64,000 nt of DNA from Polytrichum commune (Eukaryota; Streptophyta; Polytrichopsida; Polytrichales; Polytrichaceae). Location: positions 1,054,001-1,118,000 of the forward strand of contig OX485803.1 of NCBI GenBank assembly GCA_950295325.1. Direction: 5' to 3'. Positions 1-64,000 of this stretch are shown here, one piece after another. A model generated the notes under the pieces. It saw only the letters and a list, made by a program, of their open reading frames with translations, had not been told where the DNA came from and searched no databases. Within the stretch, counting starts at the first letter, position 1; each line of letters starts with the position of its first letter. Both the position numbers and the translations under genes were made by a program.

Positions 1-703
1 ATGTACAAACAGGCAATTGTCCTGAACAGTCTGAGGAAAGCACGAAGGTGCTGCAAAAATTATACTTTTGGAAAGACCATAGTTTTAACATTGACAAATA
101 CATCTAAGCTTTTTGTTTTTTACTCTGGGAATCTTAACTCAGACATCTTGTCACATGTTCATAGGTGTGACATCTTCAGCTCATAAAAATTGTAAATATC
201 ACAAAGAGATAGTCAATCAGTGGTAGTTGAAATTCTCATGGAATTTGCGATTGACTATTGGATGGTTCAGCAATTTGTGATTGACTTTATAGTTTTTGGT
301 TATTCTCTTAGTCTACAGTTTGAACAACTATGGGTGCAACTAAAAGTTGTTCTATTTGTAGTTGCATATATTTGTGAACCTAATTCTGTATCTAACAACA
401 GTAGACTCACAGCTGCTGAGAGCGGACCTAAGAAACCATAACCTTTGCTATTCCGGGTGTGCATGATATAATGTGACTTAGTACTTTGGTGGCTTCTGGC
501 ATGGAGGCTTGTTGGGAAATAGTGTGGTCATATTTAGGTTACCCTGTTGATACCCCAAGCAAATGTGCATTTATCCCCTGTGAATCTCTAACACGCTTGG
601 AATCTTCTCATCTCTACATCTGCTTATCTGCATTTCTGCCTTAAGTTCTTGTGAAAATTCAGTGAGTATTTTGTGTTACTTACACATAGTCTCTCTTGCA
701 CAG
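1..703. other. Upstream region of the PP2C gene
   Basis: AT-rich sequence with no convincing coding exon. A pyrimidine-rich stretch ending in CAG lies directly before the PP2C ATG at 704. It looks like a splice acceptor, so a 5' UTR exon or a short extra coding exon may lie in or before this stretch. Related plant PP2Cs often carry about 20 more N-terminal residues. Confidence 0.4.
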
Positions 704-2436
704 ATGGCTTCAGGCCTAGAAGATCAACCTGTGTTTGGTTACTACTTGGTGAAAGGGAAATCAAGGCATGCTATGGAGGACTATTTTGTTGCTGAGATGA
801 AGAAGGTGAATAATCACGATCTTGGTCTATTTGCAATCTATGATGGGCACTTGGGGCACCATGTGGCTGATTATTTGCAGCGCAATCTCCTCAACAACAT
901 TCTCAAGGAGGTATGTGTTGTTGACTTAAGTCTGTAGGTTTCTTGAGGACCATGCATCAAATTTTTATTTCTATAATTGGGTGCAAGATGTGCTCATGCT
1001 TTGTCAGCTAAATGACCCGCCTACGTGCCCTGTACGCCTAGTCATTCCGAATTGTACCCTTCCTTGTTAGAATTCTGATTACAGTACTTTCATGCAACAG
1101 TGTCTGTTCTCACCTATCTCTGTTTGATTTACCAGAGTGGATTCTGGAAAGATCCTGCAGTAGCCATCAGAGAAGCTTACTTAAGTACAGATGGCACCAT
1201 TCTTGCAAAAGCGCCTGATTTGGGACCAGGAGGTTCAACTGCAGTGACAGCAATTCTTATTGACAAAAGGCGGTTGCTAGTGGCCAATGTTGGAGATTCC
1301 AGGGCTGTGCTTTCCAAAGATGGGGTTGCTATGCAACTGTCTATTGATCATGAACCTGGTAATCCTACAGAGAAGGGGAACATTGAAACTAGAGGTGGCT
1401 TTGTATCAAATATGCCAGGTATACCTCCAATTACATGCGCAACGGACTTAATGAAAAGTGTGTTTTATCTACGGACAATGTTTTTTGGTTTTGTTTAGGC
1501 ATCTAAGATCCTCAAGTCTTGAGATGAACATACCTGCAACCTCCTTTGAAAGTTCTATTAGCATTTCTAGAATAGCATGGAGATTCCAAGTAAAGTGCTG
1601 TATTTTGTGGAAGTATTCTAAGTTCTAGTTTATATTACACAATCAATATGCCACATCCTGGTTTAATTTTTATGTTTCCTGTAGCATTTGATTTGTGCTT
1701 TGATCCTGCAACAGTTCTCTAACACATGAGTTGAATTAGCCTTGCCCTGTACTGACCTGCATGCGGTACTCTCTTTCTTAGTGACAGAGTGATTGTCTTT
1801 GGCTAGATTCTCCCCTCACCATGGTTTCCCTTTGTCATGTGACAGGGGATGTTCCAAGAGTGGATGGACAACTAGCTGTAGCTCGGGCCTTTGGTGACAA
1901 GAGTCTGAAGGTTCACTTAAGTGCGCAACCTGATATCAAAGACATAGAAATCGATGATAGGACTGAGCTCCTCATATTGGCCAGTGATGGTCTTTGGAAG
2001 GTTAGTTTCTCCTAAGTTTTATCTTCATAATCAATAAAGAATCGGATGACTTTGTTGGAGGTTCTGGATTGTGATGAGACTATATTTTAAAGTGAGCTGT
2101 TGTCAACAAGGGTTGTAGCTCATGGGAGTTTCTTTGCACAGAAGTGAATGCTTTTGTGTGCCATGTAAATTTAGCCAATTAGCGTGCATCTTTTTTCCAC
2201 CTTGTCAATCTGTGAGGCAAAAGTCAAATCTCAGTTAGCTCATTCCTGCTACAATTGTGGAATTTCTGGTTGAGAATCAGCTCCTTGTCTGATGACAGGT
2301 GATGCAAAACCAAGAGGCAGTTGACTTGGTGAAGAAAGTGAGAGATCCTACTTCTGCTGCTAAGCACCTTGTTACTGAGGCTCTCCACCGAAAGAGCAAG
2401 GATGACATTTCATGCATTGTCGTGAGATTCAGATAA
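704..2436 (+). CDS. Protein phosphatase 2C, four exons
   Basis: Serine/threonine phosphatase of the metal-dependent PPM/PP2C family, resembling small plant PP2Cs of the type sometimes called probable PP2C 10/39/58. My exons are 704-910, 1136-1418, 1846-2000 and 2299-2436, all GT-AG and frame-closed, giving 260 residues. Visible motifs are RHAMEDY (residues 21-27), DGH with metal ligand D47, [30 protein letters not shown] across the exon 2/3 junction, SDGLW with D211, and [12 protein letters not shown] at the C-terminus with D250/D251. All the expected manganese/magnesium-binding acidic residues are present, so it should be catalytically competent. The protein is slightly shorter than relatives because the ATG lies just before the catalytic domain. 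An upstream exon could extend it. No targeting peptide or transmembrane segment is seen, so it is probably cytosolic or nuclear. The substrate is unknown. Confidence 0.93.
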
Positions 2437-3160
2437 TTGGTCTGTGACTGTATAGGAGACAAAAGCCTCTCCTTTATAGTCTTCTTGTGTACAGTTCTTG
2501 TTGCATTTAGTTTCAACCTTGGCAGCTTCTCCTCTTTTGCTTACCCAAATGGTTCAGTCATCGCTGTGATATAAGGCACTGAGGGGGCTCTTTATTGCAC
2601 AACTTCCTAAGCCATTATTTGCACTGTGGAGAGAGAGTTTATGTGTGTTTAAGCCAAATTGCAACCACAATTGCCTGAGAGCTTGCCAGAGAGCTTTGAG
2701 CAGTGTTTAGTGGAGACAGAGAGGAGAGCATAACTCATTCCTTGTTTGTTTTCTCTCCCATGTTGTGAAGGCTCTTACCCACTTGCTACACACACAACCA
2801 ATTTACAGTGTACCTACTTATGTGACATGTATTACATACCGTGACTTCCAGGTTGATGGAAAGAATAACTATTTTACTTTATCCTGTTTTCAAAATCTAT
2901 AGGCATTATCCATTCACCTAGTCTATGGGAAGTAGTTTGGGAGGATCCTTCTTAACCAAGATATATTTGTGTACTTTGCAGTTTGCATGTGAATGTGGAC
3001 TGTAATGTACTAGAATTAGGTTTGCCATGTTCTAGGATGAGTTCTGTTAGCTGATGATTTTCAATAGATGTTCTCCTGCTTTGCTCTCTCGTAAATGCAA
3101 AGATGTACCATCAGGAAGTTTCCTTTGTGTAGGGAGAGAGCTCTTGCACCTGCTTGTCAG
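2437..3160. other. PP2C 3' region
   Basis: Presumed 3' UTR and downstream spacer of the phosphatase gene. T-rich, with no supported coding exon and no recognisable repeat. Confidence 0.4.
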
Positions 3161-4431
3161 TGAGTTTCATGAGGTGTGCCTGCTCATGGTAGTCCTTGAA
3201 GCCAATGAATTGAAGAGGCGCAGTTTGGGGTAAGGATGAGGAGCGATTTGAAACAGTATCTCTGGATTACCCAGTCGAGACTTGAGGCTGATCTCATTTA
3301 ATGGTGGGTTCTCCAAGTTGATCTCCTCCAGCAATCTCTCCATCATCTGCAGCAAAGAAGAAAGCATCCACCTTGGACTCTTCATGTTTCTTCCAGATTA
3401 ACAGGTGCTAGGAGGGAGGAAGTTGATTGCAACAGTGATGACAGTTCAATGTATCTTGAAGTATGAATTTTTCTGAGCAATGGTACCTTGGCCTTCATAG
3501 CTTCAGGGTTCCATCCCCTCCCATCCCAAATTCAGCTGACTTTTGAAGCAGCACATTTCCATTTTTCTCATAGTACTGTTCCATCAGGTTCTTGGGCTAG
3601 AGCTGACCGAATTTATATGGCACACCCTCCATGACATCGCCAACGTGGGCTCTGATGTTGAGGATCAACATGAAGGAGTGCAGTTTGGTGCGGCAAGTCT
3701 GCACCTCCACTGTCAGCTTCTTCAAGTGCAGTTGCAACTATTTTCCTCTACCTCTCCTTTATGACCAACTAAATACCTGCAGGCATGATTTGATGCCCTC
3801 CATGACGTTGCCAACATAGGCTGTGGTGTTGTGGAGCATTTTGTATATGGCAACATGAAGGAATGCGATCTGGTGTGGCGAAAACTGCACCGCCTTTTTC
3901 AGCTTCCCCAACAACTTTCATTACTTTGTTTCCTCTTCCTCTCCTTTATACGAACTGAAAACCTGCAGGCACGATTTCATGTTAGAAACTGGCCACTGAT
4001 GGAAAAGAACTTAGAAGTTTGTAGTCCGCTCTCATAATCAGGGGCACATGATCAAAGACCGATAGTGGAGCTCAGTGTTCAAGCAACAGACTGTCATTAC
4101 ATTCTGGGAGTGAAGTTTATGTATATTCATTTGGTTATAGAAGATTTATGGTGCTCTTTATTTGTTGGGATGCTCTTTAGTGAACTATCCCATTTTCAAG
4201 GCTTGTGCTCAGGCTCAGGCTCATCTTCTTTGGAATGGAGTTGGTGAGAACAGGAATTGATTTACTAGGCGGTATCTTCCCTTTTGCTACTGGATTTGCA
4301 GGTGGTGGTTCCAAATGCTTCATTAAGGCTTGGGAGTTCATGTAGTCTGTGTTGCAGATCTCCTTGGTTAGTCGGGAGGCCCTTGTTGCTTGCTTCAATG
4401 CATCTACAAAGTAAACATCGATTGTGCTCAT
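3160..4431 (-). pseudogene. Unrecognised exon-like blocks, partly tandemly duplicated
   Basis: Minus-strand sequence holds several exon-like blocks. One open stretch at 4431-4177 begins MSTIDVYFVDALKQATRASR and contains LMKHLEPPPANP. Two related blocks at about 3966-3780 and 3780-3625 each read roughly as a Lys-Leu-Lys-Lys start, a Val-Gln core and a Gly-Asn/Asp-Val-Met-Glu-Gly end. In the upper copy, and in the remnant just above it (about 3963), the block finishes in CTGCAG followed by GT. The intron-like sequence after it (AAAGGAGAGG and neighbours) is also shared, so exon and flanking intron were duplicated together. A further open block (3385-3167) follows. I do not recognise the protein. 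Frames break between blocks (TGA and TAG in places), so this is either a decayed gene or a gene whose splicing I cannot resolve. Confidence that something coding-derived is here is moderate; function is unknown. Confidence 0.35.
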
Positions 4432-5150
4432 TTCAATATACCCCTTTTTGAATCACGGTATATCACATGTTATCTTGGCTCTTAAAGTGATTGATAAAAG
4501 CTCAACAATGCGCTTGAGATCGCATGGTTTATGGCATTCTCCAATTGGTGATTTCGATGAAGATGGCTTTTTCTGGTAACTTTCTGTTAATATTGAAGAC
4601 TTAACTTGTCCTGAATTCTCCTGCAAGTACAGGGCTCGACATTTCTGATGTGCTTATGTACACCAAAGACCACCAAGCTTTTGGGGCACAACATTGCTTG
4701 ATCGAGTGTATGCCTTGTGACATGCTTTGGAAGACGACAAGAAATAACACTGTGAATAGTTTGGTGATTGCTTGCGTCCATCATTGTTCTCTTAAGTGTA
4801 ACAATAGAGTCTTACCCAGGTTTTCCACCATCAGTCTTTGCTTTTTGATCTCCTCTTGTGTCAATGCAGGCAATGACATTTGAAGGAAAAAGGCTTGGTC
4901 ATTTTCATGCCTGTATTCTAGGAAGGGAGCTTGGTCTAAAGTCTTTAAATTAGTAACTTAGATGGATTTCTTGCAAGAACAGTTAGGTAATTATTTGTAT
5001 GATTCTGGAATCTTGAACAAGTTTCATTCAATAATCCCAAAAATATGAGATTCTTATTATGCCTATATCCTACACAAGTAGGAAAGTGGGGATTATGCAA
5101 CCCCTCCATTTGACAGAGTCCCCAACCATGTCATACTTCTGACCAATAAA
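4432..5150. other. Intergenic, nothing recognised
   Basis: Short open frames on both strands at 4587-4883 overlap each other and show no family features. No repeat structure was noticed. Confidence 0.4.
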
Positions 5151-6006
5151 CAGGGAGAACTGACCGCTAAGTACATATAAACCTGTTGAGTTTGAGAAAT
5201 AACTGGTCGAAGTTTAAGACTTCACGAAAATTACCAACCGTTTTAGAGGAATCTAGAGAATATACCTCAAATTCATGAAGAAAACCCAAAAGATGTCAAC
5301 ATGTACAGTAATCTCCCGTTTAAGTACGCACTTTGAACTAGAGCTGTTGGTGCGAACTTAGTTGGTAGGTGCGTACTTTAATCATATCGCTTTCTAGACC
5401 CTCTAATTCGATGAATCGCAATTGGAAACGGATGAAACCTCAGGCAACCCGCTTGACCGAAGCCTAGCGATGTGAAATCATTGCAAAGTTGAGCAAGTTG
5501 AACATGCCGAGCAAGCGGGCGCTGGGGCGGGAGTATGAAGTTAGTGAAAGTGCCATCCAGAAAGTAACATATTGCAACGAATCATTTGTTGCGAGAGCCT
5601 ATCAAGACATTTGTTGAATTTGGAAGTGCTACAGACTTCATAGGCTTTGAAGCTTTACACAACATTATTCTCGACATCAACGACCAATTGCTTTGATCCG
5701 ATGTTCAAATGAAAGCTAAACAGATGTATGATGAAATGCGACGATCGTTTGAGACGTTTCAACAAAACGTTAGCAAACTAACATTGAATGTGAAGCATAA
5801 AAAATTCATGCATTCGCGGAAAATAACTATGCATGATATGTTCAAACAATAAAGTATGAACCCTGATTTTTGTCAAAAAAATTGCGCAATTAACCGGGAT
5901 GCGTACTTAAATGGGTGCGTACTTAAGCGGGAGATTACTGTAACTGGTTGGACTGGGAAACACTAGGATCTCAACCGTTTATGCCCAAAAATTTCCCCGG
6001 ACTCTG
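5151..6006. repeat. hAT-like MITE copy A, split by a pogo-like insertion
   Basis: The two halves, 5151-5305 and 5941-6006, together form one copy of a roughly 220-bp repeat found at least five times here (about 9632, 44992, 48766, 55571). Shared landmarks in order are AGAACTG, GTTGAGTTTGAGAAATAAC, TTTTAGAGGAATCTA, ATATACCTCAAAT, GATGTCAACATG, then AACTGGTTGGA, ACTAGGATCTCAACC and ATGCCCAAAAATTTCC. The break falls in GATGTCAACATG-TA-ACTGGTTGG, exactly where other copies are continuous, and the TA is duplicated by the insertion. Assignment to hAT rests on other copies that show 8-bp target duplications. Confidence 0.75.
5306..5940 (+). mobile_element. Non-autonomous pogo-like element, copy 1
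   Basis: A 635-bp element bounded by TA on both sides, with terminal inverted repeats starting CAGTAATCTCCCG and containing subterminal repeats of TTTAAGTACGCAC. Inside, on the plus strand, are two decayed pieces of a pogo/Tigger-type transposase. The first is an N-terminal helix-turn-helix region (about 5430-5570) reading RCEIIAKLSKLNMPSKRALG then REYEVSESAIQKV, with a TAG just upstream. The second is a C-terminal tail (about 5620-5850) containing RRSFETFQQNV, KHKKFMHSRK and MFKQ-stop, with one TGA. The catalytic DDE/D core is missing. The family call follows from the TA target, the CAGT start and the CENP-B-like N-terminus. It is nested inside hAT-like copy A. Confidence 0.8.
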
Positions 6007-6779
6007 CTATTGACACTGAATTTGGCAAGATGGGTAGGCGGTCCGATTTACTGAGGTTTTAGTAGCTACTGCATGAGGTTGGGTGGCTACTGCTGAGGAT
6101 TGGTAATTGCTATGACACAACTCAATTACTGAAATTTTTTCATCCGGTAAGGAGTTGCAAGTCTCAAGGATTGTTGTTTCAAGTTTAGCCTCGAAGTTAA
6201 GATGTTGATGAGTAGGTCCTAATCAATTTTAGGGGTTTGAAACTTTGTTGAGATTGATGATCGCTACACTAACTATGCAGTTGCAAAATGAGGACTCCAG
6301 AAATGTGTTTTAACCCAAATCATCATTTACTTCAGGCAATTCAATTGAGTGGAAAGATGTGACACTTAATGAGCGAGTTCATTTAATATAGGGCCATTTT
6401 TGACATAACTATATTGTGTCAAAAGACACCAAATTCAAAAGTGAACACATTCTTCAAGTGCAATATTCGAATTAGTTGAATATTTAAAACTTATTGGAGA
6501 GCTAGTGTGAGGGTCTTTGGATGCTCATACATACATATTATTATAATCAACAATGCCACATATGAATATATATAGACATAGGATAATGCTTTAAACCTTT
6601 AAATATATACAAAAAGTACGGTTGGTTCATGACTCATAGAAATTATAAGTTAGAAATTGGAAACTAGTGTTACCTACATGCCTTACCATATGCCACTAGA
6701 ATATAGATATTTGCAAGCCTTGTTATATACACAGATCCCAAATTCTAACTAGATAAGGCTCTCATTTCTTATGGGCTAA
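6007..6779. other. Intergenic, nothing recognised
   Basis: AT-rich spacer between two repeat families. No open frame or structure worth calling. Confidence 0.4.
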
Positions 6780-7641
6780 TGGGGCATTCCCACCTGACAT
6801 TAGTTAGAAGTAGTTTTAGTCTAAAAGCGGTTTTAGTTATCTAGGGTTCACACATACGGCTCTTTTTAGTGCCGAGCCTAGGTGGCAAATGATGTGGCAT
6901 GGCTTAAAAGTGGAGGTTTTAAGCCTCGACGACCGACCCTCCCATCGGTACCTAAACATGAGGCAAGAATATAGGAACTTTAAAAGTGTCGCCTCCCACC
7001 CTTGTGATTGGTTGCTTTTTAGTCTTAGCTATGAGGGCACGAGGAGCTTCATTAACAAAAACCGATGGCAAGATAGGTGAGTAGTAAGGCATTTGGGGAT
7101 GGGACAAAAACTACCCAACATTCATTGCTTGGTAGATAAAACCATGAACATGTGTGAAAGCTACCGTAACACCATAGCAGGTTCGTTCTTAAATAATTCC
7201 AAAAAAAAAAAACGAAAAAAATCAGAAATTCCAGGCCATGAAGAACTAAATTATGGAAAATTATATTATGAAAAGAACGAAAATCCAGAAGGTTGGGTGA
7301 AGCAGACTCTGTTGAAAAAATCAATTTAAGTTGTCATCCCGGTACATCTACTCTGTTCCAGGACGAATTATTTTTTTTCCTCAAAATAGAAGAACGAATT
7401 TCAAAAAAATCTATTTTTAGCAAACGAACCTTTTTTTTTCAAAAAAAATAAATATTCGTTCGCCAGGTGATGAACCTGCTATGGTGTTACGGTACTTAAC
7501 TAAAACCTACTTGAAAATCTCCGGAGCAAGTTCTTGTAGGTGCATTGGGATAGTTGGATGCCTCCGCTATAACCGAGGGAGCTTTACCCGGTTTTTAGGA
7601 AATACTTTGGGTCTTAACTAAAGTCAGGTGGGAATGCCCCA
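6780..7641. mobile_element. Tourist-like MITE copy 1 with nested insertion
   Basis: Perfect terminal inverted repeats TGGGGCATTCCCACCTGAC... and their complement, flanked by the direct repeat TAA (6777-6779 and 7642-7644). A 3-bp TWA target duplication and short GC-rich ends are typical of PIF/Harbinger-derived Tourist MITEs. Its 862 bp shrink to about 531 bp when the nested 329-bp element (7164-7492) and one TA are removed, matching the lengths of copies 2-4. It shares the internal landmarks GATGTGGCATGGCTTAAAAG and ATGAGGGCACGAGGAGCTTC with copy 2. Confidence 0.85.
7164..7492. mobile_element. TA-target MITE nested in Tourist-like copy 1
   Basis: Ends are the perfect inverted repeat CCGTAACACCATAGCAGGTT and complement, flanked by TA on both sides. 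Copy 2 of the host MITE reads continuously as GAAAGCTACTTAACTAAAACC where this copy is split after GAAAGCTA, which proves the exact boundaries and the TA duplication. The interior is A/T-tract rich and has no transposase. A TA target fits Tc1/mariner-type mobilisation, but the termini are not Stowaway-like. Confidence 0.85.
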
Positions 7642-7860
7642 TAAGTGAGTTAATGAGCAAGTTGTAAACAATTCGACTCAATGTGGGGGCTTGGTTAAAG
7701 CAATCATTAATGTTGGAGGTGGATTCTAAGTTTGAATCCATGAGCCTCTAACAATGTCCGTGTTAATATAAACTTTGAGATTTGACACTCGGATTGGATT
7801 CAATAGCTAGATCCAGCACATTAGGTCATCCTTGTCTAAGGCTTCTAAAGGAATCCAATA

Positions 7861-8371
7861 TGCCCCCTCCCCACTTGACATTAGCTAAGCCTAAAAGTGG
7901 GTTCTTAAAAATGAGCCTCCACACCATCGACATTATCTAGTGCCGAGCCTAGTTGGCAAATGATGTGGCATGGCTTAAAAGTGGAGGTTTTAAGCTAAAA
8001 CTACCGACCCTCCCATCGGTACCTAGACATGAGGCAAGAATGTAGGACCTATAAAAGTGTTGCCTCCCGCTCTTGTGATTGGTTGCTTTTAGTCTTAGCT
8101 ATGAGGGCACGAGGAGCTTCATTAACAAAAACCGATGGTAAGTATTAAGGCATTTGGGGATGGGACAAAAACTATCCAACATTCATTGGTTGGTAGATTA
8201 AACAATGAACATGTGTGAAAGCTACTTAACTAAAACCTACTTGGAAATCTCCGGAGCAAGTTCTTGTAGGTGCATTGGGATAGCCGGACGTGTCCGCTAT
8301 AACCGAGGGAGCTTTACCTGGGTTTTAGGGAAGTCTTTGGTTATTTGCTAATGTCAAGTGGGGAGGGGGCA
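7861..8371. mobile_element. Tourist-like MITE copy 2
   Basis: 511 bp, same orientation as copy 1, with perfect inverted ends (TGCCCCCTCCCCACTTGACA and complement). Flanks are ATA on the left and TTA on the right, a 3-bp TWA duplication with one mismatch. No coding capacity. Confidence 0.85.
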
Positions 8372-8823
8372 TTAGCCTAGTACCTCATACAAAGACCCTC
8401 TCCATGTTCGGATTATTCTTTGTTACCAAGCCTAGCCAAAGCTCTTTGATACACATACCTACCTCTACCCCTACGATTAGACCCCTCCCCGTCCACAATG
8501 ACTGCATTTTGACAACCCCTAGGCCCTCCTCCCACATCGAACCTAACATGTGTGAAATTCTCAACAATGCAGTTATGTTGGAGTCATTTGGAATTCAAAT
8601 TTCACCCCAACTCCTACTAGTGTAACTAGAACGGCCTAGGTTTCCATTCCATGATAGATAACTAAAATGAAATAATTCTCGCAACAACAATCTATTGTGT
8701 AAACATTTTTTTTGGGGGATGAAATGGCTACATGTTTACTACTCCCTCCGACACCTAGCGTCCAACGGACATTTTACATGGTTCTCTAGGCTAATTTGGT
8801 CCTCATAAAAAGAAATACAATAA
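8372..8823. other. Spacer between MITEs
   Basis: Contains a 73-codon open frame (8404-8625) with no recognisable features. Nothing else noticed. Confidence 0.35.
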
Positions 8824-9346
8824 TGCCACCTTCCCACTTGACTTTAGCAAATAACCATTGTTTTCCCTAAAAACCGAGTAAAGCTCTCTCAGTTATGGCG
8901 GAGGCATCTAGCTATACCGGTGGACCTACCAAAACTTGCTTTGGAAAAAATTTAGAAGGTTTTAATAAAATAGCTTTCACACATGTTCATTGTTTTATCT
9001 ACCGAGCAATGAAAAGTTAGAGACTTTTCATCCCATCCCCAAATACCCTACCACTCATCTACCTTACCATCGATTTTTGCTAACGAAGCTCCTCACGCCC
9101 TCACAACTAAGACGAAAAGCAACCAACCACAAGAACTGGAGGCGACACTTTTAAAGATCCTACATTCCTACCTCATCTCTAGTAGGTACCGCTGGGAGGG
9201 TCACAACTCGAGACTTCAAACCTCCGCTTTCAAACAATACCATGTCCTTCGCCAACTAGGATCATGAGTAGATAGCACCAATGGTGTGAAGCCGTATGTT
9301 TAGAACGAACTTTTAGGCTACGCTAAAGTCATGTGGGGAGGGGGCA
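8824..9346. mobile_element. Tourist-like MITE copy 3, inverted
   Basis: 523 bp in the opposite orientation to copies 1 and 2. Ends are TGCCACCTTCCCACTTGAC and CATGTGGGGAGGGGGCA. The left flank is TAA; the right flank has run into a TA-rich stretch. The interior is the reverse complement of the copy 1/2 body with many substitutions, so it is an older copy. Confidence 0.8.
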
Positions 9347-9631
9347 TATATATAAATAAATATATATATACTACGGGTTTTGCTCGAAAGTCGTAAGGTC
9401 GATGCTCGATTGCTCGTAAGGTAGATCCTGGTTAGATCTACCCATTTTACGTCTTCTTTTTCATTTTATTGACCCACGTATAGTATGGCCCGAGACTTTG
9501 GAGTGGCTAAAAGTCTACACACCCCCTCCTAGCGATTCTAGTTACCATCTACACCAGTTGGCCCTCCATGGCATTCGTTGGCTATAATTACACGATGACC
9601 GCCGCATAACCCCCGGATGCACCCTTCTCCT

Positions 9632-10292
9632 CGATCCCCGGGGAGATTTTTGGGGGTATAAGGAAGAGGGTGCTAAAGCCAACACCCCATCCGAAACCAA
9701 CACCTATAAACGCCTTCCAATTGTCCACATTCTACGACCTGGAGCCGTACCCAGCGGTGCAGGAGTGCCTGAGCCCACGGAGTGACGGTTTTAGGTGTCA
9801 TTAGTGGTGTCACCTCATAGCGGCCTGCACTACGTTCGTGTAAGGGTAGGTAACGGGATCCACTCTATCTCGGGTTGGTGCAAGGTGGGTTTAGGGTGGC
9901 TTGTCGATGCCTATTCTAGCCATTCTATTCACAATGCCAAGGATGTAGGCCCACAAAGCACACAAGGGTCATTTCCCGGGATGCAAGGGGGTTGGTTCCC
10001 GGGATGCAAGGGGATGGTTTTGCAAGCGAACTGGGTGGGATCATGGAGGTAGCCCTGTGGCTTTGCGTACTAGTACTACTTGGGCGTTGATGTAGTTTAG
10101 GTCTAGTACCCAACTATGTTGTGTTGGTTCTAGGCAATGAAGGTGGGGTCCTCATCATATGCGAAGATGCCATACACGGGGCCTACGGATTGGTTTAAGG
10201 AAGCTAGTAGTTTTGACTTTGAATATTCATCAAATATTCAATTGAGACTAAAAACATTTTTTCTTTCTTGATACCTATATTTAGCCCAAAGA

Positions 10293-10326
<34 letters not shown>

Positions 10327-10573
10327 CCACATAGCCATATGTATGTGCAATAGCTTAAAGTGTTGGTTTAAGCACCCTCTACCTTAGTCGATCGAGATCC
10401 TAGTGTTTCCAAGTCCAACCACCCGCATGTTGACATCTTTCGGGTCTCCTTCGTTAATTTGAGGCATATTCCCTAAGATCCTCTAAAATGGTCAGTAATT
10501 CTCCTGAGGTCTTCAACGTCAACTGCTTATTCCTCAAACTCAACTGATTCATGTGTAACTAAGCCTGTCCCCT
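9632..10573. repeat. hAT-like MITE copy B, split by a TA-target element
   Basis: Left piece about 9632-9660 (CCCCGGGGAGATTTTTGGG, compare CCCGGGAAGTTTTTGGGCA in copy C) and right piece about 10385-10573 (GTCGATCGAGATCCTAGTG, then the family body to CTAAGCCTGTCCCC) are parts of one repeat separated by the 724-bp insertion. Outer edges are degenerate, so the outside coordinates are approximate. Confidence 0.65.
9661..10384. mobile_element. TA-target 0.72-kb element, copy 1
   Basis: Inverted ends AGGAAGAGGGTGCTAAAGCC and complement of AGGTAGAGGGTGCTTAAACC, flanked by TA. The host hAT-like repeat reads GGGCATAGTCGG in other copies and GGGTA-TA | TA-GTCGA here, confirming the TA duplication. The 0.72-kb length and body match the second copy at 24386-25107. 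It contains a (TA)n tract at 10296-10323. No transposase. Confidence 0.8.
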
Positions 10574-13275
10574 AAATTTAATCCGCACATGCGTTCTTCC
10601 GTTCTGCTCCAGGTCCTACAACAACTACATGCATGAAAACAATCATTCATACTTGTAAACCAGACACAACTTCCATGGCAAAACGGGCCAACTTCTGGCT
10701 TCCAGTTATTGTAGGCCTCATAAAACCAGGCGTTTGCATGAATTAAATATACCAGCTTAATTTATGAGCGCCATGTCCCTCGGGTGCCTAAAATAGGCAT
10801 TTTCAAAGAAATGGCTGGAAAATGCTCATAATTGGACAATTGGAGTGTGTTTCATAAGGCGTTGTGTGGTGTGTTTTATTGTGTTGATGGTGAGAAGGCT
10901 CTAATCAGCGAAGACGACCGTCAGGAGCGCAAACTGCGCAGACTTGTCGTTGAGACACGTCTTGGACGTTTTTGGAATGTTTTTTTCCCTTAATTTATGC
11001 ACGCCGCTATAATTATTTTATGCGTTTATGCGTCTATTTATCGAACGGCTAATTCAATGAGGCTTGAGGTAATGTTCCAAAGCTGAAGAGATTGAGAGAA
11101 AGAACTTGTTATTCTTAACGGATCTAATCCTAGAGAGAGAGATCTCCTGCTTTCCACCTGCTCCTTGCACTTGCTCTGTACTCTTAACTAATTACTGACA
11201 ACACATTTGTCTCAGCCTATTTTTCCAAAGTTTTTCCAAACCCTACATCTACTGTTTTACCCAACTGTTGTTGTTGTTGTTGTTACCATTCGTACCACAA
11301 AACCAATTCTACCTTGCTAGCTCCAATGTGCTCCAAAAATAACACCCCTTTCAGTATGAGATCATGCCCCTGTGATCGTCGTGGTGCCTACTTCATGATC
11401 CTCGGGCGTAACTGCAGATGTTCTACGAACAAACATTCTATTCACTCTGGCTCGATGGGCAGAGAGTGTTTGTTGAGAGCCGGAATTCTTCTTCTTCTTC
11501 TTCAAATTTTTAAATTCACTTACTGCAATGACAAATTCCCTATGGAAGTCACTGCAAAGGAAATACATAAATACGTTAAACTCCAACCCCAAATGAACCA
11601 ACAAGGTTGGTAGGTCCTTCCACCCATAATCATTACGGCTAGCATCCAAGGGAGCATCCACACCCCGACCACCCAAAATCTTGTGAATCTAAAAGTTCCA
11701 ACAAAAAAAATCCACAAACTTATGGAAATCTTCTCACAAATGTCCACTAGATATGTAAACGCATCGTTCTAAACAAAAGGAAACTACAAAAAGAAAGAAG
11801 CCCCAGTTCCATTTGATTAAAAAATCCCAACCCAACACGATGAAAGGTCATCAAAAATTAAAGTGACCATGGGTGAGCATGTTAGAAAATGGATGAGAAA
11901 GTGACATGTCCAAAATGTGCAGTGTGTAATGAATTGGGACCATCTCTAACTTCTCGACCAATCACATAATTTGTATATCACAGGACAAGGACCCTAAAGC
12001 TCTAGTGTGAAGTGGTTCTAAGATCATCATATTCTGTGCATTTTCGTGCCAATTATTGAAGGTGACATGTTGCAAACAACATTTATTGGTATTAATATAG
12101 TCATTGTTCATTTTGATTACCAACCTCCCCCTCTTTCTACAATGTCATCATTACGAACGTTACAAGAGATTGGGGTCCCACATGCTGCCAAAGGTCAATG
12201 CTACACCATACATGAAATACTATTGTTTCAATATATTTCAGAGATCCAAATGAATAGAGACATATTCAACCTAAATGCAATACCATTAATTGGGAGGTTT
12301 TTGCAAGCATATAAGAATATCATTGAATTAGGGTCTAAGTATATTTGGATTTATGCATGAATTCAGACAATTCCAACCTCCAATATGATGTACATTAGAT
12401 CACAAAACTACACAAATATGATGGTTGGTGAACATGAAATACAAACAGTTGAAATTGTGGTTGTTGCTCGTGTTATTGTCGTTTGATGTTTATGTCCCCA
12501 CAAGTGTACATCCCTTATTATATTTTGGACAAATGGTTTGTCCAAATAAAATTAAATACCAGTTATTATAGAGTTGAAATAAGTTATGAAAATTTGGACC
12601 ACTTCATTTGCACAAAGAAACAACTTCAACAAAAAAGAAAGATGAAATAATTAAACAAAAATATTGGCAATATAAATGACTATGATTAGATAAATTATAG
12701 TGTAATGTTATTGCATGATTAGGTGACTAGTGTTTTATGATTTCTTTAAGTATATGTTCACATACTATATATATATATATATATATAATTTAGGTTTTAT
12801 GACAACACATGAGAATCATAAATATGGTATCCATATTTGAATTATTTATAACCTACTGTAGTTTTTATTATGACAATATGACATAAGAGTTGAAATTTTA
12901 TGCTCTAATTAAATAAGATTTCACAAGTACAACGTTAAATATGATATTTTAAAAAAGTTACACTTTCAAACCATGTTAGTTCTGTACAATATTTCAATGT
13001 GTTGATAAGGTAAGCAAGTGCTATTTGGTTATTTTTTTTAATTGAACACCCATATATTGGATGATGTGTGGTTAGGTTTGGATCCGAAAACATACAACAT
13101 AATAATCCTTTGGTAAGATGAATTCACAAAAGTATAAATTGAATTTCATGATTTACAATCCAATTTAACAATAGGTTCTACCAATTTCACTAGAATCATG
13201 AACCAACTTCACTATATAGATAACCAATTTAACTTGAACTTTCAACCAATTTCATTACGTGTTGTGAAAAAAAGT
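10574..13275. other. Long AT-rich intergenic stretch
   Basis: Several open frames (for example 11314-11613 and 12046-12360 on the plus strand) lack codon bias, splice context or family features. There is a (TTG)n run near 11268 and (TA)n at 12765-12787. At about 13020-13090 lies a degenerate copy of a dispersed motif (TTGGTTATTTTTTTTAATTG ... GTGTGGTTAGGT) also seen near 47570, 51170 and 54400. Confidence 0.4.
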
Positions 13276-13892
13276 ATGATTTGGTGCCCATATTCATAAC
13301 TTCACAAAATCAATTTCATGAATTATATAACTTTATTTCACAAAAAACGGTAGATCGTGTACAAGATTTTCCTAATTGCTCCCGACGACTATCTCTACAT
13401 CAAGCTAGAGGCTTCCAAGTAAACACATACTCCTTTGCTAAGATAACTTCACAAAAGTGCAAACTCCATTTTCTGAAGGGTCCAAGCTAGTTCACGAACC
13501 TTCCAACCAATGTTAACAAAAATGTTCTACCAGCTTCATGAACATTCCAAATTAGTTCATGATTCTTCTAAACAGACTTGACATGTGACACACCTCAATG
13601 TCATGATAGTGGACCTTTACCTCTAGCTACTTCATGAATTTCACAAGATCTTGGTTTACTATTCTCAAATTGTCAACTTCTCGCCTCCTTGTTTCACATT
13701 CTTTGCCTTCTCATTGTTCATTGGTTGTGCTTTGTTATGTGTTTACTTGGAAGCCTCTAGACTTGATGTAGAGCTAATCGTGGGGAGCAATTAGGAGAAT
13801 CTTTATACATGATGTACTATTATTTGTGAAAGAAAGTTATACATTTCATGAAATTGAGTTTGTGAAGTTATGAATATGGGTACCAAATCATG
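13276..13892. repeat. Foldback (long inverted repeat) element
   Basis: The left arm starting ATGATTTGGTGCCCATATTC is mirrored by a right arm ending GAATATGGGTACCAAATCAT. The arms continue inward for about 150 bp with mismatches, including GAGGCTTCCAAGTAAACACA near 13410 and its complement near 13740. The central 250 bp is unique. No convincing target duplication or coding capacity. Probably a MITE or foldback transposon remnant. Confidence 0.65.
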
Positions 13893-15339
13893 AATCTAAG
13901 GGCAGATTAAATCCAGGCTTCCTGTGCATGGGGGTCTTGAGGTGAATATTGCCACATCTTCTGAATTGGCCTCTTGGGTCTAACCATTGCAAGAATTGGC
14001 TTAAAACTATCAAAGCTGTGTGTACATTCGGCTGGTATCCCAGCATGGCACTTCGGCAACATTTGTCATGTTTGAGATCCAAGGGATTTCTATGTGCTTA
14101 TATAAACAATCTTGCTTCCCAATTAGGAAAATTACATAGAATAAGAACTAGCAAACTTCTAACTCCCTGCTCCTTTTACATAAAAACACCAACCAATTTC
14201 AGAATTCTAACCACATTCAAGTTGCCTTGAGACTACTTAATTACCTGTTATGATCTAAAAAGTGGACATTTTGAAGCTTGAAAAAGAAATTGCACACATG
14301 GCACTGTCCATCATAACTTCCCATTGTGATGACTAGATAACTTCAGAACTCATGTTTCAAAACTGTCCAATTTCCTGACTATACGAACTGGTACATGAAT
14401 CAAAACAACATACACTAGTTTAACAACTCGGAGTGCAGTGCATCAGACACCAATACTTCGTCACTGCAACTTACCTGATTTCTCAGAGATCAAGTGTACA
14501 CCATCACTTGCACTGCACTTACAAGTGAATAAAGACCATGCACAACTCTAACCTAACTACAACATTCCATAAAGCTGAGCATCCAAACAACCAGTCTCTC
14601 TGATTGATAGTTCATCCATTGCTCTGGTCCGACATGGTCATCTTAGAGCAATTCATTGTGGTAGTCCTGAGCAATGCAACACCAAGCCAAGAAATATTCA
14701 TTTCTAACCAATGAAATTCAGATCCACTATGAGCAACCAAGTCCAGCAAATACAGTCTGAAACAAGGAGAAACTTACTCACAAGACTGTCCACTTTTCTT
14801 TACAAAAAACATGGAAGTATGATGTCATAATTTCTTTAAACAATATCTTTGTAATTATTATGTTGTAGACAACACTAAGATACAGATAAATAGGAAACAC
14901 CAGATTTTTGCTTTCCTCTTCAAAATAGATCAGTATGGACCACTCTGGAAAAACAGCTCGCAGGAGGTAAAACGCACACCATTTGACAAGTACTGAACCG
15001 AACAAAATCATCTATGAATTCCAATATTCTTCACAAATATGTTTCCAAACAATTGATTGACTTCTCCAAAAAGAAATTTCCTGTGCAGTTGACATTGCCA
15101 AGCAAAAGATTACCTATAAGAAGGAAATGAAATTCAGAATGCTCTAACCTTGAATGCCACAATAATACCTTGTGATGGTTCACCACAAGTATTGGACCAT
15201 ACAATGAGGTAGAGTGGTCTAAGGAATATGAGGAATGGTAAACTGGTTGTCAATCCCTCAAACATACATTACACGGGGACGGGACATCATGAAGTCTGTA
15301 TAATGAATACAATATAGACCCGACATATGCAAGCCACCT
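13893..15339. other. Intergenic, nothing recognised
   Basis: AT-rich, with random open frames only (13949-14230, 14778-15011). The end nearest 15340 is the presumed 3' UTR of the bL9 gene. Confidence 0.4.
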
Positions 15340-18085
15340 TTATTTCCTTCGAATACGAATTTTAAGGAACAACTTTGCCTTGTCACCAGGTAGTTTCAAG
15401 CCTTCAGGTAAACGGAGTTGCACATCAAAATCTCCAAGTTGAGAAAAGTCACTAGTCATCAATAAGTTCTCTTCATGCAACTGCACACCCAGTTGTCTCT
15501 GGACCTGAGCTCAAGTAGCACAACCATCAGTAGCTTATCATCTAAATAAATAAAAAATCAATCAACGAGGCCAAGCAACAAACATATATTGCATGTACTA
15601 AGCCAAAAAACCACATTCCACATCACAAAAGTATACCTCATGAAGGACATCAGGCTTTGTGACAAGCTTTAGAAGAGTAGTCTTCATTCCCACATCTCGC
15701 CTTAAAACCTGCAGACAAAATGGCCAATATTTCACATTGACTGCATCCAAATGAGAGTGAAAAATATTCTCTTAAAGGAAAATTGTGTTTTCCCGGATAC
15801 AAAGCTGGAAAGCAGGAAATGCCTACTCCTGAGATACGAAGATTTTTTCCTTTTCAGAAGAAGTAACAGCTTCAAAAGGGAAACATATTCCTAAGAATGA
15901 GCTAAAATATGAGAAACTTATGATTAGGCAATTGAGAGTTAAAAAATGGATGGTGGAATTTGATGCGAAGTGGGGGAATATGAGGCCCATGAGAGAGAGA
16001 GAGAGAACAAAGTACAAAGTCAAAAAAGGGTAATAATCACATGCCAAGACAGAATTTGTCTACATCAGCAAAAGTTTGTCATAAGTGAGTACCACACGCC
16101 CTTTCGCTAAGCGACGTAGAACAGCATCAATCGCTTTCATCTTCTCTTCCTCTATTTCTTGGTCAGTTTTGGGTGCCTCAATGACCTCTTCGACATGTAC
16201 AGTGCCCATTTGCTGCAAGCATCACAAACAACAACCTCACTATAATAGCTTAAACACTAACCACTTCATAGCACTGCTTTGTGACCTGTGCTTTGTGTAG
16301 AAAAAATGCCATCCCATGGCATATTAACTTTCAGAAAGAAACATATGAAAGTAGAGCACATTTCCCTGTTAAATTATGTTCATTAGGAGGCACTATATTG
16401 TGTGGCTGATGTATGAATTGGACCTCAAAGCCTTCATAGACCCAATTTCAAGTTTGAGTTTACAAAGCCTAAACTTGATGCATATAACTTATCATTGATG
16501 GAAACACTGAATGCATGTATCCCTGGATGCTCAGATCTAAAAATCCTTCGCCATACTATTTGAATGAAGTTTGAGGATGAAACCACAATTCTTAGAAGGT
16601 AGATTTCTAGTCCTCTATTTGCAGTTTGCTGCTTATTGCACAATCGATCTCAAGAGCCAGTACACTATAGTATGACGTGAACTTTGTATATCTTCTCATG
16701 AAAATTGAAAATTCAGAAGTTAAGCAGGTTAAAAACAAGCAAGCAGGTCCAGATACTGTTATACAAAATTCAGTCCTACATGTCACTATTCTAGAGATTT
16801 TTGTCTGAGCTATAAAACTGGGAAATTCAGCTGGATAAGGGAGGTTACCTTGAGTTGATTTTGCACCAAAAGAACAAATTTCTCAATTGCTGGCAAAGCC
16901 AACTTGTTTGGCATCAAGCAGTTACGAGCAAAACCAGGTGCAACTTTCACAATCTGTCCTGCCTGCCCGAGTCTCTCAATAGGCTGCAGAATAATCGTAC
17001 AGACAACCACATTAGAAACACTCTAAGATAATGAAGATTATTACTTATTATCATGCTTGCCTTTTCATTACCACTTAATCCTTCAACTACTCCCATATTC
17101 CCCTAACAAGAACTAGACTGTGATTTCACCAACAGCATCACTACACTCTTGCAAGACTATGTAACAACCCAGCAAAAACCTATAACCATGCAGAAGTCCG
17201 TATTCTGGAAAATACATTGGATGAAATAGACGGGAAAAGGCAGAAACAGTGACAATTCTTACAGTGGTCAGAATAACTTTATGTTTTGTATGTTGACGAA
17301 TGTGTCGAACGCCTCCCAGCCATGGTACACTTCCCTGTTGCCCTACCTGTCAGCACAGCAGAACACACAAGAAATTCACACTTTGAGGGAATTGATCACA
17401 ATCTACAACATGCTGACAATGGATACAATAAATCACTATGCTGGTTTTGTTTTTTAGAAGCCCTAGAGGAATCGGTTGAAAAATATCAGTATGGACTGTT
17501 GATCGAGCTTAACCCATGCTTCCTGTGCCCAGGCTTGCCATTGAACTCCCATGACCAACAGGAGAAACATTATCGAGTTTCAAGGAGGAACTACTGGTTT
17601 CAGGCTATATTAGCTGACTTGTAACATCAAGAATTATAATCAAAACTTTAGAATTTTCTCTTAGCTCCATTCACACATTCATGTTGTAGGGTAGATTGTC
17701 ACATCCTACGGTTGCAAAGAGCCTTTATCCGGATCACACGGCGAATTGATCACATCAAACGATATGTGGTCGTAAACCCTAATTCTTAAACCCTGCAAGA
17801 CATTATTAAAATTAAATTATTAAAATTAAAAAAAATTAAAAACGCATTTCCCACTGCACCAGAGCCCTGGGTTAGGAATTTGAACACAGCCTGTGCATCC
17901 ATAAATTTCACCAGAGGATCGCCTTTCCATCAAAGAAAAAAGAGAAAAATATTGAGGAGAACCACACTGCGTAGAAAATATTTCTACATTAAGGTGCAAA
18001 TTTCTACCTCACCAACAAGGCGAGACAAAATGGGGGCGTTTCGCAGGTACAACGCACTCCTCTGCGCAAGCTGCAAACGTCCCAT
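15340..18085 (-). CDS. Organellar (probably mitochondrial) ribosomal protein bL9, six exons
   Basis: Large-subunit ribosomal protein of the bacterial L9 family. Exons in transcript order are 18085-18008, 17334-17263, 16983-16849, 16212-16093, 15708-15637 and 15504-15340. All introns are GT-AG, every junction is phase 0 and the total is 213 residues. The diagnostic core is KVILTTPIERLGQAGQIVKV followed by APGFARNCLMPNKLA, matching the L9 N-terminal rRNA-binding signature. The C-terminal domain ends GDKAKLFLKIRIRRK. The first exon encodes MGRLQLAQRSALYLRN..., rich in Arg/Ser/Leu with its only acidic residue at the very end, as expected of a mitochondrial presequence. The KVILTT motif resembles my memory of the plant mitochondrial L9 rather than the plastid one, so mitochondrial is my inference. 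An alternative exon 2 acceptor four codons upstream (17346) is also in frame. Confidence 0.9.
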
Positions 18086-18473
18086 TCTATTTTATTCTAC
18101 TCTCCTCCGCCTTCTCTTCTCCTTTCCTCACAAACACATCGCGAATGTGAACCCGGCACTTCCAGCTCTATTTCGATGGTAGATCCTACCACCAGAATGT
18201 GTTTCCAAAATGCGGCAACTCTTCCAGTGGAAATCAATGCAATGACATAGATGCCGGAATGCTACGATTACACAGCAGGATTGGAATTACGAGCATCGTT
18301 GGGATTTGGAATTAGGGCTTGGCAGCTGTGGCGAAGAGCTTTGGAAATGGCTGCGAATGGAGGAACCCTTCGGTCATAGAAACAGAGGAGTGGACGACGA
18401 CGGACGTTCCATTGTCGTTCGTCAAATTATGGACGATTCTATGTGTGATGATGGGTTAGTTTCTTATTAATAA
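18086..18473. promoter_or_regulatory. Upstream region of the bL9 gene
   Basis: GC-richer than the surrounding spacer, with no coding exon. It presumably contains the promoter and 5' UTR of the minus-strand bL9 gene. No specific element is called. Confidence 0.35.
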
Positions 18474-18970
18474 GGGCCACTTCACGCACGAGCCAAGAGC
18501 CGTGACCATGAAATTGTGAAAGCCCAAAAGAAAGTGTCCAAAGGCCGTCCCAACACACCTCCAAAATCATGTAGTGTGCTCACGGACCCTCAAGTGTACT
18601 GTGAAGTCATATGTGACCGGGCCTCAACCAAATGTTATTTCAATGAATTGTTATACAGGGGGCTCCCACACATGATAAAATAGAATAAATCAACGGTTGT
18701 GAGCGTTCGAGTGCCATTGTCTCCCGGTTTTGTGTTAGGCCTACCTCCAAGAGGCGGTTTTTGAAAATAATCCAAGTGATCATGAAACATGATCCATTTG
18801 ATGCCATGTAAGAATTCATGTAGACTTCACATCCATCTACCATTCACATACTATATATGTCCCTCAAGTGTAGTGTGAAGTGAACTTGGACAAGGCCCCA
18901 CCTTTTCCACCAATGAGAGTGCTTGAAGTGTAATGGTCGTGGGCTCTCAGTCTCGTGTGTGAAGTGGCCC
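18474..18970. mobile_element. GGGCCACTTC-type MITE, copy 1
   Basis: 497 bp with inverted ends GGGCCACTTCAC...GTGAAGTGGCCC and a perfect TAA target duplication (18471-18473, 18971-18973). Body landmarks shared with copy 2 at 22639 include GTCCAAAGGCCGTCCCAA and GTTTTGTGTTAGGCCTA. No coding capacity. PIF/Harbinger-like by its 3-bp TWA target. Confidence 0.85.
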
Positions 18971-19098
18971 TAAGATATGCGGGTATTAAGTGGTCCATTT
19001 TGATATTCAACTAGCTATATATGGGCTCAATGTTGTTTCCATTGAGCCCTTAAAGGCTGCCCTCTACACCAACTGAGATGCTGACATAATGGCTACTA

Positions 19099-19740
19099 CA
19101 GTAATCTCCCGTTTAAGTACGCACCCATTTAAGTACGCATCCCGGTTATGTGCGCAAATTTTTTGACAAAAATTAGGTTTCATATTTTATTGTTTGAACA
19201 TGTCACGCATAGTCATTTGCCGCGAATGCATGAATTTTTTATGCTTGACATTAAATGTCAGTTTGTTAACGTTTCGTTGAAACGTCTCAAACGATCGTCG
19301 CAATTCATCATACATTTGTCCACCTCCCGTTTGAACATCGAAGCAAAGCAATCGGTCGTCGATGTCAAGGACAGTGTTGTGCAGAGCTTCAAAGCCTTTG
19401 AAGTCGGTAGCACTTTCAAATTCAACAAATGTCTCGATAAGTTGGATTTCGTTGCAGTGTGTTCTCCCGATTGTCCCAAACTTTCCGGATGGCGCCTTCA
19501 CTGACTTCTTACTCCAGCCCTAACGCCTACTTGCTTGGCACGTTCGGCTTGCTCAACTTTGGACCGATTTCACATCGTCAGGCTTCGGTCGAGCGGGTTG
19601 CCTCAAGTTTCATCCGTTTCCCATTGCGATTCATCGAATCAGAGGCTCTAGAAAAACGATATGAGTAAAGTACGCACCTACCAACTAAGTGCGCACCAAC
19701 AGCTCCAGTTCAAAGTGAGTACTTAAGCGGGAGATTACTG
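19099..19740 (-). mobile_element. Non-autonomous pogo-like element, copy 2
   Basis: 642 bp, flanked by TA, with the same CAGTAATCTCCCG ends as copy 1 but inverted. On the minus strand it carries the same two transposase pieces joined without the catalytic core. The first is a degraded helix-turn-helix piece (RCEIGPKLSKPNVPSK then stop). The second is a C-terminal piece left open from 19501 to 19187 that contains FKGFEALHNTVLDIDDRLL, RRSFETFQRNV and ends MFKQ. Because both copies share the same internal deletion, they descend from one deleted master element. Confidence 0.8.
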
Positions 19741-22534
19741 TACATAAAGCCGCCTATCTAACCCAGGAAATCGTCTGAGTAACCTATTAAACACAAGCAG
19801 CAAGCCTGTATCCACTTTGGCATCTGCTAACAAACCAAGTGTTCACTTCAAACTTTGGTTGCGCTGATTTTGCACAATGGGCGACCAATTCTGCCATTCC
19901 AACCAACTGATCACTAACATTCAAGGTTCGTGTACAAGCTAAATGGCAACTCCCTTAAATGGAAATTCGATCATTGCATGTCTAACCACATTGTGAAGTT
20001 GCTGGATCCAAAAGGCAGCGATGCCAACAACTGCATTCCAGGCGAGTTACAATAAAAACTGGTTTGCATCAACACTTCAATATGGCAGCAGCTTGAATTT
20101 GAATCGATTTAGCATTTGACACAAAAAGAGCAGCTACCATTGACAAGAAATTGGATGGTTTAGGGTTGATTTGAGGTCAACAGCTGAGCATATAAGTTGC
20201 AGCCCAAAACCATGAATTCATCTCATTCCAAGCTGCTCATCTACACTTGGCCAACATGTAGGATTCACGTGAAGGGAAACGAGAAACCATGAAGGTGGGG
20301 GTGGTTGGTGGCTTTGATTTCTCGAAGGCCTTCTTCCGACTCTTTGCCGGATTCATAACATGTGCAAAAGATCTCCGACTCTAAGGGGCTTATCACACTG
20401 GCCAGTTCAGACACCTTCCGTCGGCATGTCCGGCTGTAACAGTGTGAAAAGTGGTAGGCCAACATCTATTTTTGAACATCATTCCCAACAATTTCATGGT
20501 TGGAACTGGACGGAAAGTTTGGTGTGATCCAGGCATGAGCATGAATGCATGGTCAAGCCTGAGTTGGAGTGTTCTTTTTCGGAGTCTGAGGGTGGGAGAA
20601 CCTCATAATTGTGTCAAAATTGTTTAAGGAAGTGCCTGATGTTTATGCCACCTGCCTTTATTTCTATAGAATCTTATTTTTGTGGGATCGATATGCTACA
20701 TATTATTAAATGCAAGATATAGGATACATGTAGAGGTACTATGTGCAAGCACGTTGATTTTTTTGTACCGAAATGGTCGATTATATGCAGTTTTATATTG
20801 TGAGTGAGGAGGTGTTGGAGCCAACTTCGGCTACTCATCCTCTGACGGTAGAATGGAGTACATAGGTAGATAGGTGGTTGGGTAGCCGAATGAGGCTTAG
20901 GGGATTGCCCTATCCTACCAAATAAGGAATCATGGTGGCTGCACTTGCAAACATTGTTGTAAATTCGATTGTGGCCCAATTTCATATTGGTTTTGGCCCA
21001 ACACATCCTCAATAATTTGCTAATTAATGCACATTGTGCTACATTAATCTAGGAAGTTTAAGTAAGTCAAATAACAAAACTAACCACTTAATACCCACAT
21101 ACCTTAATGTTTTGGCTGTAGAGTCTTTTCACATGTAAGGAAGTAATTCCCGAGGCTAGGAGCCGGATTTTGTTTCACAGGTTCTATAAGAATGGCAGTT
21201 AAAAATATGTCCCTTATTGGTTTGTTGCCAATTCATCTCACTTTAACCTCATTGGACTACACCATTTATGGTATTTTGGTTGGTAATGTCCATGTATGTA
21301 ACTCATTAAGTTTGAAACGGATTGTAGAGTATGGAATTACAATATACTACCACAAGTTATTATTTAATAATATTCTAGCATGTGTATGTTTTGCAAAGTA
21401 CTATGAGAGGCAAAAAGAAGAAATCATTGCATACGAGTTTACCTCTCATTTCTCCAACATGAGAGCCTTTAATAATTATAATTATATATATATACATATG
21501 GGCATCAAAATTAGTTTAAAAGACCCCAAACTAGTCTAGTCCAAGCCATTTGAGATGAATAAGCCACAACTCTATAGGGGGTCAAGTTTTTATGTTGGAT
21601 GAATTGGAGGTACGCTTGTGCCTTCGCCTCAAGGACTTTCTCAACTATAAATGTGAAACATACTTGAAGCAATCATTGACACCACCCAATGCAAAATAAT
21701 TGTTGAGCTTACCACACCTCAAATCATAGACTCACTGTTGAAATTGGCCGGTGGATGACTATCCCATCCCTTAAAGATAACAAACTATGTCATTTTATTT
21801 TTCTCTTGCAACGTAGTTGAAAACATGACACACTTTGTGTTGGAGTGCCCCTTCTACAACTTTAATAGAGAAAATACCAAGTTTCCTTGCTTAATTATGA
21901 ATGTAATATTGGGCAATCTCAAGTCTCTCTTCCATTTGGACCATTAAATTGATAGTACTTAGCCACTATCTCATGGAAGCCACACACTATGTTACTCTAA
22001 GGAGATTACCTAGCCTTTTTGACACCATCATGATGTACTCTTAGTCCGGTTTGGTTTCCTAACACCTATTGAGGGGGTAATAGCAAAAACTAACCCCCTA
22101 TAAGTTGGTTACTAATTCATCCCAATTTAATCTCACTAAAACGATTCGAGGTCTTTGAACCCAATATAAGAATTAGTGCAGACAAAAATAACAATCCATG
22201 GGATCTTCGATAATAATCAATGTATCCACCCTCCCCTCCCCTTGAGTAGGTGTTGTGAACATGCACTTGCTCTTAAGGTTAGTTTCCATGTGAAATGTAC
22301 ATTTCCACTAGAATTCGGTCTACATGAGCAGCCTACATGAAAACTAATCCTTATTAATCCCACAAGCCTTTTGGTTATCCGGAATTTAAATTCAATCACA
22401 TGTCATTGCAAGAGACAATTATAAAATTTTGACATTTTATAACATTCATAACTATAAAGTGCATTTTGTAACATTTTATGAGACTGCTCTATCTGCCCGG
22501 AGCCAAAACAGGCAGCTTGTCTCTCTCCTCGGCA
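19741..22534. other. Intergenic, degenerate repeats only
   Basis: No supported gene. The segment at 21490-21610 (ACTAGTCTAGTCCAAGCC ... GAATAAGCCACAAC ... ATGTTGGATGAATTGGAGG) resembles 55270-55370 in a diverged form and partly the inverse of 22040-22140, so it is old repeat material. Confidence 0.4.
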
Positions 22535-22638
22535 TTAAAGTGCAATTAGTGAGTGGGCTCTCTCCCTGTGCTGCCCGCTGCCCGACCACCCGCCTTCCCA
22601 CCACCTTCCTCCCAACCTTGTGCTTCTCACTTAACTTA

Positions 22639-23138
22639 GGGCCACTTCACACACGAGTCAAGAGTCGTGACCATGAAATTGTGAGAGCCCTAAAGAAAGT
22701 GTCCAAAGGCCGTCCCAAGACACCTCTAAAAACATGCAGTGCGGCCATGGACCCTCAAGTGTAGTGTGAAGTCATATGTGACCGGGCCTTCAATCAAATG
22801 TTATTTCAATGAATTTCTATTCATGCGGGTCCTCACACATCACAAAATAGAACAAATCAATGGTTGTGAGCATTTGGAGTACCATGATCTCCCAGTTTTG
22901 TGTTAGGCCTATCTTCAAGAGGTGGTTTTAAAAAATAATCCAAGTGACCATGAAACATGATTCATTTGATGCCATCTAAGAATCCATGTAGACTTTACAT
23001 CCATCTTGCATTCACATACTCCGTTCGTCCCTCAAGCATAAGTGTGAAGCAAACTTGGACCGGCTCCGCTTTTTCCACCAATGAAAGTGCTTGAAGTGTA
23101 ATGGTCACGGGCTCTCAGTCTCATGTGTGAAGTGGCCC
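22639..23138. mobile_element. GGGCCACTTC-type MITE, copy 2
   Basis: 500 bp with ends GGGCCACTTCACACACGAG and complement, and a perfect TTA target duplication (22636-22638, 23139-23141). Same orientation and body as copy 1 at 18474, with scattered substitutions. It sits inside the left arm of the larger inverted-repeat composite. Confidence 0.85.
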
Positions 23139-24385
23139 TTACTTCTTCATCCTCCATATCCAACAAAAGCAGCAACAACATGCTCACTTTCACAAACACG
23201 TGCACAAAAACCTGATCCTAATTGCACCAAGACTCACTCCAGCTCAAGAAAGTTAACGTCCCAAGCGCATTCCTGGTGGTTGGGGGAGCTCAAAATGTGA
23301 GCTTGTTTTCAAAGCACAGCCAAATCCCACAAACCAAGTCTCCCCAACTGTGATGCACACACACTTGTAGATTTCCCCGAATACTCGAAAATCAATGTGA
23401 CAATTAAATCCTTGTGTATGTGTGTAATAGATGTGGAATACTAGTTACCAAAGTAGAAGAATTTATTTTGAAATCGTCGTCTGCAAGCTTGTTCCATCAG
23501 TTTCGCTATGATGGGATCCATCTTCAAAAATAGTGTGCAAAAATTGATATGGAGTTCTATTTCGTTTGGAATTGTAATGTTGTGCAAGAGATATTGAGTG
23601 AAATTAATGCCAAAGCAGTAGTAATTTCGGAAATCCTCGTTTGCAAGAGTTTCAACAACCAAAGTTTGCCCTAGAAGAGTTTGGAGAGATATTGGAAGAT
23701 TGAAGGTGAAGCATCTCCCTAGAAGTTGCAAAGCATAAAGTCGGGGTCTAAATTTGGATACTATTTTGTTGCAACCCAACATGTTTAACAACCAAGATTG
23801 AGATTCTAGAGGCACCTCTGTTTGCCTCTTGGTTGTCTCATAAAATGTGCAACTTTTAGGATTGTGTGTACGATTGTGCAGTTGTGTGATTGAGATGATT
23901 GAATTTGAGACAAGTTTTATTTGTTTCTTGATATTATGATACGTGGAACCGTATCTTCTTCATGGGACACGAGCACTAAGGATTCTCAACATCAAGGCTA
24001 TGAGGCAATCTTTAAGTGTGTGCGTGCATTGCAGTTGGGGAGATTTGGTTCATGGGATTTAAATGTGCATCGAAAACAAGCTCACATTTCGAGCTCCCCC
24101 AACTGCCGGAATGCATTTGGGACATTAATTTTCTTGAGCTTGATTAAGTTTTGCCGCAATTAGATTCATGTTAATGTGCAAGTGGTTGGGAGTTTGCTGC
24201 TTTGAACATGAAGGACGAAGAAGTAATAGTCCACACACACTTATTGGTGTGGACCATCAAAGAACGGTTTCTACCAACACTGGTTACATCCAATGGCTAT
24301 CACTGACCAAATCAGAACTAAAGTGCACCATATTGGTAGGAGCCGTTCGCTAGTGGCCCACACCAGTAAGTGTGGGTGGGCCATA

Positions 24386-25107
24386 AGGTAGAGGGGGCTA
24401 AAACCAACACCTATAAACGCCTCCCAGTCACCAACACTCTACTACCTTGAAGCGTTCCCCATGGTGTAGGAGTGTATGGGCCCACAAAATGACGCTTTTA
24501 GGTGCCATTAGTGGTGCCACCTCATACGACCTTCACTACCTCAATGTAAGGGTAAGTAACGGGCTTCTGCCTATCTCGGTTTGGTTCAAGGTGGGTTTAA
24601 AGTGGCTTGTCAATGCCCATTCTAGCCATTCTATACACTGTAGGGGGAAGAGGGGGGGGGGGTTATAGCCTTTCTATTCACAAAGGCACAGAGGTAGGCC
24701 CACATAGCACATAGGGGGTTGGTACCCAAGATGCAAGGTGATGGTTTTGCAAGCGAAGTAGGTGGGATCATGGAGGTGTCCATGTGGCTTTGCGCACCGT
24801 TATTAGTTGGTCTTTGATCTAGGTTGGGTCTAGTACCCAACTATGTTGTGTTGATTATAGGCAATGAAGGTGGGGGTCCTCATCATATCCAAGGTTGTCA
24901 TATACGGGATCTATATATTGATTCAAGGAAGCTAGTGGTTTTGACTTTCAATATTCGTCAAATATCTAATTGAGGCTAAAAATGTTTTTTCTTTCTTTAT
25001 ACCTCTGTTTAGAACAAAGGCTAATATGAATATATAAATTTCATATCAACCATGTAGTCATAGGTATGTGCAATAGCTTAAAGTGTTGGTTTAAGCACCC
25101 TCTACCT
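24386..25107. mobile_element. TA-target 0.72-kb element, copy 2
   Basis: 722 bp bounded by TA, with ends AGGTAGAGGGGGCTAAAACC and GGTTTAAGCACCCTCTACCT. Its body is colinear with copy 1 at 9661 (AACACCTATAAACGCC, GGTGCCATTAGTGGTG, GTGTTGGTTTAAGC). No transposase is present. It lies within the right arm of the composite. Confidence 0.8.
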
Positions 25108-25347
25108 TAAGTTCAAGTGAAAACCGCGAGGGTGGGGGAAGCCGGGCGACGGGCAGCGGGCAGCGGGCAGTGGGGGAGAGCCCACTACCTCAGTGCACTG
25201 TAAGGTTAGTGGCTCTCCTCTCTTTTCCTCTGCTCTTCACTTCAATGTAGCAAGCCCTAAGTTGTTCTGCTCACCCTCGTTTGAAACCCTAGCTCCAACT
25301 CCCTGTGGGATTTTCCTCTCGAATTTTTCAATTTGTAGTGCGCAGCA

Positions 25348-26517
25348 ATGGTGGAGATGGAGGAGCAAGAGGCAACACAGGATCCGAAGCTTCTGCTAGC
25401 ACACAAGCTCTTTCTACTGCGCTCACCCGATGTGGAGGACATCGAGAAGTCGACCCTAAAGGATGAGGTGCTATTGCTCATCAAGGCGGACGACATGGCG
25501 GGGTTGTATCAGAGTTCCGCACAGGAGCTGGGATGGGAGATTGACCAGGGAGTGCTGGACGGGATGAACGGAAGAATCGCAGAGGAGCTGAAGAAGTTGG
25601 ACGAGAAGATCACTGATGCGGAGGAAAATCTCGGCGAGAGCGAGGTTCGGGAAGCACTTTTGGCTAAGGCGTTGTTTTACATTCGTGTTGGGGATAAGGA
25701 GAAATCATTGGAGCAGCTGAAAGTGACGGAGGCTAAGACCGTAGCTGTAGGGCAGAAGATGGACTTGGTATTTCATACCCTACGGTTAGGGTTTTTCTAT
25801 CTTGATTTCAATCTCATATCGTTGAATATTGATAAGGCGAAGTCGCTGTTCGATGAGGGAGGTGATTGGGAGAGGAAGAATCGGTTGAAGGTGTATGAGG
25901 GGCTGTACTGCATGGCAACGAGGAATTTCAAGCAAGCGGCAACTCTGTTTTTGGACTCTATCTCTACGTTTACGACTTATGAGCTTTTCTCGTATGATAC
26001 TTTCATTTTTTACTCTGTATTGACCAGCATCATCTCCCTGGACCGTGTTTCCTTGAAGCAGAAAGTGGTGGATGCACCGGAGATTTTGACTGTGATTGGA
26101 AAAATTCCTCATCTCTCCGACTTCATGAATGCCTTGTATGGGTGCCAGTACAAGACATTTTTTGTGGCTTTTGCTGGGTTGACCGACCAGATTAGGTTAG
26201 ACCGCTACTTGCATGCCCATTTCAGATATTACATGCGTGAGGTTCGATCGGTGGCGTATTCTCAGTTCCTTGAATCGTACAAGAGTGTGACTATGGATGC
26301 CATGGCGAAAGCATTCGGAGTGAGTGTCAACTTTTTGGACATCGAGCTCTCGCGCTTTATTGCTGCCGGAAGGCTTAACTGTAAGATTGACAAAGTGGCT
26401 GGAGTGTTGGAGACCAATCGACCTGATGCCAAGAATGCGCTCTACCAGGCTACTATCAAGCAGGGAGACTTCTTACTTAATCGCATACAGAAGCTGTCTA
26501 GAGTTATTGACTTGTAA
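25348..26517 (+). CDS. RPN7: 26S proteasome regulatory particle non-ATPase subunit RPN7
   Basis: Lid subunit of the 19S regulatory particle (PSMD6 in animals), which helps assemble the lid for ubiquitin-dependent degradation in cytosol and nucleus. One uninterrupted frame of 389 residues covers the whole family length. Recognisable stretches are ELKKLDEKITDAEENLGESE near residue 80, the RPN7 helical repeats including EGGDWERKNRLKVYEGLYCM, STFTTYE and LDRVSLKQKVVDAPEIL. The PCI domain ends AGRLNCKIDKVAGVLETNRP then NALYQATIKQGDFLLNRIQK and VIDL. The start MVEMEEQE is followed directly by conserved sequence and fits other plant RPN7s. No intron interrupts the CDS, unlike the other multi-kilobase genes here. 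A retrocopy origin is possible, but the frame is intact. The upstream 145 bp abuts a transposable-element end. Confidence 0.96.
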   Translation: MVEMEEQEATQDPKLLLAHKLFLLRSPDVEDIEKSTLKDEVLLLIKADDMAGLYQSSAQELGWEIDQGVLDGMNGRIAEELKKLDEKITDAEENLGESEVREALLAKALFYIRVGDKEKSLEQLKVTEAKTVAVGQKMDLVFHTLRLGFFYLDFNLISLNIDKAKSLFDEGGDWERKNRLKVYEGLYCMATRNFKQAATLFLDSISTFTTYELFSYDTFIFYSVLTSIISLDRVSLKQKVVDAPEILTVIGKIPHLSDFMNALYGCQYKTFFVAFAGLTDQIRLDRYLHAHFRYYMREVRSVAYSQFLESYKSVTMDAMAKAFGVSVNFLDIELSRFIAAGRLNCKIDKVAGVLETNRPDAKNALYQATIKQGDFLLNRIQKLSRVIDL

Positions 26518-27750
26518 GGTCATCTTGAGATGATGTTTGTAGGTTTCCAGGCAAGACATCATAACCACAGGGTCCGTCCTCTAGAGAAAAGCCTCCTTAC
26601 TTTGTACAGGCAGCAGCCGATTATAAACTCACGATGGTTGTCAGACCCTCAGTGATAAAGTTTCAATCATATCTTGTGAAATATAAAGTCGACACTTTCG
26701 AATTCTGAGTTTTGTCCTCTGCTCAAGCCCTGTACTGAAGAGCTTATTTGAGGACTTCTTGTGACCCACAAACTTGATTTGATTTCTTCTGCAGGAGACT
26801 TTGAATATATTCAGAGGTTACAGACACTTTGTGTTCTATTTCCGAAACATTGTCATGGGTTACCTTGCCAATGTGTGTAAAGAGTTATCTCAGTGTGTAT
26901 GCATATACTGAATCATCGTAAGTCTCTACTTCATGCTGCAAACTCAACGTTGTGTGACCAGTACATCATCATAAGAATGCTACTTCTGGTTGCGCAAGGT
27001 TACCGCACAAGTGTCGGAAGATCAGCACCCCAGTTCAAGAAAATAAACTTGAACATCAACACATACACAGGAATGGATTTGGCTATGTTTTGAACAGCAT
27101 AAGATAACCTTTAAGCCTAATTGTTACACCTTGGGACCTGACTGGGTGTCCCCTAATTTGCGTGGTGCTTACATGATGTGATCGGTCATGTATTACTTTT
27201 TAAGGTGAGGTTTTCTTAATGTTTTTAGGGCATGCATATCAGGTGTCGTATGCTTGGGTGAAGTGCCGATCCTTCTCTCTCAAGTCCATTGCAATCCAGA
27301 GTACTAAGTTCTCTAGGGTTAAACACAGAGCTGCCAGTGGTGCCAAAAGCTGAAGACATAACATTATTGTACCTACACTGCCAATTTGGAGCTATGAATC
27401 GAGCAGAAATGCACAAGTTAACAATTAGTGAGAGGGGATTCTAAAGGGATACTGGATAATATATGTAAATAATCAACTAGTGAATAAATTGCAGAAATAT
27501 GACATGGACTTACATCCCACACATGTCCCTTGTTGTCAAAATTGTTGTAACTGCTGCCACCGCCATCACACTGGGTGAACCAGCTGTTTCCAAACTAAAC
27601 ATGAGTGTGTGGGGGCAGTGGTGTCCCTATTTAAATCTCTACCCCATTTGCAATCTTAAAACGCCTTACATCCTCATCTGTTTGCTCTGGTGCCCTGTAC
27701 CATTCTCTCCAAACTGTAAAACCTCCGGCCCTTTAAGTTTGTGCTTCGAA
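26518..27750. other. RPN7 3' region and spacer
   Basis: Presumed 3' UTR followed by a spacer. No second exon is needed for RPN7. Short open frames (26893-27093 +, 27416-27225 -) have no support. Confidence 0.4.
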
Positions 27751-28876
27751 ATGGAAGGCCTACTCACAAATGTTAGTTCAAGAGTCAAGGTGTTGAGGAG
27801 GTTGCATGCGGGAGCTTCCACCAGCCTGCTATTGAAGCTTGTTGCTGCTGGTGAGTGATTTGAAAACCTTCTTGTTGTGGCCATATCTGGAATGTGTAGG
27901 CATGGTATTGTACTAGAGTCAGTAAAAGTGGTGTTCCATATGAAGGTCAGGCTTTAACATAACCTACGGATGTCTTCCTGATGCAACAGCATTGTGATGT
28001 CCTTTTGGTGTTCTAAAGTATTGGATCGATGTGCAGCCTATTTGTTACCAATGGTTGTGGCAGATTCTCTTCCTATAAGCACCTTTGCCATGGTAAGTAC
28101 TCGATGATCTGACTTTTTCCTTGAGGTGCTTCAAGTTGTTGTATACAATGTGAGAGATTCTTATATTGCTTCTTTTCCTGGTATAATGTGTCTAGGAATA
28201 CATAAATCACTCTGCATCCACAAGGTTCGTTGCATAACTATTTTGTGTGGGGCTTCAAAGCTCAATTCTATTTCATGTTGCCCCTTCTTTTAATGTCTGA
28301 TTCAAACCTCTCATATTCAAATTTTTGGTTGTGTATTCTCTCTCCCAACAATCAGCTGCTTCTAAAATTCTATTCTACAGGCATATCAGCCTGGAGCCAC
28401 TCGAATGGGCTTGAATCGGAGGTTTTTGCAGGCTGAACCTACACTACCACCTTATGACCCAATCAATGGTGAAGTGGAAGTTACTCCTTGCAATTAAATA
28501 CCAATACCTCAGCATCTTTTGCCAAAATTGTCGTTGAGTAGAATTGTATTGCCAAGTAACTTGGCATCTATGGACATTAAGTCAAGCACCAGCTAGCATT
28601 TCATGAATCAACCCATTGCTTTTGATTTAGATTCTGGTGTGCTGCAATTTCTTCCACTAAGCTTTTGTAAACTTGGTAATCAAATGACTTTTAGCTGATT
28701 TGGCACTGTGAGCAGAATGCACAGGAATTGGACCTGTCTGTGAAGGGGGCATATATGTGGAGTGTGCAGTAGGTGGAGTTGTGGGCTGCATGTGCTCCTT
28801 CATCCGAGCATGTGAGCCAGATATCTCTGGGTGCTTCCTGAAGGATGGGAAATCCTCCACCTACTGCGGCTTCTAA
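27751..28876 (+). CDS. Small secreted 8-cysteine protein, paralog A (novel)
   Basis: Reconstructed gene of four exons: 27751-27850, 28037-28092, 28381-28468 and 28716-28876. All junctions are GT-AG, frame closes and the total is 134 residues. Exons 1-2 give a basic start (MEGLLTNVSSRVKVLRRLHA) followed by a hydrophobic run (SLLLKLVAAAYLLPMVVA), consistent with a signal peptide or anchor. Exon 3 ends in a linker RRFLQAEPTLPPYDPIN. Exon 4 carries eight cysteines spaced C-x6-C-x7-C-x7-C-x-C-x5-C-x6-C-x10-C-GF-stop. Paralog B at 30282-31552 has the same spacing, the same phase-1 exon start and the same CGF end, which is the main proof that the model is right. If the third intron is retained, the frame stops at 28497 and yields a 90-residue form without the cysteine domain. 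I recognise no named family. The spacing is not the lipid-transfer 8CM, defensin or snakin/GASA pattern. Extracellular function is inferred; what it binds is unknown. Confidence 0.72.
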
Positions 28877-30281
28877 AACTCTTCAGGAAAAGGGAAAGGC
28901 AACAAGAAACAATTTCAGTGAGCCCATTTTCAGTGACCTGTGCCCCTTGCAGTGACCTTGAAAGAACATCCTAGCTATATGCCAGCTATAGCAAATTTCA
29001 CTTTGACCGAAGAGCAGCTATATGTTATTTCTATTTAGAACTATGTTCTTGACAAATGGCAAATACTCCTGTGAGTCCTCCTTGCTCACAGGAAATAGTT
29101 TCCTTTAACAACCTGTAGATACTTGTGTAAATATATGAAAACAAAACATGATTACAAATGCAAGTGATCAAAGACTTCTTGTGACAGCACAGACTGGCTT
29201 GATTGCAGTAATTGGGAAGCTTTCTTTACCTTCTTCTGGTGTATGGGTTGATTGAAACCAAATACCAAGGGGTTAGGACTTGATTGCGAGATTTGACTGC
29301 CCCTAAAATTCTTATATTTAGTGGACATGACCAAGTTCTCCTGCCAACTGGACTGCAAGGGTGGCACTGTACATCATGTTTTCCACAAGAAGGTTTGAGG
29401 TCTCAGACTCTAGTAATGTTTTAAATTGAGCAAGAATCTTTTTGACTAGTGAGAGTGCCTTGTATCCCAACGTTCATAGATGAACAATTTTGTTACATCT
29501 CAAAATGGTAGTACGCGAGATGATTGCCTCCACCAACCCCAAGGTATGATTCCACCCAAAGTACAGATGTGTGGCATTTGAGATATGATACAGTAGCAGC
29601 TCAACTATATAATTCCGTCCTACCCCACCGGATAGTAAAAGTACAAGATAGTGAGGAGTCTGATGGATCAGGTGGTACTGTGGATCTTACAAGTGGCAGG
29701 AATCATCTCATAATCTAAATAAAGTGTAAATCTTCACAATCAAAGTAGGACATGCTGGATCGAATGCATTGCATGCAAATATGGCTGCAATGCCAACGCC
29801 ATTATGAAGCATTGACTTTGCTTCCACTTCGATTGCAATCAAGAATTCCTTCAAAACATACTTTCAAAAACTCAGAGTAGATACGGTTATCACTCACAAT
29901 GGCTAAGTATGTGCAAGTAAATCAAGCAGCTAATCAATTTACAAGGTGAGAAGTAAAATAGTAGTAGATGCAATCTGGTAGTTATATGTACAATCAAGTG
30001 TGAAGTACCACACCAGTTTTTAGGTACAATCTCTGGTGCGATCCTCAGCAGTTACGAGTTCCTTGAGCTCTGCACCTTCCCCTCCAAATTTTTAATCAAG
30101 TGGAGAAGTACGTGTGGCAGCCATGCGTACACTGTGAACTCACTATGAAACTTGAATCTGCAACCTGTCTCACCACCATGCAATCCCCCCCAGGGGTCAG
30201 TAATATTTCAGGGAAGCTTTTTCCTTTTCTTTACTGATCTGTAGTTCTGCCCATTGAGGAGTCTCCGGACTCTTGAGGACC
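28877..30281. other. Spacer between the 8-Cys paralogs
   Basis: No supported coding exon. Open frames at 29152-29367 (-) and 29524-29718 (+) show no family features. No third copy of the cysteine domain was found here. Confidence 0.4.
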
Positions 30282-31552
30282 ATGAATATGGCTACTAGAG
30301 GTTATACTGTGAAATGGATGCTTGCAGTCGTGGCGATTTGGTTCCTGGTTTTTACTCGTATGTTTTTCCAAGTAAACCCATTTTTGTGAAATGGTATGAA
30401 AATTTGTCCTCACAGAATTTACATTCATTAGAGTGGAATAGAATTAATCAACTGTGGGTTTGTTGGACAGAGGAAGCAGTGGTGAGCTCCAGATTGCTTG
30501 AAGAGGAGTCACCCATTGCTACTTCAGAGTACACAGGTCGCTCGCTGTTGCAGAGTAAGTGCTCCAGTAGCCCTTGACCTATATTTTCTGATGAGTTTGC
30601 TTCAGTCTTCGTATGAATGCAGTTTGCTGTTATTCAAAATCCTAGATGACACCTGCATGGAGCTTTGTCTAGGTCCCGGGGTGGCAACTCTCCCCTTTGG
30701 AACAACTGGTGTGTCAAGAACTGAGTAGGAGCAGTGTTTCTAAAGCAGGGGTCACCATGATCCAGACCCCTATTTGTTTAATTTTATTTCTTACTTTCAA
30801 GAGAATTTCATAAAATTTCATGGATTTTAGAGCCAAGTTAAAAATGCTTATGTTACGAAAGCAACTTCAAAACAGTGCTTCTTACAAAAATGTTTTAGCA
30901 GCTCCTAGTCAAGTTTTGTAGACGCCAGTGCCTGCAGGTGCTACATATTGTTGCCACCCTGACCTTGTCTGTAATCATGTGTTTGCTATCACTCAAATGC
31001 AATTTGCTGTCCCTTGAGTATTTAGATTGCAGCTGCATGGAGACTTTCTCTTCACTTCTGTGTTTGCTTTCACTCGGATGAATTTTTATGAGGAATGCAA
31101 CTTCCATTTTCACTTGGATGCAATCTTCTGCAACTTGGTATCTTGGATTGTAGCCGCATGGAGCCTTTCTCTTTGATCTTGTGTTTGCTATCACTTGGAT
31201 GCAAATTGCTATCGATTGGATGCAACTTCATGTCACTTGGAACCTTAGATTGCAGCTGCATGGAGACTTTCTTTTCAATCATGTGGTTGCTATCACTTGG
31301 ATGCAATTTGCTGTCGCTTTGAATCTCAAATTACAGCTGCATGGAGCCCTTGTGTTGAATGATGTGTTTGATGTGGGACTGGCAGCGTGCTGGCCAGGAA
31401 TGCGTGTGAACTGCCCCCCGGACATGCAGGTGGAATGCGAGGTTGGAGGTGTGGGAGGGTGTGACTGCCTGGCTATGGCGTCATGCGTGCCACATGTCTC
31501 TGGCTGCTTCGTGGTTGTTGATGGCATGGCCATCCGGTCCTGTGGCTTTTGA
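30282..31552 (+). CDS. Small secreted 8-cysteine protein, paralog B (novel)
   Basis: Three exons: 30282-30357, 30471-30536 and 31386-31552. Donors are GTATGT and GTCGCT, acceptors are ACAG and GCAG, both junctions are phase 1 and the total is 102 residues. The N-terminus is a classical signal peptide (MNMATRGYTVKWMLAVVAIW then FLVFT), preceded in frame by a TGA, which fixes the start region. A linker SSRLLEEESPIATSEYT parallels RRFLQAEPTLPPYDPIN of paralog A. The last exon holds eight cysteines spaced C-x7-C-x7-C-x7-C-x-C-x5-C-x6-C-x11-C-GF-stop, sharing with A the signature VEC-x-VGGV-x-GC-x-C and SGCF. Intron 2 (849 bp) is filled by a tandem repeat. Function is unknown. The expected product is a small disulfide-rich secreted protein. 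Confidence 0.72.
30960..31365. repeat. Degenerate minisatellite inside intron 2 of paralog B
   Basis: Four to five imperfect units of about 90-120 bp. Each contains GTGTTTGCTATCACTTGGAT, GCAATTTGCTGTC, ATTGCAGCTGCATGGAG and CTTTCTCTTCA in order. Minus-strand open frames (31306-30895) merely reflect the repeat (for example HPSDSKH repeated) and are not taken as genes. Confidence 0.75.
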
Positions 31553-32279
31553 TCGACTGCAACCATAAAAAACTGTGCTGCCGTCTGAACTTGATGATCA
31601 GTCCTTTGAACCCATTCCCAGGAATGTGACTCTGTAATACAGATTGACTACTGGGTAGCTATGGAAGTTGACAAGCGGGTTGAGCTTTTCTTCCATGTGC
31701 ATCATGTGAATGAGTGTTTTGGCCAGAAATGTGTAATGAAATTGTTCAGACTTCAAAGTTTTTGAACTGTGCAAGCTTAAATATGGTAAATTTCTGTATG
31801 TATGTCACTCAATGGATGCGGATTCATGTTGGGCATGACGAGCACATTCTTGATTCGAGCTCACCTATTGAACATGAATAACATTGAATAGTTTAATCCT
31901 CAAGTATGATCATAAAATGGGATATCAAGTAACTTGTGCAACTTTACTCTTTGTTTTGATGATACGATTTCACAATTCTTGTCCAATAATCATGCCTTAA
32001 AAATATTATTCCAATGTCAAGTCCATGGTTGATGCTCAATGTCCGTTCCTTGAATTGGCAGTTTGGTATCCTAACACCTACAGCCCACTCTTGATAAGCG
32101 TTACCCCGATAAGTGTGAAAATTGCATATGGTGTTAGAGGAAAATTGTGCTCCCCAAAAAAAGTTCAAAAAATACATTAGTAAGTGTTAATTGTTAATTT
32201 TTAAGAGAATTTATAAAAATCATTCTCCCTCTTCAATGAATTCACCTCAATGAGTGTTATTATGGGTGAAAGTGAGGCT
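31553..32279. other. 3' region of paralog B and spacer
   Basis: Presumed 3' UTR, then AT-rich spacer. Nothing else recognised. Confidence 0.4.
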
Positions 32280-32314
32280 ATAAAATTTATAACGTGGATA
32301 TAAATTGGTATTTG

Positions 32315-32640
32315 TAGAGTGTGAAATCGGACCCACTGTGAATGCACATGAGTTCATCAATTTTGCATTGAAATTTGATCCAAATAATCCCTACATATTT
32401 ATTTAGGACGAAATTATAGGTATGCTTGATGAAAGAGAGGATGCAATTAACAATGAACCCATTGAAGAAGTTAACAATGTGCACATTGGTGATGTGGTAG
32501 TAGATAGAATAAGATTCAAGGACATTGAAATAGCACTAGTCACCTTGAAACAATTTTTGGCACAAAGACCTACTGATGTTGCATCTCCCATCCAGAGCAT
32601 TTGTACACTTCAAAAGGAAATAGGATCTTGGTGTGCATAA
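32315..32640 (+). pseudogene. Possible C-terminal fragment of a pogo/Tigger-like transposase
   Basis: An open stretch (32422-32640) reads MLDEREDAINNEPIEEVNNV, then FKDIEIALVTLKQFLAQRPT and a basic end. A further readable piece upstream (VNAHEFINFALKFDPNNP) is separated from it by a stop. The pattern of an acidic segment followed by an amphipathic helix ALxxLKQFL resembles C-terminal tails of Tigger/pogo transposases and the tail kept in the 19-kb element. No catalytic core or terminal repeats were found. This is inference from pattern only. Confidence 0.35.
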
Positions 32641-32732
32641 GAATCTCATTAGACTACTCTAGATTTGTTCTTCCATTACACTTGGATGTATGATGATATT
32701 CATATCTTATGTAAATTCATCCTTTATTTATA

Positions 32733-33949
32733 GGGGATCGCTATTTCCACACCTTTTTTGGCTACATTCACACCTTTTTGCCGGTTCGGTTGCCGTGTCA
32801 CTGAGGCGCTATACATAAGATTCTTCATGGTGCATCCGGACCGTTGATCCACCAAGGCCCATCCAAGGGCCTCAATGATCCTAGGTGGCGGTGGGGTGGG
32901 GCCGTGGGCCTCATGTCTTTTTTAGGGAGGCCGGATTTAGGGTGGTGTCGGGCCTAGTGGCTAGGCGGGCCCAGTGGCTAGGCCTACTTATTATATAACT
33001 AGTTGGTTACCCTTACTCTACTTACTAAATGACTAGTTGGTTACCCTTACTCTACTTACTAAATAACTAATTGGTTAGCCTTATTCTACTTATGGTCACT
33101 CTTCTTAATTGGACATGTATATTTGAGTGGTATATGTGCAAGTCTTGAAGTTAAGCTTTGATGCGTTAAAGTATTGGAGAGGCTTACCAACTAGTTATTT
33201 AGTAAGTAGAGTAAGGGTAACCAACTAGTCATTTAGTAAGTAGTGGAAGGGTAACCAACTAATCATTTAGTAAGTAGAGTAAGGGTAACCAACTACACTA
33301 AATAGGTAGATTAGTGTTGGAAACACTAATAGTCGACGAAAACGCTAAATGTAAATTGTCTCTATAGTGTTAGAACACTAAATGTCAACTTTAACACTAT
33401 TTGTACCAAGTAGTAACTTTAAATATTTACATGAGCGCATTTAGTGTTAGATGATATTTTGTAAATCTTGGAATGAAGAATTGAAGGAAGAAGAATATGA
33501 GAACCTCGTAGAAGATATAATTTGTTCAAACCCTATTCAAACACTAATTGTAATATCAGTTGAAAATTAGTGTTTTAGGTAACTATTGCATCTAACACTA
33601 ATCTTCATCTAACACTAATCTACCTATTTAGTGTAGTTATTTAGTAAGTAGAGTAAAGGTAACCAACTAGTTATATAATAAGTAGGCCTAGCCACTGGGC
33701 CCGCCTAGCCACTAGGCCCGACACCACCCTAAATCCGGCCTCCCCAAAAAAGACATGAGGCCCACGGCCCCACCCCCGCCCCCCACCCCACTGCCACCTA
33801 GGATCATTGAGGCCCTTGGATGGGCCTTGGTGGATCAACGGTCCGGATGCACCATGAAGAATCTCATGTATAGCGCCTCAGTGACACGGCAACCGAACCG
33901 GCAAAAAGGTGTGAATCTAGCCAAAAAAGGTGTGGAAATAGCGATCCCC
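32733..33949. mobile_element. 1.2-kb foldback transposon with long, nearly identical arms
   Basis: Inverted arms of about 270-330 bp start GGGGATCGCTATTTCCACAC and differ at only a few positions plus one small indel. Shared internal landmarks are GCCGGTTCGGTTGCCGTGTC and GATCATTGAGGCCCTTGGAT. Flanks TATTTATA (32725-32732) and TGTTTATA (33950-33957) form an 8-bp target duplication with one mismatch, suggesting an hAT-type mechanism. The inner ends of the arms carry repeated units of about 35 bp (AACTAGTTGGTTACCCTTAC with TCTACTTACTAAAT) in both orientations. A separate 338-bp element is nested at 33296-33633. The open frame at 33755-34036 lies in an arm and is not a gene. Confidence 0.85.
33296..33633. 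mobile_element. CACTAAATA-type MITE nested in the foldback element
   Basis: Ends CACTAAATAGGTAGATTAGTG and complement (first 20 bases CACTAAATAGGTAGATTAGT), flanked by TA. Removing it restores AACCAAC-TA-GTTATTTAGTAAG, the repeat unit found intact elsewhere in the same foldback (for example at 33190 and 33220), which proves the boundaries and the TA target. The terminal CACTAAATA matches elements at 49766 and 61974. Confidence 0.8.
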
Positions 33950-33957
33950 TGTTTATA

Positions 33958-36940
33958 TAAGTGTTATTATTTTAAATTCCAAATTCACATAATTGATATT
34001 CATGTAAGTGTTACAAATTGTCTATGCTACCCCTAGTAAGTGTTAAAGTATGAACACCACATAAGTGTTAACTAATATCAAGGGTAGAATGTACCGAGGG
34101 TTTAATATTTAAAAAAAGCCCCCCTATGTATAGATTTATTGTTGCTTCATATTAATTTAAGCTCATTTCACTAATTCGGTGTTTGCGATGTTGATTTAGG
34201 GGTTTATTTATTTTTAAATAACAATCCTTTGGTTCTGAACCGATACTTAGCATTTCAATCTGACCTCACCCTCCTCCTCAATAGGTGTTGTGAACATTTT
34301 TGGGGTGATCACACCCCCTTACATTTCATAACCACGTGCGATAATGGGGTATTGAATAAGGGGATATTTATGCACATCTCAGTATTTTCCCTCCCTATTT
34401 GTAAATAAAAAGCTACTTTGACATATTTTTTAGCGCCCTAAATTTATTTGTAATTATTTAGAGAGGCAAATTTTTGGCACAATTTATTTTATTTTATAAC
34501 TCGTACAAGTATCAAATAGTGGACAAAATACTATAGCGTTGCAAAACCATTTATGTGAGCAACAAACATTCCATATCATTTAAATTATCATTAATTTGGT
34601 TTCAATTAGTAACACCAATCCAAAACCATTCAAAGTACCATTCAAAACATAACCACTAACACTTGGATACTAATTAAAGGGTTACCAATAAACATCGAGA
34701 TAACAAAATATACAATTTGAAATAAACAATTTGTAAACACGGATAGAACAAAACAAGAAATACAATCAGTTGTGTTAAGACATGAAATTTTGCACAACTA
34801 CCTACTCCAGAAAACCAAGGTTGCATTAAAAAAAAAACTAAATACGAAAAATTAAAAACGTTTACTTTAATTATGTTCACAAACACATTCAACTATGGTC
34901 TCATTCAAACCTTATAACAAACAATTACAATGTGAAGGGTTAGGATACAACTCCCTAGACGCACTCTTAGGTCAACTAAGGATTCTCCATCCTGCCCCTT
35001 CATAGTTTCACTGCACTTTGGAGATGCTCCTTCATCAATGAGTGTATACACCTTGATCTTCTTCATTCCCATGCCAAACTATAACCCTGAATTTAGACCT
35101 TGCAAGACCATATCCAAAATCCCAAAATAACTTGTAATCATAAAACCAACAAAGAAGAGACGAACCATGAAAGCTAAACCCTAAACCAAATACATGCGAA
35201 AAAACATTACAAAAGAAGTGGCCACTTTGCACCATCAATCTGCATGAAAGAAGCCCTAGAAAATGCTCAAAAAAGCGTGAGCTTAACGATCGAGGATTGA
35301 GGTTGTGTCAAAACCAAAACCAATCGCAGAAAGCGATTGAGGGTGACAGTAGAGGCTGTCATGTTCTAAGCATCTAGCAAGGTCCCACATGTTCAGCGTC
35401 GTTGCAAAACCCAATGGCTATTGAGGAGTGCCAACACATTCCTTCCCCCCAAAAAAATTCCACAACATTTTCCTCCATAATAATGCGCTTGATTCACATT
35501 TGGATAGAAACTACACTCTTCTTCATCCAAGTAGTCAAACCCATAATTATTCTATTGATCCTACTACACACTTTTAGGGGGATCCTATGTCTATGACCTT
35601 TTTTTATAAATTTTATAAATTTTTTTACTGAATACTAAAATGGAGGGATTATACACCACCTTCTTTTACACATAGTTATGTAGGGGACATATTTCCAATG
35701 CTATGGTGGACCTAACAAAATTATAAAATTTACCCTAAACAAATTATATTGACCCTATTTTTTTTTTTATCTCTCGTGGTTTTCTAAATTTCCGATACTC
35801 ACCTCCCCAAGAAATGGCTAAGAGTTAATATATGATCTTGATATGGAAAATCATGAGAAACATTACAAGTCAGATTGTTTGTTTGTGGAATATGAGCAAG
35901 TTTGGAGGAAGCAATCAGTGGAGGTGTTTCTAGGGTGTTCCTTAAAGGTAGGTTTTGGTAATGAGCACCACCTTTACTAGGCATGCGTTCACTTCATAAA
36001 GGAACCCACTTGTTCAATAGATAGCAATACATTACACACTACATTCAATTTGATCACAATACTACAATCTACAAAGTCGATCTTTGATGTCCTATGTTAT
36101 GGATTGGTGATTGGTGTGTCAATACTATCCCCAATTTATTAATGTGGAAATAAGCTCAAGAATGTGACCCACATCAATAATCACAAATGATCGCTCATCC
36201 ATGAGCTATTGATTATGACTAATAACTAACTCAAGTAGGTGAATGACTCAATGCTTTCATGGCTTATCATCCACTCCATAACATTATTCAGCCATGTGGA
36301 TCATTTCCCACATGCCCATGAATTAAAGAAATTATATTATGTGACCCCCCCAAATAAAAGTAGTAATTATATTCGATTACTGTGCATACATTCACGCTAA
36401 CACTTAAAAATTTGGGTGGAGTTATATTCCCAACACTATTTACAGGAAGCATTATTCATCGCAACAATATTCACCAAAAATATGACTCATAACGACATTA
36501 TCCATTGAAAGTACCCGCTTTATTCACAATATTCATACCATTAATGCCGGCATCAATTTCTTCGGATGAAGATAAGACAATGAAGGCCCATGTCATGTGC
36601 TAAATATAGAAAAAACATAGCCGTAGGGCTAAATAATGTTATGTCTCCTCTCATTGGTTACAGTGCCCATAATCTATTTAGCTTATGGACAAACAATTGA
36701 CGGATGTGGGACCCACAAACTTGGGAAGGGCACTTTTGCTATAATAACCCTTGGCTCATATAATGTGTAGGGGTGACTAACACATTTACATCCTTGGATG
36801 TTTATCATGGATGAACATATACATATAGTAATCCAAAATATGGAAGTCTCCTCTATTGTGAGCAAATGAGACAATGTCATCCACAAACAATTCAAGAATG
36901 TGCTATCAAAAGTATGGGCTACTTTTGGCCAAGCAAACTA
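33958..36940. other. AT-rich intergenic stretch
   Basis: No supported gene or element boundary. Short random open frames only. Confidence 0.4.
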
Positions 36941-37669
36941 AAGTCTAACCTCGTTAATGCGACACCCTCGATATTAGGACACATTCTTGTGAGACCAAAC
37001 CTTTTAGTTCAAAACTCCCTCTTTTATACGACCACAACACTCGATAATGCAACATTTTAGAATCCCCTTTTTGTCATATTGAAGAGGTAATTAATGCTAA
37101 GCTTCCTTTCATCTATGTTATGAACTTCTAAGATACATCCATTTTCACTTGGGAACTTCTCTTATCGTTGGGAACTTAATGAGAATTAGGGTTACTAGTG
37201 TAGACCTTCATCTTGATGTTGATCTAGATTCAATAAATGTGGATGATGTTGCTCCACCTACACTATAGCTTAGTGATGCTAAACATCATGCATTATTGTT
37301 GTCTAGTTTCTAAACTCTTTATATTTTGGTGTTAATGAAATTATTAATTTTCAAAAGTTAGTAGAGAATTTATAAAAGATGACAATTGCTAACTTGGGTA
37401 GGCAACACTAGAGATCTTTGGACTCTTATTTCAAGAGTTCTTGAGAATAATTATATTTGTTTAAGGTTCTAAGTTTTTATTTCATACCGTATATATTGCT
37501 TAAACTTGTTGTATATATTTTTAAGTTCATATTACTTATGTTTCACATTTCCTCAATAATACGACAACTTTACGCCATTTGTCATATTAATGAGAAGATG
37601 ACACCTCCATAATACGCCTTTTTTTTTGTGTGTGTTTCCCAAACGTGTCATACTAAAGAGGGAGAATAG
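36941..37669. mobile_element. Internally deleted pogo-like element (CCTCG-end family)
   Basis: 729 bp flanked by TA. The left end AAGTCTAACCTCGTTAATGC and the complement of the right end (CTATTCTCCCTCTTTAGTAT, reading GACACG inward) match each other imperfectly and match the ends of the 56.5-kb element. Subterminal repeats contain AATGCGACA, ATTAGGACA and TAATACGAC. Near 37210-37310 a readable piece (DVDLDSINVDDVAPP ... LSDAKHHALLLSSF) looks like a transposase C-terminus. The catalytic core is absent. Confidence 0.55.
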
Positions 37670-39462
37670 TACACCAATACCAAACAACAAGTTCAAACTT
37701 CAGCTCACCCCAAAATCTTTCCGGGGCAATTTCTTCCATGCTTCCACAAAGGCTCCGTTGACTTTTACCATCAAAGTTGAGTTTGTAAGCAAAGATTCTC
37801 TTCCAATTCGATACCGTCAATAATTTGGACCAGCCCTTATTATTGGTTTTTATTTTTACTTTTATTTTTATTTTTTTGGGAAAGTAGTAGGTTGGCTACA
37901 CGTTGAATTATGAAGCAATCAAGGTGGCAAGCTTGAGATTTTTTTGTACAGTTTAGGGTGGCTACATTTAGATGAATTGAAGGGCATGAAGGCAAAACGC
38001 CTTTTATTGCATCACGGAACACTGTGATCATCATAAGGTTAATGGGCTCACATTCATGCTGGTACCGAGATACGGGCGTTATTTTTTCTTTCTTTTCTTT
38101 TCTTTTCTGAATTGAAGGGAGTATTTGGCAATTGCACAGAATCTATGTGTCCATGTGGGTGGCGACTTCTAATTGGCTACATAAAAGAATCACACTAGCC
38201 CCTTAAACCTCTAGAGGTTTCCAAGTTCAACTAGTTTGCAAATGTACGAGTGAATCAAGATGCACATATCATGCATTTCAAGCACTTAGCAACATCTTAG
38301 GCCTCCAACCCTTTAAAACATCAATGTGCACCCAAATTGAACCAATTTGCACACATATAAGATGATAAGTGTATGATAACATCATACACTTGAAGTACCT
38401 AATGCATTCCTACATTTAAAAAGATTCAATTAACCTTCTTAAATAAGAGAACACATTTACAATGAACATCATTGCTTAAAAAGACCACTCATGTAATCAT
38501 ACATACAAGTACCAATAGGTAGGGAGGGAGGTTGGCCTTTGCATTGACATAATTGCATCCAAAGGTGTAATTGTGGTTCCAAAATATCATGCTACTAGCA
38601 TGTATCAAAATGTCCTACTATTCAAATTCAACTCCCAATTCCACACTATTGGATCACCACTCCCTTCCATGAATAAAAAACCTCGTCATAAGAGGAATTG
38701 ACAAGGTTGAATTGCCTTTGGGAATATATACCCACTACAAGTCCCAAATGGGGATCTCTGTAAGCCACCTTCAAGCATCACCAATATGCTCCACTCTGAA
38801 ACTTGAAATTTGATTCACAAGATTCTTAAACTCCACTACAATCAAAAGGTGGCGCCATTAATCGGCACTACATGACCAAAGAGTCTACAAGGTACAAGCT
38901 AAGAGAGCAAGAGGTTGGTGACCAAAAGGGTGAAGAATGAGGGAGAAAAACTTGGATATGTTTGAAACTTAGTGTACCCACTTACATGACTTGAGTGGAA
39001 GCTAAGTGGGATGCCAAGTGTACACTTAGAGGAAGGTCTCTCCAAAGTTGACCTACCACAAATAGAATGTAAAGACATGTCCAAATTTCAATGTGTTATT
39101 TAAGATAATCCCCCACCCCCACCCCCACATCCTTTTATGTTTTAGGTTTTATGGTAGGGCATCATGAAATTTGATAGTGCATTTACGAAATCTAATTAAT
39201 CACAATCATCGATTCTAGAGAAGGCATGGAATGCGGCCTTTGTCTTTGCCTTGGTTCCATGTCTGCCACCTCCGTGATCACCTTTTTGCACTTGTTTGGT
39301 TCTTCGGTCCCTCTTTTGTCACATGTTTATTTTGAGAAAGAATCTTTGGCATGTGGTTTTTTTTTGAATCTCTTGAGTTGTTTTTATGGCAAGAACGGCT
39401 CGGAATAGTGGGGTGACACCCTCACCACCACCACCACCACACCTTTTATTGTATATAGATTA
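37670..39462. other. Intergenic, nothing recognised
   Basis: AT-rich, with T- and A-tracts near 37840-37880. No gene found. Confidence 0.4.
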
Positions 39463-39999
39463 AGGCCCACCTCCATCCGGATTTACCAAATAACCAAAGG
39501 TGTTCCTAAAAACCAGGTAAAACTCTCTCTCATTTATGGTGGAGGCACCTTGACTATCGCAGTGAACCTACAAGACCCTGCTCCAAAGATTTTCGAGTAG
39601 GTTGTAGTTAAGTAAGTAGCTTTAACACATGTTCATTGTTTTATTTACCAAGCAATGACATGTTGGATAAATTTTAAAGCAATGCCAAATGCCTTACCAC
39701 TCATCTACTTTACCACTGGTTTTTGTTAATGGAGCTCCTCGCGCCCTCATAGCTAAAACTAAGAGAAACCAATCACAAGGGCTAGAGGTGACACTTTTAA
39801 AGGTCCTACATTCTTGCCTTATTTCTAGGTGCTGATGGGAGGGCCAGTGCTTGAGGTTTAAAACCTTTGCTTTTAAACCATGGCACGTTCTTTGCCAACC
39901 ATGCTCGGGGCTAGATAGGATTGATGGTGTGGAGGCCATGTTCTAAAATGATCTTTTGGGCTAAGTTTGTTTATGTTGAAGTCAGGTGGGAAGGGGGCA
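39463..39999. mobile_element. Tourist-like MITE copy 4, inverted
   Basis: 537 bp with right end GAAGTCAGGTGGGAAGGGGGCA and a degraded left end, flanked by a perfect TTA duplication (39460-39462, 40000-40002). The body is the reverse complement of copies 1 and 2 (CTCCTCGCGCCCTCATAGCT against their ATGAGGGCACGAGGAG), the same orientation as copy 3. Confidence 0.8.
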
Positions 40000-40229
40000 T
40001 TAATGTACCCACTTATAACATGAGTCTAGTGGAACCCATGTGGTATGCCAAGTGAGCACTTGGAGTCCAAAGTCTCCCAAGAGTTGACCTCCCCACAAAA
40101 AGAACACACAAACACACGCACAAGAATTAAGAAAGAAGAAAAGAGAACCCAAGAGCACAATGGTGGTTGGCCTCCCTTCCATGCACTTGCCTTCCATTCC
40201 TTGCTCCAAAATACAAAAAAGTCAAGTTA

Positions 40230-40528
40230 GGGCCGGTTCACATGGGGTCCCAAGTCCCAAGTCCCAAGTCCCACTCATGGTAGTAGGTCCCAACATGGAG
40301 GCAAAGCCCCAACTTTTGAGCCCCAAGAGACCATTAAAATACGTTAATTATCACTAAAGTTGGATCTTCATTTTATTTTAAAATATTCACATGACTTGTG
40401 TTGAGAGTTGGGTCTGGATGTTTCCTAGACCCAACTCTCAACACAAGTCCCGAGCCTCACCTCCAAAAAGTGTTGCCATGTGGACATTCATGTCATACTT
40501 GGGACTTAGGACCCGTGTGAACCGGCCC
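40230..40528. mobile_element. GGGCCGGTTCACA-type MITE
   Basis: 299 bp with ends GGGCCGGTTCACATGGGGTC and complement, and a perfect TTA duplication (40227-40229, 40529-40531). It contains short tandem CCCAAGT repeats at the left and an internal palindrome TTGAGAGTTGGGTC...GACCCAACTCTCAA. A related, longer copy is at 48591. Confidence 0.85.
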
Positions 40529-40640
40529 TTATTAGACTACTTGAGAAATGAGACTTCTGGAGAAAGAGAAGAAGACTCACAGCTTGTCGACCACGCTATG
40601 CATGATGGTCATTACGTATGTAACTTAGCCTATCTCATCA

Positions 40641-40853
40641 ATGCACATGGCTGCTTCCCTCTCCCTTTCCCTCGCTTGCTTCCTCCGAACTTCCATTTAT
40701 ACCTTTTCATCTCGAGCCAGCATCCTCACGCACGGCTTTACAACAACTTCGAAGTCAAAACCCTCTCTCCAATCAATCATTCCCATCGATCATCTTGCTG
40801 CGCAAAACTTTGGGTTGGGTGCAGTGGTGGTTCCCAATTTGCAGGATCGTTGA
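40641..40853 (+). CDS. Short Ser-rich ORF resembling a targeting peptide, unsupported
   Basis: 70 codons starting MHMAASLSLSLACFLRTSIY, rich in Ser/Thr/Ala/Arg and poor in acids, which would suit an organelle transit peptide. No downstream exon could be connected and no domain is recognised. It may be the 5' end of an unresolved gene or simply 5' sequence of the ARF gene region. Confidence 0.2.
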   Translation: MHMAASLSLSLACFLRTSIYTFSSRASILTHGFTTTSKSKPSLQSIIPIDHLAAQNFGLGAVVVPNLQDR

Positions 40854-41277
40854 TGTCCTTTTCCTTGTTGTCACATCCATACAACATCCTCACACATCGG
40901 CCTGTGATTGCAAACCTTGGGCTGCAATCCTGTTTTGACGAGTTGGGCGCGACGCCTTCGTAGGGATCGGCGGGCTGTGAACGATTTTTTTGGAGATTTT
41001 GGGAGGATTTGGGATTTTTTGCATATTTTTGCGGAGGTGAGGGGTGTTTTTGGTGTTGGAAACTTTGTGGGTTTTTTAATTTCGTGCGGTGTCTAGGTAG
41101 TCTTGAGGTGGAGGAATTTTTTGGGGAAATTTCAGCAGACATTGGGCTTGTGAGGATGGGAATCTGAGGCGATGATATTTTTGCTCTGTAACGTTGCGCT
41201 TTGAATTGCACTGTTACAATGGTTCAGTTTTTGTTTTTTTAAGAAAAATGTTTCTCCTCCTCGATCCCAGGCGCCTC

Positions 41278-41280
41278 TAG

Positions 41281-41324
<44 letters not shown>

Positions 41325-41338
41325 TGATTGATTGATTG
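41278..41338. repeat. (GATA)n/(GATT)n microsatellite
   Basis: About eleven GATA units followed by GATT units, roughly 370 bp upstream of the ARF ATG. A (GAA)n run at 41611-41637 lies closer, about 65 bp before the ATG, probably in its 5' UTR. Confidence 0.9.
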
Positions 41339-41700
41339 CGGTTCGTGAATTTTCTGCTCATCGATTTCCACTTGAATTTAATATCGCTATCTCTGCCTCT
41401 GTTTTACCGACACAAATTGATGAGGTACTGGGACTTGGGCATGGTTGATTTCATGTAGAGCCCATCTGAAATTTAGTGCTCATGTTGAGATTTCAAGCAA
41501 TGAACTGGCTAATGAGCTACACCAAGGTGTCGAATCCCAGGCATCAACAAATGATTATGCAAACCTTCTCTTCTTTTCATGACCGATTTGTGTGGTTGTA
41601 ATTTGCAGTCGAAGAAGAAGAAGAAGAAGAAGAAGAGCATATAACGAAATCGACCCAGCGGTGAACGTTGCAGCAGCAAGCGCATGAGTGGGTGAAGAAG

Positions 41701-43873
41701 ATGGGGCAATTCTTTGGAAAATTGTTGTCGAGTATTTCGTGGGGTACAAAGAACTATGGCATTCTCATGGTCGGCCTTGATAACGCAGGTGCCACCTATT
41801 TCTGGACACATCCAACTTGTTTAGTAGGATGCTTTGTGAAAACATTGTGATATTCATTCTTATGTGGAGTAATCTTTTGATGATCTCATTCCAGATTAAT
41901 TGCACTCAAGGCAGAAACTCTAGATTGCTGGAAAGGGGACAGCATAATTTGCTTGTCTCATTTTAGGGTTTTCTGTGTCTCCCCATGAAATCTTGTCCAT
42001 GGACCACATGGATAAGTTTCGATCTATATTTTGGCAAGTCGGTTGTATGTTGGTGCTGGACATTTATATTGCAGTCCTCAGAAATATCTCATGGGGAAGT
42101 CGGTAAATCTGTGCTACTGTCCTGTGGGATATGTTTCCTCAGGCACTTTGACACAGGAGAAAATTAGGCAGCAATTTGTTACAGGAGAAATGACATGAAC
42201 CAGAAGTATGAAGTTAGTGCACTGCAATCTAAGGCAGGGAATTAAACTTGCAAATCTTGTCAACAAAGTTGAGTGAACAGGAGCTGTCGTGAATATCCAT
42301 AACTTTTTTTCCTGATGAATTTTGTGTTATCCTGCTTAGGTAAGACAACAATCCTGTATAAAATGAAAATGGGAGAGCTGGTCACCACGATACCAACAAT
42401 TGGATTCAACGTGGAGTCAATTCAGTACCAGAACGTGAGCTTCACTGTGTGGGATGTGGGAGGCCAGGATAAGATTCGACCACTCTGGCGCCATTATTTT
42501 GACAACACACAGGTCTGTCACTCTGTCAAGCCTGCTTTGGTTTTCTTGTTGGCCTTACCTCTTCTCTTGATCTACGCCTTTGGTCACTCATCACCTTTCT
42601 GTGGCAAGGGTTATTATAATTTCATTGATCTGGCTGTCATTGAACAATTAGTATAATGCTAAATTTGCAACTTTTTTGCAGTTCCCTGAGAGTTGTGCTT
42701 TTTTAGAACTGTCATAACAAGTGTAGCTGTATTGGGGCCGTTATACAATATGAGGGGTAAGATTTTGTATTGTTGGGTTCTTCAATTTGAGGGTGAAGAG
42801 GGTTGCAGCCTACAGTTATGGGCTCAAAGAGTATGAACTAGGTAAAAGGGTGGCTTAAACCCAAGGCCTTAACAGGGATCCCATGGGAACTCCAAGGTTA
42901 AGCTGCGTAAGGCCGATATAAGACTTCCGCTGCACCCTACCACCTATGGTCCACCCAATCATAGTGGGAGTAGCCGGGTGAATTGGATGATTTCAACCAT
43001 GTGGGAACATAGGGGTTTGCTGTTGGGGGAGATAGGTGTTGGTTGGCTAGTTTGGGCCCGTTCAAGGTGTTCATCTTTGAAAGGAGGCAATGGGTCTTCG
43101 TGGGCCCTCTTATTCTTATAATGCATGTTTTGGGATGACATATAGACTTGGACCAACTCAAAATGAAGCAACACCATAATTCATGGCAGTGGCAATATTG
43201 GAGTCGTCTTTTTGTTGGAAACGAATTAGGTAATTGATGCAAGTAGCCTTGCCATGTGCTGTAGTAGGCCCTACCTTGCTGTAACCACACGTGTCCATTA
43301 CCGAACATAGTGGTTAGGCCATGGTAGGGTCATCTATTATAGGTGATTATGTACCTCGTATCCAAACAAGTCAGCAAAAGTTGCTTGGCCTCACTATTAC
43401 GGAACCCCAATTTTCAGGGCTTACCTAGCATCTGACATATTTTCGTCTTTGAAGACACAGATATTCACACATTTTAGGATTGAAAGTGCACAGGCCAACC
43501 TAGAAGTACTGTCAAGGCAAGTCTTTACATCCACCACTAACTTTATCCTGGTTTACTTGTTTCCTCACATGTGCAGGGTTTAATTTTTGTGGTAGACAGC
43601 AATGACAAGGATAGAATTGCAGAAGCAAGAGACGAGCTTCACAAGCTTCTACAGAATTCTGAACTGAGTAAAGCCAAAGTACTGGTGTTTGCTAACAAAC
43701 AGGACCTGTCGAATGTGCTGAGCCCCACAGAGGTGACTGAGAAACTCTACCTTGGACGATTGGCACAGAAGGTGTGGTATGTGCAAGCTTGCAGTGCCAC
43801 GACTGGTGAGGGCCTTCATGAAGGGCTGGACTGGCTCGCCGCTGCACTTAAGGAAAAGAATGGAGCCAAATGA
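41701..43873 (+). CDS. ARF-family small GTPase, three exons
   Basis: ADP-ribosylation factor type GTPase controlling vesicle coat recruitment on endomembranes. Exons are 41701-41788, 42340-42512 and 43577-43873, GT-AG and frame-closed, giving 185 residues. Gly2 after the initiator Met makes it a candidate for N-myristoylation, followed by an amphipathic helix ([11 protein letters not shown]). The P-loop GLDNAGKT covers residues 25-32. Switch I IPTIGFN has T49. Switch II WDVGGQ covers residues 67-72, followed by [11 protein letters not shown]. The guanine specificity motif NKQD is at 127-130 and the SATT loop lies near 160. All nucleotide-binding residues are intact. It is one residue longer than ARF1 at the N-terminus and divergent in the C-terminal third ([20 protein letters not shown]), so it is not a standard ARF1. 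ARF class B or an ARF-like subtype is possible. Confidence 0.95.
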
Positions 43874-44991
43874 ATTCACCTAATTGACCCAACCGAATCG
43901 GATTGCCTCAATTTATCATGAAGATTATTAATTGGCAATGCTCCCACAGGGTACTGAGAAGACCACAAAATTATCTGGCTGCAAGCAGGGTTCAGTACTC
44001 TTCTCAGAACATCTGAAGGATCATGATATACCTATTCTCGGAGTTCTCTCAACAATAATACCTCAGCATTGACATACATACCTGGTGTTAAACTTCTGCC
44101 ACAAGTGTGGGGTCGTGCAAGCTGAGAGGTTAAGAGGTTAACTCTTGGGGCAGGGTGAGTTGTTGTCATTTCAAACCCACAATTTCGGTATTTATTGATC
44201 AAAGATGGAAGGAACACCCTGATCCATTGCTGTTGTAGAATGGTATCGATTGCGCTCATAATCATGAGTGGATGCAATTTGCTAAAGCGGGCATTTTGCA
44301 TGTAGCAGGAAACTAGATATTAGTCTGCACAAAGATGAGGCTGCCTGTTAGACTGGAACATTCTTCTCTGCAGTTGTATGAATTTCAATGGTGCAGCTCA
44401 AACCAATAGAACACTAGATGGGCAGGTAAAAGTGTGGGCACTCCGGATGCTTTGAAGTATGCAAGAGGTCCTTTTTTGGCATGCCAAATTCCTGATTTAG
44501 AGAAACACTGGTTCCCTTGAAGAGTTGCATGGACTTATCCTATGTTTTGCAGAACGAGTGAACGGCCTGTGAGAGCTCTGGACATAAGTGAACTTTTGTC
44601 ACTGGATAGGATATCACATGTACATTATGAAGATTATGTGTCTGGAGAATCTGAACATTGGCAGTTTTGCTTAGTCAATAAAGCTTCTATATTGATATAG
44701 TTTCCTTGTCTACTTCTATATTTGGGCATTAGGTCTTTGGAGGGAGGGATTACTTCAGTTTGGCTACTACGTTCTTATTTGAGAAAAGTCCTTGAGTGCT
44801 TGTTTTCTTTATTCAATCAATCCTATCTGGAATGGCTTCACCTTTTGATTGAAAACACCTTGTCAAGAACTTAGCATTTTGTTTTGAATTATATTTAGAT
44901 TCTTCTCTAAATGGGTCAGAAGCCAGCATCTTGTCTCAAAAGAGTCAAGTGAGGTACACATTATGCTGATCACATTGATTGTATGTTTCAT
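43874..44991. other. ARF 3' region and spacer
   Basis: Presumed 3' UTR with AATAAAG-like sequence near 44679. No other gene is recognised. Confidence 0.4.
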
Positions 44992-45217
44992 CTAGTGCCC
45001 GGGAAGTTTTTGGGCATAGTCGGTGAAGATCCTAGTGATTCTAAATCCAACCGGTTACATGTTGACATCCTCTGGTTTTGCTTCATTCATTTGAGGTATA
45101 TTCTATAGATTCCTCTAAAATGATTGGTAATTCTCCTGAAGTCTCCAACCTCAACCAGTTATTTCTCAAACTCAACCAGTTCATCTGTAACTAACTGCCA
45201 GTTCTCCCTGAGCCCTG
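44992..45217. repeat. hAT-like MITE copy C
   Basis: About 226 bp from CTAGTGCCCGGGAAGTTTTT to CCAGTTCTCCCTGAGCCCTG, colinear with the family (AGATCCTAGTGATTC, GTTGACATCCTC, TTCTGAAG-like, TAACTAACTGCCAG). No exact target duplication is visible. Confidence 0.75.
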
Positions 45218-46742
45218 GTTCAATTATTGCGGCTCACACTCTTAGTGGTATGAAGCAATGTCTATATGTACACATCAATTCATGTGACAATCTTTCTTGC
45301 ATCTGTCCACAAATCCTCCCTTTTATATTGAATAGGTGCGTGGTCTACTTTGAGAAATTTTGCAGCATATGATGTAACATTCACCATTCATTGAAAGTTG
45401 ATTTGAGCTCGTTGTTTGCAAAAGCTTGTGACGATTTCCATCTAAGTATTGGTGGCCATGAATATTGCAAATACTCCCTAGATGAGAAAATCAAGCCCAG
45501 ATTTTTCCTCATCAGGTTGAGTGATGCAGATATTCAATTTTCATAATTAATAAGCTAAATTTCTTTGTTCTGATCTAACAAATGTGGTATGTACTCAAGT
45601 ATGTCTAGGGATGTGCTAATAATTCGCATTACATGAGCTGCAAAACATTTTGATGTACAGTAGCGTTGCACAGAAGAGTCTACAAGGCAGGGGCGTGTTG
45701 AAAGGAGAGAAGATATAAAAACAAAAGATATGTCCCAAATTTAGTGTATTTGATTCACCTTAATGGTACACTAAACAACTAATTTAGTGTCATTCAAATT
45801 GGCGTGTCATGTTAATTAAGTGAGGCTTCGTGACTTATCATGTAAGTTAGCATCAAGTGTCACATGGCACCGGGCTCTCTAGTTGCCATTTGATAGTGTG
45901 GACCACACTACATCAGATGTTTAGTGTAGTCTCTTGCTAAACTGCGGCAAATTAGTATGATGTTTAACATCATCAACATCATTAATGAGGTGGTAATTTT
46001 ATAAGTGACTAATTTCCCTTTCGGTTGTTGATATTTGCTTAGAAGTAATTCTGAGCAATTCTGTATCTTGTCGGTGAAAACCAGAACATTGAAGAATGTG
46101 GCTCCAAAGATTTTGTTCTCTGAACTACGGATGTCAGGTCATACGAACACAATGTAGGTAGCAGTTTGACATACTGCTAGAGGGGATTAAGTGCTAGTTC
46201 CCTCAATAGCTACTTGGGAAAACGGTTAATGTCACCTTGTCTGACAATATTAACAAAACTTAAAGAAATTTAGAAATTGATGTGCATCATCACCACAAAA
46301 AAACAGAAACTTAGAACTTCCAAGAAAACGAAACGCATAGATGCTTCGCAAGCCTGTCTGGACGCCTTTCAGGCATCTCCAATAAATAGACACACAATTA
46401 TATTACTTGTTATATAACATATTACCGATTAGAGTACACTGACTTGGCACTTCTCCGGTCAACACAAACGCTTCTGATCATGTGGAGTCGCCTCTCAGGT
46501 ATGATGCATCCATCACGGTGAAAATTCCGGAGGCTCTCAGCCACAATCCCAGAGGTGGTCTATTGGAGACAACCTTCACCTAACGATTATTCTATGGTAC
46601 AGAGACTAATTATTGTCAAGTAACAAGATACACCGACCCACGTTACACATAACCTCAGCTTGGCCACAGATCAGAATCATCACATCCTCTCGGGCAAGCA
46701 TGCTTCTGACTTGATTGTCACTTTGATCGAAACACCCTAACC
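45218..46742. other. Intergenic; 3' side of expansin 1
   Basis: No gene. Short TTTAGTGTA-type fragments near 45740-45930 resemble ends of the CACTAAATA MITE family but cannot be delimited. Confidence 0.35.
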
Positions 46743-48123
46743 CTAATACATCATCTGCACATTGGAGTTGTAAAGAGCCCCAGGCTGGAAGTACTCCGGG
46801 ATGGCTCTCCTTGCAACAGCCGTGTGGCCATTCAACTTGGCAGTGATTTGGATGTCATAGGGCCCCTTGAATGGCTGCCCGGAGTAACAGATCAACATCC
46901 AACTTGCTCCCCAGTTGTGTTGCATCGGCTGCCAGTAATTGCTACCGGCCATTCGAACAGACACACTTGCCAAATCCCCAGGTCCTCCTTGGTACTTGAC
47001 GGTGATGGAGAGCCAGTAAGCGGACGATCCCGGGTCCACCTTGAAGGCGATGTTCTGCCTGGGGTACTGACATGGCACCCTCTTGTACAGGATGTTGTAC
47101 AATCCAATGTTCCGAAGCTCCCCATCCCTCCCGGGGAGAGCCATGTTGGTGATGGCGGCCCCACTCAGGTCGAAGGCAGGCTGGTTGGTGCTGCAGTAGG
47201 TTCCCCCTGGGCACTGATCTGTGATCACAATTCGGGTGGGCTGGGCTTTGCAGCTTGGGTAAGTGCACTTCACATCGTAGCATTGGCCGCATCCCTTACC
47301 GCCTTGGAAGATAGGAGTGTTAGCAGCAGCCACTTTGGCTGTGTACGGTGTGCCTGTGAGCTCAGTGTAACCACATGCTCCACCTGAACATCATCAAAAC
47401 AACACCGAAATTAGATCTGGACCAAGAGGTTCTGGGCCCTGAAGATCTAAGATCACCTCTCTTTAGAATCAAAGTATGTTTGTAGATGGTGCCAGATAAA
47501 ATATAATCGAAGTGCTTTTATTATTAAGCGAGACATCGGGATAAGGTGTGCGGGTGTTAATTGGTTACTTTTCTCAATCGGACACCTATATTTGATGTAT
47601 GTGTGATTCGGTCACGATCAAAGAACAAAACACCATAAATACACATGTTTAAAACAGATTGAACTACGTCTTTGTATTTTCTTTTAAGTACTCCACACTC
47701 AATTTGAGTAAACACAATTGAGAGGACCTACTATTCAGGTGATAAATCAACAAACATGCACTGCCAACATCCAGAACTGATTTCTAATCTGGATTTTGCT
47801 GATGTCTCATGGAGAACATGCAAAACGAACTGATTAATACCCACAGAAAAGTAGTACACCTACCACAACTCTACACATTGGGCTAGAGGTGATGAACTCT
47901 AGGCCCTTGTGATGGGGCACACAGTGAGACGATGGCAAACACAGTGTAAAGTGAATTGGAGGTTACCGCTTGAGCCTTCTCCGTAAGGGTCACCATACCA
48001 GGTGGCATGTCCTGCAATCCACCCGGCATTGTAGCCATACATAACTAGAAAGTTTCTGGCCAGGGCACCAGGTAGACCCGCAAGGCCCAGGAGTAGCAAC
48101 ACCATCAAGAGTGCCATCGCCAT
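46743..48123 (-). CDS. Beta-expansin, copy 1 (two exons)
   Basis: Secreted cell-wall loosening protein of the beta-expansin type. Exons in transcript order are 48123-47967 and 47383-46743, GT-AG, one phase-1 intron, giving 265 residues. The signal peptide MAMALLMVLLLLGLAGLPGALA precedes the double-psi beta-barrel domain (HATWYGDPYGEGSSGGACGY, KGCGQCYDVKC, VITDQCPGGTYC). The CBM63-like C-terminal domain has aromatic residues in YWLSITVKY, NYWQPMQHNW and GASWM. TWYGDP and the spacing KGCGQCY place it with EXPB rather than EXPA. The conserved HFD motif reads AFDLSG here: the Asp is kept and the His is replaced. An exon tract (about 47010-47205) is nearly identical to copy 2. It forms a same-strand cluster with the genes at 59.4 and 63.4 kb. 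Confidence 0.93.
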
Positions 48124-48590
48124 TGACCACCACTACTTACAGTTGATTCAGGCAAAACAAACCAAACAAGCAAACACCCAGCTTCACTCCAGAAACCCAA
48201 CTCTTCCACTCCAACACAGAGTATATTAATTGCTCCTGGAGCCTGGCACTGCGTGAAAAACAAGAAGGGCAGTTGCTGATCATAAAGCGAGATGATGAGT
48301 AAGAGATCAATGCTGAAAGTGTAGTGTGAGAATGAGATGATTGGAGCAACACCAGGACGGTGGACTATGTACTGGGGCACATGTGATTGTTGAGGATGCC
48401 AAGGAAGTGGGAGTTGGCGCCATATCAGAGCCTGGTTTGAGGCCGCCGAGCCGTGTCCGAATCCGGAATAGGGAATGAGAGCCGAAGTCACTGGAGGGAA
48501 ACCTGGGCTTTGGATTTCTTCTGCTGGCTATGTGTGTATGATTCTGGTTCTCCTCCGTTCATGAAGTCAACTGTATGTACATCTGATTTA
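48124..48590. promoter_or_regulatory. Upstream region of expansin 1
   Basis: Presumed promoter and 5' UTR. The 128-codon minus-strand frame at 48491-48105 lacks support. No specific elements are called. Confidence 0.3.
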
Positions 48591-49221
48591 GGGCCGCTTC
48601 ACATTGGGTCCCAAGTCCCAAGTCCCACTCATGTTAGCAAGTACCAACATGGAGGCAAAGTCCCAACTTTTGAGCCTCATGACACCATTGGAATATGGTT
48701 ATTTATCGTTAAAGTTGGATCTTGACTATTTTATGCAGAAATATTCGTGGGGCTTGCGTTGAGAGCTATGATCGAGGAGAACCGGCAGTTAGTTATAGAT
48801 GAACCGGTTGAGTTTGAGAGATAACCAGTTGAAGTTCAAGACTACAGGAAAATCAACGATCATTCTAAAGGAATTTATAGAATATACCCCGATTTAATAA
48901 AGGAAAACTGAAGGATGTCGACATGTAACTAGTTGGACTTGCAAACACTAGGATCTCAACCGATTGTGCCCAAAAATCTCCTTGATCACTGGTTGAGAGT
49001 TGGGTCTCGTTGTTTGCTCGATCCAACTCTCAACACAAGTCCTGAGTCTCACCTCCAAAAATGGTTGCCATGTAAGCATCCATGTCATACTTGGGACCTA
49101 GAACTTGGGACCCCATGTGAAGTGGTAAGTCCCAACTTCCATGCTCTCAACGGTTGAGATTACACGGATTGACATCAAGTGACTTGGGACTTGGGACTTG
49201 GGACCCCGTGTGAATTGGCCC
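48591..49221. mobile_element. GGGCC-type MITE with nested hAT-like insertion
   Basis: Ends GGGCCGCTTCACATTGGGTC and GTGTGAATTGGCCC with a perfect TTA duplication (48588-48590, 49222-49224). Related to the copy at 40230 (CCCAAGTCCCAAGTCCC, GTTGAGAGTTGGGTC, ACTTGGGACTTGGGAC). It is 631 bp because a 226-bp hAT-like element and its 8-bp duplication are nested inside. Confidence 0.85.
48766..48991. mobile_element. hAT-like MITE copy D, with 8-bp target duplication
   Basis: 226-bp copy of the family, inserted in the GGGCC MITE with the perfect direct repeat GTTGAGAG at 48758-48765 and 48992-48999. The uninterrupted host (copy at 40230) reads TTGAGAGTTGGGTC at this point. The 8-bp duplication and CAGTGATC-like end support hAT. 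Confidence 0.85.
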
Positions 49222-49765
49222 TTAGTGTGGCATTGAAATCATGCATATTGCCATGTTAAACTAGGGTGGCATGTAGTAGCAAGTGTCCCATGCCACCTTC
49301 TCTAAGCTTAGTTGCAAGATCACTTATGTTTAACAATGATGATGTTATTGAATTATTGCATATGAATGTACGACCTATTTTTATCCAAGATATTTTTTGG
49401 AAATAGTATGTGACCTAGAGGTTACTTTCAAATTGGTTTACTTGACATTAAAATTGATGTCAAAGACCCGGAATTAGTCTAGTAGTGAGGTGTGTTTTAG
49501 GTAAATTAACCACGTTTCAAGGTATGATTCGGTTTTTCCTTTTGATCTTAGGTGGTTACTTACTATATTTGACAATTGGTGGGGTGCCCATGCGATTATG
49601 CGCCAAATACTTGGTCCCCACATCCCTCACTTCATGAAGGAGTGCGATATACTATTGAACATTGAAACTACACTATTTTATCTAATTAGCGTGGATTACC
49701 ACGTGGAGTTACGCATTGCTATAACATTTGACTGAGAGTATATTTTTACCCAAACAACATAAGTA
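49222..49765. other. Intergenic, nothing recognised
   Basis: AT-rich spacer between two MITEs. Confidence 0.35.
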
Positions 49766-50136
49766 CACTAAATATGATCTTTAGTGTCACCAATTCTAAT
49801 TGTCTTGCTCAATAATAATTGTAAACCGCAATATAGTGTCACCAACACTAAATGTAAACCCAACATTATTTGTCATTCCTTGTAGAATTCTGGGGGGATT
49901 ATAGATTTACAGTGTTGCAATGACTGTCATTTACCAAGGGATTTTCCATCCAAATTTCAATCTTCCATGACAATATTCCATCACAAGTTGCTGACAAGAG
50001 AAGGTAGGGTTTTAGCCAATGGATGAACTCATCCATCATCCATGACAATATTTGTTCACTTATTCGTAAGAAGTTCATCCAAAAAGCTACCATAGTGACA
50101 TGAATTACCATATGACACCAAATATCATATTTAGTG
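49766..50136. mobile_element. CACTAAATA-type MITE, copy 1
   Basis: 371 bp, ends CACTAAATATGATCTTTAGT and its approximate complement, flanked by TA. Colinear with the element at 61974 (TCACCAATTCTAATTGTCTT, TTGTCATTCCTTGTA, GTTGCTGACAAGAG). The minus-strand 129-codon frame (50288-49899) falls mostly inside and is not a gene. Confidence 0.8.
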
Positions 50137-52933
50137 TAGTTAGTATACACACCAAAGAATATGACACAACATAGTTGGTAAAAAAAACAAGAAAATGTCG
50201 ATGAGAAGTTATAGCAACACATAACACTAATTAGACAAAACAATGTTACAGTACTACTATAGTCTTTTAGAGTCACTACCAAAGTCAATTCATTCGTGCC
50301 TCCAGTTGTGTTGCAAGGGAGATGAACTACATAGTTTTAGCTCTTGCCATTGTAGTGTGTGATCTTTAGTTCATCAATTATTTTTGGTTATTTGGTTGCT
50401 ACCTTGATTCCAAAGTTGTGTGTACATAGCCTTCTCCATGCCTCTCTCCTAAGCCCAACTTGGGGTAGAAGAATATTGTGTGAGGTGTATTTATACTCTC
50501 TCAATGGAAACGGCCATTTAATGTGAGGGTGAGGAAGAACAATGACTTCCTATGGAAACATGAGATATTTTGGTGAAGGTATCATCGTGATGGCATGTAC
50601 CAATTGGAAGGAAGTTTGGCATTCCCTTTGTGGGATCACCCACACATGGCTCATCACAATTGAGAGAAATGTCGAGATTTTCAACCTCAAACAATGACAC
50701 GCCTCCAAGGTCAAGTGAGGTAAGTAGGTTTGATTCGGTTAATAGTGTTTACAACACACCTATGTTTGAGTGGTGTGTATTTAGATGTGCATCCAAGAAC
50801 GAACACCAAAAATACATGTGTTTAAAAGATATTGGAGTGCATGCACAAAAGAATTTTAATTTTTCTAGGTCCAGTAGTCCATATGATCATTATAGGAAAA
50901 TTAAAAAAAAAAAAAAAAAAAAATCTTCACTTTGATTATAGGTAAGATTCTTATGAGAGCTCCAAAATCAATTAGGCGAGAGCTGTCCACCTTTACCTTA
51001 TATGGGATGAGTGTATCATGCACAAAAGAAATGGAGTGGAAGAGTGTCCCCAAGCATTTCAAAACCAAGATTCCATTCTTAGAAGACTCAAGCTTTCCTT
51101 TAGCAATCTAACCAAAGTTGGGGTGCTACATAGATTATGCTTCCCAAAGACAAACTAAGGTGTGTGGGTGTTTGTTAGTTATTTTTCTTAATTGGACCCT
51201 TGTATTTATTGGTGTGTGGTTAGGTGAAGATAAAAGAGCAACAACATAAAGACACATCTTTGAATAAGATTGGATTACGACTTTAAATGTTATTAACTAA
51301 TCCTCGCTTGATAGTGAACACAATTGGGGGGGGGGGGTGCAAGCACGCACAAGTACTTTGAGTGCACGCTCAAGTGCAGCTCATGTACCTTGCACAAGTT
51401 TAAGTGGAAGTGATTCAAAACTATATACTTAATTTAAACTTTGTGAAGGAAATAGTCATAAACATTTTTAAAACACATGGATCTACAAAGCCAAGCAATT
51501 TATGTTGACAATCTTTTTTCAAGAATAGTATGCACACTCTAGAAGATGGTGAAAGTGGTGTACAAGTAGGTGAAATTGAACAAGTAATTATTTTTTAATT
51601 TGTCTAAAATATGATAAAATAACATGAAATTGATGTGTTTCTACAAAATTTTGTAATGCTTCCCTCAAGCTTATAATGAATTCAAGGAATATGAAAAAAA
51701 ATCCAACCTCAAAATATTTAAGGCCATAAATCAAAGTTCAATACAATTTTTAGCCATTACCTTTTGAGCATCACTTTTAATGATAATTTTTAAAGATCTC
51801 ATCTTGATGTTTTATTTTTGAGTATCTAACACAACAATAGAGGTCGCCATGAAAAAAGTATAATTTAAACAACACTTTGCTACTAGTTTTAGGCATTTGA
51901 CCAAAAAAATTATGATTTTAGTATACCGGAGCACTTTTTTGGTACACTTGACCGTGCTTGCTTCTTAGGAATACTTGTATATTCAGGTAAAGAAGCAACA
52001 AACCATGTGCTTCCAATTATCATTTTAACTAAATTAGGGGAGGTCCAATTTTGAATCCGTTTTTTTTGTTGATGTGTTGATGTAGATTTTATAGGGCAAC
52101 ACAAGTTTCATTATAGAAATCTTAGTTGTGGAAGTTGGAGAACATGAGTAAAGAAACCGAATGACATCCACACACCTAATGAGGTGAAATTGGAGCATCA
52201 TTATGTAGTTGTGGGTGGCACATAGATTTTGTGTGATTTGTGGGTTGTGGGTTGTCCTCGGTTGGTAGTGGGTCGCTTTGGGTGGTCCTTGGTAGTGGAC
52301 CGCTTTGGTTTGGTTCGATATTTCTTTCATGACATTGTAACACGCTTGAGAGGCCCCAACCCCCTTCAATTGGGCATGTCTTCAGTTTTGTCGAATTTAT
52401 TCTTAGCGTTCGCCTCATCATTTGAATTTTGGCCTTCTATCTCCAACCAAAACCATAAAAAAATAAATTGCAATTCACAATGCAAAATGATGGAGCCGAC
52501 ATATCTTCATAGTGAGCTACTACGCTTGTTATCCCATTTCGTGTGTGTGGTACTAATTCCTGAACACTCACTATTTTGCCAAACCTCAAAATTAGTGAGA
52601 GCTGAAATTTTATTGCATGGTACTAAATTCATGAATACATGCCCATTTACCATACATATTAAGAAAACTAGTGCGTGCTTTAAGCTGTTTGTAAGAAGCT
52701 TCTTCTTCTTATTTTCAATCGCTGCCACTCACTCCCAACGCATCTCCTAACACCAAAAATTTGAATTACATTGACAATAAACAACTTGCATTGAGAATTT
52801 CCCAACAGTTTAACACTTTGGACTCTTGAAACTCTAGATGTACTAATTTCATAGTGTCAAGAAATGCACATAAGATCGCCTTCACTAGTCTCCCACACGC
52901 GCTTTGAACCACCCTCACTAAATGGGATAATCA
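50137..52933. other. Long AT-rich intergenic stretch
   Basis: Holds an A-tract (50903-50923), a G-tract near 51327, a copy of the dispersed motif TTATTTTTCTTAATTGGACC ... GTGTGGTTAGGTG ... AGATTGGATTACGA at about 51165-51285, and a segment at 52020-52170 that recurs diverged at 62925-63080. The 173-codon frame 52229-52750 has no recognisable features. Confidence 0.45.
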
Positions 52934-53466
52934 GGGCCGCTTTACACTTAGAGGCCGGGCCAATTCGTTGTGTAAGAGGCTTGAAATCCTCATTTGTGAT
53001 TGGTCAAAAGGCTCAAATCGGCCCCAACCCCTTTACATCTAGAGGCCGGGCCGATTTGGTGGTATGATTTTTTAAATTAAAAAATGTATGTTATGACACG
53101 GCCCGAGCTCGTTGAATTGGGTGCACCCAAAATGGAAGGCCAATTCTTGGCCTAGAGGCCAATGTCATATTCCACTAAAAAAATCTTGTTAAATAAAGTA
53201 TAATTTTTTAAAGTGAACTAGATCCATTGGATTATGTGGAATCTAAAGGCTCTATCTTAGATTATGCTACATCCGTTGGATTAGGCTAATTTTTTTGAAT
53301 CAGCTTGGCTTCTTGGCCCGAGGGCCTTTACATATGGGAAAATTGGCCCCCGGTATAATCTTATTATAATGTGTAGTAGAGGCCGGCCTCCAACCCAAAA
53401 AAGGCTGAAATTTTGTGCAATCGGCCTCAAGGGAAATTGGCCCGGCCTCTAGGTGTAAAGCGGCCC
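52934..53466. mobile_element. GGGCCGCTTTACAC-type MITE
   Basis: 533 bp, ends GGGCCGCTTTACACTTAGAG and complement (CTCTAGGTGTAAAGCGGCCC), with a perfect TCA duplication (52931-52933, 53467-53469). Inverted similarity extends inward (GGCCGGGCCAATT). Related in its ends to the other GGGCC MITEs but with a different body. Confidence 0.85.
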
Positions 53467-55570
53467 TCAGTGTAGTGGTAGCTAGGATCTCTTTAAACGA
53501 CTGCAGCAGATGACTTGTCCCGGTGCTGTTCCTGCAAATGCCAATTAATTAAGCAAGTATTTGCAAGGCGGCCGTGTATTAATGGATGGAGCTAATATTG
53601 GACCTGCCCTCCTTTTTGTTAGCTGCAAATTAAAGATTCTTGAGTTTATTTGAAGCCAAATGAGGAGAATCAAACGCTCGCGTTCTGTTTATGGACTTTG
53701 AACTTTCCCAAGTTGGTGAGTTGACTATGTTATGTATCGTGGGATCCCATGCTGCTCGTTTTCCACCACATTTGGAATGCACTTGTAGACCCTGTTTCCT
53801 CAAGTACTGCATCGTTTATGCTATTTAGTGTCATTTATTATTTGGAATTACGCAGTGCTATGACTATTTATTATAGATCTCATTTTTGTTAACAAGGGTA
53901 AACTTGGTTGTTTGGACATTACGGAATATTGACATTTTTCTTGGTAAAAACTCACATCATCGATAAAAAGTTATAGTATTGTGTATCTCTGAATAGCAAG
54001 TGATGCTAAATATTAAAATCAATGTAATTCCCCTGGTTTGGTGCCATGGTCAGATGCTCATCTCTTTGAGGCAGGCCCCTACCACTATTACCAAGGTAAA
54101 TGAGGTTTAGTATAAACATGAACTCCATAGGTTTGTGGTTTAATCATCTCAAGTGGGTGTTTATGGCTTTGGATGTTAAATTTGAGGTCAATTCTTTCAA
54201 GAAAATTAAATTTATATGTTGTAATCGATTTTTTTGCGTTTTCACCTTGGGTACTAGTGGTCCAAGGGGCCCAACTCAAAGCGGTGGGCGTCTAGCCTTG
54301 GCCCCTGGTTTGCAAATGTGGTAATGTGTCTATTGGAGAGAGAGAGAGAGAGCTCAACTGTGTAATAATCTTCCCTATGTAATAGATATGTGCATTATGT
54401 GGCCACTTCTTCATCGGACACCTATGCTGAGGTAATATATGACAAGCTTATAAATTTGAACAAAAACCACAAATACATGTTTTACAATGAGATTGGACTA
54501 TGATGAGAGGGAGTTGTTGCATGACTATACTTCTCATTGATTCATGCTACATACATGCCCCGTGTAAGTTTGTGATCAATTCATATTCAATGTCTCATTA
54601 GACTAATTTAGAACCTTTGAAACTAATTTTAATGTTCAATTATCATAGAAAGTGAATTTCCAACATACATGCTATTCAACTTGACATTGCAGTTGGATGA
54701 ATGAGAGGTACATTAGAATGCATAATAATATCTTGTTTTGGACAACATGCTCATAACATTTTGTTCGTCATTATAGGTTCACATTAAACACTTTTCAGAT
54801 AACCCCTTGTATGGTCACTTAATAAAGCCATTTTGGTTTTACAAGATTGACTTTCTTACAATTTTTGTATCTCAACTCGATTCTTGATTCAGCGATCTTC
54901 ATGATTAAAAATGCTGACTGAATGAGGCAATCTCGTCTGATCCAATCCAAGGGCCAAAATTCAATTTGGAGTTGAAATGGCTGTGATAGTAGATGCCTTA
55001 CACGAAATCCACACATGGTGGAACACACAAGAACTTCATCAGCCAAAAAGTCATCGTTGCACATTAAGTGAGTTACATGCCATGTTCATACTTGGTCATG
55101 TGCATGTTCACGATCGAGCGCATTTTATTGTATATATATATATATATATATATATAGATTAGTATTCTAGGAGCAATCTGTAGGTACCTCTCATTCATCC
55201 AACATAAAGGCCCTGAAATAGTACTATGCACCTCGGAGGATACTAGTTTTTTTTTGCCGTTTTGACACCAGAATTAGTTTTAAAAATCCCGCATGAGTTT
55301 AGTCCAAGTTACTGTATTGGAGATGAATCAGCCACAAGACCTATAAGGGGGTTAAATTCTAATGTTGGAGAGATGATATATATATATGTATGCTCGTATG
55401 CAATAATTCCCTCTCTCTTAGTTGAGGAGGTCAACTGTGCATGAGCGAGCAGTGCAGGAGATGATGAAGGCAAAGTTGACTGGGTCGGTGATTTAAAGTG
55501 ATTCAAAATGTGTGGAAAAGTTGGGTGCAGATACCAGTATAACTTAAATATTTTAAGAGTGAGTCAGAAT
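53467..55570. other. Intergenic, degenerate repeats only
   Basis: (GA)n near 54336-54350, (TA)n at 55131-55156, a copy of the dispersed GGACACCTATG ... ATTGGACTATGA motif near 54400-54500, and the 55270-55370 segment related to 21500-21600. No gene. Confidence 0.4.
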
Positions 55571-56179
55571 CAGTGCCCGGGAAGGTTTTGGGCATAGTCG
55601 GTCTAGATCTATGTCCGGGAAGAGAACCGGCAGTTAGTTACAGATGAATGGGTTGAGTTTGAGAAATAACCGGTTGACGTTGGAGACTGCAGGAGAATTA
55701 CCGATCATTTTAGAGGAATGTATAGAATATACCTCAAATGAATCATGCAAAACCGGAAGATGTCAACATGTAACCGGTTGGATTTAGAATCACTAGGATC
55801 TTGACTGACTATGTCCAAAAAATTTCTGAACGTTGTTCAGGACAATTACCGATCATTTTAGATAAATTTATAGAATGTAACTCAAATGAATAAAGCAAAA
55901 CTGGAAGATGTCAACATGTAACCGGCTGGATTTAGAATCACTCGGATCTTGACCAACTATGCCCAAAAACTTCCCAAGCACTGGTCTAGATCCTAGTGAT
56001 TCTAAATCCAGCTGGTTATATGTTGACATCTTCCGGTTTTGCTTTATTCATTTGAGGTATATTCTATAGATTCCTCTAAAATGATCGGTATTTCTCCTGA
56101 AGTTTCGAACTTAAACTGGTTATTTCTCAAAACTCAACCGGCTCATCTGTAACTAACTGACAGTTCTCTCCAGACAGTG
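55571..56179. mobile_element. Composite hAT-like MITE of three units
   Basis: Bounded by GTCAGAAT (55563-55570) and ATCAGAAT (56180-56187), an 8-bp duplication with one mismatch. Inside are a short end fragment (CAGTGCCCGGGAAGGTTTTG), a full forward unit (about 55610-55832), a partial forward unit (about 55840-55983) and an inverted unit (about 55984-56179). The outermost bases are CAGTG on both sides. It looks like an insertion of fused or rearranged copies that moved as one. Confidence 0.75.
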
Positions 56180-56475
56180 ATCAGAATGTAATTCTTGAAA
56201 CCTAGAAGTTAGTCAATGTTGCAACGAACATCACTTGAATGAAGCTCTTATACTAACATTTATTTGAAAAAGTCCTAATAAGGTGTAGCAATAATGCACC
56301 CAAACTACTGTTATCACTAAGGTCTATAAAGGCTATTCACATTTCACAATTGGTGGATCTCTGATCCAAATTAAAGTCTGCGATTAAAAATCAAAAAAAT
56401 CAACCTAAAAGAAACATAGGTCAGTTTTTCCTTCTAACTTAACTTAAGCTGATTATCTACAACATGATTGAACTA

Positions 56476-58060
56476 TAGTCTCACCTCGATAATATGGCAT
56501 CTCGATTATACGACTCATTTCCCGTCGACCAAACTTTCTAGTTTTAATTTATCTCAATATTACAACTACTACGATCGTAATGTGACTTTTTAAGGCCCAA
56601 TTTATCATAATAGAGGTAATTAATGTGCACAAGTGGTGGGACTCACATTACCTTGGGATTGGGGAGTTGTTCCAAGTACAAAATGAATTCATTTGTGGGT
56701 TAACTTAACTTGACTGAAGTTAATTGTTTTCAACCTTGGTTCTAGAACACACGTTGTACTTTTGAATCTCGAGTTTGGATGGAGGTTGAAGGGTATAGGG
56801 ATTGCAGTTGTTGAGATCAATCTCTAGATTTGGGATGCAGTGAGCATAGTAATTGAGTGAATCAATCTAAGGTGAGAGAGATGCAAGTTGTTGATGAGTG
56901 TTGTTGCCACCCTTGCCTCCTCATGAAGTAGGGAGGAGGAAGCAAATTATGTAATGTTTAAGGTTCAATGTTGCGCTAGTGGTGCGACTGACATACTCAA
57001 AAGTGGCAACTATTTAGGGAGGTATTTTGAGGATCTGGGGAAGGGCCAAATCATATGAAAAAGTTGTTCTAGAAATGGCACATGGGAGCTTTCAATAATG
57101 CATCACATGTGAAGTTTTTGTTTAACTTGGCATAACTTGGCATAACTTGGCAGCATTGTGATTGAGTGAATGATTTGAGAGTTGGATGATGAGTCTCAAT
57201 GTACACTTCAAATCTCAAAAACAAAAGGTGCTTTCTATTATGGACAATCTTGCTACTCATTCCCTTAAGCGTGTCGGTAGTGGTAGATCAATTGGTTTTC
57301 AGCCTTATAGTTGAGCAATACTATCCTTACTTACCACATAATGTTACAAGTGTGGTACAACCCTTGGATCAAGGAATAATTGCTTCATTCAAAGTTTGGA
57401 ATAGGAAGAAGCTTTTAGAATGGGTTCTCCCTCAATTCGATTCTTCTAATACTCAGGGTCCAAGACTTGAGGAAAATAATGCCTAACGTAAGGCATCCTA
57501 TTATGTGGAGCTTTCAAGTGTGGAGATAGATTAATCCTCAAATTGTATGAAACAACCGGAGGTTGTCCAAGATTTTACCTACATATTAGATTGTTGATTT
57601 TGCCATGATGATGAACGTGAGAAACCGAGAATGAACAAGCAGTAAATGAATTGGGCCAAGTCTGATTTCAACTTTGAATCTTGGAAATCAAGAAATGCCT
57701 ATTGAAAAATATGTGTAATTGGCAGGGGGGGAAAATTGTTGATGCAGAGTACATCATGGTTGAGTTGGCGGACTTAGCATGGGGCAAAGAAGTCCATTTG
57801 GGTTTAGATTTGAATGAAGAGCCAATGGAGGGGAATGATGTGGATGACCAACAAACACAAATAATCAGCTTCCTCAAGCCCATGAGTATGCCCAATTATT
57901 ATTAAATTCTATAATGGAACATACTTCAAAGTTTTCAAGTTGTAGATGTGATGAACATGTGATCTTTTATGATATATTGAACATGTCAATTTCCAACATC
58001 AACCAACATCAGTGGATGACAACAAATTCTTACTTTTGTAGTGTGTGATATGGTGAAGAC

Positions 58061-58094
<34 letters not shown>

Positions 58095-58363
58095 ATCTAT
58101 ATATCTATAATTCAAAAAAATTAAACTTCTTATTGTGTGACGTTGTGAGCAAACTTCTTCGATAAAAATGTTCTTTCATACTTATGTATCTTCATCGTGT
58201 ATGCAAAATGACATTTTACGTTGAAATAGGCCATTTTCTTGAACAACCTTGATAGTACGACTATTTGAGGCCAAAATGTCGTATTATCAAGAAAACGACA
58301 TTCATGTAATTATATAACATTTTCTTGTGCAACTAAACGCGTCATATTAAACAGGGATACCAG
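56476..58363 (+). mobile_element. pogo/Tigger-like transposon relic (CCTCG-end family)
   Basis: About 1.9 kb, flanked by TA. The left end TAGTCTCACCTCGATAATAT resembles the complement of the right end (CTGGTATCCCTGTTTAATAT), with subterminal repeats such as ATTATACGACTC and GTCGTATTATCAAG. It carries remains of a DDE/D transposase at 57220-57905 and has lost the N-terminal part. A microsatellite (ATCT)n lies at 58061-58094. Confidence 0.65.
57220..57905 (+). pseudogene. Transposase remnant of the DDE_1 (pogo/Tigger/jerky) type
   Basis: The piece LSIMDNLATHSLK holds the second catalytic Asp in an MDN motif. After a frameshift comes LPHNVTSVVQPLDQGIIASF then KVWNRKKLLEWVLPQFD, a hallmark of pogo-type DDE domains. 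A later acidic piece (57681-57905, DLNEEPMEGNDVDDQQ) may be the C-terminal tail. Stops and frameshifts separate the pieces, and the first Asp and the DNA-binding domain are not found, so it cannot encode an active enzyme. Confidence 0.75.
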
Positions 58364-59420
58364 TACACTGTTTACTTGTGTTTACTCTGGTTTACTCTGT
58401 AAGTACAGCACTCATTTATGCCTGAGTTTCTAATTTGGACACTCGTGCTGGATGTGTAGGAAGTATAAACTTTGTGCATTCGAAGAGGAATGATTTAAGC
58501 TCTGTCGTGAAGTTACTCAGTCATCTCATGCAGCCTAGCTAGGACTACCCAGAATTACATTAATCCACGTGCTTAAAAGAGATTGGACTACAATTGTTGA
58601 GTCATGGTTGTGATTGTCATCAATACACTCTTACCCTCCTTATCCCTCAGAAATAGAACCAAGAAAGTAAAATTCAAATCGGCAATTATGTGTAAGTATA
58701 TATACACACATGGAATCACACCTCACTCCATTAAAGAGAGGGTTAACATTTTCCTATTCAAAGATTTAATGCCAGATTGTCTCAAGTCTTCCCACCAATT
58801 TGATCATGATGTTTATATTAGCCATTAGCCATTATCTCACAGAGGCCATTTAAAGGATTCGCCTTCTTGGCTCCACCTTGATGTATTTCTCTTCATCATA
58901 TACTTTTGGCTACCTGAACATTATAATCAATCTCAATTTATTTCATTCCAGGAACAAGAGTTTATGGAATTTAATCTTGAGAAGAAGGCTTGAGAATAAA
59001 TTTCAGCAAAGCATGTGCGCGTCCTCCGAGAGCATTGATAATAAAGTCATCAACACAGAGGACAATATGGTACATAGGCTGATGATGTGGTGAAGCCTGC
59101 TGTACTCTGGACGCAATTCTGCGCGTCACTAAAGAGCAGGAACCATTCAGTTATAAATGAAACATGAGACTAGGTAAAGTACAATCTCTACATCTTCGGT
59201 GCAGACAGTTTCCCAGACTTGCCAAATTGGCCCAAAAAACTGTACAAAACTCTCCAACCTCTGAGATCATTTGGACCAAAACCTCCATAAACCTATGATC
59301 ATCACCATGTATATCTAAATCTGACCCACCGCAGCTCCGCCACAGTCCAGGTGGTCCACAGATTCCTGCCGGGCACGCTCAGGGGCACAGAGCGAAGTCT
59401 CTAACTCAATTACTCGTTGA
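58364..59420. other. Intergenic; 3' side of expansin 2
   Basis: No gene or clear element. Short open frames only. Confidence 0.4.
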
Positions 59421-61337
59421 TTAATACCGCAATTGCACATTGGAATTGTATTGTGCACCCGGCTGGAAGTACTGGGGAATGGCTCGCCTGGCAACCACCG
59501 TGTGGCCATTTAACCTGGCAGTGACCCTGATGTCATACGGCCCCTTGAATGGCTTCCCGGAGTAGCTGATGAGCATCCAATTGGCCCCCCAGTTGTGTTG
59601 CATCGGCTGCCAGTATCTGTTACCGGCCATTCGAACAGACACACTTCCCACATCCCCAGGTCCTCCTTGGTACTTGACAGTGATGGAGAGCCAGTAAGCG
59701 GACGACCCCGGGTCCACCTTGAAGGCGATGTTCTGCCTGGGGTACTGACATGGCACCCTCTTGTACAGGATGTTGTACAATCCAATGTTCCGAAGCTCCC
59801 CATCCCTCCCGGGGAGAGCCATGCTGGTGATGGCGGCCCCACTCAGGTCGAAGGCAGGCTGGTTGGAGCTGCAGAAAGTTCCCCCGGGGCAGAAATCTGT
59901 AATCACCACTCGGGTGGGTTGCCATCTGCAGCTGGGGTATGTGCACTTCACCTGCACGTGAGTCAGATGTTAGAGCTTAGAGCATGACCACACATTGGAC
60001 ACCAAACCCTAACACAAAGGTTTGCTGAAATAGTCCCTCTATATGTCCCACACATTCAATCCATATGAGCGCTGTAAATTGTGAGTCCCATGATCAACAC
60101 TAGTATCTTACAGTACATAAGGTGTTACGTAAGTATAGTTGAAGCTAAAGTCCTAGTTGGTGTTATGTTGTGAGATATGAGTGTTGATGTCCTTTAACGA
60201 GAGGAGTTGAAATTCACTCCTCTAAAGTTACATATTTGAAAGAGCGGAAGGCGTTAGAAGGGAGAGAGTACCTCTAAATTGGTGATTAACGAAAACGTGT
60301 GAAAGCCTATTTTGTTAAAAGTTCACCTTTTTAATTGGTGGTATGGGTTCAGAGGCGTCCGTGTTGAGATTGTGTGGTTATGCTCGTAGCAACTAGAAAC
60401 CAAAGGAAAATCTGGGCCTGTCTTGCTTCGGGGTCACTGAGGAGTTTCTGTGTGAGTAAAGTATATCCTTATTCTTGTCATTGGAAAATCGCCCATTGAT
60501 TTCAAAACAATGAAAAACAAATTGGGAATAAGTGTTTGTAGGGGGATCCCATCCCTCTCCGCCCACTTTTTCATTGGACCTCCGCAGTTCGATATTCACT
60601 GCTCACCCTCTACCCTACCTGATTAGTTGTCAGTGAAAATAATCCAAACAATGGGGGTTACCTCTTTTAAGATCTCTGCAAGAATGTTAGAGTGCGACAT
60701 GATAGAGGTTCAGCCTTTTTAATCTCTACTCACTCTACTCCGTAGGGTTCGCATGGTAGAAGTGACCTACCCCAAGAAACTAAGGACAGAGAGATGGGTT
60801 CCTCTGCAGCACTCTACCCAAGCGAATTACATTTATATTTGCATTCACAGAGAGTTGGTAGAAGTGGGAGCTAGAACTTACTGCATAGCATTGGCCGCAT
60901 CCCTTTCCGTTCTGGAAGATGGCCCTACTCCCAGCTGCAATTCTGGGACCATAGGGAGTACCTGTGAGCTCCTTGTACCCACATGCTCCACCTGCACAAT
61001 TACATCAATTCGATGTGTTCACATGATGCATCCCACCACTTGAACATTCAGGATTCATTTTGCACCAATTTGAGCCTGGAATTGAAACTTTGCAGAAATC
61101 TTGCTGGGGTGATACAACATGAGATACAACATTTGCCTCATCAAGGAATTGCAAGAAGATTTGAATGATTAGATTACCGCTTGAGCCTTCGCCGTGGGGG
61201 TCGCCATACCAAGTTGCATGCCCAGCAATCCAGCCAGCATTGTAACCCATAGCGGCCAAGCTACCAACGGCCAGGGCACCAGGTAGCCCCGCAAAGAGAA
61301 GAACTAGCAACACTGTGACCACCACGTATCCCACCAT
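59421..61337 (-). CDS. Beta-expansin, copy 2 (three exons)
   Basis: Exons in transcript order are 61337-61178, 60991-60882 and 59951-59421, all GT-AG and frame-closed, giving 266 residues. The signal peptide is MVGYVVVTVLLVLLFAGLPG with ALA at the likely cleavage site. Domain 1 holds HATWYGDPHGEGSSGGACGY, KGCGQCYAVKC and VITDFCPGGTFC. Domain 2 holds YWLSITVKYQGG and RYWQPMQHNWGANWM. As in copy 1, HFD is replaced by AFD. A 930-bp intron after GQCYA is absent from copy 1, whereas the first, phase-1 intron is shared. The 59680-59870 stretch matches copy 1 at about 98% by eye, although the second exon is much more diverged. Confidence 0.93.
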
Positions 61338-61973
61338 GTTGCAAATTTTTCACGCAAAGGAGCTCCACAAAATTATTCAACCTCACTTTCCCGAATTCTG
61401 TGAGCAGCTTCCACAGTTGCAGAGTTCAATCGAACTACAATATTCTACACATGCTTCCAGCTGATGATGCGAGACAAATGATAATTTAACAGTTGATGAA
61501 ATCCAAATGGTTGTGAGAACTATTTATCTAAAGAGAGGAATGTTGAACCATTCATTGTGATTGAACTGAATTGTAGAGGCCGCCGAGCTGGTTTTCGATC
61601 AAGTGGGAAGACCTAATTAAGGAACCGCCCAATGTGCTACGGCTTCTTTTGTTGTATGCTCCGATTTGGTCTTTAGGGTAGGTATGTGACTCGAAGCGTT
61701 TTGTCAGGGCTCGTATTCAACTGGTCCCGACTCCCGTGAAATTGAATGAGGAGAGTGATTTTGGGGAAAGCGCCATTTGTTTTAGGAATCACTACCTATT
61801 GATGAGCTCTTAATTGCTCGGACGGTGTCGGTGAGTAGATGAAAAAGCTGGAAACTTTGATGAATCAGCCTGTGATGGATGCTGTGACAATGTTTCACCT
61901 TGCGGGAGGATTGGTTGGGAATCCAACATATATTATACACTGATATGTGCAATTAGGTTGCCTCGCACTACTA
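61338..61973. promoter_or_regulatory. Upstream region of expansin 2
   Basis: Presumed promoter and 5' UTR of the minus-strand expansin, followed by spacer. No specific motif is called. Confidence 0.3.
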
Positions 61974-62339
61974 CACTAAATATGATATCTAAGGTCACCA
62001 ATTCTAATTATCTTGCTCAATACTAATTGTAAACCACTGTATACTGTCACCAACACTAACTGTTACACCCGCATTATTTGTCATTCCTTGTAAACTTTTT
62101 GGGGTTACAGATTTACAGTGTTGCAATTACTGTCATATACCAAGTGATTTGTCATCCAAATTTCAATCATCCATGACAATTTTCATCACATGTTGCTGAC
62201 AAGAGCAGGTAGGGTTTTGGTCATTTGATAAATTCATTTATCCACGACAGTATTTGTAAACTTATTCATAAGAAGTGTCATCCAAGAAATTTCTATAGTG
62301 ACATAAAATACCATATGACACTAAGTATCATGTTTAGTG
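61974..62339. mobile_element. CACTAAATA-type MITE, copy 2
   Basis: 366 bp, ends CACTAAATATGATATCTAAG and its approximate complement, flanked by TA (61972-61973, 62340-62341). Colinear with and in the same orientation as copy 1 at 49766. Confidence 0.8.
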
Positions 62340-63402
62340 TAGTAATATATCGACATTCTACACTATTTAATTGTGTCCTCCCACGGTGAAAAAAATACAA
62401 TAATTATGTTTCTATGGTGCTCGCTATCTGGATCAATAAACAATTCAAAGCTTTTGCAATGTAATTTTGACCCAAGGTAATTTGCATGGGTGAAGAGGCA
62501 ACTTATTCTCGAAGACAACCTATTCTCTAAGGACAAGGCTACTCACCTTGCATTTGTACTTTTACATTTGCAATGCACATGCGGATGCAAGGAAGTGACA
62601 GCTGGGGTGAATCAACCCGTGCACTGGTTCCTTGGAGGCAAGGGTTTACACATCCAACAAGGAACGAGTGTATGGGTTGGTTCCCCAAATCGGGAAGTGG
62701 CCCACTCAAGGCAACCTAATTGAAGATACCGGTGTACTTGATCTGGTGAGTATGTTAGACTCCCTGCCTCTGATTCCCGACAAAATTTACCTAGTGAAAA
62801 TCCTTCGTAAAAAATTCGTCTTATTTCGGTCCCCACTTCTTGATGCAATTTCAAGTGCCGGGGAAGAGAATACCACAATCCTGGAAACTGGAGTTAAGGA
62901 ACTTATCAACATGTACTTCCTATGAACATAACTAAATTAGGGGAGATCCATTTTTCCAATCCGTTTGCTTGCTGATGCTTCATCGTAGACTTGCTAATGC
63001 AACACAAGTCTTTGTCGTATAATTCTAATTGGACGAAGTTGGAGAACATGAAAAACGAACCGAATAACACAGAGTAAGAAACACAACGCCGGGATTTGAA
63101 ATTACGGGCATCTCCCACCAAAAAGCAAATGATGATACAGATTTACTACGAAGCCGGATCTCCACTTCACACATGATGATGCTTGAATGCATGCCATGCG
63201 GAGTAGGATACAACTCAACCTCCGTAAATAATCCCCTAATTAATACTAACCTTTACAAAACATGTCTGCCAACTGAGAAATCCAAGCTCTAAGAAGCTCA
63301 ACTAGCTAGCCTCCGCCACAGATCAGGTCCTGCAATCGGCTGCCTGTCGGGCATGGCCGATTTTGAAGAAACTTAAAGCCTTCACCAAAATTCTTGCCAA
63401 AG
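62340..63402. other. Intergenic; 3' side of expansin 3
   Basis: The 97-codon frame 62632-62925 has no recognised features. 62925-63080 (CTAAATTAGGGGAG ... GTTGGAGAACATGA) is a diverged copy of 52020-52170. Confidence 0.4.
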
Positions 63403-64000
63403 CTAGTATGCAAACTGCACAGAGGAGGTGTACTCGGCCCCAGGTTGAAAATTCTGGGGAATGGCTTGAGGAGCCGTGACAGTGTGGCCGTTCAGCTTGG
63501 CGGTGATTTGCACGTCGAAGGGGCCCTTGAATGGTTGTCCGCCGTAGTTGATGAGCATCCAGTTTGCACCCCAGTTGTGCTGCATGTGCTGGAACGAGGA
63601 GCTACCAGACTGAAATTATCACATGCACGAAGTCACAATACTGTTAGCAAACAGGAATATATGTCTTTATAAACTACAACTCGAGAACAGCTGTACTATG
63701 GCTTCCACCACACCAGTTCTGAAAGCAAAACTTCACTTTGAACATGTGATGATCCTCATAAATTCTCTCATTCTCTTGGCAGAATTTCAGAGATTCATGA
63801 TAGTCTAGGTCGCCATTACCATGCCAGTACAAAACTACACACATGCTCGTATATAATATCCATGACATGGTGATGAACTTTATTTATTGGCGAAAGTTCA
63901 AAGATTGCGACCTGCCGACGGACGTAAAGCATGTTCGTGTGTTATCAACACGGAGACCTCTCAACCCATTCCGCCAATTTTACGGTGAATTTAACAAAAT
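63403..64000 (-). CDS. Beta-expansin, copy 3, 3' part only
   Basis: The last exon is 63609-63403 (acceptor TTTCAG), with 68 codons plus stop. It encodes the C-terminal half of the CBM63-like domain (FQHMQHNWGANWMLINYGGQ, GPFDVQITAKLNGHTV and SSVQFAY-stop). The remaining sequence to the window end is intron, and the earlier exons lie beyond 64000. The intron falls just before SGSSSFQHM, where copies 1 and 2 have no intron, so this paralog has a different gene structure. Its exon is clearly more diverged from copies 1 and 2 than they are from each other. Confidence 0.85.

Follow-up and report, generated by a model that had tools for sequence, protein, structure and literature searches.

An apparently undescribed family of eight-cysteine predicted secreted prepropeptides in Polytrichum commune

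Introduction

Secreted cysteine-rich peptides are a main vocabulary of cell-to-cell signalling and apoplastic defence in plants; few have been catalogued outside flowering plants, and such families often turn up in newly sequenced plant lineages. Several described families resemble in part the genes reported here. The nsLTPs are plant proteins, secreted, and contain eight cysteines, which follow the 8CM order C..C..CC..CxC..C..C, with an adjacent CC pair plus C5-x-C6. Plant defensins, snakins/GASA, EPF/EPFL, and TIL-type inhibitors are likewise small, secreted, and disulfide-rich, with cysteine orders that probably differ from that of the family described below. CFEM domains, of about 60 amino acids, have eight cysteines with a single residue between the fourth and fifth, and are described in the accessible text of PMC8867779 as fungal-specific with the pattern PxC[AG]x2Cx8-12C...CxCx9-14Cx3-4Cx15-16. 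RALFs (PF05498) are cysteine-rich land-plant prepropeptides, small and secreted, and in most of them an RRxL subtilase site precedes the mature part; according to the accessible portion of PMC5258720, they contain four cysteines, carry a YISY motif in clades I-III, and are missing from the five chlorophytes surveyed there. Plant S1P/SBT6.1 cleaves at RxxL or RxLx, as in the proRALF23 sequence INRRIL-ATRRY, and processing at such sites is documented for RALF23, CLEL6, and PROSCOOP12 (PMC13082318, accessible portion).

Here we analyze two neighboring genes, A and B, in a 64-kb stretch of Polytrichum commune DNA (contig C1:1054001-1118000, hereafter the window), together with their relatives elsewhere in the same 407.8 Mb, 64-contig assembly. 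The window also contains genes or exons for a PP2C, an intronless RPN7, an ARF, and two expansins. A and B belong to a real small gene family that has its own cysteine framework and is of a known broad kind, the plant secreted cysteine-rich prepropeptides.

Results

Two neighboring genes with an eight-cysteine last exon

Gene A is best read as four exons on the plus strand (positions are those of the window). Exon 1 (27751..27850) contains the start and first part of a hydrophobic leader and ends in phase 1 at a GTGAGT donor; exon 2 (28037..28092) encodes the rest of the leader (LLKLVAA/AYLLPMVVADSLPISTFAM) and ends in phase 0; exon 3 (28381..28468) encodes a pro-region, ends in phase 1, and includes an RRFL sequence of the site-1-protease RxxL type (28417..28428, position read from the sequence); and exon 4 (28716..28876) encodes the eight-cysteine domain, ECTGIGPVC...STYCGF-stop. 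With an alternative acceptor for exon 2, at 28064, the frame is also kept, but the hydrophobic core is weaker (KD12 1.55 versus 2.37), and 28037-28092 is the preferred reading. The start codon is uncertain because the open frame continues upstream to an ATG at 27499. The leader of gene A is long, has a lysine within its hydrophobic stretch, and is the weakest among those of the five family members.

Gene B, on the same strand, has three exons. A signal-peptide-like leader, MNMATRGYTVKWMLAVVAIWFLVF, is encoded by exon 1 (30282..30357; phase 1 end), and a pro-region (VVSSRLLEE...GRSLLQ) by exon 2 (30471..30554; phase 1 end), in which an RxxL-type motif, RSLL (30539..30550, position read from the sequence), lies two residues ahead of the first cysteine. 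Exon 3 (31386..31552) encodes the domain TCWPGMRVNC...RSCGF-stop. Gene B exon 2 is probably the positional equivalent of exons 2 and 3 in the four-exon members. The predicted precursors are 134 (A) and 108 (B) amino acids long, and their last-exon products, ECTGIGPVCEGGIYVECAVGGVVGCMCSFIRACEPDISGCFLKDGKSSTYCGF and TCWPGMRVNCPPDMQVECEVGGVGGCDCLAMASCVPHVSGCFVVVDGMAIRSCGF, have the same residue at 24 of the 53 positions aligned.

When these models were rebuilt, all junctions had GT/AG borders and, in agreement with the preliminary description, the frame was closed throughout, and both genes contained the secretion-type leader, linker, and eight-cysteine exon that it had reported. Recomputed spacings between successive cysteines also agreed with those given earlier, being 6-7-7-1-5-6-10 in A and 7-7-7-1-5-6-11 in B, with each domain ending in CGF-stop.

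Could such structures be chance open frames, intronic sequences that fortuitously contain eight cysteines? The ORF that holds the last exon of gene B does extend upstream into intron sequence, as this explanation would have it. Against it, a broadened form of the cysteine pattern matched none of 40 simulated 64 kb first-order Markov windows; in the real window it matched two places, both of them the reported genes from which the pattern had been derived. A shorter core pattern matched twice in the window, versus 0.2 matches expected per window. In addition, none of 2000 shuffles of B in which the cysteines were kept fixed attained the A-B alignment score of 114, the shuffled maximum being 84. 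Together with the existence of five intact copies and the match of their intron phases, described in the next section, these results make chance open frames an extremely improbable explanation, and one already disfavored.

At least five intact members in one genome

Searches of the assembly with B (part of the domain, then the whole), A, D, and E as queries gave at least five intact members, a lower bound since only the best candidates were scored. Member C lies on contig C1, about 183 kb upstream of gene A (cysteine-exon match 898174-898332); member D on contig C6 (24977919-24978074); and member E on the minus strand of contig C3 (2650235-2650393). Each of the three rebuilds to four exons with intron phases 1-0-1, the same as A, with a GC donor required for the third intron of D; gene B has one intron fewer, with phases 1 and 1. 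In all five sequence-based models, the cysteine domain has the last exon to itself, and this exon begins in phase 1. The first cysteine is the second codon of this exon in A and B, as had been noted, and in C and E as well, and the fifth codon in D. These three further genes, which were not used in designing the pattern, provide independent support. The earlier argument for selection from conserved spacing thus gains a wider basis, five intact paralogs with shared intron phases in place of two genes.

The members are related to one another unevenly. In own-genome searches, query A found D (E 1.5e-5), B (3.5e-5), E (9e-5), and C (0.06); query B found A (5e-5), C (7e-4), and D (1.5), with E absent among the matches listed; query D found C and A (each about 6e-5), E (0.5), and B (0.7); and query E found C (5e-10), A (2e-4), and D (0.7), with B absent among the matches listed. 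The family is therefore joined through A and C as intermediates, since matches of B with D or E, and of D with B or E, had E-values of at least 0.5 or were unlisted.

Two additional loci are probable degenerate copies: a stop-bearing, C-like copy near C, at contig C1:922459, in which about four of the eight cysteine positions are gone (counted by eye), and a probable fragment at contig C3:35478512 (E 0.004). Both indicate birth and death of copies.

Several weaker candidates were set aside. Loci L004-L008, considered as a cysteine-poor branch, have a common conceptual peptide (xISGxSSCRCIG...) that is a dispersed repeat and not part of the eight-cysteine family; L006 is on the plus strand, and L004, L005, L007, and L008 are on the minus strand. 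L015 and L018 contain stops, and the full cysteine framework is absent from them. Among bacterial and archaeal genomes, 77 stretches matched the pattern and none was a relative.

A cysteine framework held while the rest diverges

Over the five members the cysteine order is C-x5/7-C-x7-C-x7-C-x-C-x4/5-C-x6/7-C-x10/11-C-G-F-stop. C and E share the spacing of A, and D has 5-7-7-1-4-7-10, so that its C1-C2, C5-C6, and C6-C7 spacings are each off by one. All five intact members have eight cysteines, the C4-x-C5 arrangement, and the terminal CGF-stop. Invariant columns in the five-member alignment are seven of the eight cysteines, the glycine before C4, one proline, one serine, and the final GF; at other than cysteine positions, members are identical at only 7 to 17 of 45.

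Of the 70 pairwise cells in the seven invariant cysteine columns, 40 show a codon difference (TGC versus TGT) and none a change of residue. Across all 526 codon cells, the first, second, and third codon positions differ 244, 230, and 345 times, respectively. Cysteine codons thus vary without residue change and third positions are in excess, which indicates that synonymous sites are near saturation and that the framework has been held. A dN/dS comparison, proposed earlier as a check, could be run and proved uninformative as proof, as dS was incomputable in seven of ten pairs and above 1.1 in the remaining three, which is to say saturated.

The cysteine domains have masses of 5.3-6 kDa, and all five have a net charge of -2 or -3 and a pI of 4.4-5.4. 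For members A to E in turn, the stretches that follow the RxxL motif, of 5.8-8.9 kDa, have net charges of -5, -3, 0, -2, and -1. Acidity is therefore firm for the cysteine domain alone, because the post-motif stretch is neutral in C and just -1 in E.

A shared R-x-[FL]-L motif between leader and cysteine domain

Hydrophobic leaders are present in all five members (best KD12 2.4-3.4), and each has an R-x-[FL]-L sequence between the leader and the cysteine domain: RRFL, RSLL, RRFL, RRLL, and RRLL in A to E. A linker motif shared by A and B had been recognized before as R-[LF]-L-[EQ]; the sharing stands, and the motif is better given as R-x-[FL]-L. Its R and L are invariant columns in an unsupervised full-length alignment. 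The distance to the first cysteine is 14, 2, 27, 8, and 12 residues in A to E, a variation that does not imply one fixed cleavage distance. In shuffled pro-regions the motif occurs at a frequency of 1 to 4% per member, figures that cannot be multiplied into a probability, given the kinship of the members and the post hoc choice of the motif. Having been noticed after the fact, it might be just a common post-signal sequence. In the same genome, four of the five RALF loci have RRML ahead of the mature part; the sequence of the remaining one, GRML, departs from RxxL.

Comparison with known families

No Pfam-A family scored above its curated cut-off with the full-length sequences of A-D or the cysteine domains of A-E. 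The RALF profile PF05498 gave 13.7 bits with full-length D (cut-off 22; E 0.14) and was unlisted for full-length A, B, and C; among the cysteine domains it was listed for one of five, D, at a best E of 0.11. The other sub-threshold names, Pkip-1 (C, E 0.16) and Sublancin (A, E 0.8), appeared for one member each and are unrelated families. NCBIfam, a library built for prokaryotic annotation, returned no family for any of the five members. B alone had no credible match among PDB sequences, the best being copper-resistance protein C (E 0.65 and 0.89), and profiles of four and of five members matched no PDB chain at E up to 10. Six literal spellings of the cysteine spacing occurred in no paper of the open PMC library. 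A search of the topic literature found no such family, which is weak evidence, as it covered few subscription papers and no supplements; the accessible part of PMC9901580 names no such eight-cysteine family. Across Pfam-A, NCBIfam, PDB sequences, and open PMC, the earlier wording "apparently undescribed" is therefore of the right strength.

An alternative is that these genes are a diverged branch of a named cysteine-rich family, with a RALF-, LTP-, EGF-, CFEM-, or defensin-like or protease-inhibitor fold, beyond recognition by sequence profiles. Small disulfide-rich domains diverge fast, and a C-x-C of the C4-x-C5 type is also found in EGF; both points count in its favor. The same arrangement is found in CFEM (PMC8867779, accessible text), and the weak RALF match of D, though confined to that member, points in the same direction. 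Yet no member reaches a Pfam cut-off, the four- and five-member profiles find nothing in the PDB, and the individual families fit poorly.

First, membership in the RALF family was rejected: the Pfam cut-off is missed, there are eight cysteines and not four, and YISY is absent (translations read by eye). RALFs do share the general precursor plan, and A, C, D, and E carry RRxL, the form typical of RALFs, as candidate sites, B having RSLL. However, the true RALFs found in this genome are five other loci with four cysteines in the mature part, each uninterrupted in a single frame from the leader to the last cysteine, whereas the eight-cysteine genes have three or four exons. Second, the CFEM spacings are not those found here: C1-x3-C2, C5-x9-14-C6, and C7-x15-16 (PMC8867779, accessible text), as compared by eye with 5-7, 4-5, and 10-11 in our family, which also has no Pfam match to CFEM. 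Third, the nsLTP 8CM order occurs in none of the five members, so that the earlier exclusion of LTPs stands. The exclusion of GASA/snakins, defensins, and EPF stands in part: Pfam listed neither these families nor EPFL or TIL-type inhibitors up to an E-value of 10, a range in which HMMER filters discard most matches above about 0.1. Taking these points together, we regard a diverged branch of a named family as rather unlikely.

Discussion

The observation that A and B are paralogs with a common eight-cysteine last exon is confirmed, and its interpretation as a disulfide-rich secreted family is supported. From the sequences, we consider it fairly probable that A and B are members of a small land-plant family, with at least five intact genes and two probable remains, of secreted prepropeptides that would undergo S1P-type cleavage at R-x-[FL]-L to give apoplastic peptides with four disulfides, which would bind a protein partner in defence or signalling. 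In this model, the genes are presumably expressed, and the leader would route the precursor into the secretory pathway, and a site-1-protease-type subtilase would cleave the pro-region at the motif. If cut there, the released peptide would be roughly 6 to 9 kDa and would fold around four disulfides. The mature peptide would then bind a protein partner in the apoplast, which could be a pathogen enzyme, an enzyme of the plant itself, or a receptor. Because the cysteine domains are net negative, we favor protein binding over a membrane-lytic antimicrobial role.

Defence is a somewhat better fit to the fast change of non-cysteine residues, the old tandem pair, and the dead copies, and signalling would fit the processing site and small copy number. 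A narrower reading of the model, in which the product signals through a dedicated receptor instead of serving in defence, is in our view less likely than not. The RxxL site and the low copy number are reminiscent of processed peptide hormones, and RxxL/RxLx processing is documented for RALF23, CLEL6, and PROSCOOP12 (PMC13082318); the invariant CGF terminus and the GC-x-C core also speak for this reading. The non-cysteine identity of 7 to 17 of 45, however, is below expectation for the ligands of one receptor, and degenerate copies exist. We thus put defence-type protein binding slightly ahead of signalling.

This family has a cysteine framework that no searched library matches, five gene models that serve as checks on each other, a predicted processing site that can be put to the test, and clear candidates for knockout, and its common exon layout should make further members easy to locate. 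A broader proposal, which we offer as a conjecture, is that it may be a lineage-restricted family of extracellular plant peptides whose disulfide framework, and perhaps also whose fold, is previously undescribed; these peptides would be released by S1P and would serve early-diverging land plants as a system of defence or signalling.

Repeats and a degenerate copy of a family member

In the last intron of gene B, one of the two neighboring genes for predicted eight-cysteine secreted peptides, a 102-nt repeat occurs in three imperfect copies (window 30993-31317), two of which are arranged head-to-tail. An open frame runs from this repeat through to the Cys exon of gene B and could mislead gene callers. 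Loci L004-L008, spread over contigs C1, C3, C4, and C7, represent one dispersed repeat, and their common conceptual peptide, which resembles xISGxSSCRCIGxxxCxxYxRGSF, mimics the C-x-C-x5-C core of the family, probably by chance. A degenerate copy resembling gene C, an intact family member, lies ~24 kb from that gene and is interrupted by internal stops (L027, C1:922459-922572).

RALF loci of the genome, and other genes in the window

Three RALF loci (L031, L033, and L034) cluster within 19 kb (C5:3065258-3083863), and two additional loci (L030 and L032) are on C1. Before the mature part, L032 reads GRML, which does not fit an RxxL site-1-protease-type motif; the other four loci read RRML, which does.

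The window itself contains a complete, intronless gene for the RPN7 subunit of the 26S proteasome (25348-26517, + strand, 389 aa), possibly a retrocopy, whose nearest PDB chain is 8amz_R from a plant proteasome. Two similar expansin genes with Expansin_C and DPBB_1 domains (46743-47333 and 59421-59957), spaced ~12 kb apart and both on the - strand, are beta-expansin-like.
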